Of a stretch of DNA of 64,000 bases, positions 1 through 64,000 are shown piece by piece (positions within the stretch are counted from its first letter, which is position 1; each line of letters starts with the position of its first letter). Source of the DNA: Branchiostoma floridae (taxonomy: Eukaryota > Chordata > Leptocardii > Amphioxiformes > Branchiostomatidae); assembly GCF_000003815.2 (NCBI RefSeq), contig NC_049980.1, positions 13,655,570 through 13,719,569 of the forward strand, read 5' to 3'. The position numbers were made by a program, and so were the translations under genes. The notes beneath the pieces are model-generated. The model ran no database searches and was not told the DNA's origin. It saw only the letters and a list, made by a program, of their open reading frames with translations.

Positions 1-118
1 AGAGAGCGCTATAGTGTAGCCTATCCGCTGCATGTTGTGACTAAGTTTTATCATCCAAATCATTTTCTTCAAAATATTGTCACCCAATTTTATCTAAGGC
101 ATAGTGTCACTATCATAA

Positions 119-987
119 GGCCACGTTGATTTGATTATATGGATGACATCCGCGCTCGCACCAATTTTCGGCCATTTCCAAAAAAAAAAAGTTTTCGACC
201 ACACAATAAATTGTGCAAAGCAGCTGTAAAATGAGCACAAATATTCCGTAGATTGAAAAAAAGTATCAGAAAACAGATAACTAATGCCATAAAATGCCAA
301 AATGAATCTAAAGTCAAAGAATAAGATGTGAAAGGACTGAAAGAAAGAAAAAAAACTATTGTTGGTTGGGGGAGGTACCAGTACAGAAAATTCAGGTCCA
401 GACGATCATTTCCAGGTCCGAACATGAACTTGGACCTGATTGTCTGTGGAAACTTGAGAACTGGCAATACTCAAAACAATGGTAATTGGTCAATTTTGCT
501 ACAAAGGAATCTGTTTGGTGGATTATTGGACTCCCACTGCATTTTAAAATCCCATCTCCATGTAATAAAGGCTAACTGTCTCTGTGCCTTTGACTGTAGA
601 AACTTGGTGCAATTGACTATAAACTCTACTTGACTTCGCTCTTGTTGTCTTCTTGGCCCCCTGGTTAGACCCCAAATGGCTGCCGACATAGTGTGTCAAT
701 TTTGTAATTGGCAAAACCTGTTCCTCTGGGTTTTTTTCAGGTCTGTTGTTTTCGGATTGGTCCAAGAAGAAAAAAATGTTTTGCACCCGTATGATGTACT
801 GGTCCCTACACCCAACTGTTGGTATACCATACTGTGTGTTTAGTCCTATGTTCAACCTTCCTGACCACTTTGATTTCATACTGAAGGCAACTTTTTTTTT
901 TGGCCAAACTTTTTTTTTTATTCGCTCGCTCGCATCAGTTTTGGAGTTCCCGGAGGATGTCATCCATATAATTGAATCAACATGGCC
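119..987. mobile_element. PIF/Harbinger-like MITE, 869 bp
   Basis: The ends are inverted repeats: the left end starts GGCCACGTTGATTTGATTAT and the right end reads in reverse complement GGCCATGTTGATTCAATTAT, and both continue into ATGGATGACATCC. Both are flanked by TAA (116-118 and 988-990), the 3-bp TWA target duplication typical of PIF/Harbinger. There is no transposase frame, so it is non-autonomous. A second, shorter element with the same first bases lies at 43011-43456. The short open frames inside are not conserved and I do not call them genes. Confidence 0.75.
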
Positions 988-2658
988 TAATGTTCTAGAA
1001 TATAACATATATTACGCTAATTTGATTGACCATACTATTCCCATTCATAAATTTGGTTTCTAAGAATTGTTACATATTAGCAACACTTTGATTTCTGTCA
1101 GGTCAAGGTTCTTGAAATGGAGGATCCACCATTTCACAATACTTAGGGGGTGGGAACTTCTGAGAGGGATTATCCATTTTCCGACAGTCTGGGGGTATCG
1201 GTAGAGGGGGTATCACTTCACCTGAGTTTGAGGGTGTTTAAAGAGAAATAAAAACAATACCTGGTTTAAAACGGTTTATTTGAGCATTTGTTTGACATAT
1301 TCGAGGAACACAGTGTACTATTTGTTGCCCAGGTTGTACTTGACACTTTCAAACCTTGATCATGGAAATAGATTACAACTATAACAATTATATGGCAACT
1401 GTTAACTTGTCAATTTTAATATGTATTGTTGATGTTTGTGTAAAATCAACACAATTCAGTGTACATGCCTTCAACATTGTACACTGTCAGTTGATTCCCA
1501 TTAAAATTGAATTGAATTGAGCTACAGGATAAAAAGAGTCTTTTGAGATCATTTTCTTGGATAATGTGGCTTTCTATGTCAAGTTGGCCAGTCTTGTACT
1601 AGAAAAGACACAAAATACACGGAATATAAAGCCTACGTGAGACCAAAAGACCTTCAAGAAAGAATACATGGAAAAATACATGACGAAATCAATAAACTAA
1701 TCAATATATACTATTACTGTGCCTATCAAATTTAATTTCCAACGCGAAAATTGGAAAATTGGACAAATTTTCGACTGAACAGCTCCAGTCTTTGTCAAAG
1801 AATGAACAATCCACTGCTTCTGTGACGTCACGTTATGTAGATACCATACGTCACTAGTCGGTGAGCAGTGTATATATACTATGTATATCATGATATATTT
1901 AGAAAGGCTATTGGCTACAGGAAAATCCACATTATTCGTAAAGCATTATTCACATTTCTATAAGACTGTAAAGCATTATTGACATTTCTATGTAGACTAG
2001 GCAAACATTCCCACAAAGCTTTCAACGGGTTAACACAGATCTAGAATGGCAACGTGAGAGCAAGTGAGGAAATGAGAAAATACTAGTTTTTACGGGCGCT
2101 GATGGAATAACTACGGTACCGGTGCAGTATGCCACGTAGACACCAGAGGACGTTGTTGTCTTTTAACCAGTACAGTTGTAGTAAACATTTATAAGATTGA
2201 TATTGGCTCGTAAATCGTACATTAGCCAAATTGCTTAAGGACGAATCTAAGAAGGAAAATTACAGCAAGTAACCTTCTAACGTTACACCATAAATGATCA
2301 ATATCAGTATACTATTAGATAGATATACTACATTGTAATTTTGGACACAGTTTTTGGAAACTTTAGGCTAAGTAAAAACACAAAAGACATATATTCACAT
2401 AGGACATATTCAAAGGACAAAAAATGAAAACATCAATTTACTGTTAGCCACTCCTGTACTGGAATGGCATGATATGATTAAAACATTTAAATCAAAGCAT
2501 ACTAAAAACCATCTATTTCCAAACATATTTAAAAGGGTCATAATGACTCCTTATGACCCAGGGGTGTAAATAATAACAGCAGCCATGCAGAATATAATGG
2601 ATTAATGTAATAAGGGTCCTAAAACCACTTTACTCTGAGTTCTGAAAAACACCGTACG
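988..2658. other. Intergenic, no gene seen
   Basis: AT-rich sequence without a recognisable gene or splice pattern. It includes an imperfect tandem duplication of about 30 bp around 1938-2000 (repeated GTAAAGCATTATT...ACATTTCTAT). Nothing else is supportable. Confidence 0.5.
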
Positions 2659-2771
2659 TATAGGCTTGACGCCTCCTGCTTGGCTTGGTGATGCACTGAT
2701 GTCGCGATCGGGAAGCATCTTCAGTGACGGTTGCGCCTGGCACCTTCCTTACCCAGCTCCTCCCTTAGTAC
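2659..2771 (-). pseudogene. Decayed histone H4 fragment (1)
   Basis: Read on the minus strand, the sequence follows the H4 coding region from the GLGKGGAKRHR part through D-N-I-Q-G-I-T-K-P (here GACATCAGTGCATCACCAAGC) to G-V-K-R. The match is at nucleotide level with several frame breaks, so no protein can be made. It is the first of a group of H4 relics in 2.6-12 kb. Age and whether it came by retroposition or from a broken histone cluster cannot be told here. Confidence 0.6.
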
Positions 2772-3034
2772 GTCTGGACATTTCTGTGATATCAGTAAAA
2801 TAAAGAGACATGCATTAGGTGCGACTGTGGCACAATTAGAACTGCACCTTGGCCTCTGCTACTAGTGCTAATGTCAACCTATACAGACTACGACAATATT
2901 ACACAAACAAATTATTTGATGTATTGTTTAAAAAGTTCATAACCAAATTTTCCATCTGACAAAACCCATAGATATTTAAGTAAAAGAAAACTACTTTTTA
3001 ACTAAGCATTGTTAACGTTATAGAAACTGTAAAC

Positions 3035-3110
3035 GTAATGAATTCCTTTGTGTTGGTAAGTTTAGACAGACCTGATGAATTCCTTTGTGTTGGTATGTTT
3101 CGACAAAGAC
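3035..3110. repeat. Short direct tandem duplication
   Basis: The string GAATTCCTTTGTGTTGGTA occurs twice, 37 bp apart, followed each time by a similar tail. It is a simple local duplication. Confidence 0.8.
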
Positions 3111-3254
3111 ATGAAAATAAAGATCTGGGTTATGTTGCATGTTGACAATGACACTCTTTTTCATAATGCATGCTACCAACAAATGTACGGCTTTATTACC
3201 TTGTCAAATGTCTGGGGAAGACCAAGGCGCCCGCCTGCTGTTTTGAACACCGCA

Positions 3255-3362
3255 GATCTCCAAAAAAGATGAACCCGGAGATTCTCCCGACGTCTCCCGG
3301 AATGTGTTGTGTAGCACCCGCGTTACGGTGAGCCTTGGCCTCCCCCTTCGCAGCCCTTGCCT
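3255..3362 (-). pseudogene. Decayed histone H4 fragment (2)
   Basis: On the minus strand one frame reads AKGEAKAHRNAGATQHIP then GDVGRISGFIFFGDL. This matches H4 KGGAKRHRKVLRDNIQ and [17 protein letters not shown] in order, with the segment between them shortened. The frame shifts near its start and has no H4 3' end, so it is a relic. Confidence 0.65.
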
Positions 3363-3586
3363 CCGATACCGATCGATTGGAGATATTTCGCCGTGCGGAG
3401 CTATTATGGTAAAAGAGACGGGCTCGCATTAGCTGCCTCGCCTCGTTGTAACAAACACAACATGCTCAACGGATGCCCAACGGTAAGTGGGAATGTGGCC
3501 CACACAATTAGAACTGGACAAATCTCATAAACTGCAATGAATTAACGTTCACCAACATAGCTAATGCTAAGCAGAGCCGTATAAAA

Positions 3587-3694
3587 CGCCGCCGGTCGTC
3601 TCGTAGATGACCCCGGATATTTCTTGACATCTCCGGATCTCGGGGCGTTGTCGCGAAGCGGTAACGGTTGGCATCTCCCTTCGGCAGCCCTTGC
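3587..3694 (-). pseudogene. Decayed histone H4 fragment (3)
   Basis: On the minus strand one frame reads RQRPEIRRCQEISGVIYETT followed by GGVLY. This lines up with the H4 core [30 protein letters not shown], including the diagnostic ISG-IYE-T-GVL string. GKGC upstream matches GKGL. It is the clearest H4 relic here and lies about 230 bp from fragment 2 in the same orientation. Confidence 0.75.
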
Positions 3695-4391
3695 CGTGTG
3701 TAGATATTTCTGGTTACGGTGCGAGTCCGTGAGAAGAAGCGGGTAACGTTACGGTCTCACTTTGTAAAAGAATCGAAAATGGTCTGGGGGAGATGAACAA
3801 AGGTGTGTCCAACACAGGTGAAAATAATTACTGGTCACTGATTGGTCAAGCAATCAGTCATCCCTCAGGCATCATTGGTCCTGGTCGTGTGCTGCAATTA
3901 ATTTCATTATTTCAGATAACCAAACAAAGAAGTGCATTCTTTTGACCAATGACACCAGGGGCTTTTTTTATACCAGACCTGAATCGTGGACAGTGTCGCG
4001 CCATATGTCTGCCAGGTGTCTGAGTTGACGGTCTTAAATACCTCGCAGCTTACCAGTACAGAACAACATCACGGCCGCTCGGTGGCGTAGTCCTTTGTCC
4101 TTTCAGCGTCCTACCTTAGATAACAGGTTTGGTCGTACTTCCCAGAGCGTTTTATGTGTGTTTATACGCGTTTTGAATACCTTATTATCAGTCCAATGTT
4201 ATTTCAAAAATCGATAGCGTATACGTAAACGTTGAATTCTTTTGTGACCGTCGGATGATACAAAAAAACGCAGACCAAGCTGCACTTACATTCAAGACAT
4301 ACCTGTGCCTTATCTTTTGCCTCAACCATGGCATTTCTTGACGTTAGTCTGTCTTAAACTAATTGTTATTTCACTTTTTTCTTGCTTACAG

Positions 4392-4560
4392 GATCTGATT
4401 GGTGCCATCAAGTCCGGATTAACTGCAGCTGCAATGTTCCTGGTGGGACTTATCCTGGTGAGAGGTTGTCCGATGCCATTTCCACGGCTAGCTGTACGGT
4501 GACGTCCAGAACGATCGGTGCTTGTGTGTACGCCCTGCCAGAGGACCTGAAACTAAGATA
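4392..4560 (+). pseudogene. Decayed histone H4 fragment (4), 3' half
   Basis: DLIGAIK (matching DNIQGITK) follows a splice-acceptor-like tract (cttgcttacag). Next come MFLVGLILVRG (VFLENVIRDAV) and a segment like [15 protein letters not shown]. The pieces are in H4 order but in mixed frames. It shares its last 60 bp with 4724-4808 and 11880-11982, so these are members of one repeat family. Confidence 0.5.
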
Positions 4561-4723
4561 AGTTCCTGTGTGTTTTATTGGGTGTAAAACGGAAATATCT
4601 CGCAGAGATCGATGGGCTGGGAATAACTTGTCGGTGGCATGATAAGAAGGAAATATTTTGTGCGGCCTTTTGTGCGTTATTAATTACAAAATTACTAACT
4701 GAACTTTCGCTTTGTTGCTTCCA

Positions 4724-4808
4724 GGACCCTATTGGTGCCATTAAGGTGAAGTCCAGAAAGATCGGTGCTCGAGTTTACGCCCTGCCAAGGGACCTGAAAC
4801 TAAGTTAA
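4724..4808 (+). pseudogene. Decayed histone H4 fragment (5), 3' end
   Basis: After cttccag the frame reads DPIGAIKVKSRKIGARVYAL and then PRDLKLS and a stop. SRKIGARVYAL aligns with the H4 C-terminal part [15 protein letters not shown]. The piece between I-T-K and the C-terminus is deleted relative to H4. The alignment rests on short blocks and on the parallel copies at 4.4 and 11.9 kb. Confidence 0.45.
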
Positions 4809-5297
4809 CAAGAGTTCGTAGACCTCAGGCCTGCATGAAATGTATTGGGTGTCTGTAGACCTATTGTGTATTTTTTCCCCTTTTTGTCCGTGTTTGCGTG
4901 GTTGGAAAATGTGCACCATGCAAAAGTCTGAAATTCCATTTTCGGAATGTGTAAGTTTGGGCATGGATGAACATTACTTATTTTGGATTTCTTAACCATG
5001 TAACCAACCACAGTACCTTGAATTTGTTGAGACGACTTTTCCTACCTTTTTTTGTCTCAGATGGCCCTTGAAGTTATTCTGTCACATATGATATATTCAG
5101 TACTGATATCTTCCTATTTCAATGTACTGACCTAATGCAGCTGCTAAATCTCCTTAGTGTGGCAATGATATTCATTAAAGATTTATTCCTGGAGTGCTAT
5201 AACACTTGACACTGGGAGGTTATTTGCATAATTTGACCAATTAAGTTTTTACAGTAGGTCCATAGACAACATAGAATAGTGGTAGCCCCCATCAGCA

Positions 5298-5397
5298 NNN
5301 NNNNNNNNNNNNNNNNNNNNNNNNNNNNNNNNNNNNNNNNNNNNNNNNNNNNNNNNNNNNNNNNNNNNNNNNNNNNNNNNNNNNNNNNNNNNNNNNN
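5298..5397. other. Assembly gap (100 N)
   Basis: A run of exactly 100 N, a conventional gap of unknown size. Confidence 0.99.
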
Positions 5398-6178
5398 TGG
5401 CTGAAAGAAACACTGGCCCCAAAACACAAAAATGCCACTGAAACGTCAAGTTCAAGCGCCAGGAGGCCCAAAATCAAACCTGAGTGTCAAGCCACCACCC
5501 CCAACCCACGTACCAAAAATCGTTGTGCTCGCACCATCCGTTCTCGAGATACAGCGCCCTAAATCCCCAGCTTCCAAATTTTCCCACGCCCGTGAAAACC
5601 ATACCTGCATACATGCAGGTAATTACCTCCATGAAAAAATGGAGGTATAGTTTTGAGTGTGTCTGTCTGTGTGTCTGTGTGTCTGTGTGTGTGTCTGTGT
5701 GTCTGTGTGTCTGTGTGTCCGCATATTTGTGGTCAGCATAACTTGAGAACCTCTTGATGGACTACGATGATATTAGGTATGTGGGTAGGGGTTGGGAAGA
5801 CGAAGGTCAAGGTCAATTTTGGGCCCCCTGGTGTATGACCTTGGTACTGCAGCGCAACTTCCGGTTTTGCTATCTCTGTGTTCTGAACATGCTATGGTCA
5901 AGATTTTTAAGTATTAGATAGCTCTTATGCTCAGGAAAAAATGACATAAGTTTGGGCCCCCTAGCGTCTAGTTTTGGGATAGCAGGGGCATTTTTGTCAA
6001 AAACTTCTGACGAGGATAACTCAAGAAGGGAACAACGGATTTTCATGATTTTTGGTATGTAGGTACCTTAGACAATGTTGTACAAGATAAAATAGTAATT
6101 ATGCAATATAGGAGTACATTTGCATAATTAATGAGAATATTCTATCATAGCAGTTTTTCAATGTATCTCTTGTCCCGT

Positions 6179-6667
6179 TGTGGGGCCGTGTAGCACAGTG
6201 GTAGTGTATACGGCCCGTGACCGAGAGGTCGCCGGTTCGAATCCNNNNNNNNNNNNNNNNNNNNNNNNNNNNNNNNNNNNNNNNNNNNNNNNNNNNNNNN
6301 NNNNNNNNNNNNNNNNNNNNNNNNNNNNNNNNNNNNNNNNNNNNTTAAATGGAGGTCCCGTGTATGGGGAGAGTCACACCCCATGCACGTTAAAGAACCC
6401 CCACACGTGCGATGGTGCGGTGTGATGGAGCAAACCCTTCTGTCCGGAGTTGGTGATTCACTTCAAATCACCCGGTTGGAGGCCTGGCGAACCTCCATAC
6501 CGTATCAGCCACACGGTGATTTACATCATTCACCCGGACGGGAGACCTGGCGCATCCCCGTCTTGTAATTAGCCAGCGAAAGGGTATGTCACCCCGAAAG
6601 GGGCGGTATCACCCCGTCGTGTGCGAACATGTTTACATTTGATCACGTCGACCGATGATGATGATGA
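6179..6667 (+). mobile_element. tRNA-derived SINE inserted in R1
   Basis: The head is tRNA-like, with an A box (TAGCACAGTGG) at about 6190 and a B box (GGTTCGAATCC) just before a 100-N gap. The body contains GCACGTTAAAGAACCC and the 3' end is a (GATGAT)n tail. An 8-bp target duplication TGTCCCGT flanks it (6171-6178, 6668-6675). R1 copy 2 has an uninterrupted ATGTATCTCTTGTCCCG at the matching point (about 42.3 kb), confirming the insertion. Gap length inside is not known. Confidence 0.8.
6245..6344. other. Assembly gap (100 N)
   Basis: A run of 100 N that falls immediately after the SINE B box. Confidence 0.99.
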
Positions 6668-7417
6668 TGTCCCGTACGTGATATGGTCGTGACATTTAAG
6701 TGGTAGATAGCTTTCAGTGTCATGACAAAGTGGGGCAAGTTTCAGTCCCCTAACATTCAATTGTGGAACTGCAGGGGCGTTTTTGTCAAGACATTCCAAA
6801 GAGGATAACTGCAGAAAGGATTGACGGATTGCCTACATTTTAGGTATGCAGGTAGCTTAGGCAAAGATGTTTATAATGATATGCATGTTATGCAAATGAG
6901 GAGTTAATTTGCATAATTAATGAGGAAATTGTATAATTCCATTGTTTTCAATAACTGGACTTCAATAAATGTAACACATGTTAATATGATAGGTGGAATA
7001 TAAGCAGATACCAAATATGATAATGAGGAACTTATTTGCATAATTTATGTAAAAATTGGAAAACAACTTTATGATTAATAATGGGAATTTTATAATTGTG
7101 ACATGTGTACGTTTGTCAATGATGAACAACACCATGCATAAATTATGTTAATGTCTTAGTCAATTGCATGAAATTTACAAAAGCTCTAAATTTTCATGGA
7201 GGTATGAGGTCACCGAACTCTAGTTACCCTTGTGTCTTATGGGGTGTAAAACGGAAACATATAGCAGAGATGGGCTGGGACTTACTTTTTATCGGCATGA
7301 TAGGAAGTAAATTAGTTGTGATTAGTTTCGTCAACTGAACTCTTAGTTGTAGGTAAGGTGCTTGAGTGTGTTCTGTTGACATTCCGAGCAATGTTGTCGG
7401 GAGGGGTTTACATTAGG

Positions 7418-7750
7418 ACATTTTGTAAATGGGGGCTCCTTTTGAATTCAGGGCTTCAGTCCGTTTCTGTGGTGTACAGACCTGGTGTGTGGCTGGTTTG
7501 GTTTCTGTGATTATGTCGAAGGCCGAACGGTATTCGGTCAATTATTTCAAATTCTGTTCTTTATAAACAGGGTTTTCCCTGGTTCACCATCTGTTGTCAT
7601 TTCTGTTTTATGTCATGGTCAGTGGTTGTCGGGCACCTAGACCATTACATAATCTGCCTCGTGTTGTTTTCTTGGGTCCCGAACCAAGAGAACGGCACAG
7701 GCCAGAAAGGAGGACAGGTGGCTGAATAACCTATTTAATATTACTAGTTT
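7418..7750. repeat. Local duplication, copy a
   Basis: About 330 bp that match 12000-12330 closely, starting at GGACATTTTGTAAATGG and running through GGGTTTTCCCTGGTTCACC and AACGGCACAGGCCAGAAAGG. In the 12-kb copy it follows directly the H4-like 3' end. It therefore looks like the 3' flank of the decayed H4 unit duplicated together with it. No coding content. Confidence 0.85.
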
Positions 7751-8174
7751 AGTCGTTTAGATAAAACTTGCCATCTCGGCGTCGACATAGTCACAGAAAC
7801 TGAATCAGCTATGCATTGGGCTTGTATATCACAGAAGCAGACTGAAGCAATGAGTGCGGAAGTAGCCATTGCTCTCGAAAATTCAAGCAAAACAAAGGCA
7901 GCATTATGCCAAAAGCAGCATTACTTAGGATTTCATCAAAGCACACCCTACACCCTGCCAACAAACAAGAGGTATAATGATTTCTCTCGCAATTTCTATG
8001 TTAAAACTAGAACTGAAATTACAATGACAAAACATGTGAGCTTCCTGTCATGCCAATACACGTAGCTGAGCTTTCTTTTAGGTATATTGTTAAGTATAGT
8101 CTTCCCATATTTCTGGAGTAGGTTTAATTTTTGTCTCGTCTTTTCTGTCTCTTCTCATTGCACCGTAAGAAGAA

Positions 8175-8245
8175 ATGTCTGGACGCGGAAAGGGAGGCGA
8201 GGACTGGCGAAGGAAGGTGCCGAACGTGAGCGAACGGGCTTAGCA
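8175..8245 (+). pseudogene. Decayed histone H4 fragment (6), 5' end
   Basis: The ATG at 8175 opens MSGRGKGG, identical to the first eight residues of H4. It continues EDWRRKVPNVSER, where GKGLGKGGAKRHR is expected after frame change. The rest of the coding region is absent before the large gap at 8638. Confidence 0.7.
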
Positions 8246-8637
8246 GTCTTCTATGATAAGGTATCGTACTGTATTGTGTGAAAAAACACAGGTTTTCATA
8301 TAGGACAATTCTTTGTCAATGAATAACTCTTTTCATTTATGTTGTCAAGTTTAAGTTTACAGTTTCAATTTTCAATCAATTTACAATTAACGTGCATTGG
8401 CATAATACCGGTAGTAAGACTTATACCGGTAGATTAAAAATACTGGAACTTAAAGAGATCTACACATGCAACAATAGTTATTTCTGAGCTGTGCACACTT
8501 CAGACATCTAGGTGTCCAATACATCATTTACAAAGCATCGATCACAATGCATTCGAAGACAACAAGGTCAAAATTTTTCAGTATCTTTTTCGGGGTAGGC
8601 AGCTCGTCGTGGGACGAACACACTGTCACATTCATTG

Positions 8638-9093
8638 NNNNNNNNNNNNNNNNNNNNNNNNNNNNNNNNNNNNNNNNNNNNNNNNNNNNNNNNNNNNNNN
8701 NNNNNNNNNNNNNNNNNNNNNNNNNNNNNNNNNNNNNNNNNNNNNNNNNNNNNNNNNNNNNNNNNNNNNNNNNNNNNNNNNNNNNNNNNNNNNNNNNNNN
8801 NNNNNNNNNNNNNNNNNNNNNNNNNNNNNNNNNNNNNNNNNNNNNNNNNNNNNNNNNNNNNNNNNNNNNNNNNNNNNNNNNNNNNNNNNNNNNNNNNNNN
8901 NNNNNNNNNNNNNNNNNNNNNNNNNNNNNNNNNNNNNNNNNNNNNNNNNNNNNNNNNNNNNNNNNNNNNNNNNNNNNNNNNNNNNNNNNNNNNNNNNNNN
9001 NNNNNNNNNNNNNNNNNNNNNNNNNNNNNNNNNNNNNNNNNNNNNNNNNNNNNNNNNNNNNNNNNNNNNNNNNNNNNNNNNNNNNNNNNNNNN
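8638..9093. other. Assembly gap (456 N)
   Basis: A run of 456 N, probably a sized gap. The long frames that appear to cross it have no real sequence behind them. Confidence 0.99.
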
Positions 9094-9535
9094 ACAATTA
9101 CAATATTACGCTTTTAGCAGGACAAGAGTGGCAGAAAAGTTACACAGAAGAAGTGGCAAGGGTAACCTATAACAGCAACATGTAACTGGAGAAAATGATG
9201 CGTTGACAATTTGTCAAATCAGTATGGCTAGAGAAATCGTCGTATACGTACCGGTATTATGATAATAGATGTTACACGTTCAATAGTTTTCTTTCGTCTT
9301 ATTTGCCTTTCTGGCTCTGAATGAAGTGAAGTATATGAATTCATGCATATGTGCATGGCTTGGCTGTTTATCAGGTGAAACATTTTGTCATAGACAGTAG
9401 TGTGTACTAGTATTGGGGGGGGGGGGGGTAGTTTCTAGGTACTAGCCATTGGGCAGGTATTGAGCCGTTTGTGTTTGTCGCGGCTGTGTTATGGCAGCTT
9501 TTACATACGTCTGTTTCTACTACCGATTTGTTAGA

Positions 9536-10890
9536 ACTGTCTAGTTGGTAAGCGAGGAAAGGTGCTGTCTGGGAATGGAGGTGTAAAGCGTCACCGTTAC
9601 TGAACGTGATTAGTGAGGGTCTGCATGCCTTTTTCCGTTAAGCGTTACGAGCCATTTTAATTCACCGTTAATCGTTACCGACCCGCTCTAATTCAACGTT
9701 AATCGTCATCGGTATATTCTTCGTGAAGCGTTATTGGTCGTTTTAATTCAACGTTAATCGTTATTTGTTATCCCGAATTCACCGTTAACCGTTACCAAGA
9801 AATTCTTCGTAACCCGTTATACTATACAAAGGAAGTCAAATGCCAGATAGAACCCCTGAAAATGCAGGAAATGGCGTTTCAAAGGGTCCAGATTTCAAAA
9901 TTTCTCCGAGCCTTCCGGCCTTCGGCTCTGAACATGGTAAAATATGTTGAGGAAGCGTCGCCCTCAAAACTTTATCACTCATACAGATTTCAGTGTCAAA
10001 CATAGCTAAGTTTCGGGCAAAAAGTTCTAGAATGCAGAAAATGAGGTTTCTCCGGACCTCCATTGAAACGGCTTGCGCCTTTGGCGCTCACGACGACATG
10101 GCGAAAATATGTTAGGGGCGTGGGTTTTCGCACAAAAACAACCTTTCTCTCTAATAAAATGTCATTTAATTTAGCTTCGTCTTACGGCAAAATCTGTCCT
10201 TCAAAATGCAGTAAATGGCGTTTCAGACGGTCCAGATTTTAAAAATTTCCCGGACTTATATTGCAACGTCTCGTGCCTTCCGAGCTCAAATTGGTAAAAA
10301 TATGTCGGGGCTCTGGGGGTGGAGGCCAAAGCTACGAGTATAGTCATGGGTAATTTGATGAAAATGTCAAAATCAACCTAGCTTAGTCGGTCCGCAAAAT
10401 TTGCCGAAAATGCAGGAAATAGCAATTAAGAGGGTCTTGATTTTAAAATTTTTCCGGGGGACACCCCCCGGACCCCCTGGAATGCGTCGCGCCTTCGGCG
10501 CTCCATGTGCTGAAACAATAGTTCAATCCACCTCTCCCCCATAAGAACTTTGCTGCCGCCGTCTCTGTGGCGGGCCGGGAACTCTGTCATGGACATTGTC
10601 CCTGTCATTCCTCCGGGTTCTGGGCACCATTTGCTTCTCACAATGTATTTTCACCCATTGATATAACTACTTTAGCATTGTATGAATAGGAATGCACGTC
10701 AATATTAATGTTAATCTTTGTAACTCATTCTGGATTTACCGTTAAGCGTTACCAGGCCTCCTGAATTTACCGTTAAGCGTTACCTGGCCTCTTGAATTCA
10801 CCGTTAAGCGTTACCAAGACCCCCCCATGCAGACCCTCATTAGTGACAGCATCCGGTGCATCACCAAGCCAAGGAGTGTTTCCCAACATA
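9536..10890 (+). pseudogene. Decayed histone H4 fragment (7), split by a transposon
   Basis: The left part (9536-9615) has a worn start (ACTGTCTAG for ATGTCTGG) and AAGCGTCACCGT (KRHR). The right part (10838-10890) gives DSIRCITKP, matching H4 DNIQGITKP. With the 9616-10837 element and one copy of the target duplication removed, the two halves join in H4 order. A leader of T/C-rich sequence before the start is shared with the units at 11027 and 11444. Confidence 0.65.
9616..10837. mobile_element. hAT-like non-autonomous element, 1.2 kb
   Basis: The termini are inverted: AGGGTCTGCATG on the left and CATGCAGACCCT on the right. They are flanked by an 8-bp duplication with one mismatch (GATTAGTG 9608-9615, CATTAGTG 10838-10845). 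Both subterminal regions hold several copies of a motif like TTCACCGTTAAGCGTTACC, in opposite sense at the two ends. The middle has about four loose tandem units of roughly 180 bp, each with a string like AATGCAGGAAATGGCGTTT and a CCTTCGGCGCTC-type end. No transposase is seen. The 8-bp duplication suggests hAT, but the terminus does not settle the superfamily. Confidence 0.75.
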
Positions 10891-11026
10891 GACAAGGTAT
10901 TGTTACAGTACTGTATTTTGTGTTTCCAGTTCCTAATTGCCAGTGGGCAGACGCTGAACCTTTTGTTTGTTACAGCGGTAGTCAGGCAGCTGATGCATGT
11001 CTGTTTCTTTTACTGACATTACAGCA

Positions 11027-11070
11027 ATGTCTGGACGTTACCGTTACTGAAGGCGCATCACAACATCTGG
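11027..11070 (+). pseudogene. Decayed histone H4 fragment (8), 5' start only
   Basis: ATGTCTGGACG (MSGR) is followed by TTACCGTTACTGAA, a string shared with the fragment-7 unit. Little of H4 remains. The same leader (GCATGTCTGTTTCTTTTAC...) precedes it, so it belongs to the tandem unit family. Confidence 0.35.
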
Positions 11071-11443
11071 GGAGACAGTGGTCCTGGCGGAAGTCGTCTT
11101 GGTGAATCCTCGTGGCTGGATTTCAGCAACTTCTGGAGATTCCATTCCATAACTGGATGTCCGTATATAAGTCGGCTCTACAAATAATACATTTGAGAAG
11201 GTATTGTACTGTGCTGCGTGAAGTCAGACTGTCTGCTTATAGCATCAGCCATATTAGTAGCATTGTATATTGTTTAGTTAGTCTGTATAGACTGACGTAG
11301 TAGCAATTGAAGTAGCATACGAGATGTCCTAATTATACACCACATTCCTGTTTGCCATTGGACAGACATTGAACCTTGTGTGCTTGTTGCAGTGGTGTTG
11401 AGAAAAATGATGCATGTCTTTTTCTTCTACCTATTTGTTAGAA

Positions 11444-11982
11444 ATGTCTGGACGCCATAAGGGAGGAGAGGAGCTGGGTATGGAGGTGTAAAGCGTCACC
11501 GTCACTGACAATATCGTGATTCGTGACAACACCAAGTGCATCGTCAAGGAGGTGGACATGCTTTCCCATATAATACGTTGTTTGTGTTGTACAATATTGT
11601 CTGAATGCAGTTGTAGCATAGCAATATTTGTTAATGACTGTAACTTGACTGTATGGCTGTAAAATGACTGTAAAATGAATGTAAGCTTAGTTTCAATGGT
11701 TGATGAACAATGTTCAGGTGAACAGTGCTTAATACAGTTTTCTTTTTCTTTTCAAAATTAGGACAGGTTGAACACTTAAGCTGTGAGTCAGATGATGCGT
11801 GCATACGTTCCGGCCCAGCCCTGCTTCTGTACCTGTATTGGAGGGAGGAAGCCATGAATTCCTGATCAACAACAGCTGCAATGTTGATGGTGGAAATTAT
11901 CCTGGTATATTGTCCGACGCCATCTCCACGGTGACGTCCAGAAAGATCGGTGCTCGTGTGTGCACCCTGCGATCTGAGTGAT
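11444..11982 (+). pseudogene. Decayed histone H4 unit (9)
   Basis: The ATG at 11444 gives MSGRHKGGEELG, matching [12 protein letters not shown]. It is followed by AAGCGTCACCGT and GTGACAACACCAAG-like H4 strings to about 11560. After about 300 bp without similarity, 11880-11982 resembles the H4 3' part: SDAISTVTSRKIGARVCTLR for RDAV...[36 protein letters not shown] at about 12014-12034 loosely resembles the replication-dependent histone 3' stem-loop, but this is tentative. Confidence 0.5.
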
Positions 11983-11999
11983 GCCAGTAGGGCGCGCTA

Positions 12000-12330
12000 G
12001 GACATTTTGTAAATGGAGGCTCCTTTTGCCCTCAGGGCTAAAACCCGTTTCTGTGGTGTACAGACCTGGTGTGTGGCTGATTCTGTGACTGTGTCGATGG
12101 CCGGGATGGTAGTCGGTCAATTATTTCAAATTCTGTTCTTTGCAAAACAGGGTTTTCCCTGGTTCACCATCTGTTGTCATTTCTGTTTTATGTCATGGTC
12201 AGTGGTTGTCGGGGACCTAGACCATTACATAATCTGCCTAGTGTTGTTTTCTTGGGTCCCGAACCAAGAGAACGGCACAGGCCAGAAAGGAAGGCAGGTT
12301 GTTGAAAAGCCTTTTTTATATTAGTATTTT
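12000..12330. repeat. Local duplication, copy b
   Basis: The partner of 7418-7750, nearly base-for-base from GGACATTTTGTAAATGG to CAGGCCAGAAAGG. It lies directly downstream of an H4-like 3' end, which suggests that an H4 unit and its 3' flank were copied as a block. Confidence 0.85.
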
Positions 12331-13936
12331 AGTCGTTTAGAAAGGCTAGACGTCTTGGTATCAATGCAGTCACACAACCGAATCAATATAAACAGAGTGC
12401 AAAGTGTACGATTTTACAGTTATCATGTATATCACGATGTTAGATACATATAGTTAAGCTTACTTACGTTAGCTGTTAGGTATAGTTTTCTCCATATTTC
12501 TGAGCGAAAGTCTAGTCTTTTTTGGAAAGAGGCTTGGAGATGTTTAGTGTTGTTTAGACGCTTTTTGTTAGCGGCCTCTGTTTCCAGTACAAGGGTGGCT
12601 GACGCTGGATTGTACTTTTTGTGTGTTTCACTTTTTTTATTGTCGTAGAAAAGTTGTCTACATGTTAGAATTCAGTAAATGTCAACATTGTCCGTTTATT
12701 GTGTAGAGGTTGTAGCCCTTTAAATCAGTTGTTTGGAAATTTCCCTAGTAACTGAGGCTAAGGCTGGCGCTGACCCTGACACAGGACAGACACATATACA
12801 CACACACACACTAACAGACTAAGTCCACCAAACACACACTTGTACAACATTTTTGACGGACACTAATAATCAGCTCAAATGCCTTAGCCTTGGACTGAAA
12901 AAATTCTATGATTCTTTTAAGTACAAAGGCCCCACGCTACCTCTATCCCATGTACGGACAATGTCAATATTTACTGATTTTAGCTTTTTATCCACTATGT
13001 CCTAGAGTAATGGTAATTGTTAACCTAAATAGGTTAGATGTTAAGTTCATTTTTGATGCTAGAGTATCTTTATTTATTATGCGGTTTATACATTATACAC
13101 TTTGCATTTCTCTATTTTGCTATTAAACAAATATGCTGAAATCGGATGATTGTGTAGAGTGCCTGTTTGTTTTGGTTTTCTCATCTCACACCCTCAACCA
13201 GGCCTTACCTCCCAGTACCATCAACTTCATGTTAAATGGATGCCCCCCCCCCCTATCTCTTGGAGTCTAACCACATGTGAAATGATTGTTTTCTACTACC
13301 GAAGGATTTCTTATAAGAATCTTTAACCACATGTGAAATGCATGGCCACTTTCCAGATCCTTAACCCCATTTGAATAATTGGATTCCCCCTTTCCAGATT
13401 CTCAACCCAATGTAAAATGTATGACAAACACAATTAAAACATCAGTTGCAAAATATGAAATAAATTGGCGAATGTCTGGGGTAGATCATGAAATTCTAGG
13501 TAATGTTTCGTTTTGCGCTCAATGGCCAACGACAAAGCAAAAGATGTATTCTGACCATGTAAAAAATCAGTTTGCAATGGTTTAAGGGTTTGCCCAAATC
13601 GTCGCAAAAAGCACAAAATCGTGTTTATGTGTATACGTACCATGTCTGATAAGGTAGCATTACACGCAACAGTGAAGTATAGTGGCATGGTCTGAACCAG
13701 TGCCATCATCATCATCATCTGTCGACCCCGGGGCGACGGGTTGGTCTATGCACCACTGTTATGAGTTAGTCCACGCAGTGTCATACGTCTGAAGCATCAA
13801 ATTGACAAACAGGTTTTCCCGCTCATAATTATATGGGCATAGTCATAGGCTGTGTCACGTCGGGACACACAAGACAACCTATCCTTTCTGCTGTACGTAC
13901 GTCATATTAACGTATTCAACTACAGACGAAATAAAA
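12331..13936. other. Intergenic; upstream region of the secreted-protein gene
   Basis: No gene is recognised. There is a short CA run (about 12796-12815). A (CATCAT)n followed by TGTCGACCCCGGGGCGACGG at about 13702-13760 looks like the reverse 3' tail of a repeat with a GATGAT end. The last 200 bases would hold the promoter and 5' UTR of the gene that starts at 13937, but no TATA box is convincing. Confidence 0.4.
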
Positions 13937-16900
13937 ATGGGGTGAGTGAATTTCTTTTCTGTTTCAGCAATAAGATGGTTTTCGTTAAAAAGGTGACTAG
14001 ATCGGGATTGTCACGTATAGGTGTGTATCTCATGTAACTGTGACAACGTTATTTGTTTGTTGCACGGTATCTTAACGAAGCAAAACGAAGTTGTCTAAGT
14101 GTTGAATATCTGAGCATGTTACGCGGACATTGAACAGTAGGTTTATACTCAAGAAAAATACACACGAAAAATATGACTGAAGGATCCCGGTTGTTTTTTT
14201 AGAGCCACAGGCTATTTTACACACACACTTAACTTGGTACGCCCTGTAACTAGCTGTTGCAAATCTTTTATTCACCCCAAACGTATATATTCACTACACT
14301 GACATGTAGACAATTAACTTGAAGCCTTTTACACTACATGCATGAATGCGGTAGCGAGTAGAGAAAAGCTATGTAACCAACGACATGTTGTGACAAGTAG
14401 AAAAGATCAGGACTAGGGTGCTGCTGGGCCAGGGAGACTGGGCGTGTCATTGAACCCCCGACGACAACTTAATGTGTCGCCTGCAAAATAATTATCTGTA
14501 TATTGCTTGGGGGTCCCAACATACCTGAGAGGAGAGACATACGTTAAGGTCATTGACGTCATGATTATTAATCACAAGCCAGAGCGGTTTATGGAAAGGG
14601 GGTCTCGTTGTGGAGATTAACACATCTATCTTTATCTAACCCTAATACAAGAAATTAAATGAAAACTCTCTTTCAGAAAATGACTAAGTAACATGAAAAA
14701 CGCCATCGTGTTTACCGACCACTTGTTTTTATTTTATTCATATTTCTGTTTTCCAGGTTCCAAGTTTGCTTAGTGCTGATCGCAATACTCCCTGTCATCG
14801 ATGCTAATAACAATGGTGACTTGTGCATTCTGTACTTGCAATGATCTATATGCTATTCTGGTATCCTAAAATTGATTATGCACCGTAGTTGGCAGTTTTG
14901 TTTTCCAAATGTGTATACACAGTTTTGATTATGTTTGCAGAATTTTCAGATTTAACCTCGCTATGTATTGCACTAATGACTCATTGATACTGACCAGATG
15001 AATATCTCTGTATATTACATATATGTGCTTTTGATCTTTTGTCATTTATCTAGAACTATTATTCTTGCATACTTCCCCTCTAATAATGTTCTGTAGCATT
15101 AATGATATTGTCCGCGTCCTTGTCGTCCTGTAGTTTCCTGTAGGCTAGTGAGACCAAGTTACCTCCCACCGGAGTTGTGGGGGGAACCCAACCCCAACAG
15201 ACTTCCCCCGTGCGTAAACTATGATATCCTGCTGCCGGAAGTGAGGAACCTTACCAACCGACTACCACAGACCCTTGCGGAATTCGGCTTGACTAATATC
15301 GAAAGTGACCTTGAAGAACTGCAGCATGGAAACTGTATGAAATTGCATTTATCTTATCCGTTCCAATGTATTCGCTCTATTTACCGCGAAATGAAATCCA
15401 TTCTTAAAGCTTGCATTGGCTTAAAGCATGCGCAAAAAAAAAAATGAAAAATGCTCGTTCTAAATGGAAGAGCAACACACACTCATACACAAAGAAACAC
15501 ACAAACGCAAACACACTTACACACACGTACATAACGTACACCAACCTGTTGAAAAACGCACACAAGCACATAAACACATCTATAAATGGATACATGCGTA
15601 CACAAACATACAAAAGCACACTGCGAGAGAGAGAAACAAGCAAGTCATTATTCTTTCAATGGCGAATACCTGCATAGCAGACGCAAATTACTCCATAATC
15701 AGCTGTTTAGGGAAATTATTTTCCTCCATTCTAAATTCACGCCTTGTCAAATACGCAGAACACAATAACCTCTTCCAGCCACACCAAGCAGGCTTCAGAC
15801 AAAACTTTAGAACTACCGATAATCTGTTTGTTTTAAGTACACTAGTTAGCAAATATCTAAACAAAAATCGTCAACTTTACGCTTGCTTCATTGATTTTAG
15901 CAAAGCATTTGATTCTGTTTGGAGAAACGGCCTCTTGTTTAAATTGAGTAAGCTCGGTATTGGTGGTAAATTTCTAAAAGTAATAGAAGGCATGTATTCA
16001 AAGACTATAAACTGTGTTAAATCTAAAAATGGATTGACTGAAACTTTTGTTACTAATTGTGGTGTGAGACAAGGGTGTAATTTAAGCCCTACATTATTTA
16101 ACCTTTTTCTTAGCGACATTGTGTCCCAATTTGACGGTGCTCCCTGTAATCCTCCATTTATGTACAACAAAACTGTCCCTTGCTTGTTGTATGCTGACGA
16201 CTTGGTAATTTTTTCCGAGTCCAAACAGGGATTACAGCATTCCTTGAACAATCTGGAAAATTATTGTGCACTTTGGAAATTAAAAGTAAATCTTAGGAAA
16301 ACAAAAATTATTGTATTTAAAAAGGGTGGCAGTCTACCTAAAAACTGTTCTCTCCTGTTTGATAATCGTGAAATAGAAATTGTAACTTGTTATACTTATC
16401 TCGGTATTATTGTGAGTGCAGCTGGCACGTTTAAAGCTAACAACAAATACCTGAGTGGCAAAGGTCTGAAGGCTTTATTCGGAATAAAACAATCTTTAGA
16501 TAAAGCCACCGCCTCATCACCAGTTAGAAACAAACTTTTCGATGCATGTGTCAAACCTATTCTACTTTATGGCTCAGAAATCTGGGGCGCATTAAAAAGC
16601 CCTAAAACCTGTCCCATTGAATCTGTTCACCTTAAATTCTGCAAACAAGCACTAAATATCCCCAGACCAGCATCTAACCTTGCCACAAGAGCGGAATTAG
16701 GGAGGTACCCCATTCAACTGGAAGCCTCCCTGAACGCTATCAAACACTTTCTAAGAATCCGTCAAAACGTGCCAGCTGACAGTCTACAAGCCGACGCCCT
16801 ATCTTGTCAATTACAACTAGATGCAAATGGAAACAAGTGCTGGGCGTCCGGCGTTCGTAAGATACTGGAGGAATGCGGTTTTGCCTACATATGGAGATCT

Positions 16901-18567
16901 CAGATATCTCTAGGAACAAACCTATTACCTATAACCAACGCCATCAGCCAACGATTAAAGGATATTTATATTCAAACATTTAAAGCTGAAATACACAATG
17001 ACAACCGGGACAAATCTTTCGGTAACAAATTACGAACCTATAGATTATTCAAGACTATTTATAAAGAAGAAGAATATCTGATGGTGAAAAACATACAACA
17101 CAGAGTGGCTGTCACTAAACTCCGGATTAGTTGCCACAAGTTACATATCGAAACTGGAAGGCACAACCGCACCCCTCTGCAGCATAGAGTCTGCCAATTT
17201 TGTGATTTGCAACAAGTAGAAGATGAACAGCATTTTATTTTACACTGTAAACTGTACCATAATGAACGGATTGTGCTTTATGAATATATAAGAAAAGAGT
17301 TCCCATATTTTGAACACCTTAATGCAACGGATAAATTTCTATTTTTGATGCGCCTAGACAAACCCTGTATATCAAACATTATCTGTTCCTATATCTACAC
17401 CTGTACAAAGAAGCGAGAAGATGTCGACCATCCTGTTAGCTTAGTACCTTCAGCTAGTTAATTGTATCTTGTTGTTTTTGCATATGTTTGTTATGTCTGT
17501 TATCAGTCATGTCTGTTATCAGTGACCTGTACCTAGCCCGTCGAGGCATGAATGTACAATAAAGGTCTTTCATTCATTATCACATGTGTAACTAGGCAAT
17601 TTTGAACCCTCCTTTTTGTTGTTGTTGTTATAGGTACGGTTCTCTTGAAGGGTGAGGTCGGTCCGGTCCACTGCGGAGATGAAACAGCCCAGCACTTTAC
17701 CCGTGTGGGGCTTGTGATCCATCTCATCTACAACGTCACCGTCGGTGGGGACGAGCAACTTTTTGCCTTCGCTTCCGAGCGATTCGAGAACCTTACAGCA
17801 AATGATACTCTTGAAGGTTAGTGGCTGCCTATATGTTGCAGAAAAATAATATTATCACTGTTTTGAATGATGGACATTGAGAATTAGATAGGGCAATTGC
17901 TATTTCAGGCAAGAGTCTCGCACAGTGTATGAATTATCGTCTTGATGTACATCCTTAGCACTCGTTCTTTCAGTATTTCACTCCATTTATATACCATATA
18001 TATGTATGATATACCATATTTAGGGGAGTTTCCTATGTTTCACTCTGTACCACCCCTGTGGAAGTAAAATGTATTGTTTTCCGCCAAATCTTGACATTCA
18101 TTCATCTCGGCAATTCCGGGGCCAAATGACCTGAAATTTATCACTAGATGTTTAAGTGAGTGGTGAAATGTTACTGATAAGAGAACCAGCTGCAGGGTTT
18201 CAGTCTTCTAATTCTTTTCAAATGCACTCTCCACACAGGCCCTGTTCAAAGCCTACAGGACTCTGTGGAGGGGTTTAATGGAAGCTACCCAGCCGCCAGC
18301 GCCGAGGCAATGCCGTCCCTGGTACAGGACTACTACGATCTCCTGGACAGCTTCAACTGCAGCACCAGCGGCCACAACTGTAACCTGACCCGCGGGGAGG
18401 AAGCCGTGGTACCGTTAGATGAGCGCTGGTCTATTGTTGCAAGGCAGGGCTTTGAGTATGAGCCCAGTGACTCGAGGAGAGCCATAAGGCTCAGATGTCT
18501 CTTTTTGTCTTTTCGTGCTTTAAGATTGATTCCAAGGATTTTCGCACTTTGGGTCCGGGTGAACTGA
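13937..18567 (+). CDS. Orphan secreted glycoprotein, five exons
   Basis: I do not recognise the family. Proposed coding exons are 13937-13941 (ATGGG only), 14757-14815, 15149-15334, 17634-17816 and 18240-about 18567. All have GT/AG borders, and the frame is kept through the last three introns, all phase 1. The start gives [20 protein letters not shown], a clear signal peptide. The mature part has [18 protein letters not shown], then [20 protein letters not shown], then [15 protein letters not shown], then [15 protein letters not shown]. It has at least five cysteines and about eight N-X-S/T sites, so it is extracellular. The region after RGEEAVV may be wrong: the frame stays open to 18567 but the C-terminal 45 residues are basic and hydrophobic, and a donor could end the exon earlier (for example before 18559). 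A helical cytokine-like fold is possible but unproven. Intron 3 holds a LINE. Confidence 0.6.
15660..17582 (+). mobile_element. 5'-truncated non-LTR retrotransposon (LINE) with open RT frame
   Basis: An uninterrupted frame runs to the stop at 17461. From about 15680 it shows reverse transcriptase blocks in order: [51 protein letters not shown] and the catalytic [11 protein letters not shown], then the thumb. A C-terminal Cys/His cluster is [25 protein letters not shown] at 17558 and the repeated ATTCATT end mark the 3' terminus. The endonuclease and ORF1 are missing, as in a 5'-truncated insertion. The family is jockey/CR1/L2-like; I cannot name the clade. The intact frame argues for a recent insertion. 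It lies in the same sense within intron 3 of the secreted-protein gene. The apparent 60 residues upstream of the RT come from a CA-rich stretch and are not part of it. Confidence 0.85.
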
Positions 18568-18573
18568 ACGGGA

Positions 18574-18742
18574 GACACACACACACATAAACACACACAC
18601 ACACGCAAAAACACACACACACTCAAACACACACACACGCGCACGCACGCACGCAGGCAGGTACACACGCACGCACACACACACACACTCACACGCACGC
18701 ACGAACGTAACGCACACACACACACACACGCGCGCGCGCGCA
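18574..18742. repeat. CA/CG-rich microsatellite
   Basis: Imperfect (CA)n with GCACGCACG interruptions and a (CG)n end, about 170 bp, just after the last putative exon of the secreted-protein gene. Frames that cross it read as Cys/Val repeats and are not genes. Confidence 0.95.
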
Positions 18743-18814
18743 GCTGCAGGTAGAGACAAAGAGACAAACGGAGAGAAAGATAGAGGTTTTGAATCAATGT
18801 TAAATTCTACCAAC

Positions 18815-19065
18815 CATATTTGAAGTTAAAAGCGTATGTGCATAAAGGAAATGCATTCGAGACTCTTAAGATGATTATGACAACGAAACCATATATCCCT
18901 GGTTATTTTGCTTCTTTGCTTACTATGCACAGACCTAACTGCATAAGAATCTGCTTTCCCGGTCCAGAACTTACTACTCGGGTGCCTCAAAATGCACAGC
19001 CATTTACAGGGCTCGTCATTCGCGCGCCGCACCTGTGGGCCTCGTGTAACTGAATGAATGAAATA
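18815..19065 (+). mobile_element. LINE 3' end fragment
   Basis: A short frame ends RVPQNAQPFTGLVIRAPHLW-ASCN and a stop, then TGAATGAATGAAATA. The R-x-P...F-x-x-RAPHLW pattern close to the stop is common at the C-terminus of LINE RT proteins, and TGAATGAATGAA is a LINE-like tail. Only the last 80 codons are present. Confidence 0.45.
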
Positions 19066-22000
19066 CCTTTAGCTTTAATGATAGTTCATGATAGTTCATA
19101 CACATACAATCTAAATACAGGTATATACAAGCTATATATAGTGATATGAGTGAAACAGTGATGTGAGAATGTGATATCGTATAACATCTATAACGATTAA
19201 TATATACTAGTAACTGTTATACGCAAGTTTAACTTCTTGCTTCTTAAGACAGCTGCGAATGTACAGGCAGATGGCAAAATGCATGATTTATCTAACTGCA
19301 TAATAAATATGAATTTTTTCTGGGCCATCTAAATATCGGAAATGAAGGGGCGTATCATGACATGTATACAATTGAAGAGAATTTGTCTATCGTTGCTATA
19401 GACTGTATCAACCGTCACGTAGTGGGTTTATGTGCCCATTAGTGTTTTTCATTTTAGATTTGACACGATTTGGCATTATGGTGTTATTAATCTGAATAAA
19501 GGTCATTATATACGTTTTTCAAATATCCTTTGATTTGGGCATCTCCCACCATGATCCGTTTACGGTACGCGGTAAGGGATGCTGCCATCTAAATTGGATT
19601 AACCTTGACTTCGTAGTTGAAATATCATGCAAAATGTAAAAGTACGGCTACAAAAAGACTGACACAAAGCATAAAATATTCGTTTTTTTACCATGGCCAA
19701 TGAAAATTGTCGAGTTGTTAATCAAGTCGCAGGGCGAACGTAGCGAGATAACCATAGTAGAATACGAATAAAACCGGGGACGCTCGATAGTCCGCGTAAT
19801 ATAGAAAGACACATAAAGAGAATTCGAAGGGCGGTTGAGGGGATCAATTCTCATTGAATTAGGATAACAACAATTTCTAGGTGCTCTTTATGTCGAACCA
19901 ACCTTAGCCCGTGTATTAATTTTTCATTAATATTTCTATAGCCCAAATACACGTACTACCATAGGCGGTAGGCCAACGAATTATTGTTGTATGCTGAGCT
20001 GCCGGGTGGGTGTTCCGAGTGTGACCCGAAATGAAGTACTCAGAACAACCCGAGCGGGTGCCAAACGTCGGCGAGTTCCGATCCGAGACAAGGCGCCCGA
20101 AGTTTGGTGGAGCTAGTCGAACCAGCGAGCATGAGCTCGAGCTCGATCCCTTGATAAACAACAATTCCATGGTACATAATCATGAGCAAGCATAAGCTAA
20201 AAGATTGGGTCAGAGGTTATAACTACCAGGGAGGGTGGTACTCAGGATAAAGTCACCCCCGACCACGTTATTTTAGTGTTGGAGGGAAAGTTTAGCAATT
20301 TTTCTATAACCCCAGACCACATTAACCTTGTCTTATATCTAAGTGATTTTTAAAACAATAACTATCGCTGACATTGATGAAGCACCTAAGGTATAATTAT
20401 CTGTAATCTATGCAATGCCTCTGGCATTCTAACATGTTTTGGCACGCTCTCAAGTGGATTGGACTCAGTGACACCAATCGACGGGATCTTCGTACTCCCA
20501 ATATTCATGTTAACTATGCTTGAATACGTGTTGTTTATAAGTAGTTATCCAGTTGCGTTGTCGTTGCTTAGTGTACAGAGAGCAAAAACAGAAGAGAATC
20601 GTGATCTATGATAGACGGATACCTGATACTATTCTAGCAAAGAAGGCCTTTCAGTTGATTTGCTGGAAAGGCTTACATATCGGCGGGATTCTGATTGGAC
20701 AAAACAGGGACTTTATTTACAGTGGGTCTAAAAGCTGCATGGTTTAGCAACCTGTCACTGGGGAGGCCAAACAACTTACAGAACAGCCACCTCGTTTCTG
20801 CAGCGAACAACAGCCTGGCGAATTTTGAGTGAGAGCTAGCCATGGCGTTGTGGAAGTGGAAAGATGAACTTCAGAGACTTATCGCAAGGCGGTGCTTTAC
20901 GCCTTAAGATATAATTCTTGACCGTAAGGTCATACCTGAAGCAAACCAATTTTATTCCACTCCAAGTGAGGAAATTTTGTTCTGTAGTTTGAAAAAAGAC
21001 GTTTTTTTTTATCATTGCCCCAAACTTTGATATAAATGAAGTAACCGACCAACCAATCATGTTTTATACTGACAGGTTGTACTCTAGGAAATGAAGCGTC
21101 CATTGTAAGTATGGCACGTGTGAAATCGTAGATGTCTGTTGTGGGGAATAGAGACGGGTAACCTAACCCTTTAGACAACACTTTCACTGTTTACACAATT
21201 CATGGACTTGAACTTTAAAAGTGTCACTTTCCCGACAACTAACGGGGTCATTGTGGGAGTTCTGTACAGTTTCGACTGTTTTGTATCAATTTGGTTGTAT
21301 TTTTGACATTTGCAAACGTAGAAACGTACATTTCATCCATGGGAATTTGTGAAGAGCCTTTTGAATGCTATCCATCTAAGAAGAAAGGTGAAAGGTCACA
21401 GAGCTCCTAGTGAAGAGTTGACGTTTCCTGTTCCGAGGAGTCAGACCGAAGAACAGAGAGGTGAGTGACCCAGTGACGCTATCTTAAAAGTATGTCTTTT
21501 CAGCCTATCGGCAGTATGTATAACTTTTATAACATATTAGGTATTCAAGAAATGTATCAGTCACCGGCTGCTTAACATCCCTTCCAAGTTCCATATGGTA
21601 TGCACCAGTACACAAACTAGTGATCACTAGTGCCTACATTCATAGTTTGGGTAGTTACCATTGAGAGCGTCACGTTACACGGTTGTGACACTTTATTTAT
21701 AGCCACTTCAGAACTCGTGAATCAACAGCTACAAGTAGTTGGAGGAGGGGAGGGGTATAAGGGGGAAAGGATCCAAAGAGGACGACCTGCACGGTATCCG
21801 AATTATTTCCGACTGGCAGCTAACGTCTATCAAGACTCTAACTATAATTGGTTCCAGACGGATTTCGTGAACTTTTAAACTACGCCACCGGGGGACGGAT
21901 AGGGGAAGTACAATTGTGGGAAGCATTAACGTTACTAGTAAGTCTTGGATTCCTAAAGAGTGAATGAATGGAGAGAATGTGCATACTATGACGCAATGCC

Positions 22001-22467
22001 TGGGTAATCATGCCACTTCAGGACATACTTTACTCCTGGAAAGCACCCAGCGCTTACTTAGATTGCGGGACATTTTTTAGATAGAAACGGTTCAATCGTG
22101 GCGGCGCGGCGCCCCGCCTTCAACTCACGCGTCAGAAATGGAACGTCAGAAATATCTGCAGCATAAAATTCGAACATTTCATAGAATTTCCATAGCAACA
22201 TGACGTAATAACCTCATTCCAAAAGAGGTGGGCATCTCACGGCTACCGCTGTGCGATCCATTTGACAGATATCTCAGCGAAGTTCATATGATGAAAGGGA
22301 ACCTTTTACGTTTTATTTTGCTGTCATGCATCATATTCCAATTATAAAGTCAATGGTCATGCAATCCAATTTTGGCCACTGTAAAGCTCAGCGATCGCCA
22401 TCTAGTAGTGCCTGACACATTCAGAGGATAACATATAAAAACTTTCCACAGAACTGACACCATAACG
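19066..22467. other. Intergenic; 5' flank of peptidase copy A
   Basis: No gene with splice support is seen over 3.4 kb. The last bases before the ATG at 22468 read ttccacag and then AACTGACACCATAACG, so the coding start probably lies just inside a second exon, with a noncoding first exon somewhere in this stretch. Copy B shows the same arrangement. Confidence 0.4.
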
Positions 22468-25400
22468 ATGTCAAAGGGAAGATATATACTCTTAGCGGTT
22501 GTCTGCGGTGCCGTTGCCTTTGCCCTCGGGGTCATCATCGGGTGGTTTTCAAGGTCAGGATTAACCGCGGAAGATCGGGCAGCACTCAACAAGTGCTTGG
22601 CAAGCATCGAGGATGCAGATGAGACGATCAGAGACCACATTCTGGAAAATATTGATGCTCAACGAATCAGAGAGAACCTCAGGTAATATTTGTTCCGATG
22701 TGAAAAAGAAAGATAGACTTTTATCATGCTAGTAGTAAGTGTAACTTTAGATCAATGTTGACCAATTTAGACAGCCGGTTTGTATACGTGCTATAGCTTC
22801 TTTAATTTTTCTCAATAAAGGCTTGATTTATGGTTAAGTTCATCTGTTAACATGTTTGTACTAATTGTACCAAAGACAGCTGTCCCAGAAGCCGCACATG
22901 GCGGGAACACCACCCGATCTTGAGATGGCCGAACTTTTAAGACGCAATTGGCTGGAAAACGGGTTGGACGAAGTCAGGTACGTAGTCATCACATATATGT
23001 TGTACTAGATAGGTATTGTTACGTTGTAAAAACAAGGCTTAAAACTGTTTGCTTCGGTCTATGTCCGTACTTATTTGAGTACAGTGATGCCGCTTGTTTT
23101 CACATGCTAAGCAGTGACAGGAAAAGGTAACAGAATAGGTTATCATCTCATTTTCTGTCTCTAATCTCATGTCATGTTCGTGTTTTTTGCTTTATGAGTG
23201 TAAAAAAAGTCAGAATCTGCGACAAATTTACAATAATAAATAGATAAAGCAAGTTAACGTTAGCAAATGGAAACATTTTATGGAGTTATGGCATCCTTAA
23301 TTTCACGTTTAAAGACTCGTTCCATACGACGTTCTACTGTCCTACCCACCGCTTGGCCGGGAGGGCCCCAACAACACGGCGGTGACGGTGGACGGAGCCG
23401 ACCCTGCCCGACAGTATGAGGACACCCGCACCTTGCACATTGAGCCCGAGTACCAGGACGACCCTGATGCTGTGCAGTTCTTCAATGCCTACTCACCTGC
23501 AGGACATCCTGTGGTGTGTGAAATTTGATCGATCATATCTCCCTTATCACTGAATCAATTTTTCAACCTCATGTAACATTGGAAAGCGTATTTAACATCC
23601 TTTACATGATACCATACTTGTTATGATCCTACATTCAACGGTCAATTCACATGGAATAGTTGAATAGATTATGTAATTACTAATTCTCATTGACGTTGTA
23701 CAATGCTAAACTTCCTTACACCGCAAAGCTATATACATGGATTAAATTTTCATTGACCACTGTTGCCTTGAATTCGTAATCAGGTTCAATACTGATAACC
23801 AATCACCTCAGAACGTAAAGTCGCGAGAGCTAGACATGTGATCTTATTAACACGTGATCAGGCGTATACTTGACGTCAGCAATTGGTCAAAAGTGCCATG
23901 ATGGTGATTAAATGTCACTGTGTGACTTAAGGGTGAGCTTGTCTTCGCCAACTATGGCCGGCTGGAGGACTTTGATTACCTGAGGCAGGTCGGCGTCAAC
24001 TGCACGGGGAAAATCGTCTTGATGAAGTACAGGTCTGGCGGGAGAGGTCAAAAGGTATTTTGTTCTTGGTACCTCCGTGAAAACGTACTCCGAAGTTTTC
24101 TTTTCGCTTAAAAACGTTTCAACGGTTTTGCGAGAGGGCTGTGTAATGAAAGTGAAAGTGAAAGAAAATGGTAATTTAGTCATTATCATTCTCAAAACTC
24201 TTTCTGTATCTGTGTCTATTTAGCCGGTATAACCGCCCTTCGCCGTAGCACACCCGTTTCAAACTATCCATTCAGAAAACAATGTCAATTACATTTGAAT
24301 GCAAAATTCTATTGTAGGCTAAAAACGCAGCCTCTGCCGGGGCAATAGGAGCGATACTGTACCCGGAACCAGCGGACACCAACGAGCCTGGTGGGAAGGT
24401 CTACCCCGATGGATGGAACCTCCCCGGGACGGGTACTGAGCGCGGAGGTGCGCTATTGGAAACTGGAGATCCACTAACCCCGGGGTATCCTGCTACAGGT
24501 GGGCGGTCATGTTCGATCTCTTTGGTGCCTGCTTGTTTGATTTATTAGGTATAATTGTATTCAACCTTTATCTGATGCAATTTATTACCTCATTGATCTC
24601 CGCGAAAGAGGAGATGTTGTTTTCGGTGTGTTTGCCTGCTTTCTGTGTCTAATTCTGCATTCTTGGCAAGTCAGAGTCACTAACAGGAAGTTAGGTCAAA
24701 GGTCCTAGAAACGTCCCGGAAAAGGTTATCATTGATTTTTGTGTCCTCAAGTTTCTGTCATATACATGGAGCCAGGGGGGGAAATACAAAGACGGAATGC
24801 TAGAAATTCAACGATAAGAAAAACAAGAAATTCACAAAACTTTTTACAAAGGTATGAGGTCTTCGCGTTCTTGTTTGTTTTCACAGACTACGCATACCGC
24901 TTGTCAAAGGACAAGAGCAGTGTGTTCCCACCCATTCCTCTCCAGCCTATTGCATATAATGACGCCCAGAAATACTTAAGGTACCAATATTTTATTATCA
25001 GTGACCATTCAAACGTTTACGTATTGTAATTGGCATGCTGGCCGCGCTTTGCGGTATTGTCCCTATATTTGTACATGTCAGATGTTAAAGTACAAATGAT
25101 TTATTCCAAGCCATCTAGATGGTGACATTGCCCCTGCCGGCTGGAATGGTTCCCTGCCGATCACATACAGACTCGGACCAGGTTTCACCGGCGACTGGTA
25201 CGTTACCTCTCGAAGCTAGCTTTATTGTGGGTGTATGGTCACTTATATGGTTATTGTTCGTATAATGCCACTTGAATAGTTTTAGTAACGACAGTGTTAG
25301 TTCTCTTCGCGTGGTAATTGTGTGATCTCCATGTTAATGTTTAACTTCCTGATCCACTATCCAGGGCAGGTCGCAAGGTGGCGTTGCATGTCTACACGAA

Positions 25401-28400
25401 TACGACCATGCGCAGGGTGTACAATGTCGTGGGGATGATCAAAGGTGAAGTAGAACCAGGTAAGAGAATTACATCAGTCTGACTAATATCATTTCTGTAC
25501 CTTTGGTAATTTTTCTGACTATTGTCCTATCCTTGACTATCTATCACAAAAGTGATACCAGATTTTTTTTGTATCATGCGTTTTTTTCCAAGTTGAAATA
25601 TTACTTTTGATGTTTATGCTGAATGAAAACTCTAAGCTCAGCAAAACCTTGAAATTGCAAGAGAAGATAAGACGAATCTAATCAGTTACACTAAGTCTTG
25701 CGTGTCTTATAAAAAAAACTGACAACATTTGTCTCATCACCCAGATCGTTACGTGATGTTGGGGAACCATTACGACTCCTGGGTGCAGGGAGCCATTGAC
25801 GACACCAGCTCAACAGCCATCAGTCTGGAGCTCACCAGGGTTTTCGGAGGACTTGTTAAGGATGGTAACGTTTGTAATATTCGAAGAGTGCTGTATTTCT
25901 ATGTTGATGAAATTGATAACTAAAATGGTAACAGCGGGTGATTTTACAATGGAGTAATATCGGCTTCATTAGTGATCATGAAGTAACGTCATCAACGATT
26001 TGTGCTAAAATTTCCCATGGTCTGCCGTCATGCAAGCCTACATTGTCTTATGAGTTTTGACATGGTAATGAGCCGGTTTGCGACTTCGCGATTGCGTAGC
26101 TAAATGCAAAGTGGGTGATATGACAAAGGCGAATGCTCAATATCATGTTTGGTACATGTCAAGACGTGTTTTATTCATGTCTCAGGGGCCTTCAATTTTA
26201 TTAATATCTCGCCACGCATGTGCAAATCATTTCCTGATATCCAATTCTCATTGATATGAACTAATTGTCAAATCAACATCAACCGTGACACTGTCACCAG
26301 TGCTGCCATGTATCGTGTGAACATATCTCCTGAGTGTATTGAGTACTCTTAAGCTTGTATGTTATGTTTGATTTCAGGTACATGGCGGCCACGGAGGTCT
26401 ATAGTTTTCGTGGCCTGGGGAGCGGAAGAGTTCGGCTTGATAGGATCACATGAATATGTTGAAGTATGCTGATGAAATGATATTTGCTGTTTCTATATTA
26501 TTTCTTCTATAAGTATACTCATTATATTAATCATTGTCACAGCCTTACCATACTGAATCTTACGGCAAGATTACATTGGTCGTAGGTCGTCGTACGATTC
26601 TGTACTACAATTTTCAAACATGCTGTTACAGAACCAGCAGCAATCGTCGACAAGGATTCCACAAGAAAACAAATTTTAGCAGAATTTTTCGGGACACACA
26701 CGCATACTCAGTTTTCTGTCATACGACGATTGCACGACTTATGTGACCGGGCTCGTATCTTTCTGTGTGCACTTAGAGGGAAATGTTTTGTTTTGATCAA
26801 TACATTCCTTGTTGATTTCAAGTGCTTTTGTCTAATTCCCATGGGCAATATTTCTTGAAACAGCATCACACCGTCCATTTTCAGCAATTCACCGGTCTCA
26901 TCAAAGATCGGGCTGTCGCCTACATAAACATGGATATAGGAGTCGGGGGTGAGACATTCTAGATTTACGCTTCTTCATTTTCCATCTTTCTCCGACATTT
27001 TGTAGTAAGCTATCCTCCACGTCTCTAGTGGACTTCTTGGTGTTTGGGGGAAAGTTTTTAAAGTACTTAGTAATGGCCGTATGCTTCTCTACACAGGAAA
27101 TTACACCATATTTGCTGGTTGCAGCCCATCTATGGTTGACATCATCTATGACACAACCAAACAGGTGAGTTATAGAACCAAATTGCTATAGATTTCTCCT
27201 ACTTTGCAAATGCCTCTACAAATGCATTATATAACAAAAAAATCACTAAAAACGACAGCACGATGGGGGCCGCGGTGCCTATGGTTGATAACTCCCACAG
27301 ATAGTCTCACAAATAATCAAAGAAAATGAGACTTTTAAACCCCGTTGCACCGGGGCTTTAATATTTGCAGGCCATTATATTGTCTGCCCTCTCACTTCAC
27401 AGGTGCCAGACCCAGATGCATCTCTTGGAAAAAGTGTATACGAGACGTGGTCAGAGAGAGATCCAACAGATGCCGACGCAGACGTGAAAATTCCCAAGTA
27501 AGTTAAACTTCATATTCACAATAAGCAACGTCATAAACAGATCTAAAACTGACTAGTCAAAAGCTCTACAAGCTGTACATGTACCTTCAAACAGTGTTCA
27601 GTATCGTAATGATAATGCGTGCACTTTTCTCCTTGTATCACAAGATCGTTCGAGATCTTTTTCCATCAATACAGTGAACGTATGTATTTTGACATCACTA
27701 GGCATATAATCTCTAACTATACAACACGTTGTTTTTATATTATGGTGCGTTATGTTTTTCAGCCTTGACTGGCCACGTGTCAGTACAGACTACATCCCAT
27801 TTGGTCTCCGTGTCGGCACTCCACTTTTTACCTTCGCCTATGTTCATGACCAGGTATGTGATGTGCCAGGGGCGGTTTTTCCAATCATGTAGTACTGATA
27901 CAAAATGCGTCATGACTCAGTACCCCAATAAAGACCGTTGGCTGTGAGATGAGAGTGATGCGCAACGTGCAAGAAATTGAATATCCCATACCTCCGTGGG
28001 ATATCTATAAGATCAATTTCGTGCTTCATTCATTAGTGTGAATCTGTCATAAATTCTGTTTGTGTATTTTCTGCCTTCCTGTGTGACATTGCTCATCTTG
28101 AATAGACCAACTACTCCCCCCGGGCGATCTATCCGTCCTACCACACTGCGTATGACAATATGGATCTGATGGAGAGGTTTGTGGACCCGGACTTCACTGT
28201 TCACCGGGCCATGGCGCGTATTTCAGGTCAGACATGTCTAAGAGGATGTCACCCTGTGCATACATGAAGTGCTTATGAGTTCTGTATTGAATAATTTGAT
28301 TTTTTTTTCGAATACGCCTAGCGTATGAATAAATAAAATATGAATATCAAAATCAGTGCATCCATTGCGTATAAGGTGCTTATTCCGTGAGCAACACTAT

Positions 28401-30900
28401 GTTTACATGCTAGAAGAGATATATTGTCAATTCCAAGTGTATTTCGGACAAAGCCAACTACTTGTGCCGATTGCAATTTCATTCAAAAGAAAACAAGACA
28501 CCAATTTTTTTTGTCTATGATTTTTGGGTGATCTTTCAAATCTTTGGTTGCTCAGATGCAGCGATATTTAGTGAAGAGTGGGTGCGCTGAACACTTATTA
28601 TAAGCACATGTATATGTACACAGGCGACTTTCCCGTAGATACTCTCCGATAAGTATTTGGGCCTGATTAACCAAAAGCCTCCGAAAGCATTATAAAACAG
28701 TTATATTTCCTGTTTTCATCTCCTAAGTCGCCCGTAAATGTTTCGTATCCATTCCCAGGAGAGCTGATTCGAAGACTGGCAGATTCTCTGGTTCTTCCTT
28801 ATGACTGCCGGAAGTACTGGCTGAGTCTGAGCGCGTTTCTGCAAGCCACAGAACAGGATTTCGGCTCCATGTTATACAACCAGGGCATCAGTATAGGTAA
28901 CATTTTAAAGTCATTTGTTAAAGAACAACATTGTGTTATCGGCTTCTAACAACATTTGATCCATTGCTGACGTCACACGTGCTTAAATGACACGTCCAAA
29001 GAGCTGGGGTCAGGGAGACGAGGAATACCGAATGATTCAGTCGTAAATTGGGATGAGTTCAATTTTCTGAATTGGACAAAAATACATCATTTTCCAGGAT
29101 GTAGTTTAACTGCTCAATTCATCAAATGGACTTCCATGCTAACATTTAGGTGTTTCGTTATTGTCGTTTTTTTTTGTTTCTATTTTGCGATACTTGATAC
29201 AATAAATTTCTGCTGTTCACATTTAAATATATCATGCTTATTGTGTGAAGTATATCCGATAGAATATAGACCTAATCATCATACTATCCTCAGACGCGTT
29301 ACGTTCGGCAGTCTACAACTACACAGCAGCCGCCGAAGGCTTCCATGATCGGCTACAGGCAATCGACAGGAAGGAGTAGGCACTGTTTACTCTTTAATCT
29401 CGTCTTTTTTTCAATTTTCAACACATCGTATATTCTACTTTCATCGTATGCTTCATTTTGAACTGTTGTATTTAGAATGACCTAGTGTCAAATGGTATTC
29501 ATCAAGTAAGTAATGCGTTTATTTTCCATTGCTACACAAGCATAAAATAAGTCAAATTGTTTTCTAAAAGTGTACAACAGACGATAAAGTTAACATAGTG
29601 TATAACTAATGAAATAGGTCTAGATTGCTTATTACAAATGTTAATTAATTGTTCTTGTGACCTTACTAGAATAGACTAAAGTCTGTTCTAATTTTTAAAC
29701 TCTTAACCCTCTTGTCAACCAGCCCTCTCCAGATCCGAAGTCTGAACGATCAGATGGTCCAGGTCAACACAGCCTTTATTGACATCCACCAGCCTCATCA
29801 TTCCAACAAGTACGTTTATTTGTCTATCTTTCAAAGTATTGAAATTTATCACATCATAAATAAGAATTATGTCATATCAACATGCTATCTCACTTCTTTC
29901 ATTGGAATGATATCATCTGTTTCATATCACATCGTTTCTATTGTCTATCTCCTTCAGGTGTTTACTTGTTTGTTGCTCTTTAGCCTACCTTTCTTTGCGT
30001 GGACTTGGACTTATGAGTTGTGTGTACGTTTGGCAAGAATAATGTCTATAAGGCATTGCACCGAAACGCTGAATTAACATCTCTCGATATTTGTCACTAA
30101 AAATCAATCAACATGCTATCTCGCTTTCCCTTACGTTAGACATGTTCTCTATTCACCGTCGGGATGTGCCACAAACCGCAGCGCCGCTTTCCCCGGCATA
30201 GTGAGGACGATGTGCGGCGGACCAGCGGACGATGAAGGTGAGGAACATTGAAGATTTTCACTCGACGGCAATCGATGAGCGACCATCGAGCGACCAGCCT
30301 CGAATTTGTGTAACATTTGGACTACAATGTATGATACAAAAGTATGATTTTGAAGGCACAAAATGCCAAGAAAAATCGTTCTGTCACATGTTTTGTCTCT
30401 CATCAGTCGCAGCCCCTGGTGGAAGTAGTTATAACACAAGTAAGCCGCCTGACGTACACTTACTTTCCACTGTTTGTTAAGGCTCCCTTTCCACTTGCGG
30501 GCGCTCTCACGGCGCTCTCGCTGCGATGGAAAATTGGCCAGAGCGCCTGATGAGAGCGCCGCGACGCCAGAAAAAGCTATTCTAGTGGAATCTCTCCGGT
30601 GAACCCAGCGCGTTCTCAACGCGACAAAAACTCAAATGTCAGCATCTTTTCATGAGCTACCAAAAACTTTTGTGTGTTTTGTTGTCTTTGTCATACTTTT
30701 ACGTCTTTGTATTCATACACAAAAGGTAGTGTGCTACGACATGTACATGTCCACAAGTCAGCCTCAGAGTTTTATTTACTTGCTGCACTATTTCCCCAGG
30801 TTGGGAGGAAGTAAAGAAGGAAGTGGCAGCGATAACGTCAACTATCCAATCAGCTGCTGACGTCATCAGTGACGTAGACAGTATCTTGGGCCAGTCCTGA
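22468..30900 (+). CDS. NAALADL1-like: NAALADL1-like M28B metallopeptidase, copy A
   Basis: Twenty exons join into 748 codons: 22468-22682, 22876-22977, 23315-23513, 23932-24054, 24318-24498, 24887-24980, 25111-25197, 25365-25459, 25745-25864, 26378-26463, 26885-26948, 27097-27164, 27403-27497, 27763-27853, 28106-28226, 28759-28896, 29294-29375, 29723-29809, 30140-30237, 30800-30900. It is a type II membrane protein (segment about 6-26) with a protease-associated domain, the M28 peptidase domain and a C-terminal dimerisation domain. Zinc ligands by alignment with human GCPII are H374, D384 (bridging), E423, D451 and H553; E422 is the proton shuttle. The length matches GCPII (750). IRENLR near the N-terminus and WRPRRSIVF are closer to NAALADL1 than to GCPII. 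The KY pair of the GCPII glutamate pocket and the R-A-R arginine patch are not conserved, so NAAG/folate hydrolase activity is unlikely; aminopeptidase or dipeptidase action on peptides at the cell surface is more likely. AATAAA occurs at 31339. Confidence 0.92.
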
Positions 30901-33900
30901 GGATGGCATAGGCAGCTCACAGGGGGTGTTTGGCAGTATGGTTACAACAGGATATAGTACTGTTCTGATCTGTTTTCCTTTCCTTTATTCCGATACCCTT
31001 TAGCCCTATTTAGGGCTAGTCTACCAGGGTTCATATGAAACAATGAAACATACATAAACAAACGCAAAGTTTTAAAGTTCAACATGTCTGTAAGAAGGAG
31101 GATGCGAGCTCCCGACAACACTAATCGGTAAAATAAGACTAAGTCTTGTAGGGCTTGACTAAACGCACATTCATATTCGCACTACGTCATAATTGTGTGT
31201 TTTCGTTGGTATAACTAGGCTGCACACACCTACCCTGACAAACTTTGGGGCACTACGACCCGAGTGATGAGGGTCAATAACGTTTTGAAGATGAGTTTTA
31301 GAAAACGGTAGAATTAAAGTAACCGATTATGCTCCTCGAATAAATATATTGAAGTGAGATACAAGGGACTGTTCATTATGTTTTTCTTTTTTTCTTGTTG
31401 CTGATGGCATATAACTGACGGGAATGTTTGCCGTTCTGTCAATCTCTGCAGTTTGTCATTTTTACACTGTTTTTGTCAAACGTTATCCGTTGAATTTACA
31501 CCTTGCGAGGAACAGGTGAGACATTAACATTAACGTTTTTATCATATAACGTTATATAGCCGTTTAAAACTGATTCATTGAAGATAGACAAATTCGTTTA
31601 AACATGTCTTCTGGACGGCTGGGGCTAAGGTTGATGCGAATTGTACCGTGTATACAATTGACAATCGGAACAACGGAGGAAAAGTTTTCGAACTTTTTGT
31701 TCCGAGTGTTTATATAGCAAGTGTAGAGTTAGATATGTTTATTTTAGACCTCTTTTTTACTGACAACGGAACCCATCAATGCGAAAAGGATTGTAACACA
31801 AGCATCGGCACCTATTCTGCCGCTAGCTATGTAAACAACACGACACTGGATGTAAATGGAATCTGTTCACTAAGCAGAAGCAGGCATGTTGAAGGTAGCG
31901 CATTTCCATCTCTTGTCACCATGTATGATCTTTTAAGACCATACATGGTGACTGAATACATACATGTTATGAAGCAAAAACGATACCATTGTTGGAAATC
32001 AACCCCCTTACCTGAAGTTAGGGGCTATTTCTTTTTATGTACCTTTTAAATACTCTCTGAAATATGATTATCTATTGCCACAAACCCTATTCATATAGAG
32101 GCTGCAAAGAGCTCACAGATCCCTTAGACAATCCCGTAGATAAAGATCAATGTTTTATGTGTTTTATTACCTTATAGATCACACTTTTAAATCTTGCATT
32201 ATTCTAATTTTAGAATCAATTTCAAGAGTCCCACAAATTCAATTCTGGTCGCTCGTCGATCTGGGTCTGGTGAATATATAGGGGGGCTATTCTATATCAG
32301 CTTCCTGCTTCTTTACCTAACTGCCTTTTGAACAAAGAGAGCTATATATCAATCTTTTGTACAGAGGTCGTTAATCTTAGGTAAACACAAGACGTGCTCA
32401 GTGTAGATTTTAGACAGTACAAGAAGAACCTTTTTTCCAACGAGGTTAAAGGTCACTACCAGCGCGCTTGGGCCCTCGGATTGGCTGGATATTAGGGACC
32501 AGCTGCCTGAATCAGAGGTGAGACAGTCGGCTTTCGGAACCCGAGCTCTTCCAAGTGAGTGTTTTATTCAAGTTATATAGGGTATTGTTTAGTCGACGTC
32601 TAACCTACCAGCTGCTCTTCTTTGTATTCCTGCTAACAGAGTACGCAAACTCATGACTGCGCGTACAAACTAACAAAAGTATATGGACGTTTCGAAATCG
32701 TCAATGCTTTGAAAAAGAACAAAGTTTCCTTTTGCCACGACTCAGCTAAAATCTAGAGCTGTTATGTTTGAGGATGACCGTAGAAAGAACCTCCTCAGAA
32801 AAAAAGAAAGGGATGGCTAATATCATGACTTTCACGTTCATTATACGAGTATTTGGCTTGTACAAGTTCAAGCGGGCTTTGGAGGGAGAGGGCTGGCGTA
32901 GGGAGTGCCTTAGATATGTGTGGGCGGGTGGGTTGTTAAGTTTTTTTTTTTTTATCTTCACAATCTTTTTCATAAACAAAAGACTAAATATATCCTAGTA
33001 TTTTGACCTATTTTTGAGGTCCTACTCGTATCTATTAGTTCGTCAGACGTATGAATAGAACGCCGCAAATAGAATCCTATGTTCACAAATTCAGCTGGTC
33101 ACTCAGGCGGCCCCAAGCTTAGCGTGGGAAGTTTCTAATGTGACCGTATTAGTTTTTTTACAATCGTACATAATATTTTTATATATAGTGGAGAGGGATA
33201 TAGGAATTTACTTTGGCAAAGGTCACATGAAAATATGGGGAGTCTTCCTTTCATGTACCAGCCCTTCTCTCCAAGTGAAATACATTTGTATTGGACAGAA
33301 ATATGGCGCCAGAAATCAACAGGTGTGGAAATCAACGCAACTTCTCTTGTATAATCAATTACATTTTGCATCGTGCAATACGTAAACGTATTGCATAATG
33401 TAGTGGTACATAGCCACTGTTGTTATCGCTCTTTAAACTTTAACTGCGTTTATTATAAAAGATTGGGGTGTATGCTTAACAAAGAATAAAGTCCGAAGTG
33501 CATGATTTCTAGAAAGGCACTGGGCCTCCAGTGTGCCTTGGTATGGCTACAAGTATATTGAAAAAAAGCTCTATTATTCTTCTAAATGTATTCATTTGTT
33601 GCTCCAAAAGTTAAGGAGCATGATATCATCGTATGAAAGTATTCCACAAAAGCTAATAGCAACTAATAGTATCGTACCGAGGGGTCAAGTGTTTCAACGG
33701 AGCTTTGAACATCTTTCAAGTTCAACATATATGAATTACATATTATTATCTAAAAGACAGATTTGATGTGGTCGTTAAGCTTAGAGTAGAGATTGTTGAA
33801 CATTGGAACATTGTTGTTGTTTTTTTGTATTATTTCGCCGTGAATTTATTTGGAAGATGATTCATCTTGTAGTAATATAATCTGATAACAGGGTGACAGC

Positions 33901-35051
33901 AAAATACATTTCTTTATTGACATTTTCAATCTGCAATTGATACCATTGTGTGCTCGCTGGGCGACCGTTACGTTGACTCACCTTAATGCGACAACTGGAC
34001 AGAGCTATCGGACAGAGCGATCGACGAATTTCATTGATGGAAAACGATTCTTTTAACGTTTGGCATGTTTGGTTGTCTTTTAGGACCGCTTGTATGGTTT
34101 GTATGATATTCCCATGATAAGGCCAAGAGTAACATAAACGACATCTCCGACGTACCGCGCGCAGTCTCGTAAAATTTCCATTCGACTCAGAAAAACAACC
34201 TTAAGTTCACGCTCGCTCTTTTTGTAAAGAAATGTTGACATAATGTGACATAATTAAGTGACATAATGCGTACACTTGTGTTTGTGCCGTTGCTAAACAT
34301 AACGTAATTATCACACTTGTTTGCATGTGCTCCGCACGCCATAAAGCTGGGCGTTTTCTTTTGAGGACAATGAATACTTCCTGTAGAGAGTGGTATTGGT
34401 ACCTAGGAACGCACGGAGAGTTGCTATGTGCCCTAAAGATGGTGTTTACTCACAGAAGGGTAAATATCACTTGGACGTTCATTGCCTCGTTAATAACGGC
34501 GTCATGTCCCGCCCTGGCACGGCTTACGTAACACTTCGAAAGTAATGGGGATGTGATAGATATTAATTGGCCTAGTACAAATGGATCCGTGCCACCCCAA
34601 CGGTATCGATGACCTTGTCCTCACAATAACCTGTACGAAAAGTTCCTCCTCTACTGTGCTGTCGCATTCACCCCTCTGATGCAAGTGATTTCATATCCCA
34701 CTACTTCCACGACCACAAACCTTCGCCAAATGATATTAATCTTATCGAGTGAAATTTGCCATTAATTTGCAAATAAGTTCCTTATTTGCAAATATTGTCT
34801 CAGTTGACCATCTTCTCTACCCAAAGAGCACAATTTTAAAAGTGTATTGTAGCGTTTCCTCATACACTGTGCACATCATACGACAATGATTTGCATGATT
34901 GATGCATGCTACTTACATACATTATCGACCAGAGGCTGGTACATATTTTTTTTACTCCATAGAGCCCTATCTAACATTGCTTTTTCTCAAAATCAATGCC
35001 AGAGTAAAAGTAAAACTTCTGCAATGCACCTGGCCATACGGTTTCTATTTC
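30901..35051. other. Spacer between the peptidase copies
   Basis: It starts with the 3' UTR of copy A. No gene is seen. A 133-codon frame at 31648-32049 has no splice or homology support. A perfect 13-bp inverted repeat, GTCACCATGTATG, occurs at 31915-31927 and 31940-31952. Confidence 0.45.
31915..31952. repeat. Perfect hairpin, 13-bp stem
   Basis: Arms GTCACCATGTATG and CATACATGGTGAC are separated by 12 bases. A second, weaker foldback (CCCCTTAC...GTTAGGGG) follows about 55 bp later. Role unknown. Confidence 0.85.
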
Positions 35052-35300
35052 CTATTTGCCTCGACAACAATGTCCCGCATATTTTACCCCGTGGTGGGGG
35101 GGGGGGGGTAGCTTCTGAGATAGCTGTGGGAGACTTCCATAAATTGTTTTAAGAGTAGCATGTTGAGTCCCAGATATATTCTGTGCTCTGCAACGTAACT
35201 TTGTGTAGGTCCCATCTAATCTATTTTGGAGTTGGCAAGGAAGGGTCCAGGTTTCTGCACCAAACAGCAGAATAGGTTCCACTACAGTAGTGAACACTAG
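35052..35300 (-). mobile_element. LINE RT C-terminal fragment
   Basis: The minus-strand frame reads TVVEPILLFGAETWTL, RLDGTYTKLRCRAQNISGTQ, LKTIYGSLPQLSQKL and AGHCCRG. This order (E-x-I-L-L-G-x-E-T-W, L-D-G-x-Y-T-x-L, N-I-S, Y-G-x-L-P-x-L-S, A-G-H-C) is characteristic of the region after the RT domain in a common invertebrate LINE group. Only this part is present, with poly-G near the 5' edge of the hit at 35096. Confidence 0.7.
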
Positions 35301-35841
35301 GACCTTCGGTTTGTTAGGGATGTTAGACTTCCAGATCCAAATGCATACTGATATTCACCTTTACTTAGCTTCGTAATGTTGCAGGTAGGAAATTCCCTTC
35401 AATTATACCACAGCGGAAGAATAGTGTTTACTCATCAATCATGCAAATGAGGCATTCATTTGCATATTTGATATCTATTGACTGTCCTCATTCCTCAAGT
35501 AGGTACGTATGTGACACATTTGAGACTCCTATCATGGAATGCATTGGATTTATTAACTTATGCACAAACATTATTACTTGTACTCTTTCTTCTGCATCCT
35601 GTACACTGCAATGAAGACGGTGCCATGGGGCTCATCGTCTGTCCTGTTTATTCGTGTTATCATGAGAGTTATCTATTTCATGTTGTTATTGTTAATTAAT
35701 ATTAGTGTATATGTGTCTTTGTGTCTTGGCCAATCGCATAAGATTCTATATCATGATTTAGGAGCATCATACCGCCCTAAAACAGAGATGATAGCATCTA
35801 AGAAACGTTAATACATGTACCTTTTTCACAGGTGCCACATT

Positions 35842-38026
35842 ATGTCAAAGGGAAGATACATACTCTTAGCAGTTGTCTGCGGTGCCGTTGCCTTTGCCCT
35901 TGGGGTCATCATCGGCTGGTTTTCCAAACCGGAGACAGGGTCTGTGTTGACGGACGAAGATCGTGCTGCACTTGACAGGTATCGGGCAAGCATCGAGGAT
36001 GCAGATGAGGCGATCAGTGACCACATTCTGGCAAACATTGATGCCGAGCGAATCAGAGAAAACCTCAGGTATAATCTTCTAAATTATAACGACGTGAGAT
36101 GAAAATAATAAGACAGAAACAAAGGTTCTGTAAAATCACTTTTAAGGTAACAAACATTTTCTCAGGTTGTGCTATCCACAAACGTCAGCAAACAAACTAC
36201 TTACCAAGCAAGCCAGCCAGCCAGCAAGAAACCACAAACAGCACCAAACACATAGCCTTCTTGACGAAGGTATTGAGCTGAATTTATAAGAGAAACTTTC
36301 TTTCTTTCTTAATATTTTCGTGCTTGTCCATCAGGGTATTGTCGGCTAAATCACACATGGCGGGAACACCTCCAGATCATGAGATGGCGGAGCTCTTACG
36401 ACGCAGGTGGCTGGAGAACGGACTGGACGAAGTCAGGTATCAAAACACTTCGTCTTTAAGTATTAGACAATCAACATATTCGTATTAGGTTTTAAATAAT
36501 TAACACAGTAACAGCGAAATATTGCATTTACCCTTCATCCATACTTATGATACTAAAGTAGCTGACGTGTTTCTTTCGTCCTGTTTGCGGAGAGGATGTA
36601 ATGGGCTCTGCAGATATGATAAAAGGATGGATGATTTTCCACTTTCTTCAGACTAGTTCCCTACGACATTCTATTGTCCTACCCACCGCTTGGCCGGGAG
36701 GGCCCCAACAACACGGCGGTGACGGTGGACGGAGCCGACCCCGCCCGAGAGTATGAGGACACCCGCACCCTGCACATCGAGCCCGAGTACCAGGACGACC
36801 CTGATGCTGTACAGTTCTTCAATGCCTACTCACCCGCGGGGCATCCTGTGGTATGTGAAAGAAACAGTTATTGTATTAATGTTGTTATTCCCTAACTTCT
36901 CGAATCCTTTTTATACCTTGGACATCAGCAGCACTGCACCCATTGATTCTGAATATTAATACTGAGTTTGCCCAAGATTGTATTAAATATGAACTTGATG
37001 TTTTGGGAGTGGCTCCATACTTCTACCATAACTGACGGAGTATAATGCTGTTTGAAACTGTATCCCTATGTTTCATTTGCTGCATTCGTATGTAGTTTGC
37101 CCTTATCATGTTCTTGGCATATATAGCATCGTGTAACAGGTCATCGATATCGGCGTCGTTTCGTTGGGGCGTGATCAAGATCCTTTTGATTGATTAGTAT
37201 GACATTTGGCATATCGGTGCGTCGTAGATACAGAGGTATAAAATACCTTAGCCACACTGCAAACAACATAATTACTTCACGGAGGATTTGTTATTGTCTA
37301 TTATCGTTGATATTGGAATTGAATATCTATTTTGTCACCATAATCATCACCACTTGAAATTCCAGGGAGACCTTGTCTTCGCCAACTATGGCCGGTTGCA
37401 GGACTTTGACTACCTGAAACAAGTCGGCGTCAATTGCACGGGGAAAATCGTCTTGATGAAGTACAGGTCTGGCGGGAGGGGAACAAAAGTACGCATATAT
37501 TCTGTTCCATGTTCACATGTTATGTACTATACTATTTCTGCTGACAGCTTCGATCAATGACAGAATAAATGATTACCTCAGAGAATGTCATAACTTCCAA
37601 AAAAGGAAAGAACAATTTTCCTGTGCTTGCCAGTTTACTGTAGCATATTTCAGCCTTTCCTCACTCTCGATAACGAACACACAATGAAAGATTTTCGGTA
37701 TGTGTAGGCAAAAAACGCAGCCTCTGCCGGAGCGATAGGAGCGATACTGTACCCGGAACCAGCGGACACCAACGAGCCTGGTGGGAAGGTCTACCCCGAT
37801 GGATGGAACCTCCCCGGGACTGGGACCGAGCGCGGAAGTGCACTTCTGGAACCTGGAGATCCGCTAACCCCGGGGTATCCCGCAACAGGTCGAAAAAATT
37901 AATCATGCATGTTGCCGTTTTTTTTCTATTCATGTCAATGTCATTTTCTTGATAAGGCTAAACAGATTTGATGCGAAACAAGAAGGTTTATCAATCATAA
38001 ACGGTTAAGTAGTGACGTAGTATTTT

Positions 38027-38113
<87 letters not shown>

Positions 38114-41100
38114 CTGTCTGTCTGTCTGTGTATTTTCTACATTATAATTTGATCCCACTACATTCTATGTTTTTACAGAATTTGCGTATCGCTTGCCAGA
38201 GGAGGAGATCACAGTGTTTCCATCCATCCCTCTCCATCCTATTGGATACAATGACGCGCAGGAGTATCTGAGGTTATTTGCAAATTTTTGCCAATTTTGA
38301 GGGAAAAAAACTGCTTCATAGCCGCGTAGCTGACACAAATTATGTTTTGTCGTCAAAGTGACTTGCATGATGCCGCTTGCACCTTTTCTCTCACTCCGTT
38401 TTTACACTTAGCAGTCCCAATAATTTTTTACAGCCACCTAGATGGTGACATTGCCCCTGCCGGCTGGAATGGTTCCCTGCCGATCACATACAGACTCGGT
38501 CCAGGTTTCACCGGTGACTGGTAAGAATGGCTGCAGAAAATTCTGGTCAAGTGTATCATGTACTATGTATAACCCAACATACTCTATGAATTCTCTTTGT
38601 AGTGTAGAACAGTGATTTTTTATTTTATTAAGTGACATGTTGCATTGCACCACTCAGGTCTGGTCGCAAGGTGGCGTTGCATGTCTACACGAATACGACC
38701 ATACGCAGGGTGTACAATGTCGTGGGGATGATCAAAGGGAGGCTTGAATCAGGTAGGAAGCTATGTTTGGATAGCAAAAGCGACGTTGGCATTTACCACA
38801 ATCCATTATCTTTTAAGATAATGGATCAATTAAAATTGATTTTATGTCACAACGTCGCATTGAATTTTAGTTCAAGTAGTGTTGGTGGCATTAATTCTCA
38901 AGTATAACAAGGCCATGCATGCTTACTGAACTTTATTATCCTCCAGACCGTTACGTGATGTTGGGTAACCACTACGACTCCTGGGTGCAGGGAGCCATTG
39001 ACGACACCAGCTCAACAGCCATCAGTCTGGAGCTGACCAGGGTTTTCGGAGGACTTGTTAGAAATGGTATTGAATGTACGATTTTGCTAGCCGGTGATTA
39101 CCTTACACAAGGTTGATCCCATGAAATATTATCATAGGTTGCACTGTATGAATAATTGTTTTCATAGAATTATTGTAACTTGGTCTTGGCCATCTCGATA
39201 TTCATGTAGCAAGGCACATTTCCCAATGCTACTTGATCTTGACAAAGATGTGTGAGAAAATTGCAGAAAGTCTTGCTATCTTTATTTTCTTTCTGATAGA
39301 ATATGTGTGCCATTTACGTGCTAATGTTTTCTATTCAAGTGCTTTTAAAATACAATTTCATGTGGTTTTAGACAACTGGCGGCCCCGGAGATCCATAGTT
39401 TTCGCTGCCTGGGGAGCGGAAGAGTTTGCTCTACTGGGATCAATTGAATATGTGGAAGTATGTACAAAACGAATTCAATCCCATCATTATTTGTCATCAC
39501 ACTAAACAGCATTTCGTACTTTGATGTTTCTTGGTGCACTAGTTGTTTATCGTTTTCTACTCTTCTAAGGGTGCTTGGGTACTTGTCGGGACCGTATATG
39601 AGCCAGCAATGTCTTTCCTTTCTAATCACTTCTGTCAGCAATTCACGGATATCATCAAGGAGCGGATGGTCGCCTATATCAACATGGATATAGGAGTCAG
39701 TGGTAAGTTATGCTAATTCAATTCACCATGACGTTTATTACAAATCCCGTACAAATTACGTTAAACATAACGTGATATGGAATGCAGAAGTCACTCGAGT
39801 AGATAGGAGAAAATAACAGTAGAGAAAATTCTATCATTTGTGGGAAACGAAACCGTTATCATTATAGTATTTTTGTTTCACTAGATTTGGATATTGCATT
39901 ATGTTCATCATGAAATTAATGGTTCATTTGTCAAGATCCTTATTTCAATAGATTGAATAACCGCTATATTAAAATTCATAACCATTTTGATACATTTATT
40001 TTCCTTTGTACATCTAGTAGTAGACAGGTTTATTTCTTTTTTTAAATGACAGAGTAGATTGCACAGCTTTACAATCATTGTGTTAACAACAAAAACATTA
40101 TTATACAAATACGATTTACAAGTACACGGGTTACAACTACTTGCATATAACATATACAGACACAACGCGTACATTTGAAAACCAATTTGAAATATTTACA
40201 AGAGGTTATTTTTACAATGTGCGAAACAAATGTTTTTGACTGTACGCTCTGTCGGACAATTTAGTCAAAAATTGCAGAACATTCAGAATGTTCAAAATAG
40301 ATTTGACAGGGTTTGTTAAGTACCTGAGTTACATACTGTCTGACTGGTTTCGAGCAAAGGATAGCCAGGGTGCATACATGCAGATTTGGTGACTGCGGGG
40401 GGAAAGTCCTGGCACAGGAAAGTATTGTTAGCACAATGGACACAAAAAACAAGCTTATACATACTTTGTTTCTTGCCTTTCAACTATACAGGTGCCAGAC
40501 CCAGATGCATCTCTTGGGAAAAGTGTATATGAGACGTGGTCAGAGAGAGATCCAGCAGATGGCGACGCAGACGTGAAAATTCCCAAGTAGGTTAATCTTC
40601 GTAATGCAAGTCAACATAACTTAACGTTATAAAAACATTTATATGTAGTCACTTAATTTTCTTCCTTACTTTTTTCAGCAACTTCAAACAATACACTATT
40701 TTAAAAACAATACATTGAACATAATACTAGTGGTTTCTGTATAGTGTATTCTATCATATTATGGATGGCAGAATGTAAAAACGTAACTGATGTTCCACAG
40801 ACTTGGATGGCCATTTGTCAGTACAGACTTTATTTCCTTCGGTCGACGTGTCGGCACTCCGCTGTTTACTTTTGCCTACATCAATGACAAGGTATGTGCA
40901 GATCATTGACACGGCTCATAGAAATGTTTCATTATCATCAGCTGATGTACCATATCTTTCATCAACTAGTCTAGAGAACAGAATTACGTAAATCATAATT
41001 TTATTGTTCCAAATATGATTTTGGCATACTGGCATTCGTCAGTAGTGCTCTTTGTCTAGAAAATGTAACCTTAAGGTATTAGCTTTTGTAAGGGACCTAT

Positions 41101-44100
41101 CGTCCTTGATAGGTAAAGTAAAAATGTCGAGGAATACAGAAACAAATGTTCTCATGATGAAGAAAGATTATTCTTAGTCCTGCCATTTTTAGATATAAAG
41201 AATTAGATACGTTTGCGACACAATAGAATAAACTCTAGAAAGCTGCAACAGCTGCAAGTCATTTTCTACAACACATTTAGAAACACATTTAGCATAGTAT
41301 CTTAAATCTACCCATCCCCGAGCCGCGATTGCCTTTTGATGTTGTTAAAAAAGATAATGAAACTTGCGATTGTATTGTAGCTTGTCTGTACATTACTTTG
41401 GTCAATTGAATGTTTTAAGTCCTTAAGACGATGGCCTTCAAGTGGAACACTACTAGATTTTCTCCGTTTCTCTGTTACTTTTGTCCCATTCGAAATCTTT
41501 CGCCATACTCATTACTTCCATGAAGATGAAAGTATTGTCGCTATATTGTTTTCACTCTGAAGCTTATGTGGGGGATATCTCAAGAACCGTTGGAAGGTTT
41601 GCAATGGTTTTCGGTGGGTGGGTAGGTGTGGGGATGGTGACGGTGCAGGTGGATTTGCGCCACCTTTTCGTTGACCTTGGTATCGCAGCAACATGTTTTG
41701 TGTCATATTTTTGCACCTGAACATGCTGTGGTGTTGCTTTTTTATGCGGTGGGTAGATGTATGGAGGATGTTGATCTGCTGTGAATTTCAGCCTTGTAGC
41801 TGTTTGTTGTGGATCAGCAGGAGTGTTTGTTTTGTGGATGTTTGTGTTTTCGACGAATATCTTAGAAGCTGTGGATGGGTTTCGATGAGATTTGTCACGT
41901 GGTTAGGTGTTGTGATCAAAAAGACATGAAGGGCTTTATGCACTTTTTGGCCTCCTGGTGGATGGCGATGGTAAGACAGAAGGTGTTTTATTCTTAGGAA
42001 AGTTGTGTGAAATAGCATAGGATGGATTGTGATAATTTTTAATGTGTTAGATAGTTCTTATGCTTTGGAAGAAATTACATTACTTTGGACCCCTTAGCTG
42101 CTAGTTTATAAATTGTAGTGGCATTGTTGCCAAAAACTGCCGAGGAGCATACTCAAGAAGGGAATTATGGATAGTCATGATTTTTGGTATGTGGGTAGCT
42201 TAGACAAAGATATACGAAATGAAATATAAATTGTGCAAAATAGGAAGAAATTTAATTAACGAATGAGAATATTCTATCACATATATACTTGTTTTAATGT
42301 ATCTCTTGTCCCGAACATGATGTAGTCTTGACATTTGGGTAGAAGATAACTTTTGACATCAAGACAAGGTATGACAAGATTGAGCCCCCTAACATTTGAT
42401 TTTGGAACTGCAGGAGCATTTATGTTAATATATTCTAATGAAGATAACTGAAAACAGGAAGGACAGATTGGCACCATGTTAGGCATGTAGGTAGCTTAGG
42501 CAAAGATGTACACAAGGATATGTATGTATGCTAATGACAATTTTTTAAGCATAATTAATGACGATATTGTGTGATTACATTGTAACCAACCCCCTTGGTA
42601 ACAAATGCTTTAGTCTAACTCTCCCTGTATTGTAATGTTATACCATAGTGGTTATACCAGTTCATCTAGCCAGCATGTGGCCTTGAAACTCCAAGCAGAT
42701 GTATAGCGAGTTTTATTCCTCAAGGGTAAAGGGTTGTATTTTCATTCACATGTTTAAGTTAAGTAAAGTTGAACATTATTACTGCGGATCATTCTAAAAC
42801 GATCCCCTGTTTTCAGCTGTGAATATAATTTACTGATAATCGACGTATCAATGTTTAATTAGTTGTACAAATTGTGATTAAGAGAGAAAAGAACATTGGG
42901 AGAATCATAGATAGATTTGCATAATCAATGAAGAATTCCCATAATTCCAGAGATTTTCATAACAAATTTCAATACGTTTTATGTATGTGATCAAGGGTAG
43001 GTATACATTAGGCCACAGCAAGTAAATTCTATGGATAACATCTGCGCGCGAATTAATTTTCGCCTGATATTTTTCTTGTTTGTTTTTAAATGACGAGGAA
43101 GTGCCAAAATGTGCAAATACGTTGTGTTGTAGCCTATTGATTGTTCCTGTAGAAGTGACACTCGGAAGGTAATTAGTTTTAGTGCAGTTTTCGGAGACTA
43201 GTTAGATAGCTGTAACAGTGGCCATGAGTCAAGTTGCCAACTTGATAAGTAATACCACACTAGTGTGATTCTACTACTTCTTGAATACAGGAACGAATGC
43301 TTTGTTGGATACGATACTATGTTTTGTCCTTTCATTTCTTGCTATAACGTTTGTGGAGTCTATTTAGAAGATTTTGCCATTTTTTTGCCTCATCTCATTA
43401 CTTTGCAGTCCATGTCATCCAGAAGATGTCATTCATAAAAAGTACTTGCTGTGGCCTTAACAGATACTAATTATATACCAGCTAAATAATGTTATCATGA
43501 ACCTTACCATGCATGATGTGTGCAAATGTGGAAGAGATTTGAATAATTTTACTTTAAAAATCTCTAATTATTTCATGGAAGCATGAGGTCTATGAACTCT
43601 TGTTTGATCTGTGTTAACTCAAACATAGATGTTTACATATCAATTTCCCATTTGTTCATCTCTAACAGAGAAACTACTCTCCTCGAGCGATCTATCCGTC
43701 CTACCACACTGCGTATGACAACATGGATCTGATGGAGAGGTTTGTGGACCCGGACTTCACTGTTCACCGGGCCATGGCGCGTATTTCAGGTGAGACTGTC
43801 TTGTATGCAATGCCATGATGTTGTTTTTACGAAATCAAGGTCATATCTTTTTCCCGATCGAAACTTTTTCTTTTGCAGCCAAAAGACCGTCAAATGTCTT
43901 CTTCCTCATGATTTAACTACCAGACAGTACCGTTTCGTATCCATTCTATCTATTCCCAGGAGAGCTGGTCCGAAGACTGGCAGATTCCCTGGTTCTACCT
44001 TACGACTGCCGGAAGTACGGGCCGAGTCTGAGTGCCTTTCTGCAAGCCACAGAACAGGATTTCGGCTCCATGTTATACAACCAGGGCATCAGTATAGGTA

Positions 44101-46065
44101 ACATTCAAAGCCGTCTGAAAAGTTTGACATATTGAATTGTCTGATTTTATTTTGTTTTCGTACCCTAAACTTAATTGCCATTCTTTTATCCTATGAACTT
44201 TAAGACTACTTCTAAAGGTTTCCTTAGCGATGATTTATAACCATGCTACCATCCTTAGACGCGTTACGTTCTGCCGTGGACAACTACACATCAGCGGCTG
44301 AAGGCTTTCAACGCAGGGTTCAAGCAATCGATAGGAAAGAGTAAGTGAAGGCTACGTTATTACTAATTTAGGTTCTATCCTCCTTTTAGATCTTCAACAC
44401 AAAGACATTAAGCCACCCACGGTATATCTTGCCATGCCGTGGGTGACTTAATGTCAATTTGTTAATTGTAAGCAACGGGTACCTTAGATTCACTAGTTGA
44501 ACTGTACGAAAATGTACAGAAATTTCTTGTACATATCGTCTAGCTATGTAAACCACCGCGAGTAGTGAAATATGTTGAGAATACAGTAGAAACAATTTAA
44601 TTACACAACGGATTAACGCACACTTCTGTTAACAGCACGGGATCCCAAAATCCCAAACCGGTGTGGTCCAGCTAGATAACTTCGCATTATTGCACAAGTC
44701 GGGTAACTGCACAAAATTCACTGGCAAATAGGCTGTGCAATTAAGCGTCTTGTACTGTACTAAAAATGATCATTTAAATATTGGGATCACTCGACGATGT
44801 GGGTGTGGATTTCCTGATATTCCTTGCGTTAGATGCAGCGACGTAGGTTGGACATCCAGGTAATAAGATCAGCCAATAGCAGTCGGAAACGGTCAGGTGT
44901 TTCAGGTAGAATCGAAGAGTCTAAAGGTGGTGGATTTTACCTGATTAAACCATACCCATCAGTTTGCCTGAGTAACTGCTAATTGTGCTGTATCCATACC
45001 AGCCCTCTCCAGATCCGGAGTCTGAACGATCAGATGGTCCAGGTCAACACAGCGTTCATTGACATTCACCAGCCTCATCATTTCGAGAAGTAAGTAGGGA
45101 GGAGATAATTCAGTTCTACACATGTTCTATTGATATCTGAAATAATTGGTTATGTTTGTTTGTAAATAAATCTCGATACAATCTAGACTAGAATGATATA
45201 ACTTTTGTAAGTCGCATTAACTGAAAATTTTCGTCACAGCAGATGATTATTGCATTCGACTGTTTTCAAATGGACAATACCACAAATTATATGAATATCA
45301 CTAGCATGAACTTCTTTGCCCTAGCCTTGACTTCACGAACATTTTCCGAATAAATGAAAATTACTAAATATCAATATCAATCATATAACCGTTGATATTT
45401 CCATCACCTTTGTTGATTTTCATTAGACATGTTCTCTACTCACCGTCGGGATGCGCCACAAACCGCAGCGCCGCTTTTCCCGGGATAGTGAGGACGATGT
45501 GCGGCGGTCCAGTGGACGATGAAGGTGAGGAACATTTACAAAATTGTTCACGCTATAAGTTTCAGCACAAGATGACATACACCATTGTCTACCGGTTGTT
45601 CAAAGATTGCAAATTGTATACTACATATAATATTACTTGTTTTCACAAATGAGTTGTAGATCATAGTAGCATGATGTCCTTACGTTGCCGTTGGCATACA
45701 AGTCCATACAAGTATCATCGTTGAATTTCATTTTACGTTGTGTGCTTATCCATTTCATGTACATAAGCCCCTCTGAAATCAAAGTCACAATGTTGAAGCG
45801 GCATTCCAAAAGTTCCAGAGATCATTCTGAATGGAATATATAGGAGTGCATATGGTCTTTCTATTAAACTTTTAGATTTCCAAGGCTGGAGTGAATGACC
45901 ACTATGTACATGTATACTACCCAAGCCTCGTGTACTCTATGTGACCCTAATTTATGTTCCCCAGGATGGGAGGGAGTAAAAAAGGAAGTGGCAGCGATAA
46001 CGTCAACCATCCAATCAGCCCGCGACGTCATCAGTGACGTAGACAGTATCTTAGGTCCGTCCTGA
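35842..46065 (+). CDS. NAALADL1-like: NAALADL1-like M28B metallopeptidase, copy B (one exon missing)
   Basis: Nineteen of the twenty exons of copy A are found with good borders: 35842-36068, 36335-36436, 36652-36850, 37366-37488, 37708-37888, 38179-38272, 38434-38520, 38658-38752, 38947-39066, 39372-39457, 39639-39702, (exon 12 absent), 40492-40586, 40801-40891, 43669-43789, 43960-44097, 44259-44340, 45003-45089, 45427-45524, 45965-46065. Exon 1 has 12 extra bases (juxtamembrane KPETGSV insertion). Zinc ligands in [30 protein letters not shown] and YPSYHTAYD are intact. The 68-base exon 12 ([11 protein letters not shown]... in A) is not visible in 39703-40491. Joining exon 11 to exon 13 breaks the frame. 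Either this copy is a recent pseudogene, the exon was lost from the assembly, or a diverged exon is used. A CAG acceptor lies 10 bases before the ATG; an in-frame ATG at 35815 would fall in the preceding intron. Confidence 0.85.
38029..38112. repeat. TG microsatellite
   Basis: Nearly pure (TG)n, about 80 bp, in intron 5 of peptidase copy B, close to the acceptor of exon 6 at 38179. Confidence 0.97.
38778..38860. repeat. Nested foldback (mini-MITE candidate)
   Basis: Outer arms GCGACGTTG (38780-38788) and CAACGTCGC (38850-38858) enclose an inner palindrome with arms ATCCATTATCTT (38801-38812) and AAGATAATGGAT (38815-38826). A third small foldback, ATCAATTAAAATTGAT, follows. It lies in intron 8 of copy B, and no equivalent was noticed in copy A. 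Confidence 0.75.
41505..43610 (+). mobile_element. Dispersed repeat R1, copy 2 (with nested MITE)
   Basis: It starts near ATTACTTCCATGAAGATG and ends near CATGGAAGCATGAGGTC, the equivalents of R1 copy 1. Shared blocks in order are ACTCAAGAAGGGAA, ATGATTTTTGGTATG, TAATGAGAATATTCTATCA-like and ATGTATCTCTTGTCCCG. It fills most of intron 14 of peptidase copy B. A MITE sits at 43011-43456. No SINE is present at the site used in copy 1. No credible coding frame. Confidence 0.6.
43011..43456. mobile_element. PIF/Harbinger-like MITE, 446 bp
   Basis: The left end is GGCCACAGCAAGTAAATTCT and the right end in reverse complement is GGCCACAGCAAGTACTTTTT; both continue into a GATGACATC-like string. TTA flanks both sides (43008-43010, 43457-43459), a TWA target duplication. 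It shares GGCCAC and the ATGGAT-ACATC inner block with the element at 119-987. Confidence 0.8.
44404..44455 (-). repeat. Intronic hairpin, 19-bp stem
   Basis: Arms GACATTAAGCCACCCACGG and CCGTGGGTGACTTAATGTC pair with one mismatch. On the minus strand that mismatch becomes a G-U pair. It lies in intron 17 of copy B. The stem is short for a microRNA precursor, so a foldback DNA repeat is more likely. Confidence 0.75.
44838..44925 (-). mobile_element. Penelope-like element 3' end scrap
   Basis: CGACGTAGGTTGGACATCCA followed by GGTAATAAGAT and then CGGAAACGGTCAGGTGTTTC matches the 3' terminal region of the Penelope-like element at 50878-50970 in the same order. Only about 90 bp remain, in intron 17 of peptidase copy B. 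Confidence 0.65.
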
Positions 46066-47144
46066 GGATGACGTTCACAGGGGATGTTTTACAAAGCGTG
46101 TGGTGGTTACAACACAATGCACAACTGCAGTGTTTCTGCTTTGCTTTAGGATTAAAAAGATCATTTATAAGGTTAAGAATACTTTAGAAACGTGTGATTA
46201 GTTGCAAAGGCTGCGCATTGTATTATTTGCTGTAGTATTGACACGGGACTGATATGTTAATATAGATATTTGTAATGCTAATTTGTAAAGTTCCTTGTTG
46301 TGGCACCAAACTTGTGTGCAGCTTTCACAGCTAACATTTGTCAATTATGTGGTCAGTACAGCAGTACAAACTAATCCAATCTAATCATAACCTCACATGC
46401 ACGATGTTTGTATTTGATTATCTCTTTAGTAAGTGCAAAGCTTTACATTTTACCTTTTAAGAGTGGATAAGTATAAGAATTCTTCCTATTCTAGCACAGA
46501 GATGGCTGACTTTGGATTAGAGCCATATGTAGCATGTCAACAGTGATAAAGTTCTACCCTTCTATATTGAGCTATTTCAACATTTGATTACTAATTATGC
46601 AAATGCATTTAACATCTATTCAATCTATGTTTCACTGTCGTCATTCTCGATTGACACCAATATGCCATTTAGGTTGTCATCTTAGTGGTAAACTAAGGTA
46701 TGATATTACCAAGGAGGTTTTTCAACCTCCTTGATATTACCTAATGATTACGTAAATCATAACCTCATTTGCATGATATATGTTCTTCTTGATCCAATTC
46801 AATATATAATGAGTATTCAGTATGACGTTAACGTTCATTTCAATAAAAACTACGACATATGAAATTTCATTTTTGATTATGCAACTTAATCCTAGTTTTT
46901 CATGTGTTTAATTTTGCCTTTGGCAATGTTCCCAACAACATTAATTCATGAATTCTGTTATTCCTGGGCTATCCGGATCCTATATCAAAGTTTTAAAGAA
47001 ACTTTGTAGTCCAAACCAACATTCTCTCATGTCTGAGCACATCAATCAGTGCTTGTCACCCACAACCATAGCATATTCAGATCACGAGACAGGGCTCTGC
47101 TGCAGTATTATAGAAAGACACTAGGAGGCCCGAACTTCTCATTT
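46066..47144. other. 3' flank of copy B and intergenic
   Basis: An ATTAAA lies about 85 bp after the stop. A perfect 9-bp hairpin (AAGGAGGTT at 46711, AACCTCCTT at 46724) inside a TATTACC context recalls the R1 terminal foldback. The surrounding AT-rich, ATTATGCAAATG-bearing sequence may be an R1-type scrap. No gene. Confidence 0.4.
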
Positions 47145-47640
47145 CTTTCATCATCATCATCTTTGGTACTGCTGAGCCCACAAAAAAGCGGATTATTAGC
47201 AGCTGCGCAAAGTGTTAAGACTAGTGCAAACAGAGGGTAAGAATGGGGAGAGACGTAGACATATGCAAAAGACGGGACAGGTGAAGTTTAGAGTTGTTAT
47301 TTACACTATTTACATATGTACAAAGGACAGGGACAGCTCAATGCAGCGGAGCCCGTCCCAGCTCAGCTTTGAACTGGGAGAGGGACTCCGCCTCCGCCAC
47401 ACAAGGCTCAAGTTCATTCCACTCTTTGATGGTCAAGGGAAGAACGAGAGCCTGTAATAGTTGTTCTTTCTCGCGATTCTCTGCAGCTTAAAAGCATGAT
47501 TTGTGCGGCGGGAGCATCGAGCTGCTGGGTCAAGACAAGAGGTGTGGGAGACAGAGATGGTATTGTGCAGGATTTTGAACATGGTAGTCAGCCTGGCCAT
47601 TTTGCGGCGTTGGGAGAGTGGCTGCCATCCCAAGTCTTTT
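47145..47640 (-). mobile_element. LINE 3' end fragment
   Basis: The minus strand reads LGWQPLSQRRKMARLTTMFK, IPHTS-like VSHTSCLDPA, RTNHAFKLQRIAR, YRLSFFP, an in-frame stop, then TIKEWNELEPCVAEAESLSQ and FKAELG. This is the canonical C-terminus of a LINE RT protein (GW-x-L-x-R-R, SFFP-x-T-I-x-x-WN-x-L, A-x-SL-x-x-FK). A 3' UTR of about 190 bp ends in (GATGAT)n at about 47150-47162. Confidence 0.8.
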
Positions 47641-49083
47641 TATCACCATCTATCTACATACGAAAAGTCATAACCCATTGTATTCTCCAAGTAGAGGGAA
47701 AAATCGTAGCATTTTTGTTATTTGTATGCCGTCTTATTTTTAAGCAGCATATAAGAAAAGGGTCATGGTTTTCCGCATCAAAGTCTACTTCGATAGTAAA
47801 TCCATTGATAGCATTTTTTACCTAAGCTGTTTAACCATAAACACACTTTTGCGACAATAGACGCTATCGGAAACATTACCTCCTTGATGAAGGTAAAAAG
47901 TGGGTAAAACAGCCAACTCTGGACCCTTGAACTTCGATTCGCTGAGATTCATTGGTATGGCGGGTATACCGATTAACGGCTTAAAACATTTCTAGGCCTC
48001 TTCTGAGAATGTAATGTTTTGTATGACACGCAAACTGTGGGGTAAAACAGGCTTTTACTACATTTAGAAAACAAGAGTCACGTAATATAACTGGGGATTG
48101 GACAAGTGAAAGTTGCAATGTCAATTTGCTCGTATTTAGTACAAACAACAGCCTGACAAGTGCGACACCTAGGCTAATAAAAGACAAATATTTAACCCGA
48201 CTGCGTAACAGACTCGTGATAGTCCTCACGGCTTAACTGTTTGCTTTGTACAAATGACCCCGCCATGAGGAACAAACCATTTTGGGCTACTGAAGGGGGA
48301 GGTTCACGTACTGAATGCAAGCTGTTGTTTTATTTCAAATAACAAAAAGAGGGACGTCTACTATTCAAATCTACAAGAAACATATATTCCTTTGTATCTA
48401 CATGATAACTTTTAGCGTATAAATATTGTTTTAATCCCACCACGTTTTGCCATTTTGGGTTAAAGTATCATCATGTGACTTAGCCGGCGGTCAAGGCTGG
48501 GTCAGAAAAATAAGGTAAGGTTTACCTGGGCTCGCAATTTATGATTCACGAACTTTTAGAATACAAAGTGACTCCATCTACTATAAGTATAGTATTGAGG
48601 CCCTGCATTGTTTCCGTAATATAGGCTTATCTGCTGGCATATGTTATTTCGCTGGTAGCAGGACCATAGACCTGCTGCGAAGTTTAAACATCGTTCTACA
48701 CAATGGGAATAAACTGTCTGTATCTATAAATTCATGTTATGATTGTGCTGGACAGGAGTGTATTGTTTTGCGGTGGCGTCATCAACAAATACTTTGAACA
48801 GTAACGTTTAACTGAACAGTCGTGGATACAGACGAAAAAGAGTATTGAAAATTCTATCAGTTAATTGGCAGGATAAATAACTTAAATGTTCGACTGTCAG
48901 CCTGTCACAAATAGGGTAGGACATTGGACTGTGCACAGAAGTACAGTTTAAAGTTTGAAATAGTTTTATCAGAAAATAGTTCAAAACAACACTTCAAAAT
49001 GTCCAAGAAAATCCATTGCCACTGACTAACTTTATGTATGTTGTGTAAAACACCTGTTTCCTTGTAACCGTTCTAGGGTCAAT
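47641..49083. other. Intergenic; 5' flank of LITAF-like gene A
   Basis: No gene seen. The bases just before the ATG at 49084 read ccgttctag then GGTCAAT, an acceptor-like site, which suggests a noncoding first exon upstream. Confidence 0.4.
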
Positions 49084-50162
49084 ATGGCAGACGGTAAGAC
49101 GCCGCTGATGCAGGGTGAGGAGACGGGCCCCACAGCTCCTCCTCCAGCCTACGATGATGCTGTATCCTCTCCTCCTCCTCCCCTACCGCCGTCTAACATG
49201 GCCCCACAACAGAACCAATATGGCGCCCAGCACACCCAGCCCGGGAGCACCGTTTATTATGGAACCATCCCACAAAGTACGAACAATATCATCGACTGTA
49301 TTTCGAGATTTTACGTCGGAATAAGGTCGGGTTACATAGTGAAAATATGATATGAGTATGAAGAATGCGTATTGTAAAAGAGCATTGTCATAGTTGACGT
49401 TCAAATTGAAATTCAGTTCAAAGATCTCGTTCAGATGTTCTCAGATGCCTCGTCTGATTGTAGATCATACGCCATGCAAGTCATCTATCACACACGCACA
49501 CGTACACACACACGCACAACGCAGACTCTGTGCAAAGAGGCAGTTCACAGGTTTATGCTTTTGTATCTTTTTCAGGTTCTCAAACAGTCATTCTCTCTCG
49601 CCCTCCCACCAATGCTGCGTATCCAGTCCACATGCAGTGCACCAACTGTGGTCAGCAAATCATCACCAACTTAACTTATGTCACTGGGATGACAACATGG
49701 CTGGCCTGTATTGCCATCTGTGCCTTCGGGTAAGTAACAAATACTGTCTTCTGTCTCGTACTATAGGGCTGGCAAAACTTAAACGTGGTGACAAAGTTTC
49801 AACGTTGCTTTGTCATAATAGTCATTCGTGATCCGTAAAATGTAGTTGACCCCCTTTGGATCCTAACATTGCCTACTAAACATCTACACATATACATATA
49901 TAGTGTCCATGTCACTAAAGATATGACTATATTTACATTACACAAATATACACATACATACAGATAATTTTCGATCGAAATAAAGAATGCTACAACATCA
50001 GAAGTAACTGCAATTTTCAGATCCTTATAATGACAACAATGTTTTGTCCACAGAGGTTTTCTCGGCTGTTGTCTCATCCCGTTCTGCCTGGACGGCCTGA
50101 AGGACGTACGTCACACATGTCCCGGATGTGGGGCTCACCTGGGCACCTTCCGTAAAATCTAA
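49084..50162 (+). CDS. LITAF/CDIP1-like zinc-ribbon membrane protein A
   Basis: Three exons, 49084-49276, 49576-49729 and 50054-50162, join to 151 codons (phases 1 and 2). The N-terminal half is Pro-rich with PPPAYDD, a PPxY motif for WW-domain ubiquitin ligases, and PSNMAPQQNQYGAQ. The C-terminal half is a LITAF domain: CTNC knuckle, a hydrophobic helix (TTWLACIAICAFGGFLGCCL IPFCLD, broken here), then HTCPGCGAHLG. The two Cys pairs bind zinc and the hydrophobic part sits in the cytosolic face of late endosomal or lysosomal membranes. Family members act in endosomal sorting and p53-linked apoptosis (CDIP1). A paralogue follows at 55197. Confidence 0.9.
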
Positions 50163-50863
50163 CAAAACCTCTCCAAGTTGACAAACCAGTTATTTAGATA
50201 TCCTTACAGACCAAAAATGACAGATATGGCAACTTAATAACTCAATGCTATTGAACTCTTCTTCATAACAGCCAATTAGGAATGACCTATGCAAATTAGA
50301 AATGGCCGAAGGCCTCTCTCGTGACATAGAATGTAAACTCACCGATCTTGTTGTGCTCTTTTTGTTTACATCCTATCCTTTCCAACCAAGATGATGTACC
50401 GTTTGTTATAATTGTACCATACATGTATTTGCCATTGTTAGTTTTCTCTTCTTTTTGGTTCCGGTGATGACACTTATATCATCATTTTGCTAGAAACCAT
50501 CATTACCTTGTCTTGTACCTTCTCTCTTGATTTGACATTTTCCAAGTAATATATGAGATACGTTGAATGTAATATATGAGATCACAAAACAAGGCTAACA
50601 AATATCTCGCAAAGCAATGAATGCCATGAAGTTTGAAGCATATTGTAAATATTACAATAGGTTTGAATGTTTTTAATGTTAGGTAAGAAAGAACCATGTA
50701 CAAAGTTGACCGATCTGAACTTTGAATTCAAACCGTGGCTTGATGTTACTTTGTTTACGCTCAAACTCTTTAGAGTAAGGTATTGCATTTATATACAGAC
50801 AATCAATATATAGATAGAATTTCAAGTTCCTATCGACATATCTAGGTATACTTTTTTGAAAAA
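50163..50863. other. 3' flank of LITAF-like gene A
   Basis: 3' UTR and AT-rich spacer. Short frames only; nothing supportable. Confidence 0.5.
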
Positions 50864-50955
50864 TATATACCATCATTCGTCGATGTAGGTTAGACATCCA
50901 GGTAATAAGATACGCCAAAAATAGTTACTCAAGCAACTGGATATGGTTTTGAAAC

Positions 50956-50998
50956 GGTCAGACGTTTCGGATAGAATCCACTATCCTTCGTCAGTGAC
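50956..50998 (-). ncRNA. Hammerhead-ribozyme-like motif in the Penelope-like arm
   Basis: On the minus strand: GTCA, CTGACGA, then a hairpin GGATAG-TGGATT-CTATCC, then GAAAC, GTC and TGACC. CUGANGA, GAAA and a GUC cleavage triplet are in hammerhead order. GUCA before the core pairs with UGAC after it (stem I), stem II is a perfect 6-bp hairpin, and stem III would be minimal, as reported for hammerheads in Penelope-like elements. One unpaired A lies between CUGACGA and stem II, which departs from the textbook core, so activity is uncertain. Confidence 0.55.
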
Positions 50999-52196
50999 AC
51001 TGAAGAGATCTGGAAGAAACAGGTCTTTTATACTCTAACTATGAATCAGACAATTTCAGATGTCCAATAGGAAAGGTTGTAAGACAATTCAGACTGAAGA
51101 CAATTTGGATTCCAAAGAAAACAAAGCTAAGCCAAAGTCAATCTGAAGACAATTTGGATTTCAAAGGATATCAAGGCTAAGACATAGTTAATGCAAATGA
51201 GTCAATTAGCTCCTGTTGTTTTAGTTACAGGAGCTAAAAGTTTTGTTGCCGGGGGGGGGGGGTAGTGCTATGTCCCAAGTGCCGGAAAGTTCCATACGTA
51301 GCCCCCCTTTTCTGTTGAGAGTGGGATTGTATATTCTCTCGTATATGGCCTCTCTAACTCCCCGTTCAAACCAGCGGGCTTCACGGTCTAGGATGTCGGT
51401 AGATTGGAGGTTGAAGGAATGTCCTTGGTTGTGTTCTAGGTGGTTGAAAATAGCAGAAGAGTTGCCGTTGGCCTTCGGTTTGCAATGTTCTTGGTATCTT
51501 GCTTTTAGTGGACGACTAGTCTCACCAATGTATGTGTTGTTACAGTTGGGTTCCTCGCATTTGAGTCTGTAGATTACATTGGCCTTAGTACCTTTCTGTG
51601 GTTTGTCTTTAGGATGTACCAGTTTGTGTCGGAGGGTTGAGTGAGGTTTGAAGTTAGTGGCGATGTTGAAGTTTTGGAAGATCGGTCTGAGTTTTTCCGA
51701 AACTCCTTGGACATAGGGGATGGTAATGTTGGCTTTCTTTCTGTCGGTCACTGGTTTGCACTTGGCTGTTTTCCTTGAGTGGTCCGAGGGTTTGAGGGCT
51801 TTGTTGAAAGTCCAGTTTTGGTAGCCACATTTGTTCAATGCACTTCGGAGGTGTTTGTGTTCCTCTGTTTTGGCTTTGTCAGATCGAGGAAACAATGCTG
51901 TCTGCCCGGTGATACAAGGTTTTAATCACTGCCAGTTTGTGTTCCAAAGGGTGGTGAGAGTCAAAGGCCAGATATTGGTCAGTGTGCGTCGGTTTCCTGT
52001 ACACTTCGAACTGAAGGCTGCCGTCCTTCTCTATGATAGTTTTGGTATCTAGGAAGGGGAGCATGTTGTCATGACTTGACTCCTGTGTGAACTTGATGTT
52101 CTTATCTACTTGGTTGATGTCTTCATTCATAGTTAGAGTATAAAAGACCTGTTTCTTCCAGATCTCTTCAGTGTCACTGACGAAGGATAGTGGATT

Positions 52197-54308
52197 GGCG
52201 AAGCGTTCATGTAAGCCATCACGAAATCGCCGGCAAATGCAGCCAGGGGTGCGGGCAAATGCAGCCAGGGGTGCGGGAAAACTTCGGGCCCTATGACCGA
52301 ACGCGCTATCCTCGTCATAGCCATAATATCACGGGACGGGCTACGGCATACGCAACACTCCTCTACGGGGCGTGGTAGCTAGTGGTCCGCTGTGGTAAGG
52401 TGTGGTTGTTCGGTTGCCGTAGCCCGTCTCAGTCCTGTCTTACCGCATAACCACGCCTTACCACAGCGAACCACTAGCAACCACACCCGCCGTAGAGGAG
52501 TGTTGCGTTTGCCGTAGCCCGTCTCAATCCTGTTTTACCGAACAACCACACTTTACCACCGCGGACCACTAGCCCCCACGCCCCGCACAGGAGTGTTGCG
52601 TTTGCCGTAGCCCGTCTCGGTCTTGTTTTACCGAACAACCACACCTTACCACCGCGGACCACTAGCCCCCACGCCCCGCACAGGAGTGTTGCGTTTGGCG
52701 TAGCCCGTCTCGGTCTTGTTTTACCGAACAACCACACCTTACCACAGCGAACCACTAGCTACCACGCCCCGTAGAGGAGTGTTGCGTTTGCCGTAGCCCG
52801 TCTCAGTACTGTTTTACAGCAGAACCACACCTTACCACAGCGGACCACTAGCTACCACGCCCCGCACAGGAGTGTTGCGTTTGCCGTGGCCCACCTCAGT
52901 CCTGTTTTACAGCAGAACCACACCTTACCACCGCGGACCACTAGCCCCCACGCCCCGCACAGGAGTGTTGCGTTTGCCGTAGCCCGTCTCGGTCTTGTTT
53001 TACCGAACAACCACACCTTACCACAGCGGACCACTAGCTACCACGCCCCGTAGAGGAGTGTTGCGTTTGCCGTAGCCCGTCTCAATCCTGTTTTACCGTA
53101 TAACCACACCTTACCACAGCGGACCACTAGCTACCACGCCCGTCCAGGAGTGTTGCATTTGCCGTAACCCGTCTCGATCCTGTTTTACCACATAACCACA
53201 CCTTACCACATCGGACCACTAGCTACCACGCCCCGTACAGGAGTGTTGCGTTTGCCGTAGCCCGTCTCGGTCTTGTTTTACCGAACAACCACACCTTACC
53301 ACCGCGGACCACTAGCCCCCACGCCCCGTACAGAAGTGTTGCGTTTGCCGTAGCCCGTCTCAGTACTGTTTTACCGAACAACCACACTTTACCACCGCGG
53401 ACCACTAGCCCCCACGCCCCGCACAGGAGTGTTGCGTTTGCCGTAGCCCGTCTCGGTCTTGTTTTACCGAACAACCACACCTTACCACCGCGGACCACTA
53501 GCCCCCACGCCCCGCACAGGAGTGTTGCGTTTGGCGTAGCCCGTCTCGGTCTTGTTTTACCGAACAACCACACCTTACCACAGCGAACCACTAGCTACCA
53601 CGCCCCGTAGAGGAGTGTTGCGTATGCCGTAGCCCGTCTCGATCCTGTTTTACCACATAACCACACCTTACCACAGCGGACCACTAGCTACCACGCCCCG
53701 TACAGGAGTGTTGCGTTTGCCGTAGCCCGTCTCAGTACTGTTTTACAGCAGAACCACACCTTACCACCGCGGACCACTAGCCCCCACGCCCCGCACAGGA
53801 GTGTTGCGTTTGGCGTAGCCCGTCTCGGTCTTGTTTTACCGAACAACCACACCTTACCACAGCGGACCACTAGCTACCACGCCCCGTAGAGGAGTGTTGC
53901 ATTTGCCGTAGCCCGTCTCGGTCTTGTTTTACCGAACAACCACGCCTTACCACAGCGGACCACTAGTTATCACGCCCCGTAGAGGAGTGATGCGTTTGCT
54001 CTAGCTCGTCTCAATCCTGTTTTACGGCAGAATCACACCTTACTACGTCATGCAGGCGTGGGTCACTTGATACGCCGCGTGCCTGTCCGCGTCTCCCGGC
54101 GATTTCATGACTGCCTTACAAGTTTTCACGCGCTATTTGCCATCAATTTCGTGATGTTATGGCTATGACGAGGATAGCGCGTTCGGGCATAGGGCCCGAA
54201 GTTTTCCCGCACCCCTGGCTGCATTTGCCCGCACCCCTGGCTGCATTTGCCCGCACCCCTGGCTGCATTTGCCGGCGATTTCGTGATGGCTTACATGAAC
54301 GCTTCGCC
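52197..54308. mobile_element. TIR element with a 93-bp satellite core
   Basis: Near-identical terminal inverted repeats start GGCGAAGCGTTCATGTAAGC. They span about 135 bp on the left (52197-52331) and about 150 bp on the right (54157-54308), flanked by a perfect 8-bp duplication AGTGGATT (52189-52196, 54309-54316). Each TIR contains a 22-bp tandem motif, CAAATGCAGCCAGGGGTGCG-like: two copies left and three right. The interior is almost entirely a satellite array. No transposase. The insertion lies in the hammerhead-like loop of the Penelope-like right arm, so it is younger than that element. The 8-bp duplication suggests hAT or a related superfamily, not proven by the terminus. Confidence 0.85.
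52330..54050. repeat. 93-bp tandem satellite, about 18 units, with one inverted unit
   Basis: The marker GTGTTGCGTTTGCCGTAGCC recurs every 93 bp (for example 52501, 52594, 52687, 52780, 52873, 52966, 53059); one interval is 92. Units alternate in small variants (CCGAACAACC, CAGCAGAACC, CCACATAACC). The first unit (52330-52417) is in reverse orientation to all the others. The last unit near 54050 is degraded. The length is a multiple of three, so minus-strand frames such as KVWLFGKTRPRRATANATLL stay open over several units. I regard these as a by-product of the period. Confidence 0.95.
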
Positions 54309-54392
54309 AGTGGATTCTATCCAAAACGTCTGACCGTTTCAAAACCATATCCAGTTGCTTGAGTAACTATTTTTGGCGTATATACCATCATT

Positions 54393-55196
54393 GACTTTAT
54401 TAAAGTTGTAACCAAATCAAGAGTCCAGGTATGAATTGATAGACATGATATATTTACATGCTTCCTCAAGTGACGACTGCTTAGAGACTAGCACATCACA
54501 TGTATGGCCGTTCAAAGGTCCTGTTTGTTTTGGAGGTGACTTTGTGCAAAGAACCAACCACTCCATTTAAGTGGGGGTCGCATTTGCGAAATTTGTGTTA
54601 GCTATTTTGATATAATTCATTTATGCAATGAAGGACGACATTATGAAAGAATGTTTTGCACATCTCTTCGTGTAATCAATACATATTCTAAATCATTTTA
54701 GTAATGGTGCAGTAGAAGTTAAAACATTGGTTCCCCACCTACAGTTGTAACAGTATTAGTTACGCCCATGACGTTTGCACCGTACGTTTGTACTTAAAAT
54801 GTACCTACATGGGAATCGACATATTTGCCTCTAGTCTCTGTACAACTAGTGTTGGTCAAGGTAAGGTGCCACTTTTTGTGTCCTCTACTAATTATAATAA
54901 TATAGATATGAGTTATCAGCGATCCAATACCATTGTTTCCTTGTGTCACCTACAACATACTATGCTTGTCACCATTGCTAATCCAAAATATTATTTTCTT
55001 CGTTAGGTCACCATTACTAAAATCTGAATCCTGATATACTGATCAACTATTGACGTCCTTTAGAAACAAAGTGATGACCTTTTTTTAGCTCGCCGAAATC
55101 ATTGCAATCAGTCAGCCAAATCTATCGAAATACAATCATATTTCATCTTTGAAATGAAAGTTTTTAACAACTACTCTGTTTCAGCTTCCTGTCCAA
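54393..55196. other. Intergenic; 5' flank of LITAF-like gene B
   Basis: No gene. Just before the ATG at 55197 the sequence ctctgtttcag then CTTCCTGTCCAA gives a good acceptor, suggesting a noncoding first exon, as for gene A. Confidence 0.45.
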
Positions 55197-56429
<1,233 letters not shown>

Positions 56430-57904
56430 CCCGGGGCAGCAGATGTTGTGTTTGACTAGAAAATGGCCCGTCTAGTCCGAAGTATTCGGACTTCATAATA
56501 GATGATTATAGATGAATTTTATTTCTGTAGATGAGCTTTATAGCTAAACACTCTAGGCTTATGCTCCATTGACGGCTGTTTTGTGATCTTATGTGCTTGC
56601 ACATTTGTTAGATGAAAATACGGTTTAAGCTTCAAATTGTTCATATGTAAGATGCATAATTTGTGTTTGTTGTAAATTCAGTTCGAATATTCTTATATTT
56701 CACATTCAACTGCCGTCCAAAAATAGACTAACTTACTTGTGACAAACAATGAGATACCGTCGCTAAATTATACTGATAACCTTTTCGAGTAATGTAGCAT
56801 AAATATTTGATATTTCTTATTCATGATTATGAAAATATGGTCCTCTATCTTTTCTGTCCAAATAACGCATGTTGTTAAAAGTATGAAAGTCCTCTCTTGA
56901 AAAAAAGAAGGCTAGAATTATTATATGTTTATAAAGGTCCTGGTAAATAATATTCAAATACAATTCTGTTAATAACTTTTGCTATGGTCTTGTCTTACCA
57001 TAGGGAACTATGCAAACATGATTTACATTTGAGTGACATTTACATACGATCCTTAGAAGTTAGTGACATGTTCAACCAATTTCTGTATTTAGCTGTTACG
57101 TTACTTGTTTGGAATTGTCCGTTCTCGTTACACTGAAGAAGAGTGATGGATGTCACTCGAAACTTCCTAGCAAATCTCCGTTGTTTATCCAGTTGTAGAA
57201 ATTGAAATGTATTTGATAAAGGGCTTTATACTTTATAGTTATTCAGGGAATTTCAGTTCTTCACATTCTTTCTTAGTTAGGCCCAGAACTTATTGATTGC
57301 CGGTTAGCCTGATTAAACCTCGCTTATAGCAGCCCGCCCAACATCCGCCGGCCTCTGCGGGGAGGGGCCAGTCACAGCCCTGGACAGCAGAGTTTGTGTT
57401 ACACAGACTAATTTCCAGTCACTATTAGGAACAAAAAGGGTCAGAATATATATAGTGCCCCAGGAGCTTCCTGACACTCAGACGTATTTCCACCTTCTGA
57501 TTGCCGGCCCTTAGGTGATGTGGGAAATGACGAGACCTGTGCTATATTCATGAATCACAATATCTCATCAACCAACAGCACGAAATGAGTTTCCTTTTTG
57601 TAGACGACGGATATGTAAACTAATAATTCAACATTTGCAACTGGGGATAATTTGCATTTGGGTATACAGCCCGTGTAAGCGCGCTAGTAGTGCTTTGGAC
57701 TTGGCGTGGTAGAGCATTTAGATATGCAAAATATTACAGTCCACATGTGTTATGTGGATGGTCTACGAGTACATATATATATATTTGGTGCCATCAGCTT
57801 CATCCAAAAATGCTAACACTTGAAACTCATTTTTTCTTACAACAGCAGATCATTTTCCACAAACACAGTGTGCAGCTATTGTAGAGGCCGGGATCCTCGC
57901 CGTG
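56430..57904. other. Intergenic between LITAF-like B and the LRR gene
   Basis: Convergent 3' flanks of the + strand LITAF-like gene B and the - strand LRR gene. Apart from a hammerhead-like scrap (57133-57166) nothing is recognised. A GC-rich patch at about 57340-57400 is notable against the AT-rich surroundings. Confidence 0.45.
57133..57215 (+). mobile_element. Penelope-like scrap with hammerhead-like core
   Basis: CTGAAGA, a perfect hairpin GAGTGA-TGGATG-TCACTC, GAAAC and TTC follow in hammerhead order (57133-57166), with the same extra A before stem II as the motif at 50956-50998. TTTATCCAGTTG downstream matches the Penelope-like arm (ATATCCAGTTG). Stem I does not pair, so it is a worn remnant or another subfamily. 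Confidence 0.45.
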
Positions 57905-60529
57905 TTAATTATTTTCCCCTCCCGGGTCCTCAACTTCCCATGGCCAGTACGTGTTAGGTAAAGTGTTGAGGGGGAGAGAAGCGCGCCGTGGTGTGTTACG
58001 GGTTCCCTCAACTTCCCATGGCCAGTAGGTGTTAGGTAAAGTGTTGAGGGGGAGGGACACACGCTGTGGTGTGTTACGGGACGCACGCAGTGGTGTGTTA
58101 CGAGTTCCCTCAACTTCCCATAGCCAGTAGGTGTTAGGTAATGTGTTGAGGGGAAGGGACGCGCGCCGTGGTGTGTTACGGTCCGCCTCAACTTCCCATG
58201 GCCAGTAGGTGTTAGGTAATGTGTTAAGGGGGAGAGATGCGCGCCGTGCCGTGTTACACGTTCCCTCTCCTGGAATCTCACATAACCAGCAGTTGTTATG
58301 GCTTTCATAGGAGGTAACACAGTGGTGCAAGGCTTCTCGAGTCACTCCGTATGAAGCAGCAAGCCTGCCATCTGTAGAATAGGCACTGTTGCTATTATAC
58401 ATTCTTTGATTTTGCCGAGTCACTGTGACTGTGGGGATCGAGGGCTCTGCAGCAGCAGCGTATGGGGTGATGGGTTCATCATCAAGACTGTGCAAGATGA
58501 CACTCGATGTTGGCTTGGCAGAATGGAGAGAAGCAGGAAGTGACCATAAGGACACTCCGGCATTTTGTCGTTTACGTCTGACAGGAAATGTGCCATTCGT
58601 CTTAAAACGCGCTGACTTTGCCGCGCTGTAGATGACATTGTCCGGGATCTCCCAGTAGATATTTGGCAGGGTAGGCAGAGGGCGCTGTGCAGCAGCTAAA
58701 TGGTCCGGGATCTCAGCGTAGGTGTGTGGAAGGTTGGGCAGAGGGCGCTGTGCAGCAGCTAAATGATCTGGGATCTCGGCGTAGGTGTGCTGTGCGTATG
58801 AGACAACATTCAGGCCTGTGGGCAATGTTCGACACGAGACAAGACCTGCAGGATCCCGTGCGTGTGTGTGTGCATCTCTGGCATCAACGTTGGCCGGTAA
58901 TCCATTGTTTCTTATCTTCAGCAGGCACCCCACAGGAATAGACAAGACCAGAACCCCGACTACAATGACTACGGTGACGGAGACGATTGCGGATTTGAGA
59001 CCACCCCCTTCTTCTGACGCGTCATGTTCAGCATAGGTCCGGGTCGGAATAGTTAGGACCTTTGATGTAGATATAAACGCAGTTGTCGTCTGGTTCCTTG
59101 GCCTGTACTCGTCTGTAGTAAAGGCACGCAGGGATGAGTGGACATGACATGATTTGGGGGGCCTCCTTGGGACCCGTGGGATGGTAAAGAGCAACTGGAG
59201 TCCCGTGAATGAATTATGCCTAGAAATCAGGACGCAGGTTACGTTCTTGCTGTGGGTACTGTTATATGGGATGTCTGAATCTACGATACTAGCAGCAGGA
59301 TCTGCGTCTTGCGTCTTGAAGAACAACATGGCCACGGATGTACTTCCTTCTCCCAAGGACACCAGTTGAAAGCTTGAGTTGCTCTTCAAGTCCACTGTGA
59401 CGCCTCGGTTTTGTTCCCATACGTGTCTGCACTGATCTATTGCGTTGTTCTTACTAGCCAGTTCATTATCACTGGCGAGGACAACAACAAAGGGAGGCGC
59501 AACGTTGACTTTCTCTACTCCAATATTCCACAAATTGGTATCGCATATGGGATAGAACGCATACCCCACTGACTGACCCCTCCACTGAATACGCCTCTCG
59601 CGTCTTCCTTGATCAGTCGTAATGCAGATAGAGAAGGTAGAGACACTAAGCAGGATGGTGTCGGTGTGCAAGAAGCGGTTATCAGAGTTGATATCTAAGC
59701 TCCATACCATTTTCTGTGGGACTTTGCCTATCGTCATCAACCTGTGTCCGCCGACTTTAAAGACGGACAGGTCCTCCAAACCCCACAGGATCTCCCTATC
59801 CAGACAAGATAAACAATTCTCTTCCAGGAACAGATCCTGCATTGTCGGTATGTTGTGAAATGCTCTAGGAGGAACGTTACTGATGTTGTTCTCTCGTGCA
59901 TTAAGCGCCTTTAGTGCATGCAGACCGCGGAACCAGGTAGGGTCTATGTGCTGTAGTAGATTACCCATCAGGTTCAGCGTTTCAAGTTTTGTCAAGCTGC
60001 TAAAGCACCCAGGGTCAATCTGTGAAATTCTGTTGTTTGCCAGTGTAAGGTCGATGAGCGCTGTCAAGCCAGCAAACCAGCTTTGTTTGACGTGTGTCAG
60101 TCTGTTTATATCCAGCCTTAACGCACTGAGGTGCGAAAAACCACCGAATGTGTTCTCCTCCACATCTACAATGCCACCCTCAACCAAAGCTAATGTTTCT
60201 ACTGCAGAGTGGTTGAAGGCCGATAACTTCTCTGCCGACAGAACATCGAAATGGTGGCCACTTATTGAGAGATGTGGCGGTACCTCTATGGAACATGGTT
60301 TGGCGGGGACAGGTGTACCAGTGCCAGTGACATTAGTATCCTGACATAGGAAACACAGCTGCTGTACAGCGGGACGCCTCTGTACGGACTCTTCAGGCAC
60401 ACAGTCATACCAGTCTGATACCTCACAGCGAAAGGGGCAGAGGCTTGTTGAGCCTGCTGATGGCGGTGTGAAGAAGGTACATATAGACGCCAGGGTCAGA
60501 AAAAACAACGTGCTTTTTCCAAGGGCCAT
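57905..60529 (-). CDS. LRR type I membrane receptor with repetitive cytoplasmic tail
   Basis: One exon, 874 codons. Signal peptide about 1-26; Cys-rich N-cap (C31, C35, C43, C59, C62); about six leucine-rich repeats from 108 to 255 (for example LTALIDLTLANNRISQIDPG, LTKLETLNLMGNLLQHIDPT); a long extracellular part to about 508 without a clear known domain, with several N-glycosylation sites; a membrane segment about 512-536 (AIVSVTVVIVVGVLVLSIPV). The tail of about 335 residues has HTYAEIPDHLAAAQRPLP twice and NIYWEIPDNVIY, with tyrosines at 583, 604 and 625, exactly 21 apart. Four copies of R-R/V-x-SLPLNTLPNTYWPWEVE fill 762-867. Repeated YxxI and Pro-rich motifs suggest docking of SH2 and SH3 proteins, hence a signalling or adhesion receptor, perhaps in immunity (inference). 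The ATG follows an acceptor-like aatgtaacag, and ccag/gtgagc near 60575 (minus strand) may be the donor of a noncoding exon. Confidence 0.88.
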   Translation of the reverse strand: MALGKSTLFFLTLASICTFFTPPSAGSTSLCPFRCEVSDWYDCVPEESVQRRPAVQQLCFLCQDTNVTGTGTPVPAKPCSIEVPPHLSISGHHFDVLSAEKLSAFNHSAVETLALVEGGIVDVEENTFGGFSHLSALRLDINRLTHVKQSWFAGLTALIDLTLANNRISQIDPGCFSSLTKLETLNLMGNLLQHIDPTWFRGLHALKALNARENNISNVPPRAFHNIPTMQDLFLEENCLSCLDREILWGLEDLSVFKVGGHRLMTIGKVPQKMVWSLDINSDNRFLHTDTILLSVSTFSICITTDQGRRERRIQWRGQSVGYAFYPICDTNLWNIGVEKVNVAPPFVVVLASDNELASKNNAIDQCRHVWEQNRGVTVDLKSNSSFQLVSLGEGSTSVAMLFFKTQDADPAASIVDSDIPYNSTHSKNVTCVLISRHNSFTGLQLLFTIPRVPRRPPKSCHVHSSLRAFTTDEYRPRNQTTTAFISTSKVLTIPTRTYAEHDASEEGGGLKSAIVSVTVVIVVGVLVLSIPVGCLLKIRNNGLPANVDARDAHTHARDPAGLVSCRTLPTGLNVVSYAQHTYAEIPDHLAAAQRPLPNLPHTYAEIPDHLAAAQRPLPTLPNIYWEIPDNVIYSAAKSARFKTNGTFPVRRKRQNAGVSLWSLPASLHSAKPTSSVILHSLDDEPITPYAAAAEPSIPTVTVTRQNQRMYNSNSAYSTDGRLAASYGVTREALHHCVTSYESHNNCWLCEIPGEGTCNTARRASLPLNTLPNTYWPWEVEADRNTPRRASLPLNTLPNTYWLWEVEGTRNTPLRASRNTPQRVSLPLNTLPNTYWPWEVEGTRNTPRRASLPLNTLPNTYWPWEVEDPGGENN
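57930..58250 (-). repeat. Intragenic tandem repeats of the LRR receptor tail
   Basis: Four DNA units code for SLPLNTLPNTYWPWEVE; periods are 78, 102 and 78 bases, the long one carrying a partial duplication (LRASRNTPQ). Units differ at few positions (YWPWEV versus YWLWEV), so the expansion is recent or homogenised. Confidence 0.85.
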
Positions 60530-62850
60530 CTGTTACATTATAACGTCCTACAAGTTTTCTTTATTCTGGGCTCACCTGGTAAATTTGTGCATCCCAAAAC
60601 AGGCGCGGCGATCGCTTTAGAATGTTCCTTTACCGACCAGCAAGGAATGTGCAGGACAGGATTCTGCATCAGAAAAAGAGAAGAAAAAACAACATGGTCT
60701 CGTGGCATTCCCTTTTAGGAATGTTTATACCCCTGTCACATTGTCGACGAGCTTTGGTCGTATTTCTTGATCGCTGTAAGGTCGGCCGATTTTAAGATCG
60801 ACATAAAGTCGTGCAAATTTTTTGCCTACAAGTCGACGCTGTCACATCGAGCGAGGCTCGTGCGAATGCCAGGGAATACATCTATGACTTTCCATGGCAT
60901 GTCATAACTTTTTGCTCGCAGACTAGGTAAGAAAAAACGTTCCTCGCGAAAATGCGATAGTTCGATAAATTTTTATGTCTTAGTTGTGAAAATGTTTAAT
61001 CAATTAATGTAGCACATGGGCAGAATAGAAGTGATCATGGCAAAAGAAATGCATGATAAATCAAACCCCGTAGCCCACATGCATGCTACCACAGTAGTCA
61101 CAACGTCAGGATTACACAATAGTTCAAAGAGAAATGACATTTGCTAACAAACAGGAGTTTGGCAAAACTCACCATCCATGCACTAATAAAACAACCCACC
61201 ACCCAAAAAGATTTGGGACCGGTCCTTGCCGGTGTGAGTGATAAAACCATTCAAGTCCAATATTGGGTAGAATCTCCCGCGCAGTCTTCGCAACCCCTGC
61301 TTAACCTATTCGGTCAGTTGGTCCGTACTTAAAAATACAATTTCTAAAGTGCAAAATTGTCGTCGCTCGGAAAAGATATTTACCTGTGATAAGTCTAGTA
61401 AACTGGTGTCTTCTAGTGTTTGAGTTTGTTGTATGTGTATTGTGCAGGAACAGGTAACATTTATCTTCAGGTCCGGGCATGTAGCTAAACAATCTTACAG
61501 GTAACGGTTACAGGCATAAGAATATTATGCATGTATACACAATCCCACTGTCAATGACTGACCTTTGACGATCAAAAACAGCCAGATGTATGTTGACAGG
61601 CCTGTCCTTTCTTCCTGGGTATTCGTGACGCCAGAAAACGTGTGATCACCGCAAGCAGCTGCAAGAGTCTGTTAATACCGAGCTGCAGACATTAAATTTG
61701 CACATGTTTTGAAGGCAAACAGCGTAATGTCATTGGTGGAAAGATGTGGGAAGTCATGACGTCATTGCCCAAGGGCTGAGGATATCACTTCTTCCTCCCA
61801 CTCAGACTAATTTCCACCGTCGTAATCGGAAGAACTGAGATGATGAGATTTTTGATAGAAAAAGAACGCTAGAGGCAGGGCAAGATAGCAACTAGGAGCA
61901 AAGAGAAGAAAAAGGAACATCAGCAAAAACTGTACATGCTCCTCCCACGATAAGTAACGGAATTAAAGACACAATTCTCAGTGCCTAGTTAAACCTTTGA
62001 CTGTTCAGTATAGGTTGAAATCTTTGTCTTTGATATACAGTATTAAGAGATGGTCGCTTAGATATAAAAAATGCAGCGACAAGCATCACTGCCCATCATT
62101 GTACATTTTCTGCCGATACAAATGGCGCTTATTCTACCAATCAGATTGAAGCTTTCAGTTATCTGCGTTATGTTCGGAGAGGGCTTAGAAATCTTTTTGC
62201 TAAAAATGAATGTACAACTTTATATTTTCCTACTGTTTGCATCAAGCACTTGAGTTTACGCACTATCTGGAATGTCGAAAGTTCTTTGAAAAAATGAAAG
62301 AAACATTGATTTGCGATGACGCCATTATTGTTGTAAGCGACATGCCAATGATGCAAGGCATCTTCTTTTGAGACCACCACGCGTGTTAAACTGGAATGTT
62401 TGAGGTCGCGTCACTTTACCCAAGTTCATTCAAGTGCTTCCTTTGATCAGCCATACAACCAATGGTGTTTAGAAACACACCTATAGCAATGCTGTTAAAA
62501 TTTGATTAACCATTAAGTCATTGATAACTCTCATAATTTCACCAGGTACCCTAAGAACGCCACATAAAAAGGTGAAATAAGACAGCTAAATGCAGTAATC
62601 TCTGAGCTATAGACACCAGGTGTTCCAAACATTCTTTCTTAACCCCGTTTTATTAAAGTGGCTGTCTTAAGTCACCAGGTGGAACCACAAAAAGTAAGTC
62701 AATAATCTACGGTGAACAATGGTGCTTTGGTGAATCCCTGTTGTTGGCCACCCAATTAGGTATTTTACCCCCAGGGTAACATTCGCAGATGTTGTAGAAA
62801 AGTAGTTTACAACGTCCTTTTCCTGATCCATGATTATCTCAAAATTGATC
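60530..62850. other. 5' flank of the LRR gene and intergenic
   Basis: The first 150 bases would hold the promoter-proximal or 5' UTR part of the LRR gene (minus strand). At 60730-60870 CCCTGTCACATTGTCGACGA and CGACGCTGTCACATCGAGCG are related strings that look like parts of a repeat. No gene is recognised. Confidence 0.4.
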
Positions 62851-62852
62851 TG

Positions 62853-62925
62853 ACTGTTTGTGAGTGAGTGAGTGAGTGAGTGAGTGAGTGAGTGAGTGAG
62901 TGAGTGAGTGAGTTAGTGAGTGAGT
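62853..62925. repeat. GAGT microsatellite
   Basis: About 17 units of GAGT with one GTTA interruption. Confidence 0.97.
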
Positions 62926-64000
62926 TTCGTCTTCCCAAACCTATCGTGCCTGCATACCAAATCACAGTAAAAACACCCAGCAGAACTTAAGTTATGTTGA
63001 CCACAAATATCAAATTTGGAATACAGACCCACTGTACAGAAACACAAACAGACACGTAGATAGATTTATGTTTACAACCCAAAAGAGACTTGAAAATGGA
63101 AACAGGTGTAGTTCTATGTAAAGAAAGTACTACTTCTTAGTTAAACCTTTGACCTTTAATGATATGCGTAAGAGTTGACACGTTACACTGACTCTTGCCT
63201 GAGGCAGACAGGTACCCAAATCCTCGGTCACACTTAGCCGACCATGACATCCGCCTTTCCTAATAAAAGGGATTCAAAGATATATCATACGACCGTGAGA
63301 ACGTAAACTTCTCTGTCATTCTATAGGCTCTTTGTTTCAAGTGACGTAATCGTTGACCAATGGGACACTGCCATTTTGAGGGGGCGTTGTTTGGTTTGCA
63401 ATACTTTACAAGTGGCAAGTGGCAAAGTAACCAGTCAGTCATCATTCTTTGGGCGGAAGTGTCTCTGAACCAAGAGAGGTCTGTGAGTCGACTGTTCACT
63501 GCCACACACAGGTAGGAAGTCCTTTTCCAAGCTTAAACTTCTGCGTTTTTTGTTTAGAAAATTGTCTTAAGTCACCATGACTATGTTTAACGAAATTATT
63601 GTAGAAAGCTAATACTAGTAATAGTTTCGTCTACAACTGTCAAGTGAAAAAATGGTTGTTGATTTCCTGAGTGCAGGACACCAAATTCACGATGGTTGTT
63701 TTATCTGAAGAATACTACAGTGTTGTTTTTATGCAATTGACTTTGCGGAGCGTTTTGGTCGAAGGGTTGAATTTTGTTCTACGAAGCGGTTCTAGAAGTA
63801 CCGAAGTTGTCAAATTCTGGAGTCTTTTGACCGACCAAAGTCACTAGTGATCCCCCACCAACCAAGTTTCTATCAAGTCCAAGAGGAAGAAATCAGCGGT
63901 GGTTTCCCATACAGTAGACAGCATGTGTATACTAATTGTTACTAAAAGAAACTATCTGTATAACATGGATCCTGCTATTTTTCTAGGTGAATCCGTGGTC
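62926..64000. other. Intergenic, possible 5' exon of a gene to the right
   Basis: GACCAATGGGA at about 63355 (CCAAT-like), then CACACACAG/GTAGGAAG (donor-like, 63511) and tatttttctag/GTGAATCC (acceptor-like, 63986) would fit a noncoding first exon and the start of exon 2. No coding sequence is visible before the window ends, so this is only a suggestion. Confidence 0.25.

Follow-up and report, generated by a model that had tools for sequence, protein, structure and literature searches.

A short satellite-bearing transposon of Branchiostoma floridae, very probably derived by internal deletion from a large foldback-type element

Introduction

Foldback elements such as Galileo and those of sea urchins carry tandem repeats within their inverted arms; in Galileo these arm repeats hold extra binding sites for the transposase, which has a THAP domain. 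Helitrons and Helentrons have neither terminal inverted repeats (TIRs) nor target duplications. Tetris, a foldback element of Drosophila virilis beside which Galileo and the sea-urchin elements are also mentioned, has long inverted repeats that contain ~220-bp tandem repeats in variable unit number, and three complete copies are flanked by 8-9 bp duplications (PMC4079207). The sections of that report used here describe a short derivative (DAIBAM) that retains the ends, report satellite-like arrays of the Tetris repeat but no coding parent, and contain the authors' suggestion of Mutator for the 8-10 bp duplications (PMC4079207). Rehavkus elements are described, in the part of the source drawn upon, with a minisatellite just before one TIR, a DDE protein with a PHD finger, and a 9-bp duplication, and a duplication of 9-11 bp is given there for Mutator-like elements (MULEs) (PMC6446971). 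In some families of Ginger1 the transposase, a protein of the Gypsy-integrase type, bears a C-terminal OTU domain according to the excerpt consulted (PMC2836005).

The element described here lies in a 64,000-nucleotide stretch of Branchiostoma floridae DNA (the window), where a preliminary description had recognized a transposon with long TIRs whose interior was nearly all 93-bp satellite. As in Tetris, the long terminal inverted repeats of its family consist largely of tandem repeats, a likeness drawn from descriptions alone, and the duplication of 8 bp falls in the same 8-10 bp class (perfect in 9/18 end pairs, with one mismatch in 3/18 and more in 6/18). The repeat and the host are different, and the element has long relatives with two genes, a feature absent from the Tetris account as far as it was drawn upon. 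The titles and abstract openings retrieved in literature searches include none that describes this element.

Results and Discussion

Ends and anatomy of the element in the window

The element spans 2112 bp (2.1 kb; 52197-54308), and the borders given earlier are exact to the base. Its parts are as follows.

52189..52196, no strand: left target-site duplication, 8 bp, AGTGGATT, read directly
52197..52333, plus strand: left TIR, L-type, 137 bp, with two 22-bp repeats
52232..52281, plus strand: left 22-bp subterminal repeats, ~2.3 copies
52332..52414, minus strand: lone inverted 93-bp unit directly behind the left TIR
52415..54043, plus strand: right-arm array of 93-bp units (TRF 52407-54043, 17.6 copies)
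54044..54150, plus strand: non-satellite inner domain of 107 bp between the array and the right TIR, absent at the left end
54150..54308, minus strand: right TIR, R-type, 159 bp, with three 22-bp repeats
54202..54273, minus strand: right 22-bp subterminal repeats, ~3.3 copies
54309..54316, no strand: right target-site duplication, AGTGGATT, read directly

The two copies of the duplication agree at 8/8 bases and differ at the ninth. The TIRs are identical at 135 of 137 aligned bases, the right one differing from the left by these two bases and by one additional 22-bp repeat, which appears in the alignment as a single 22-bp gap. The array has a period of 93 with 90% matches (TRF), and the single inverted unit behind the left TIR, which is 87-99% complementary to the plus-strand units (I3-I17), is plausibly a remnant of a left arm array. 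The inner domain holds a degenerate tip-like sequence. Neither the inverted unit nor the inner domain figures in the preliminary description. The complete unit of the preliminary description (8-bp duplication, near-identical TIRs, 22-bp repeats and 93-bp array) is therefore confirmed in all its parts. No match to the window was obtained in Rfam at gathering scores.

Several other features were observed in the window. The element adjoins a 234-aa open frame (51221-51925, minus strand) that by eye resembles a Penelope-like retroelement whose end is of the GIY-YIG type, and that has no Pfam match; joining the flanks of the element into an empty site did not clearly lengthen this frame. An 875-aa frame with leucine-rich repeats (Pfam; 57905-60532, minus strand) passes at its end into in-frame tandem repeats of 78-102 bp (57928-58257), and a 665-aa reverse transcriptase frame (Pfam RVT_1; 15464-17461, plus strand) probably belongs to a non-LTR retrotransposon.

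Sister insertions and two related families

A search of the genome (513 Mb in 431 contigs) with the left TIR returned at least 48 matches (40 of 68 candidates scored). A tip pattern in IUPAC code, composed from ends already known, had 63 exact matches genome-wide, belonging to two related families, while the reversed control had 0, which excludes chance. Sorted by hand, 40 of the 63 form 20 end pairs, 5 are inner tips (in C4, C173 and C262) and 18 are unpaired. Orientation and distance alone were used to pick 18 of the end pairs, and these carry an 8/8 duplication in nine cases, a 7/8 duplication in three and two or more mismatches in six; by arithmetic with equal base use, a duplication of at least 7/8 is expected in ~4 of 10,000 pairs. 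Among the six pairs lacking a good duplication, two have a truncated tip (C4 and C15:2351), and the ends at C5:1649 may have been wrongly matched, since the right end is followed by a 155-bp array (L019:7917-8865) and an additional tip (C5:1657836-1657864), which may represent a nested or duplicated arm.

The two remaining pairs, on C13 (17743348 and 17778927) and C9 (5146018 and 5291049), have perfect duplications and were paired through their agreeing flanks, their orientation or order being wrong and N gaps adjoining them. At each of the four ends the array contains, or is followed by, a 100-base N gap or a long N run, and L-type ends pair with R-type ends; errors of scaffolding at the arrays therefore give the simpler, if unproven, explanation and the likely one, and real rearrangements (a 145-kb inversion on C9 and a circular order on C13) are less likely. 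Both end types, L and R, occur in all five family-A insertions in which both ends are visible.

Family A has the tip GGCGAAGCG, 22-bp repeats and 93-bp arrays, and family B has the tip GGCAGATGT and 111-bp arrays (whose unit includes tip-like sequence) followed by arrays of 155-158 bp. Two copies of the 22-bp sequence are found in A left ends, three copies in four A right ends and two copies in two others (L014, L016), and a single copy in L022, L023, L024, L027 and L028. The elements on C4 and C173 bridge the families, with a B-type tip outermost, an A-like tip lying 105-123 bp inward, and 93-bp arrays in both arms. The C173 element (L023:3902-5280), flanked by the perfect duplication ATTCATTC, measures 1.38 kb and contains little beyond inverted arms and 93-bp units, with both tip types. 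Three family-B elements of 6.9-9.0 kb (L019-L021) have a common middle (up to ~2.7 kb in L020 and L021), and they look non-autonomous because four frames of this middle (three in L021, one in L020) had no Pfam match. A tyrosine-recombinase frame (Pfam Phage_integrase; L027:9049-9900, minus strand) lies ~6 kb inside a lone family-A-like end.

The sister insertions, their duplications and their varying unit numbers bear out the earlier view of a transposon with TIRs and 8-bp duplications that carries a 93-bp array.

The array as part of an inverted arm

The left TIR of the element in the window is 100% identical over 137 bp to left ends on C17, C13 and C9 (L009, L011, L013), and its right TIR shows the same 100% identity, across 159 bp, to the C17 right end (L010). 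In the long copies of family A, the 93-bp units of the two arms have opposite orientations, minus strand inward of the left end and plus strand inward of the right end (in L011 a single unit is followed by an N run), and both arms are visible in a single stretch on C15 and C4. The inverted arms, which hold arrays of 93 bp or of 111/155 bp, reach 3062 nt at 87% identity (L018). The satellite is the inner part of these long inverted arms and not a captured core.

When units are counted inward from the right TIR, units 0-10 of the element in the window agree, each with its counterpart, with the 11 units resolved in the right arm of C17, in register and at 98-100% (identities from unit 0 to unit 10 of 1.00, 1.00,.98, 1.00, 1.00,.99, 1.00, 1.00, 1.00,.99 and 1.00), the outermost unit being a 60-bp partial and C17 entering N before the further six units of the window copy. 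From this register, the most plausible origin of the copy in the window is an internal deletion in a C17-type element, which left one inverted unit of the left arm. In other A right arms the register extends over the first three units (L015) or the first four (L012, L016) before it shifts, and in L014, with five units resolved, four in register are followed by a fifth at 0.94. This pattern indirectly supports the suggestion in the preliminary description that unit number changes inside the element. Mean identity between units is 0.893 within the window and 0.878-0.912 against other A copies (111 units, excluding those with N or of odd length); the units of the copy in the window thus differ from one another as much as from those of other copies, and were therefore not homogenised after insertion.

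The anatomy of a satellite-cored MITE, in which a pre-existing 93-bp satellite was captured between TIRs and then spread, the longer elements being unrelated, would suit the window copy taken by itself, and the C173 element is likewise barely more than arms and units. Such an origin is highly improbable in view of the inverted units found behind the ends of family-A copies on C17, C13, C9 and C15, in the one-ended L016 and on C4, the same inner domain preceding those units wherever it is resolved, together with the 11 units in register with the arm of C17 and the presence of a long parent. Of the earlier reading, the transposon with its TIRs, 8-bp duplications and array stands, while its satellite core does not: the array belongs to the subterminal part of the long inverted arms that larger elements possess, and the copy in the window has lost the middle.

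Long relatives and their genes

The two longest elements, one from each family, contain the same two genes in unlike order. The family-A element on C17 (16423556-16472308; nominal 48.7 kb) has a duplication, GACATATG, that matches at 8/8 bases; N runs occupy ~1.75 kb of the left part and, as far as was read, 16461787-16470968, so that both the length of this element and the connection between its halves rest on the assembly, even though the duplications match. The family-B element on C12 (~50.7 kb, of which ~24 kb were covered by reading) has a 7/8 duplication and 111-bp arrays in inverted orientation at its two ends.

The first gene encodes a transposase-like protein known from these two elements, which is 61% identical between C12 and C17 over 440 aa. 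Its frame, on the strand opposite to the frames of the second gene, is 952 codons from stop to stop in C12 and interrupted by an N gap in C17. Differences between the copies at codon positions 1/2/3 number 125/78/259 over 431 codons (dN 0.28; dS saturated and therefore not computable), and the third-position excess indicates that the protein is under constraint. Motifs read by eye include D277, D349 and E478, with invariant surroundings in both copies, and the tail contains a cysteine cluster and an OTU-like stretch (Pfam OTU E 0.013; score 16.5 bits, cut-off 23.3) whose catalytic motif is visible by eye and which had no match in PDB. The transposase-like part had no meaningful match in Pfam, NCBIfam or PDB, no PHD finger was matched in Pfam, and a 573-aa piece from C12 compared with Pfam at E values up to 10 had neither MULE nor integrase matches listed. 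No KDZ match was listed for this piece either, in a library that may hold no model for KDZ (PF18758, which we take to be the transposase domain of KDZ/Zisupton). An AlphaFold model from the two-sequence alignment was useless (mean pLDDT 36) because relatives are lacking, and none of the stretches fitting a short pattern in viral contigs (45) or prokaryote genomes (312) encodes one. Judged by its motifs, the protein is a candidate DDE-like transposase of the element.

The second, ATPase-like gene comprises at least seven exon-like frames that are collinear between C17 and C12 and 32-73% identical. One frame contains the P-loop GxSGLGKT (Pfam AAA_22 E 0.005 for the C17 frame, under the cut-off). 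A third-position bias is clear in five of the seven frames and weak in e6 (32/18/38) and e7 (41/37/55). Searched with the e7 peptide, the genome yielded five matches, of which those on C17, C12 and C235 lie inside tip-flanked elements and the other two are on C6, a contig with no match to the tip pattern; compared with C17, the C6 copy lacks a third-position bias (14/12/10; dN 0.12, dS 0.08) and shows no sign of purifying selection. The C235 element (family B, 20.5 kb), in which array-like sequence stops ~3.2 kb before e7, seems to retain the 3' part alone of the ATPase-like gene, as no upstream frame of C17 was matched in the stretch examined. The ATPase-like protein may help transposition.

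The possibility that the long elements are chance composites, with distant tips of short elements enclosing host DNA and host genes, draws some support from the middles of C17 and C4, which are partly retroelement debris and other unrelated sequence, from the assembly gaps in C17 and others, and from the two of five e7 matches outside tip pairs. It is nevertheless improbable, since the end duplications match in both C17 and C12 and the same two genes, the first clearly constrained, recur in two diverged families. Somewhat less unlikely, yet still disfavored, is a role of both genes as cargo, with the real transposase encoded by another gene (e.g., one for a trans-acting Mutator or hAT protein); the protein indeed has no Pfam transposase match and the middles of the long elements were read in part, but the invariant surroundings of D277, D349 and E478 in both copies and the retention of the first gene in both families under constraint speak for the transposase-like protein itself.

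Comparison with other transposon groups

The combination of a minisatellite next to a TIR with a DDE(-like) protein recalls Rehavkus, as far as that group is described in the part of the source used, from which this element differs in its 8-bp duplication, in its OTU-like and cysteine-rich tail and in the absence of a PHD match. The OTU-like stretch in the tail, which scores below the Pfam cut-off, may correspond to the C-terminal OTU domain of some Ginger1 families as presented in the excerpt consulted; the integrase match expected of their Gypsy-type core is absent here. The tip-like sequence in the 111-bp unit suggests extra binding sites comparable to those of Galileo, whose THAP domain has no counterpart among Pfam matches in this protein. 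The 8-bp duplication and the lack of a match to a MULE transposase domain in the 573-aa C12 piece speak against Mutator (MULE), and Helitrons or Helentrons with satellite arrays were excluded by the TIRs and 8-bp duplications.

Proposed origin and significance

The element in the window is very probably a non-autonomous copy that arose by internal deletion from a large foldback-type DNA transposon moved by its own DDE-like transposase. The parent would have arms composed, from the outside inward, of a TIR tip starting with GGC, 22-bp repeats, an inner domain and a 93-bp array, the two arms opposing each other as inverted repeats with the genes between them. Its transposase would bind the tips, and perhaps the arm repeats as well, cut, and insert the element with an 8-bp stagger, possibly assisted by the ATPase-like protein. 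The shared inverted arms would account for the deletion: where repair fails after excision, or switches its template from one inverted array to the other, the middle may be dropped, leaving short arm-only copies such as those in the window and on C173. Short copies with both ends could be moved in trans, and since the copy in the window retains both ends and the array of one arm, the same transposase could mobilize it.

Two-component designs, with a transposase and an ATPase, are found in bacterial Tn7 and Mu, and should the transposase and its ATPase partner be what moves the elements described here, they would form a two-protein system of a kind that, to our knowledge, few animal cut-and-paste elements have. 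A broader interpretation, tentative and at present rather doubtful, is that these elements form a superfamily of very large DNA transposons of animals, as yet unclassified, with a DDE transposase bearing an OTU and cysteine-cluster tail, a dedicated P-loop ATPase, and fast-changing satellite arrays serving as binding arms, whose short deletion products spread ready-made arrays. In the same genome, a short satellite-filled copy corresponds unit for unit to the arm of a long relative with genes, while for Tetris the sections used here give no coding parent (PMC4079207). The link between the copy in the window and the C17 element offers a direct route to the change from arm to satellite, to changes in array number, and to the protein that moves foldback elements.
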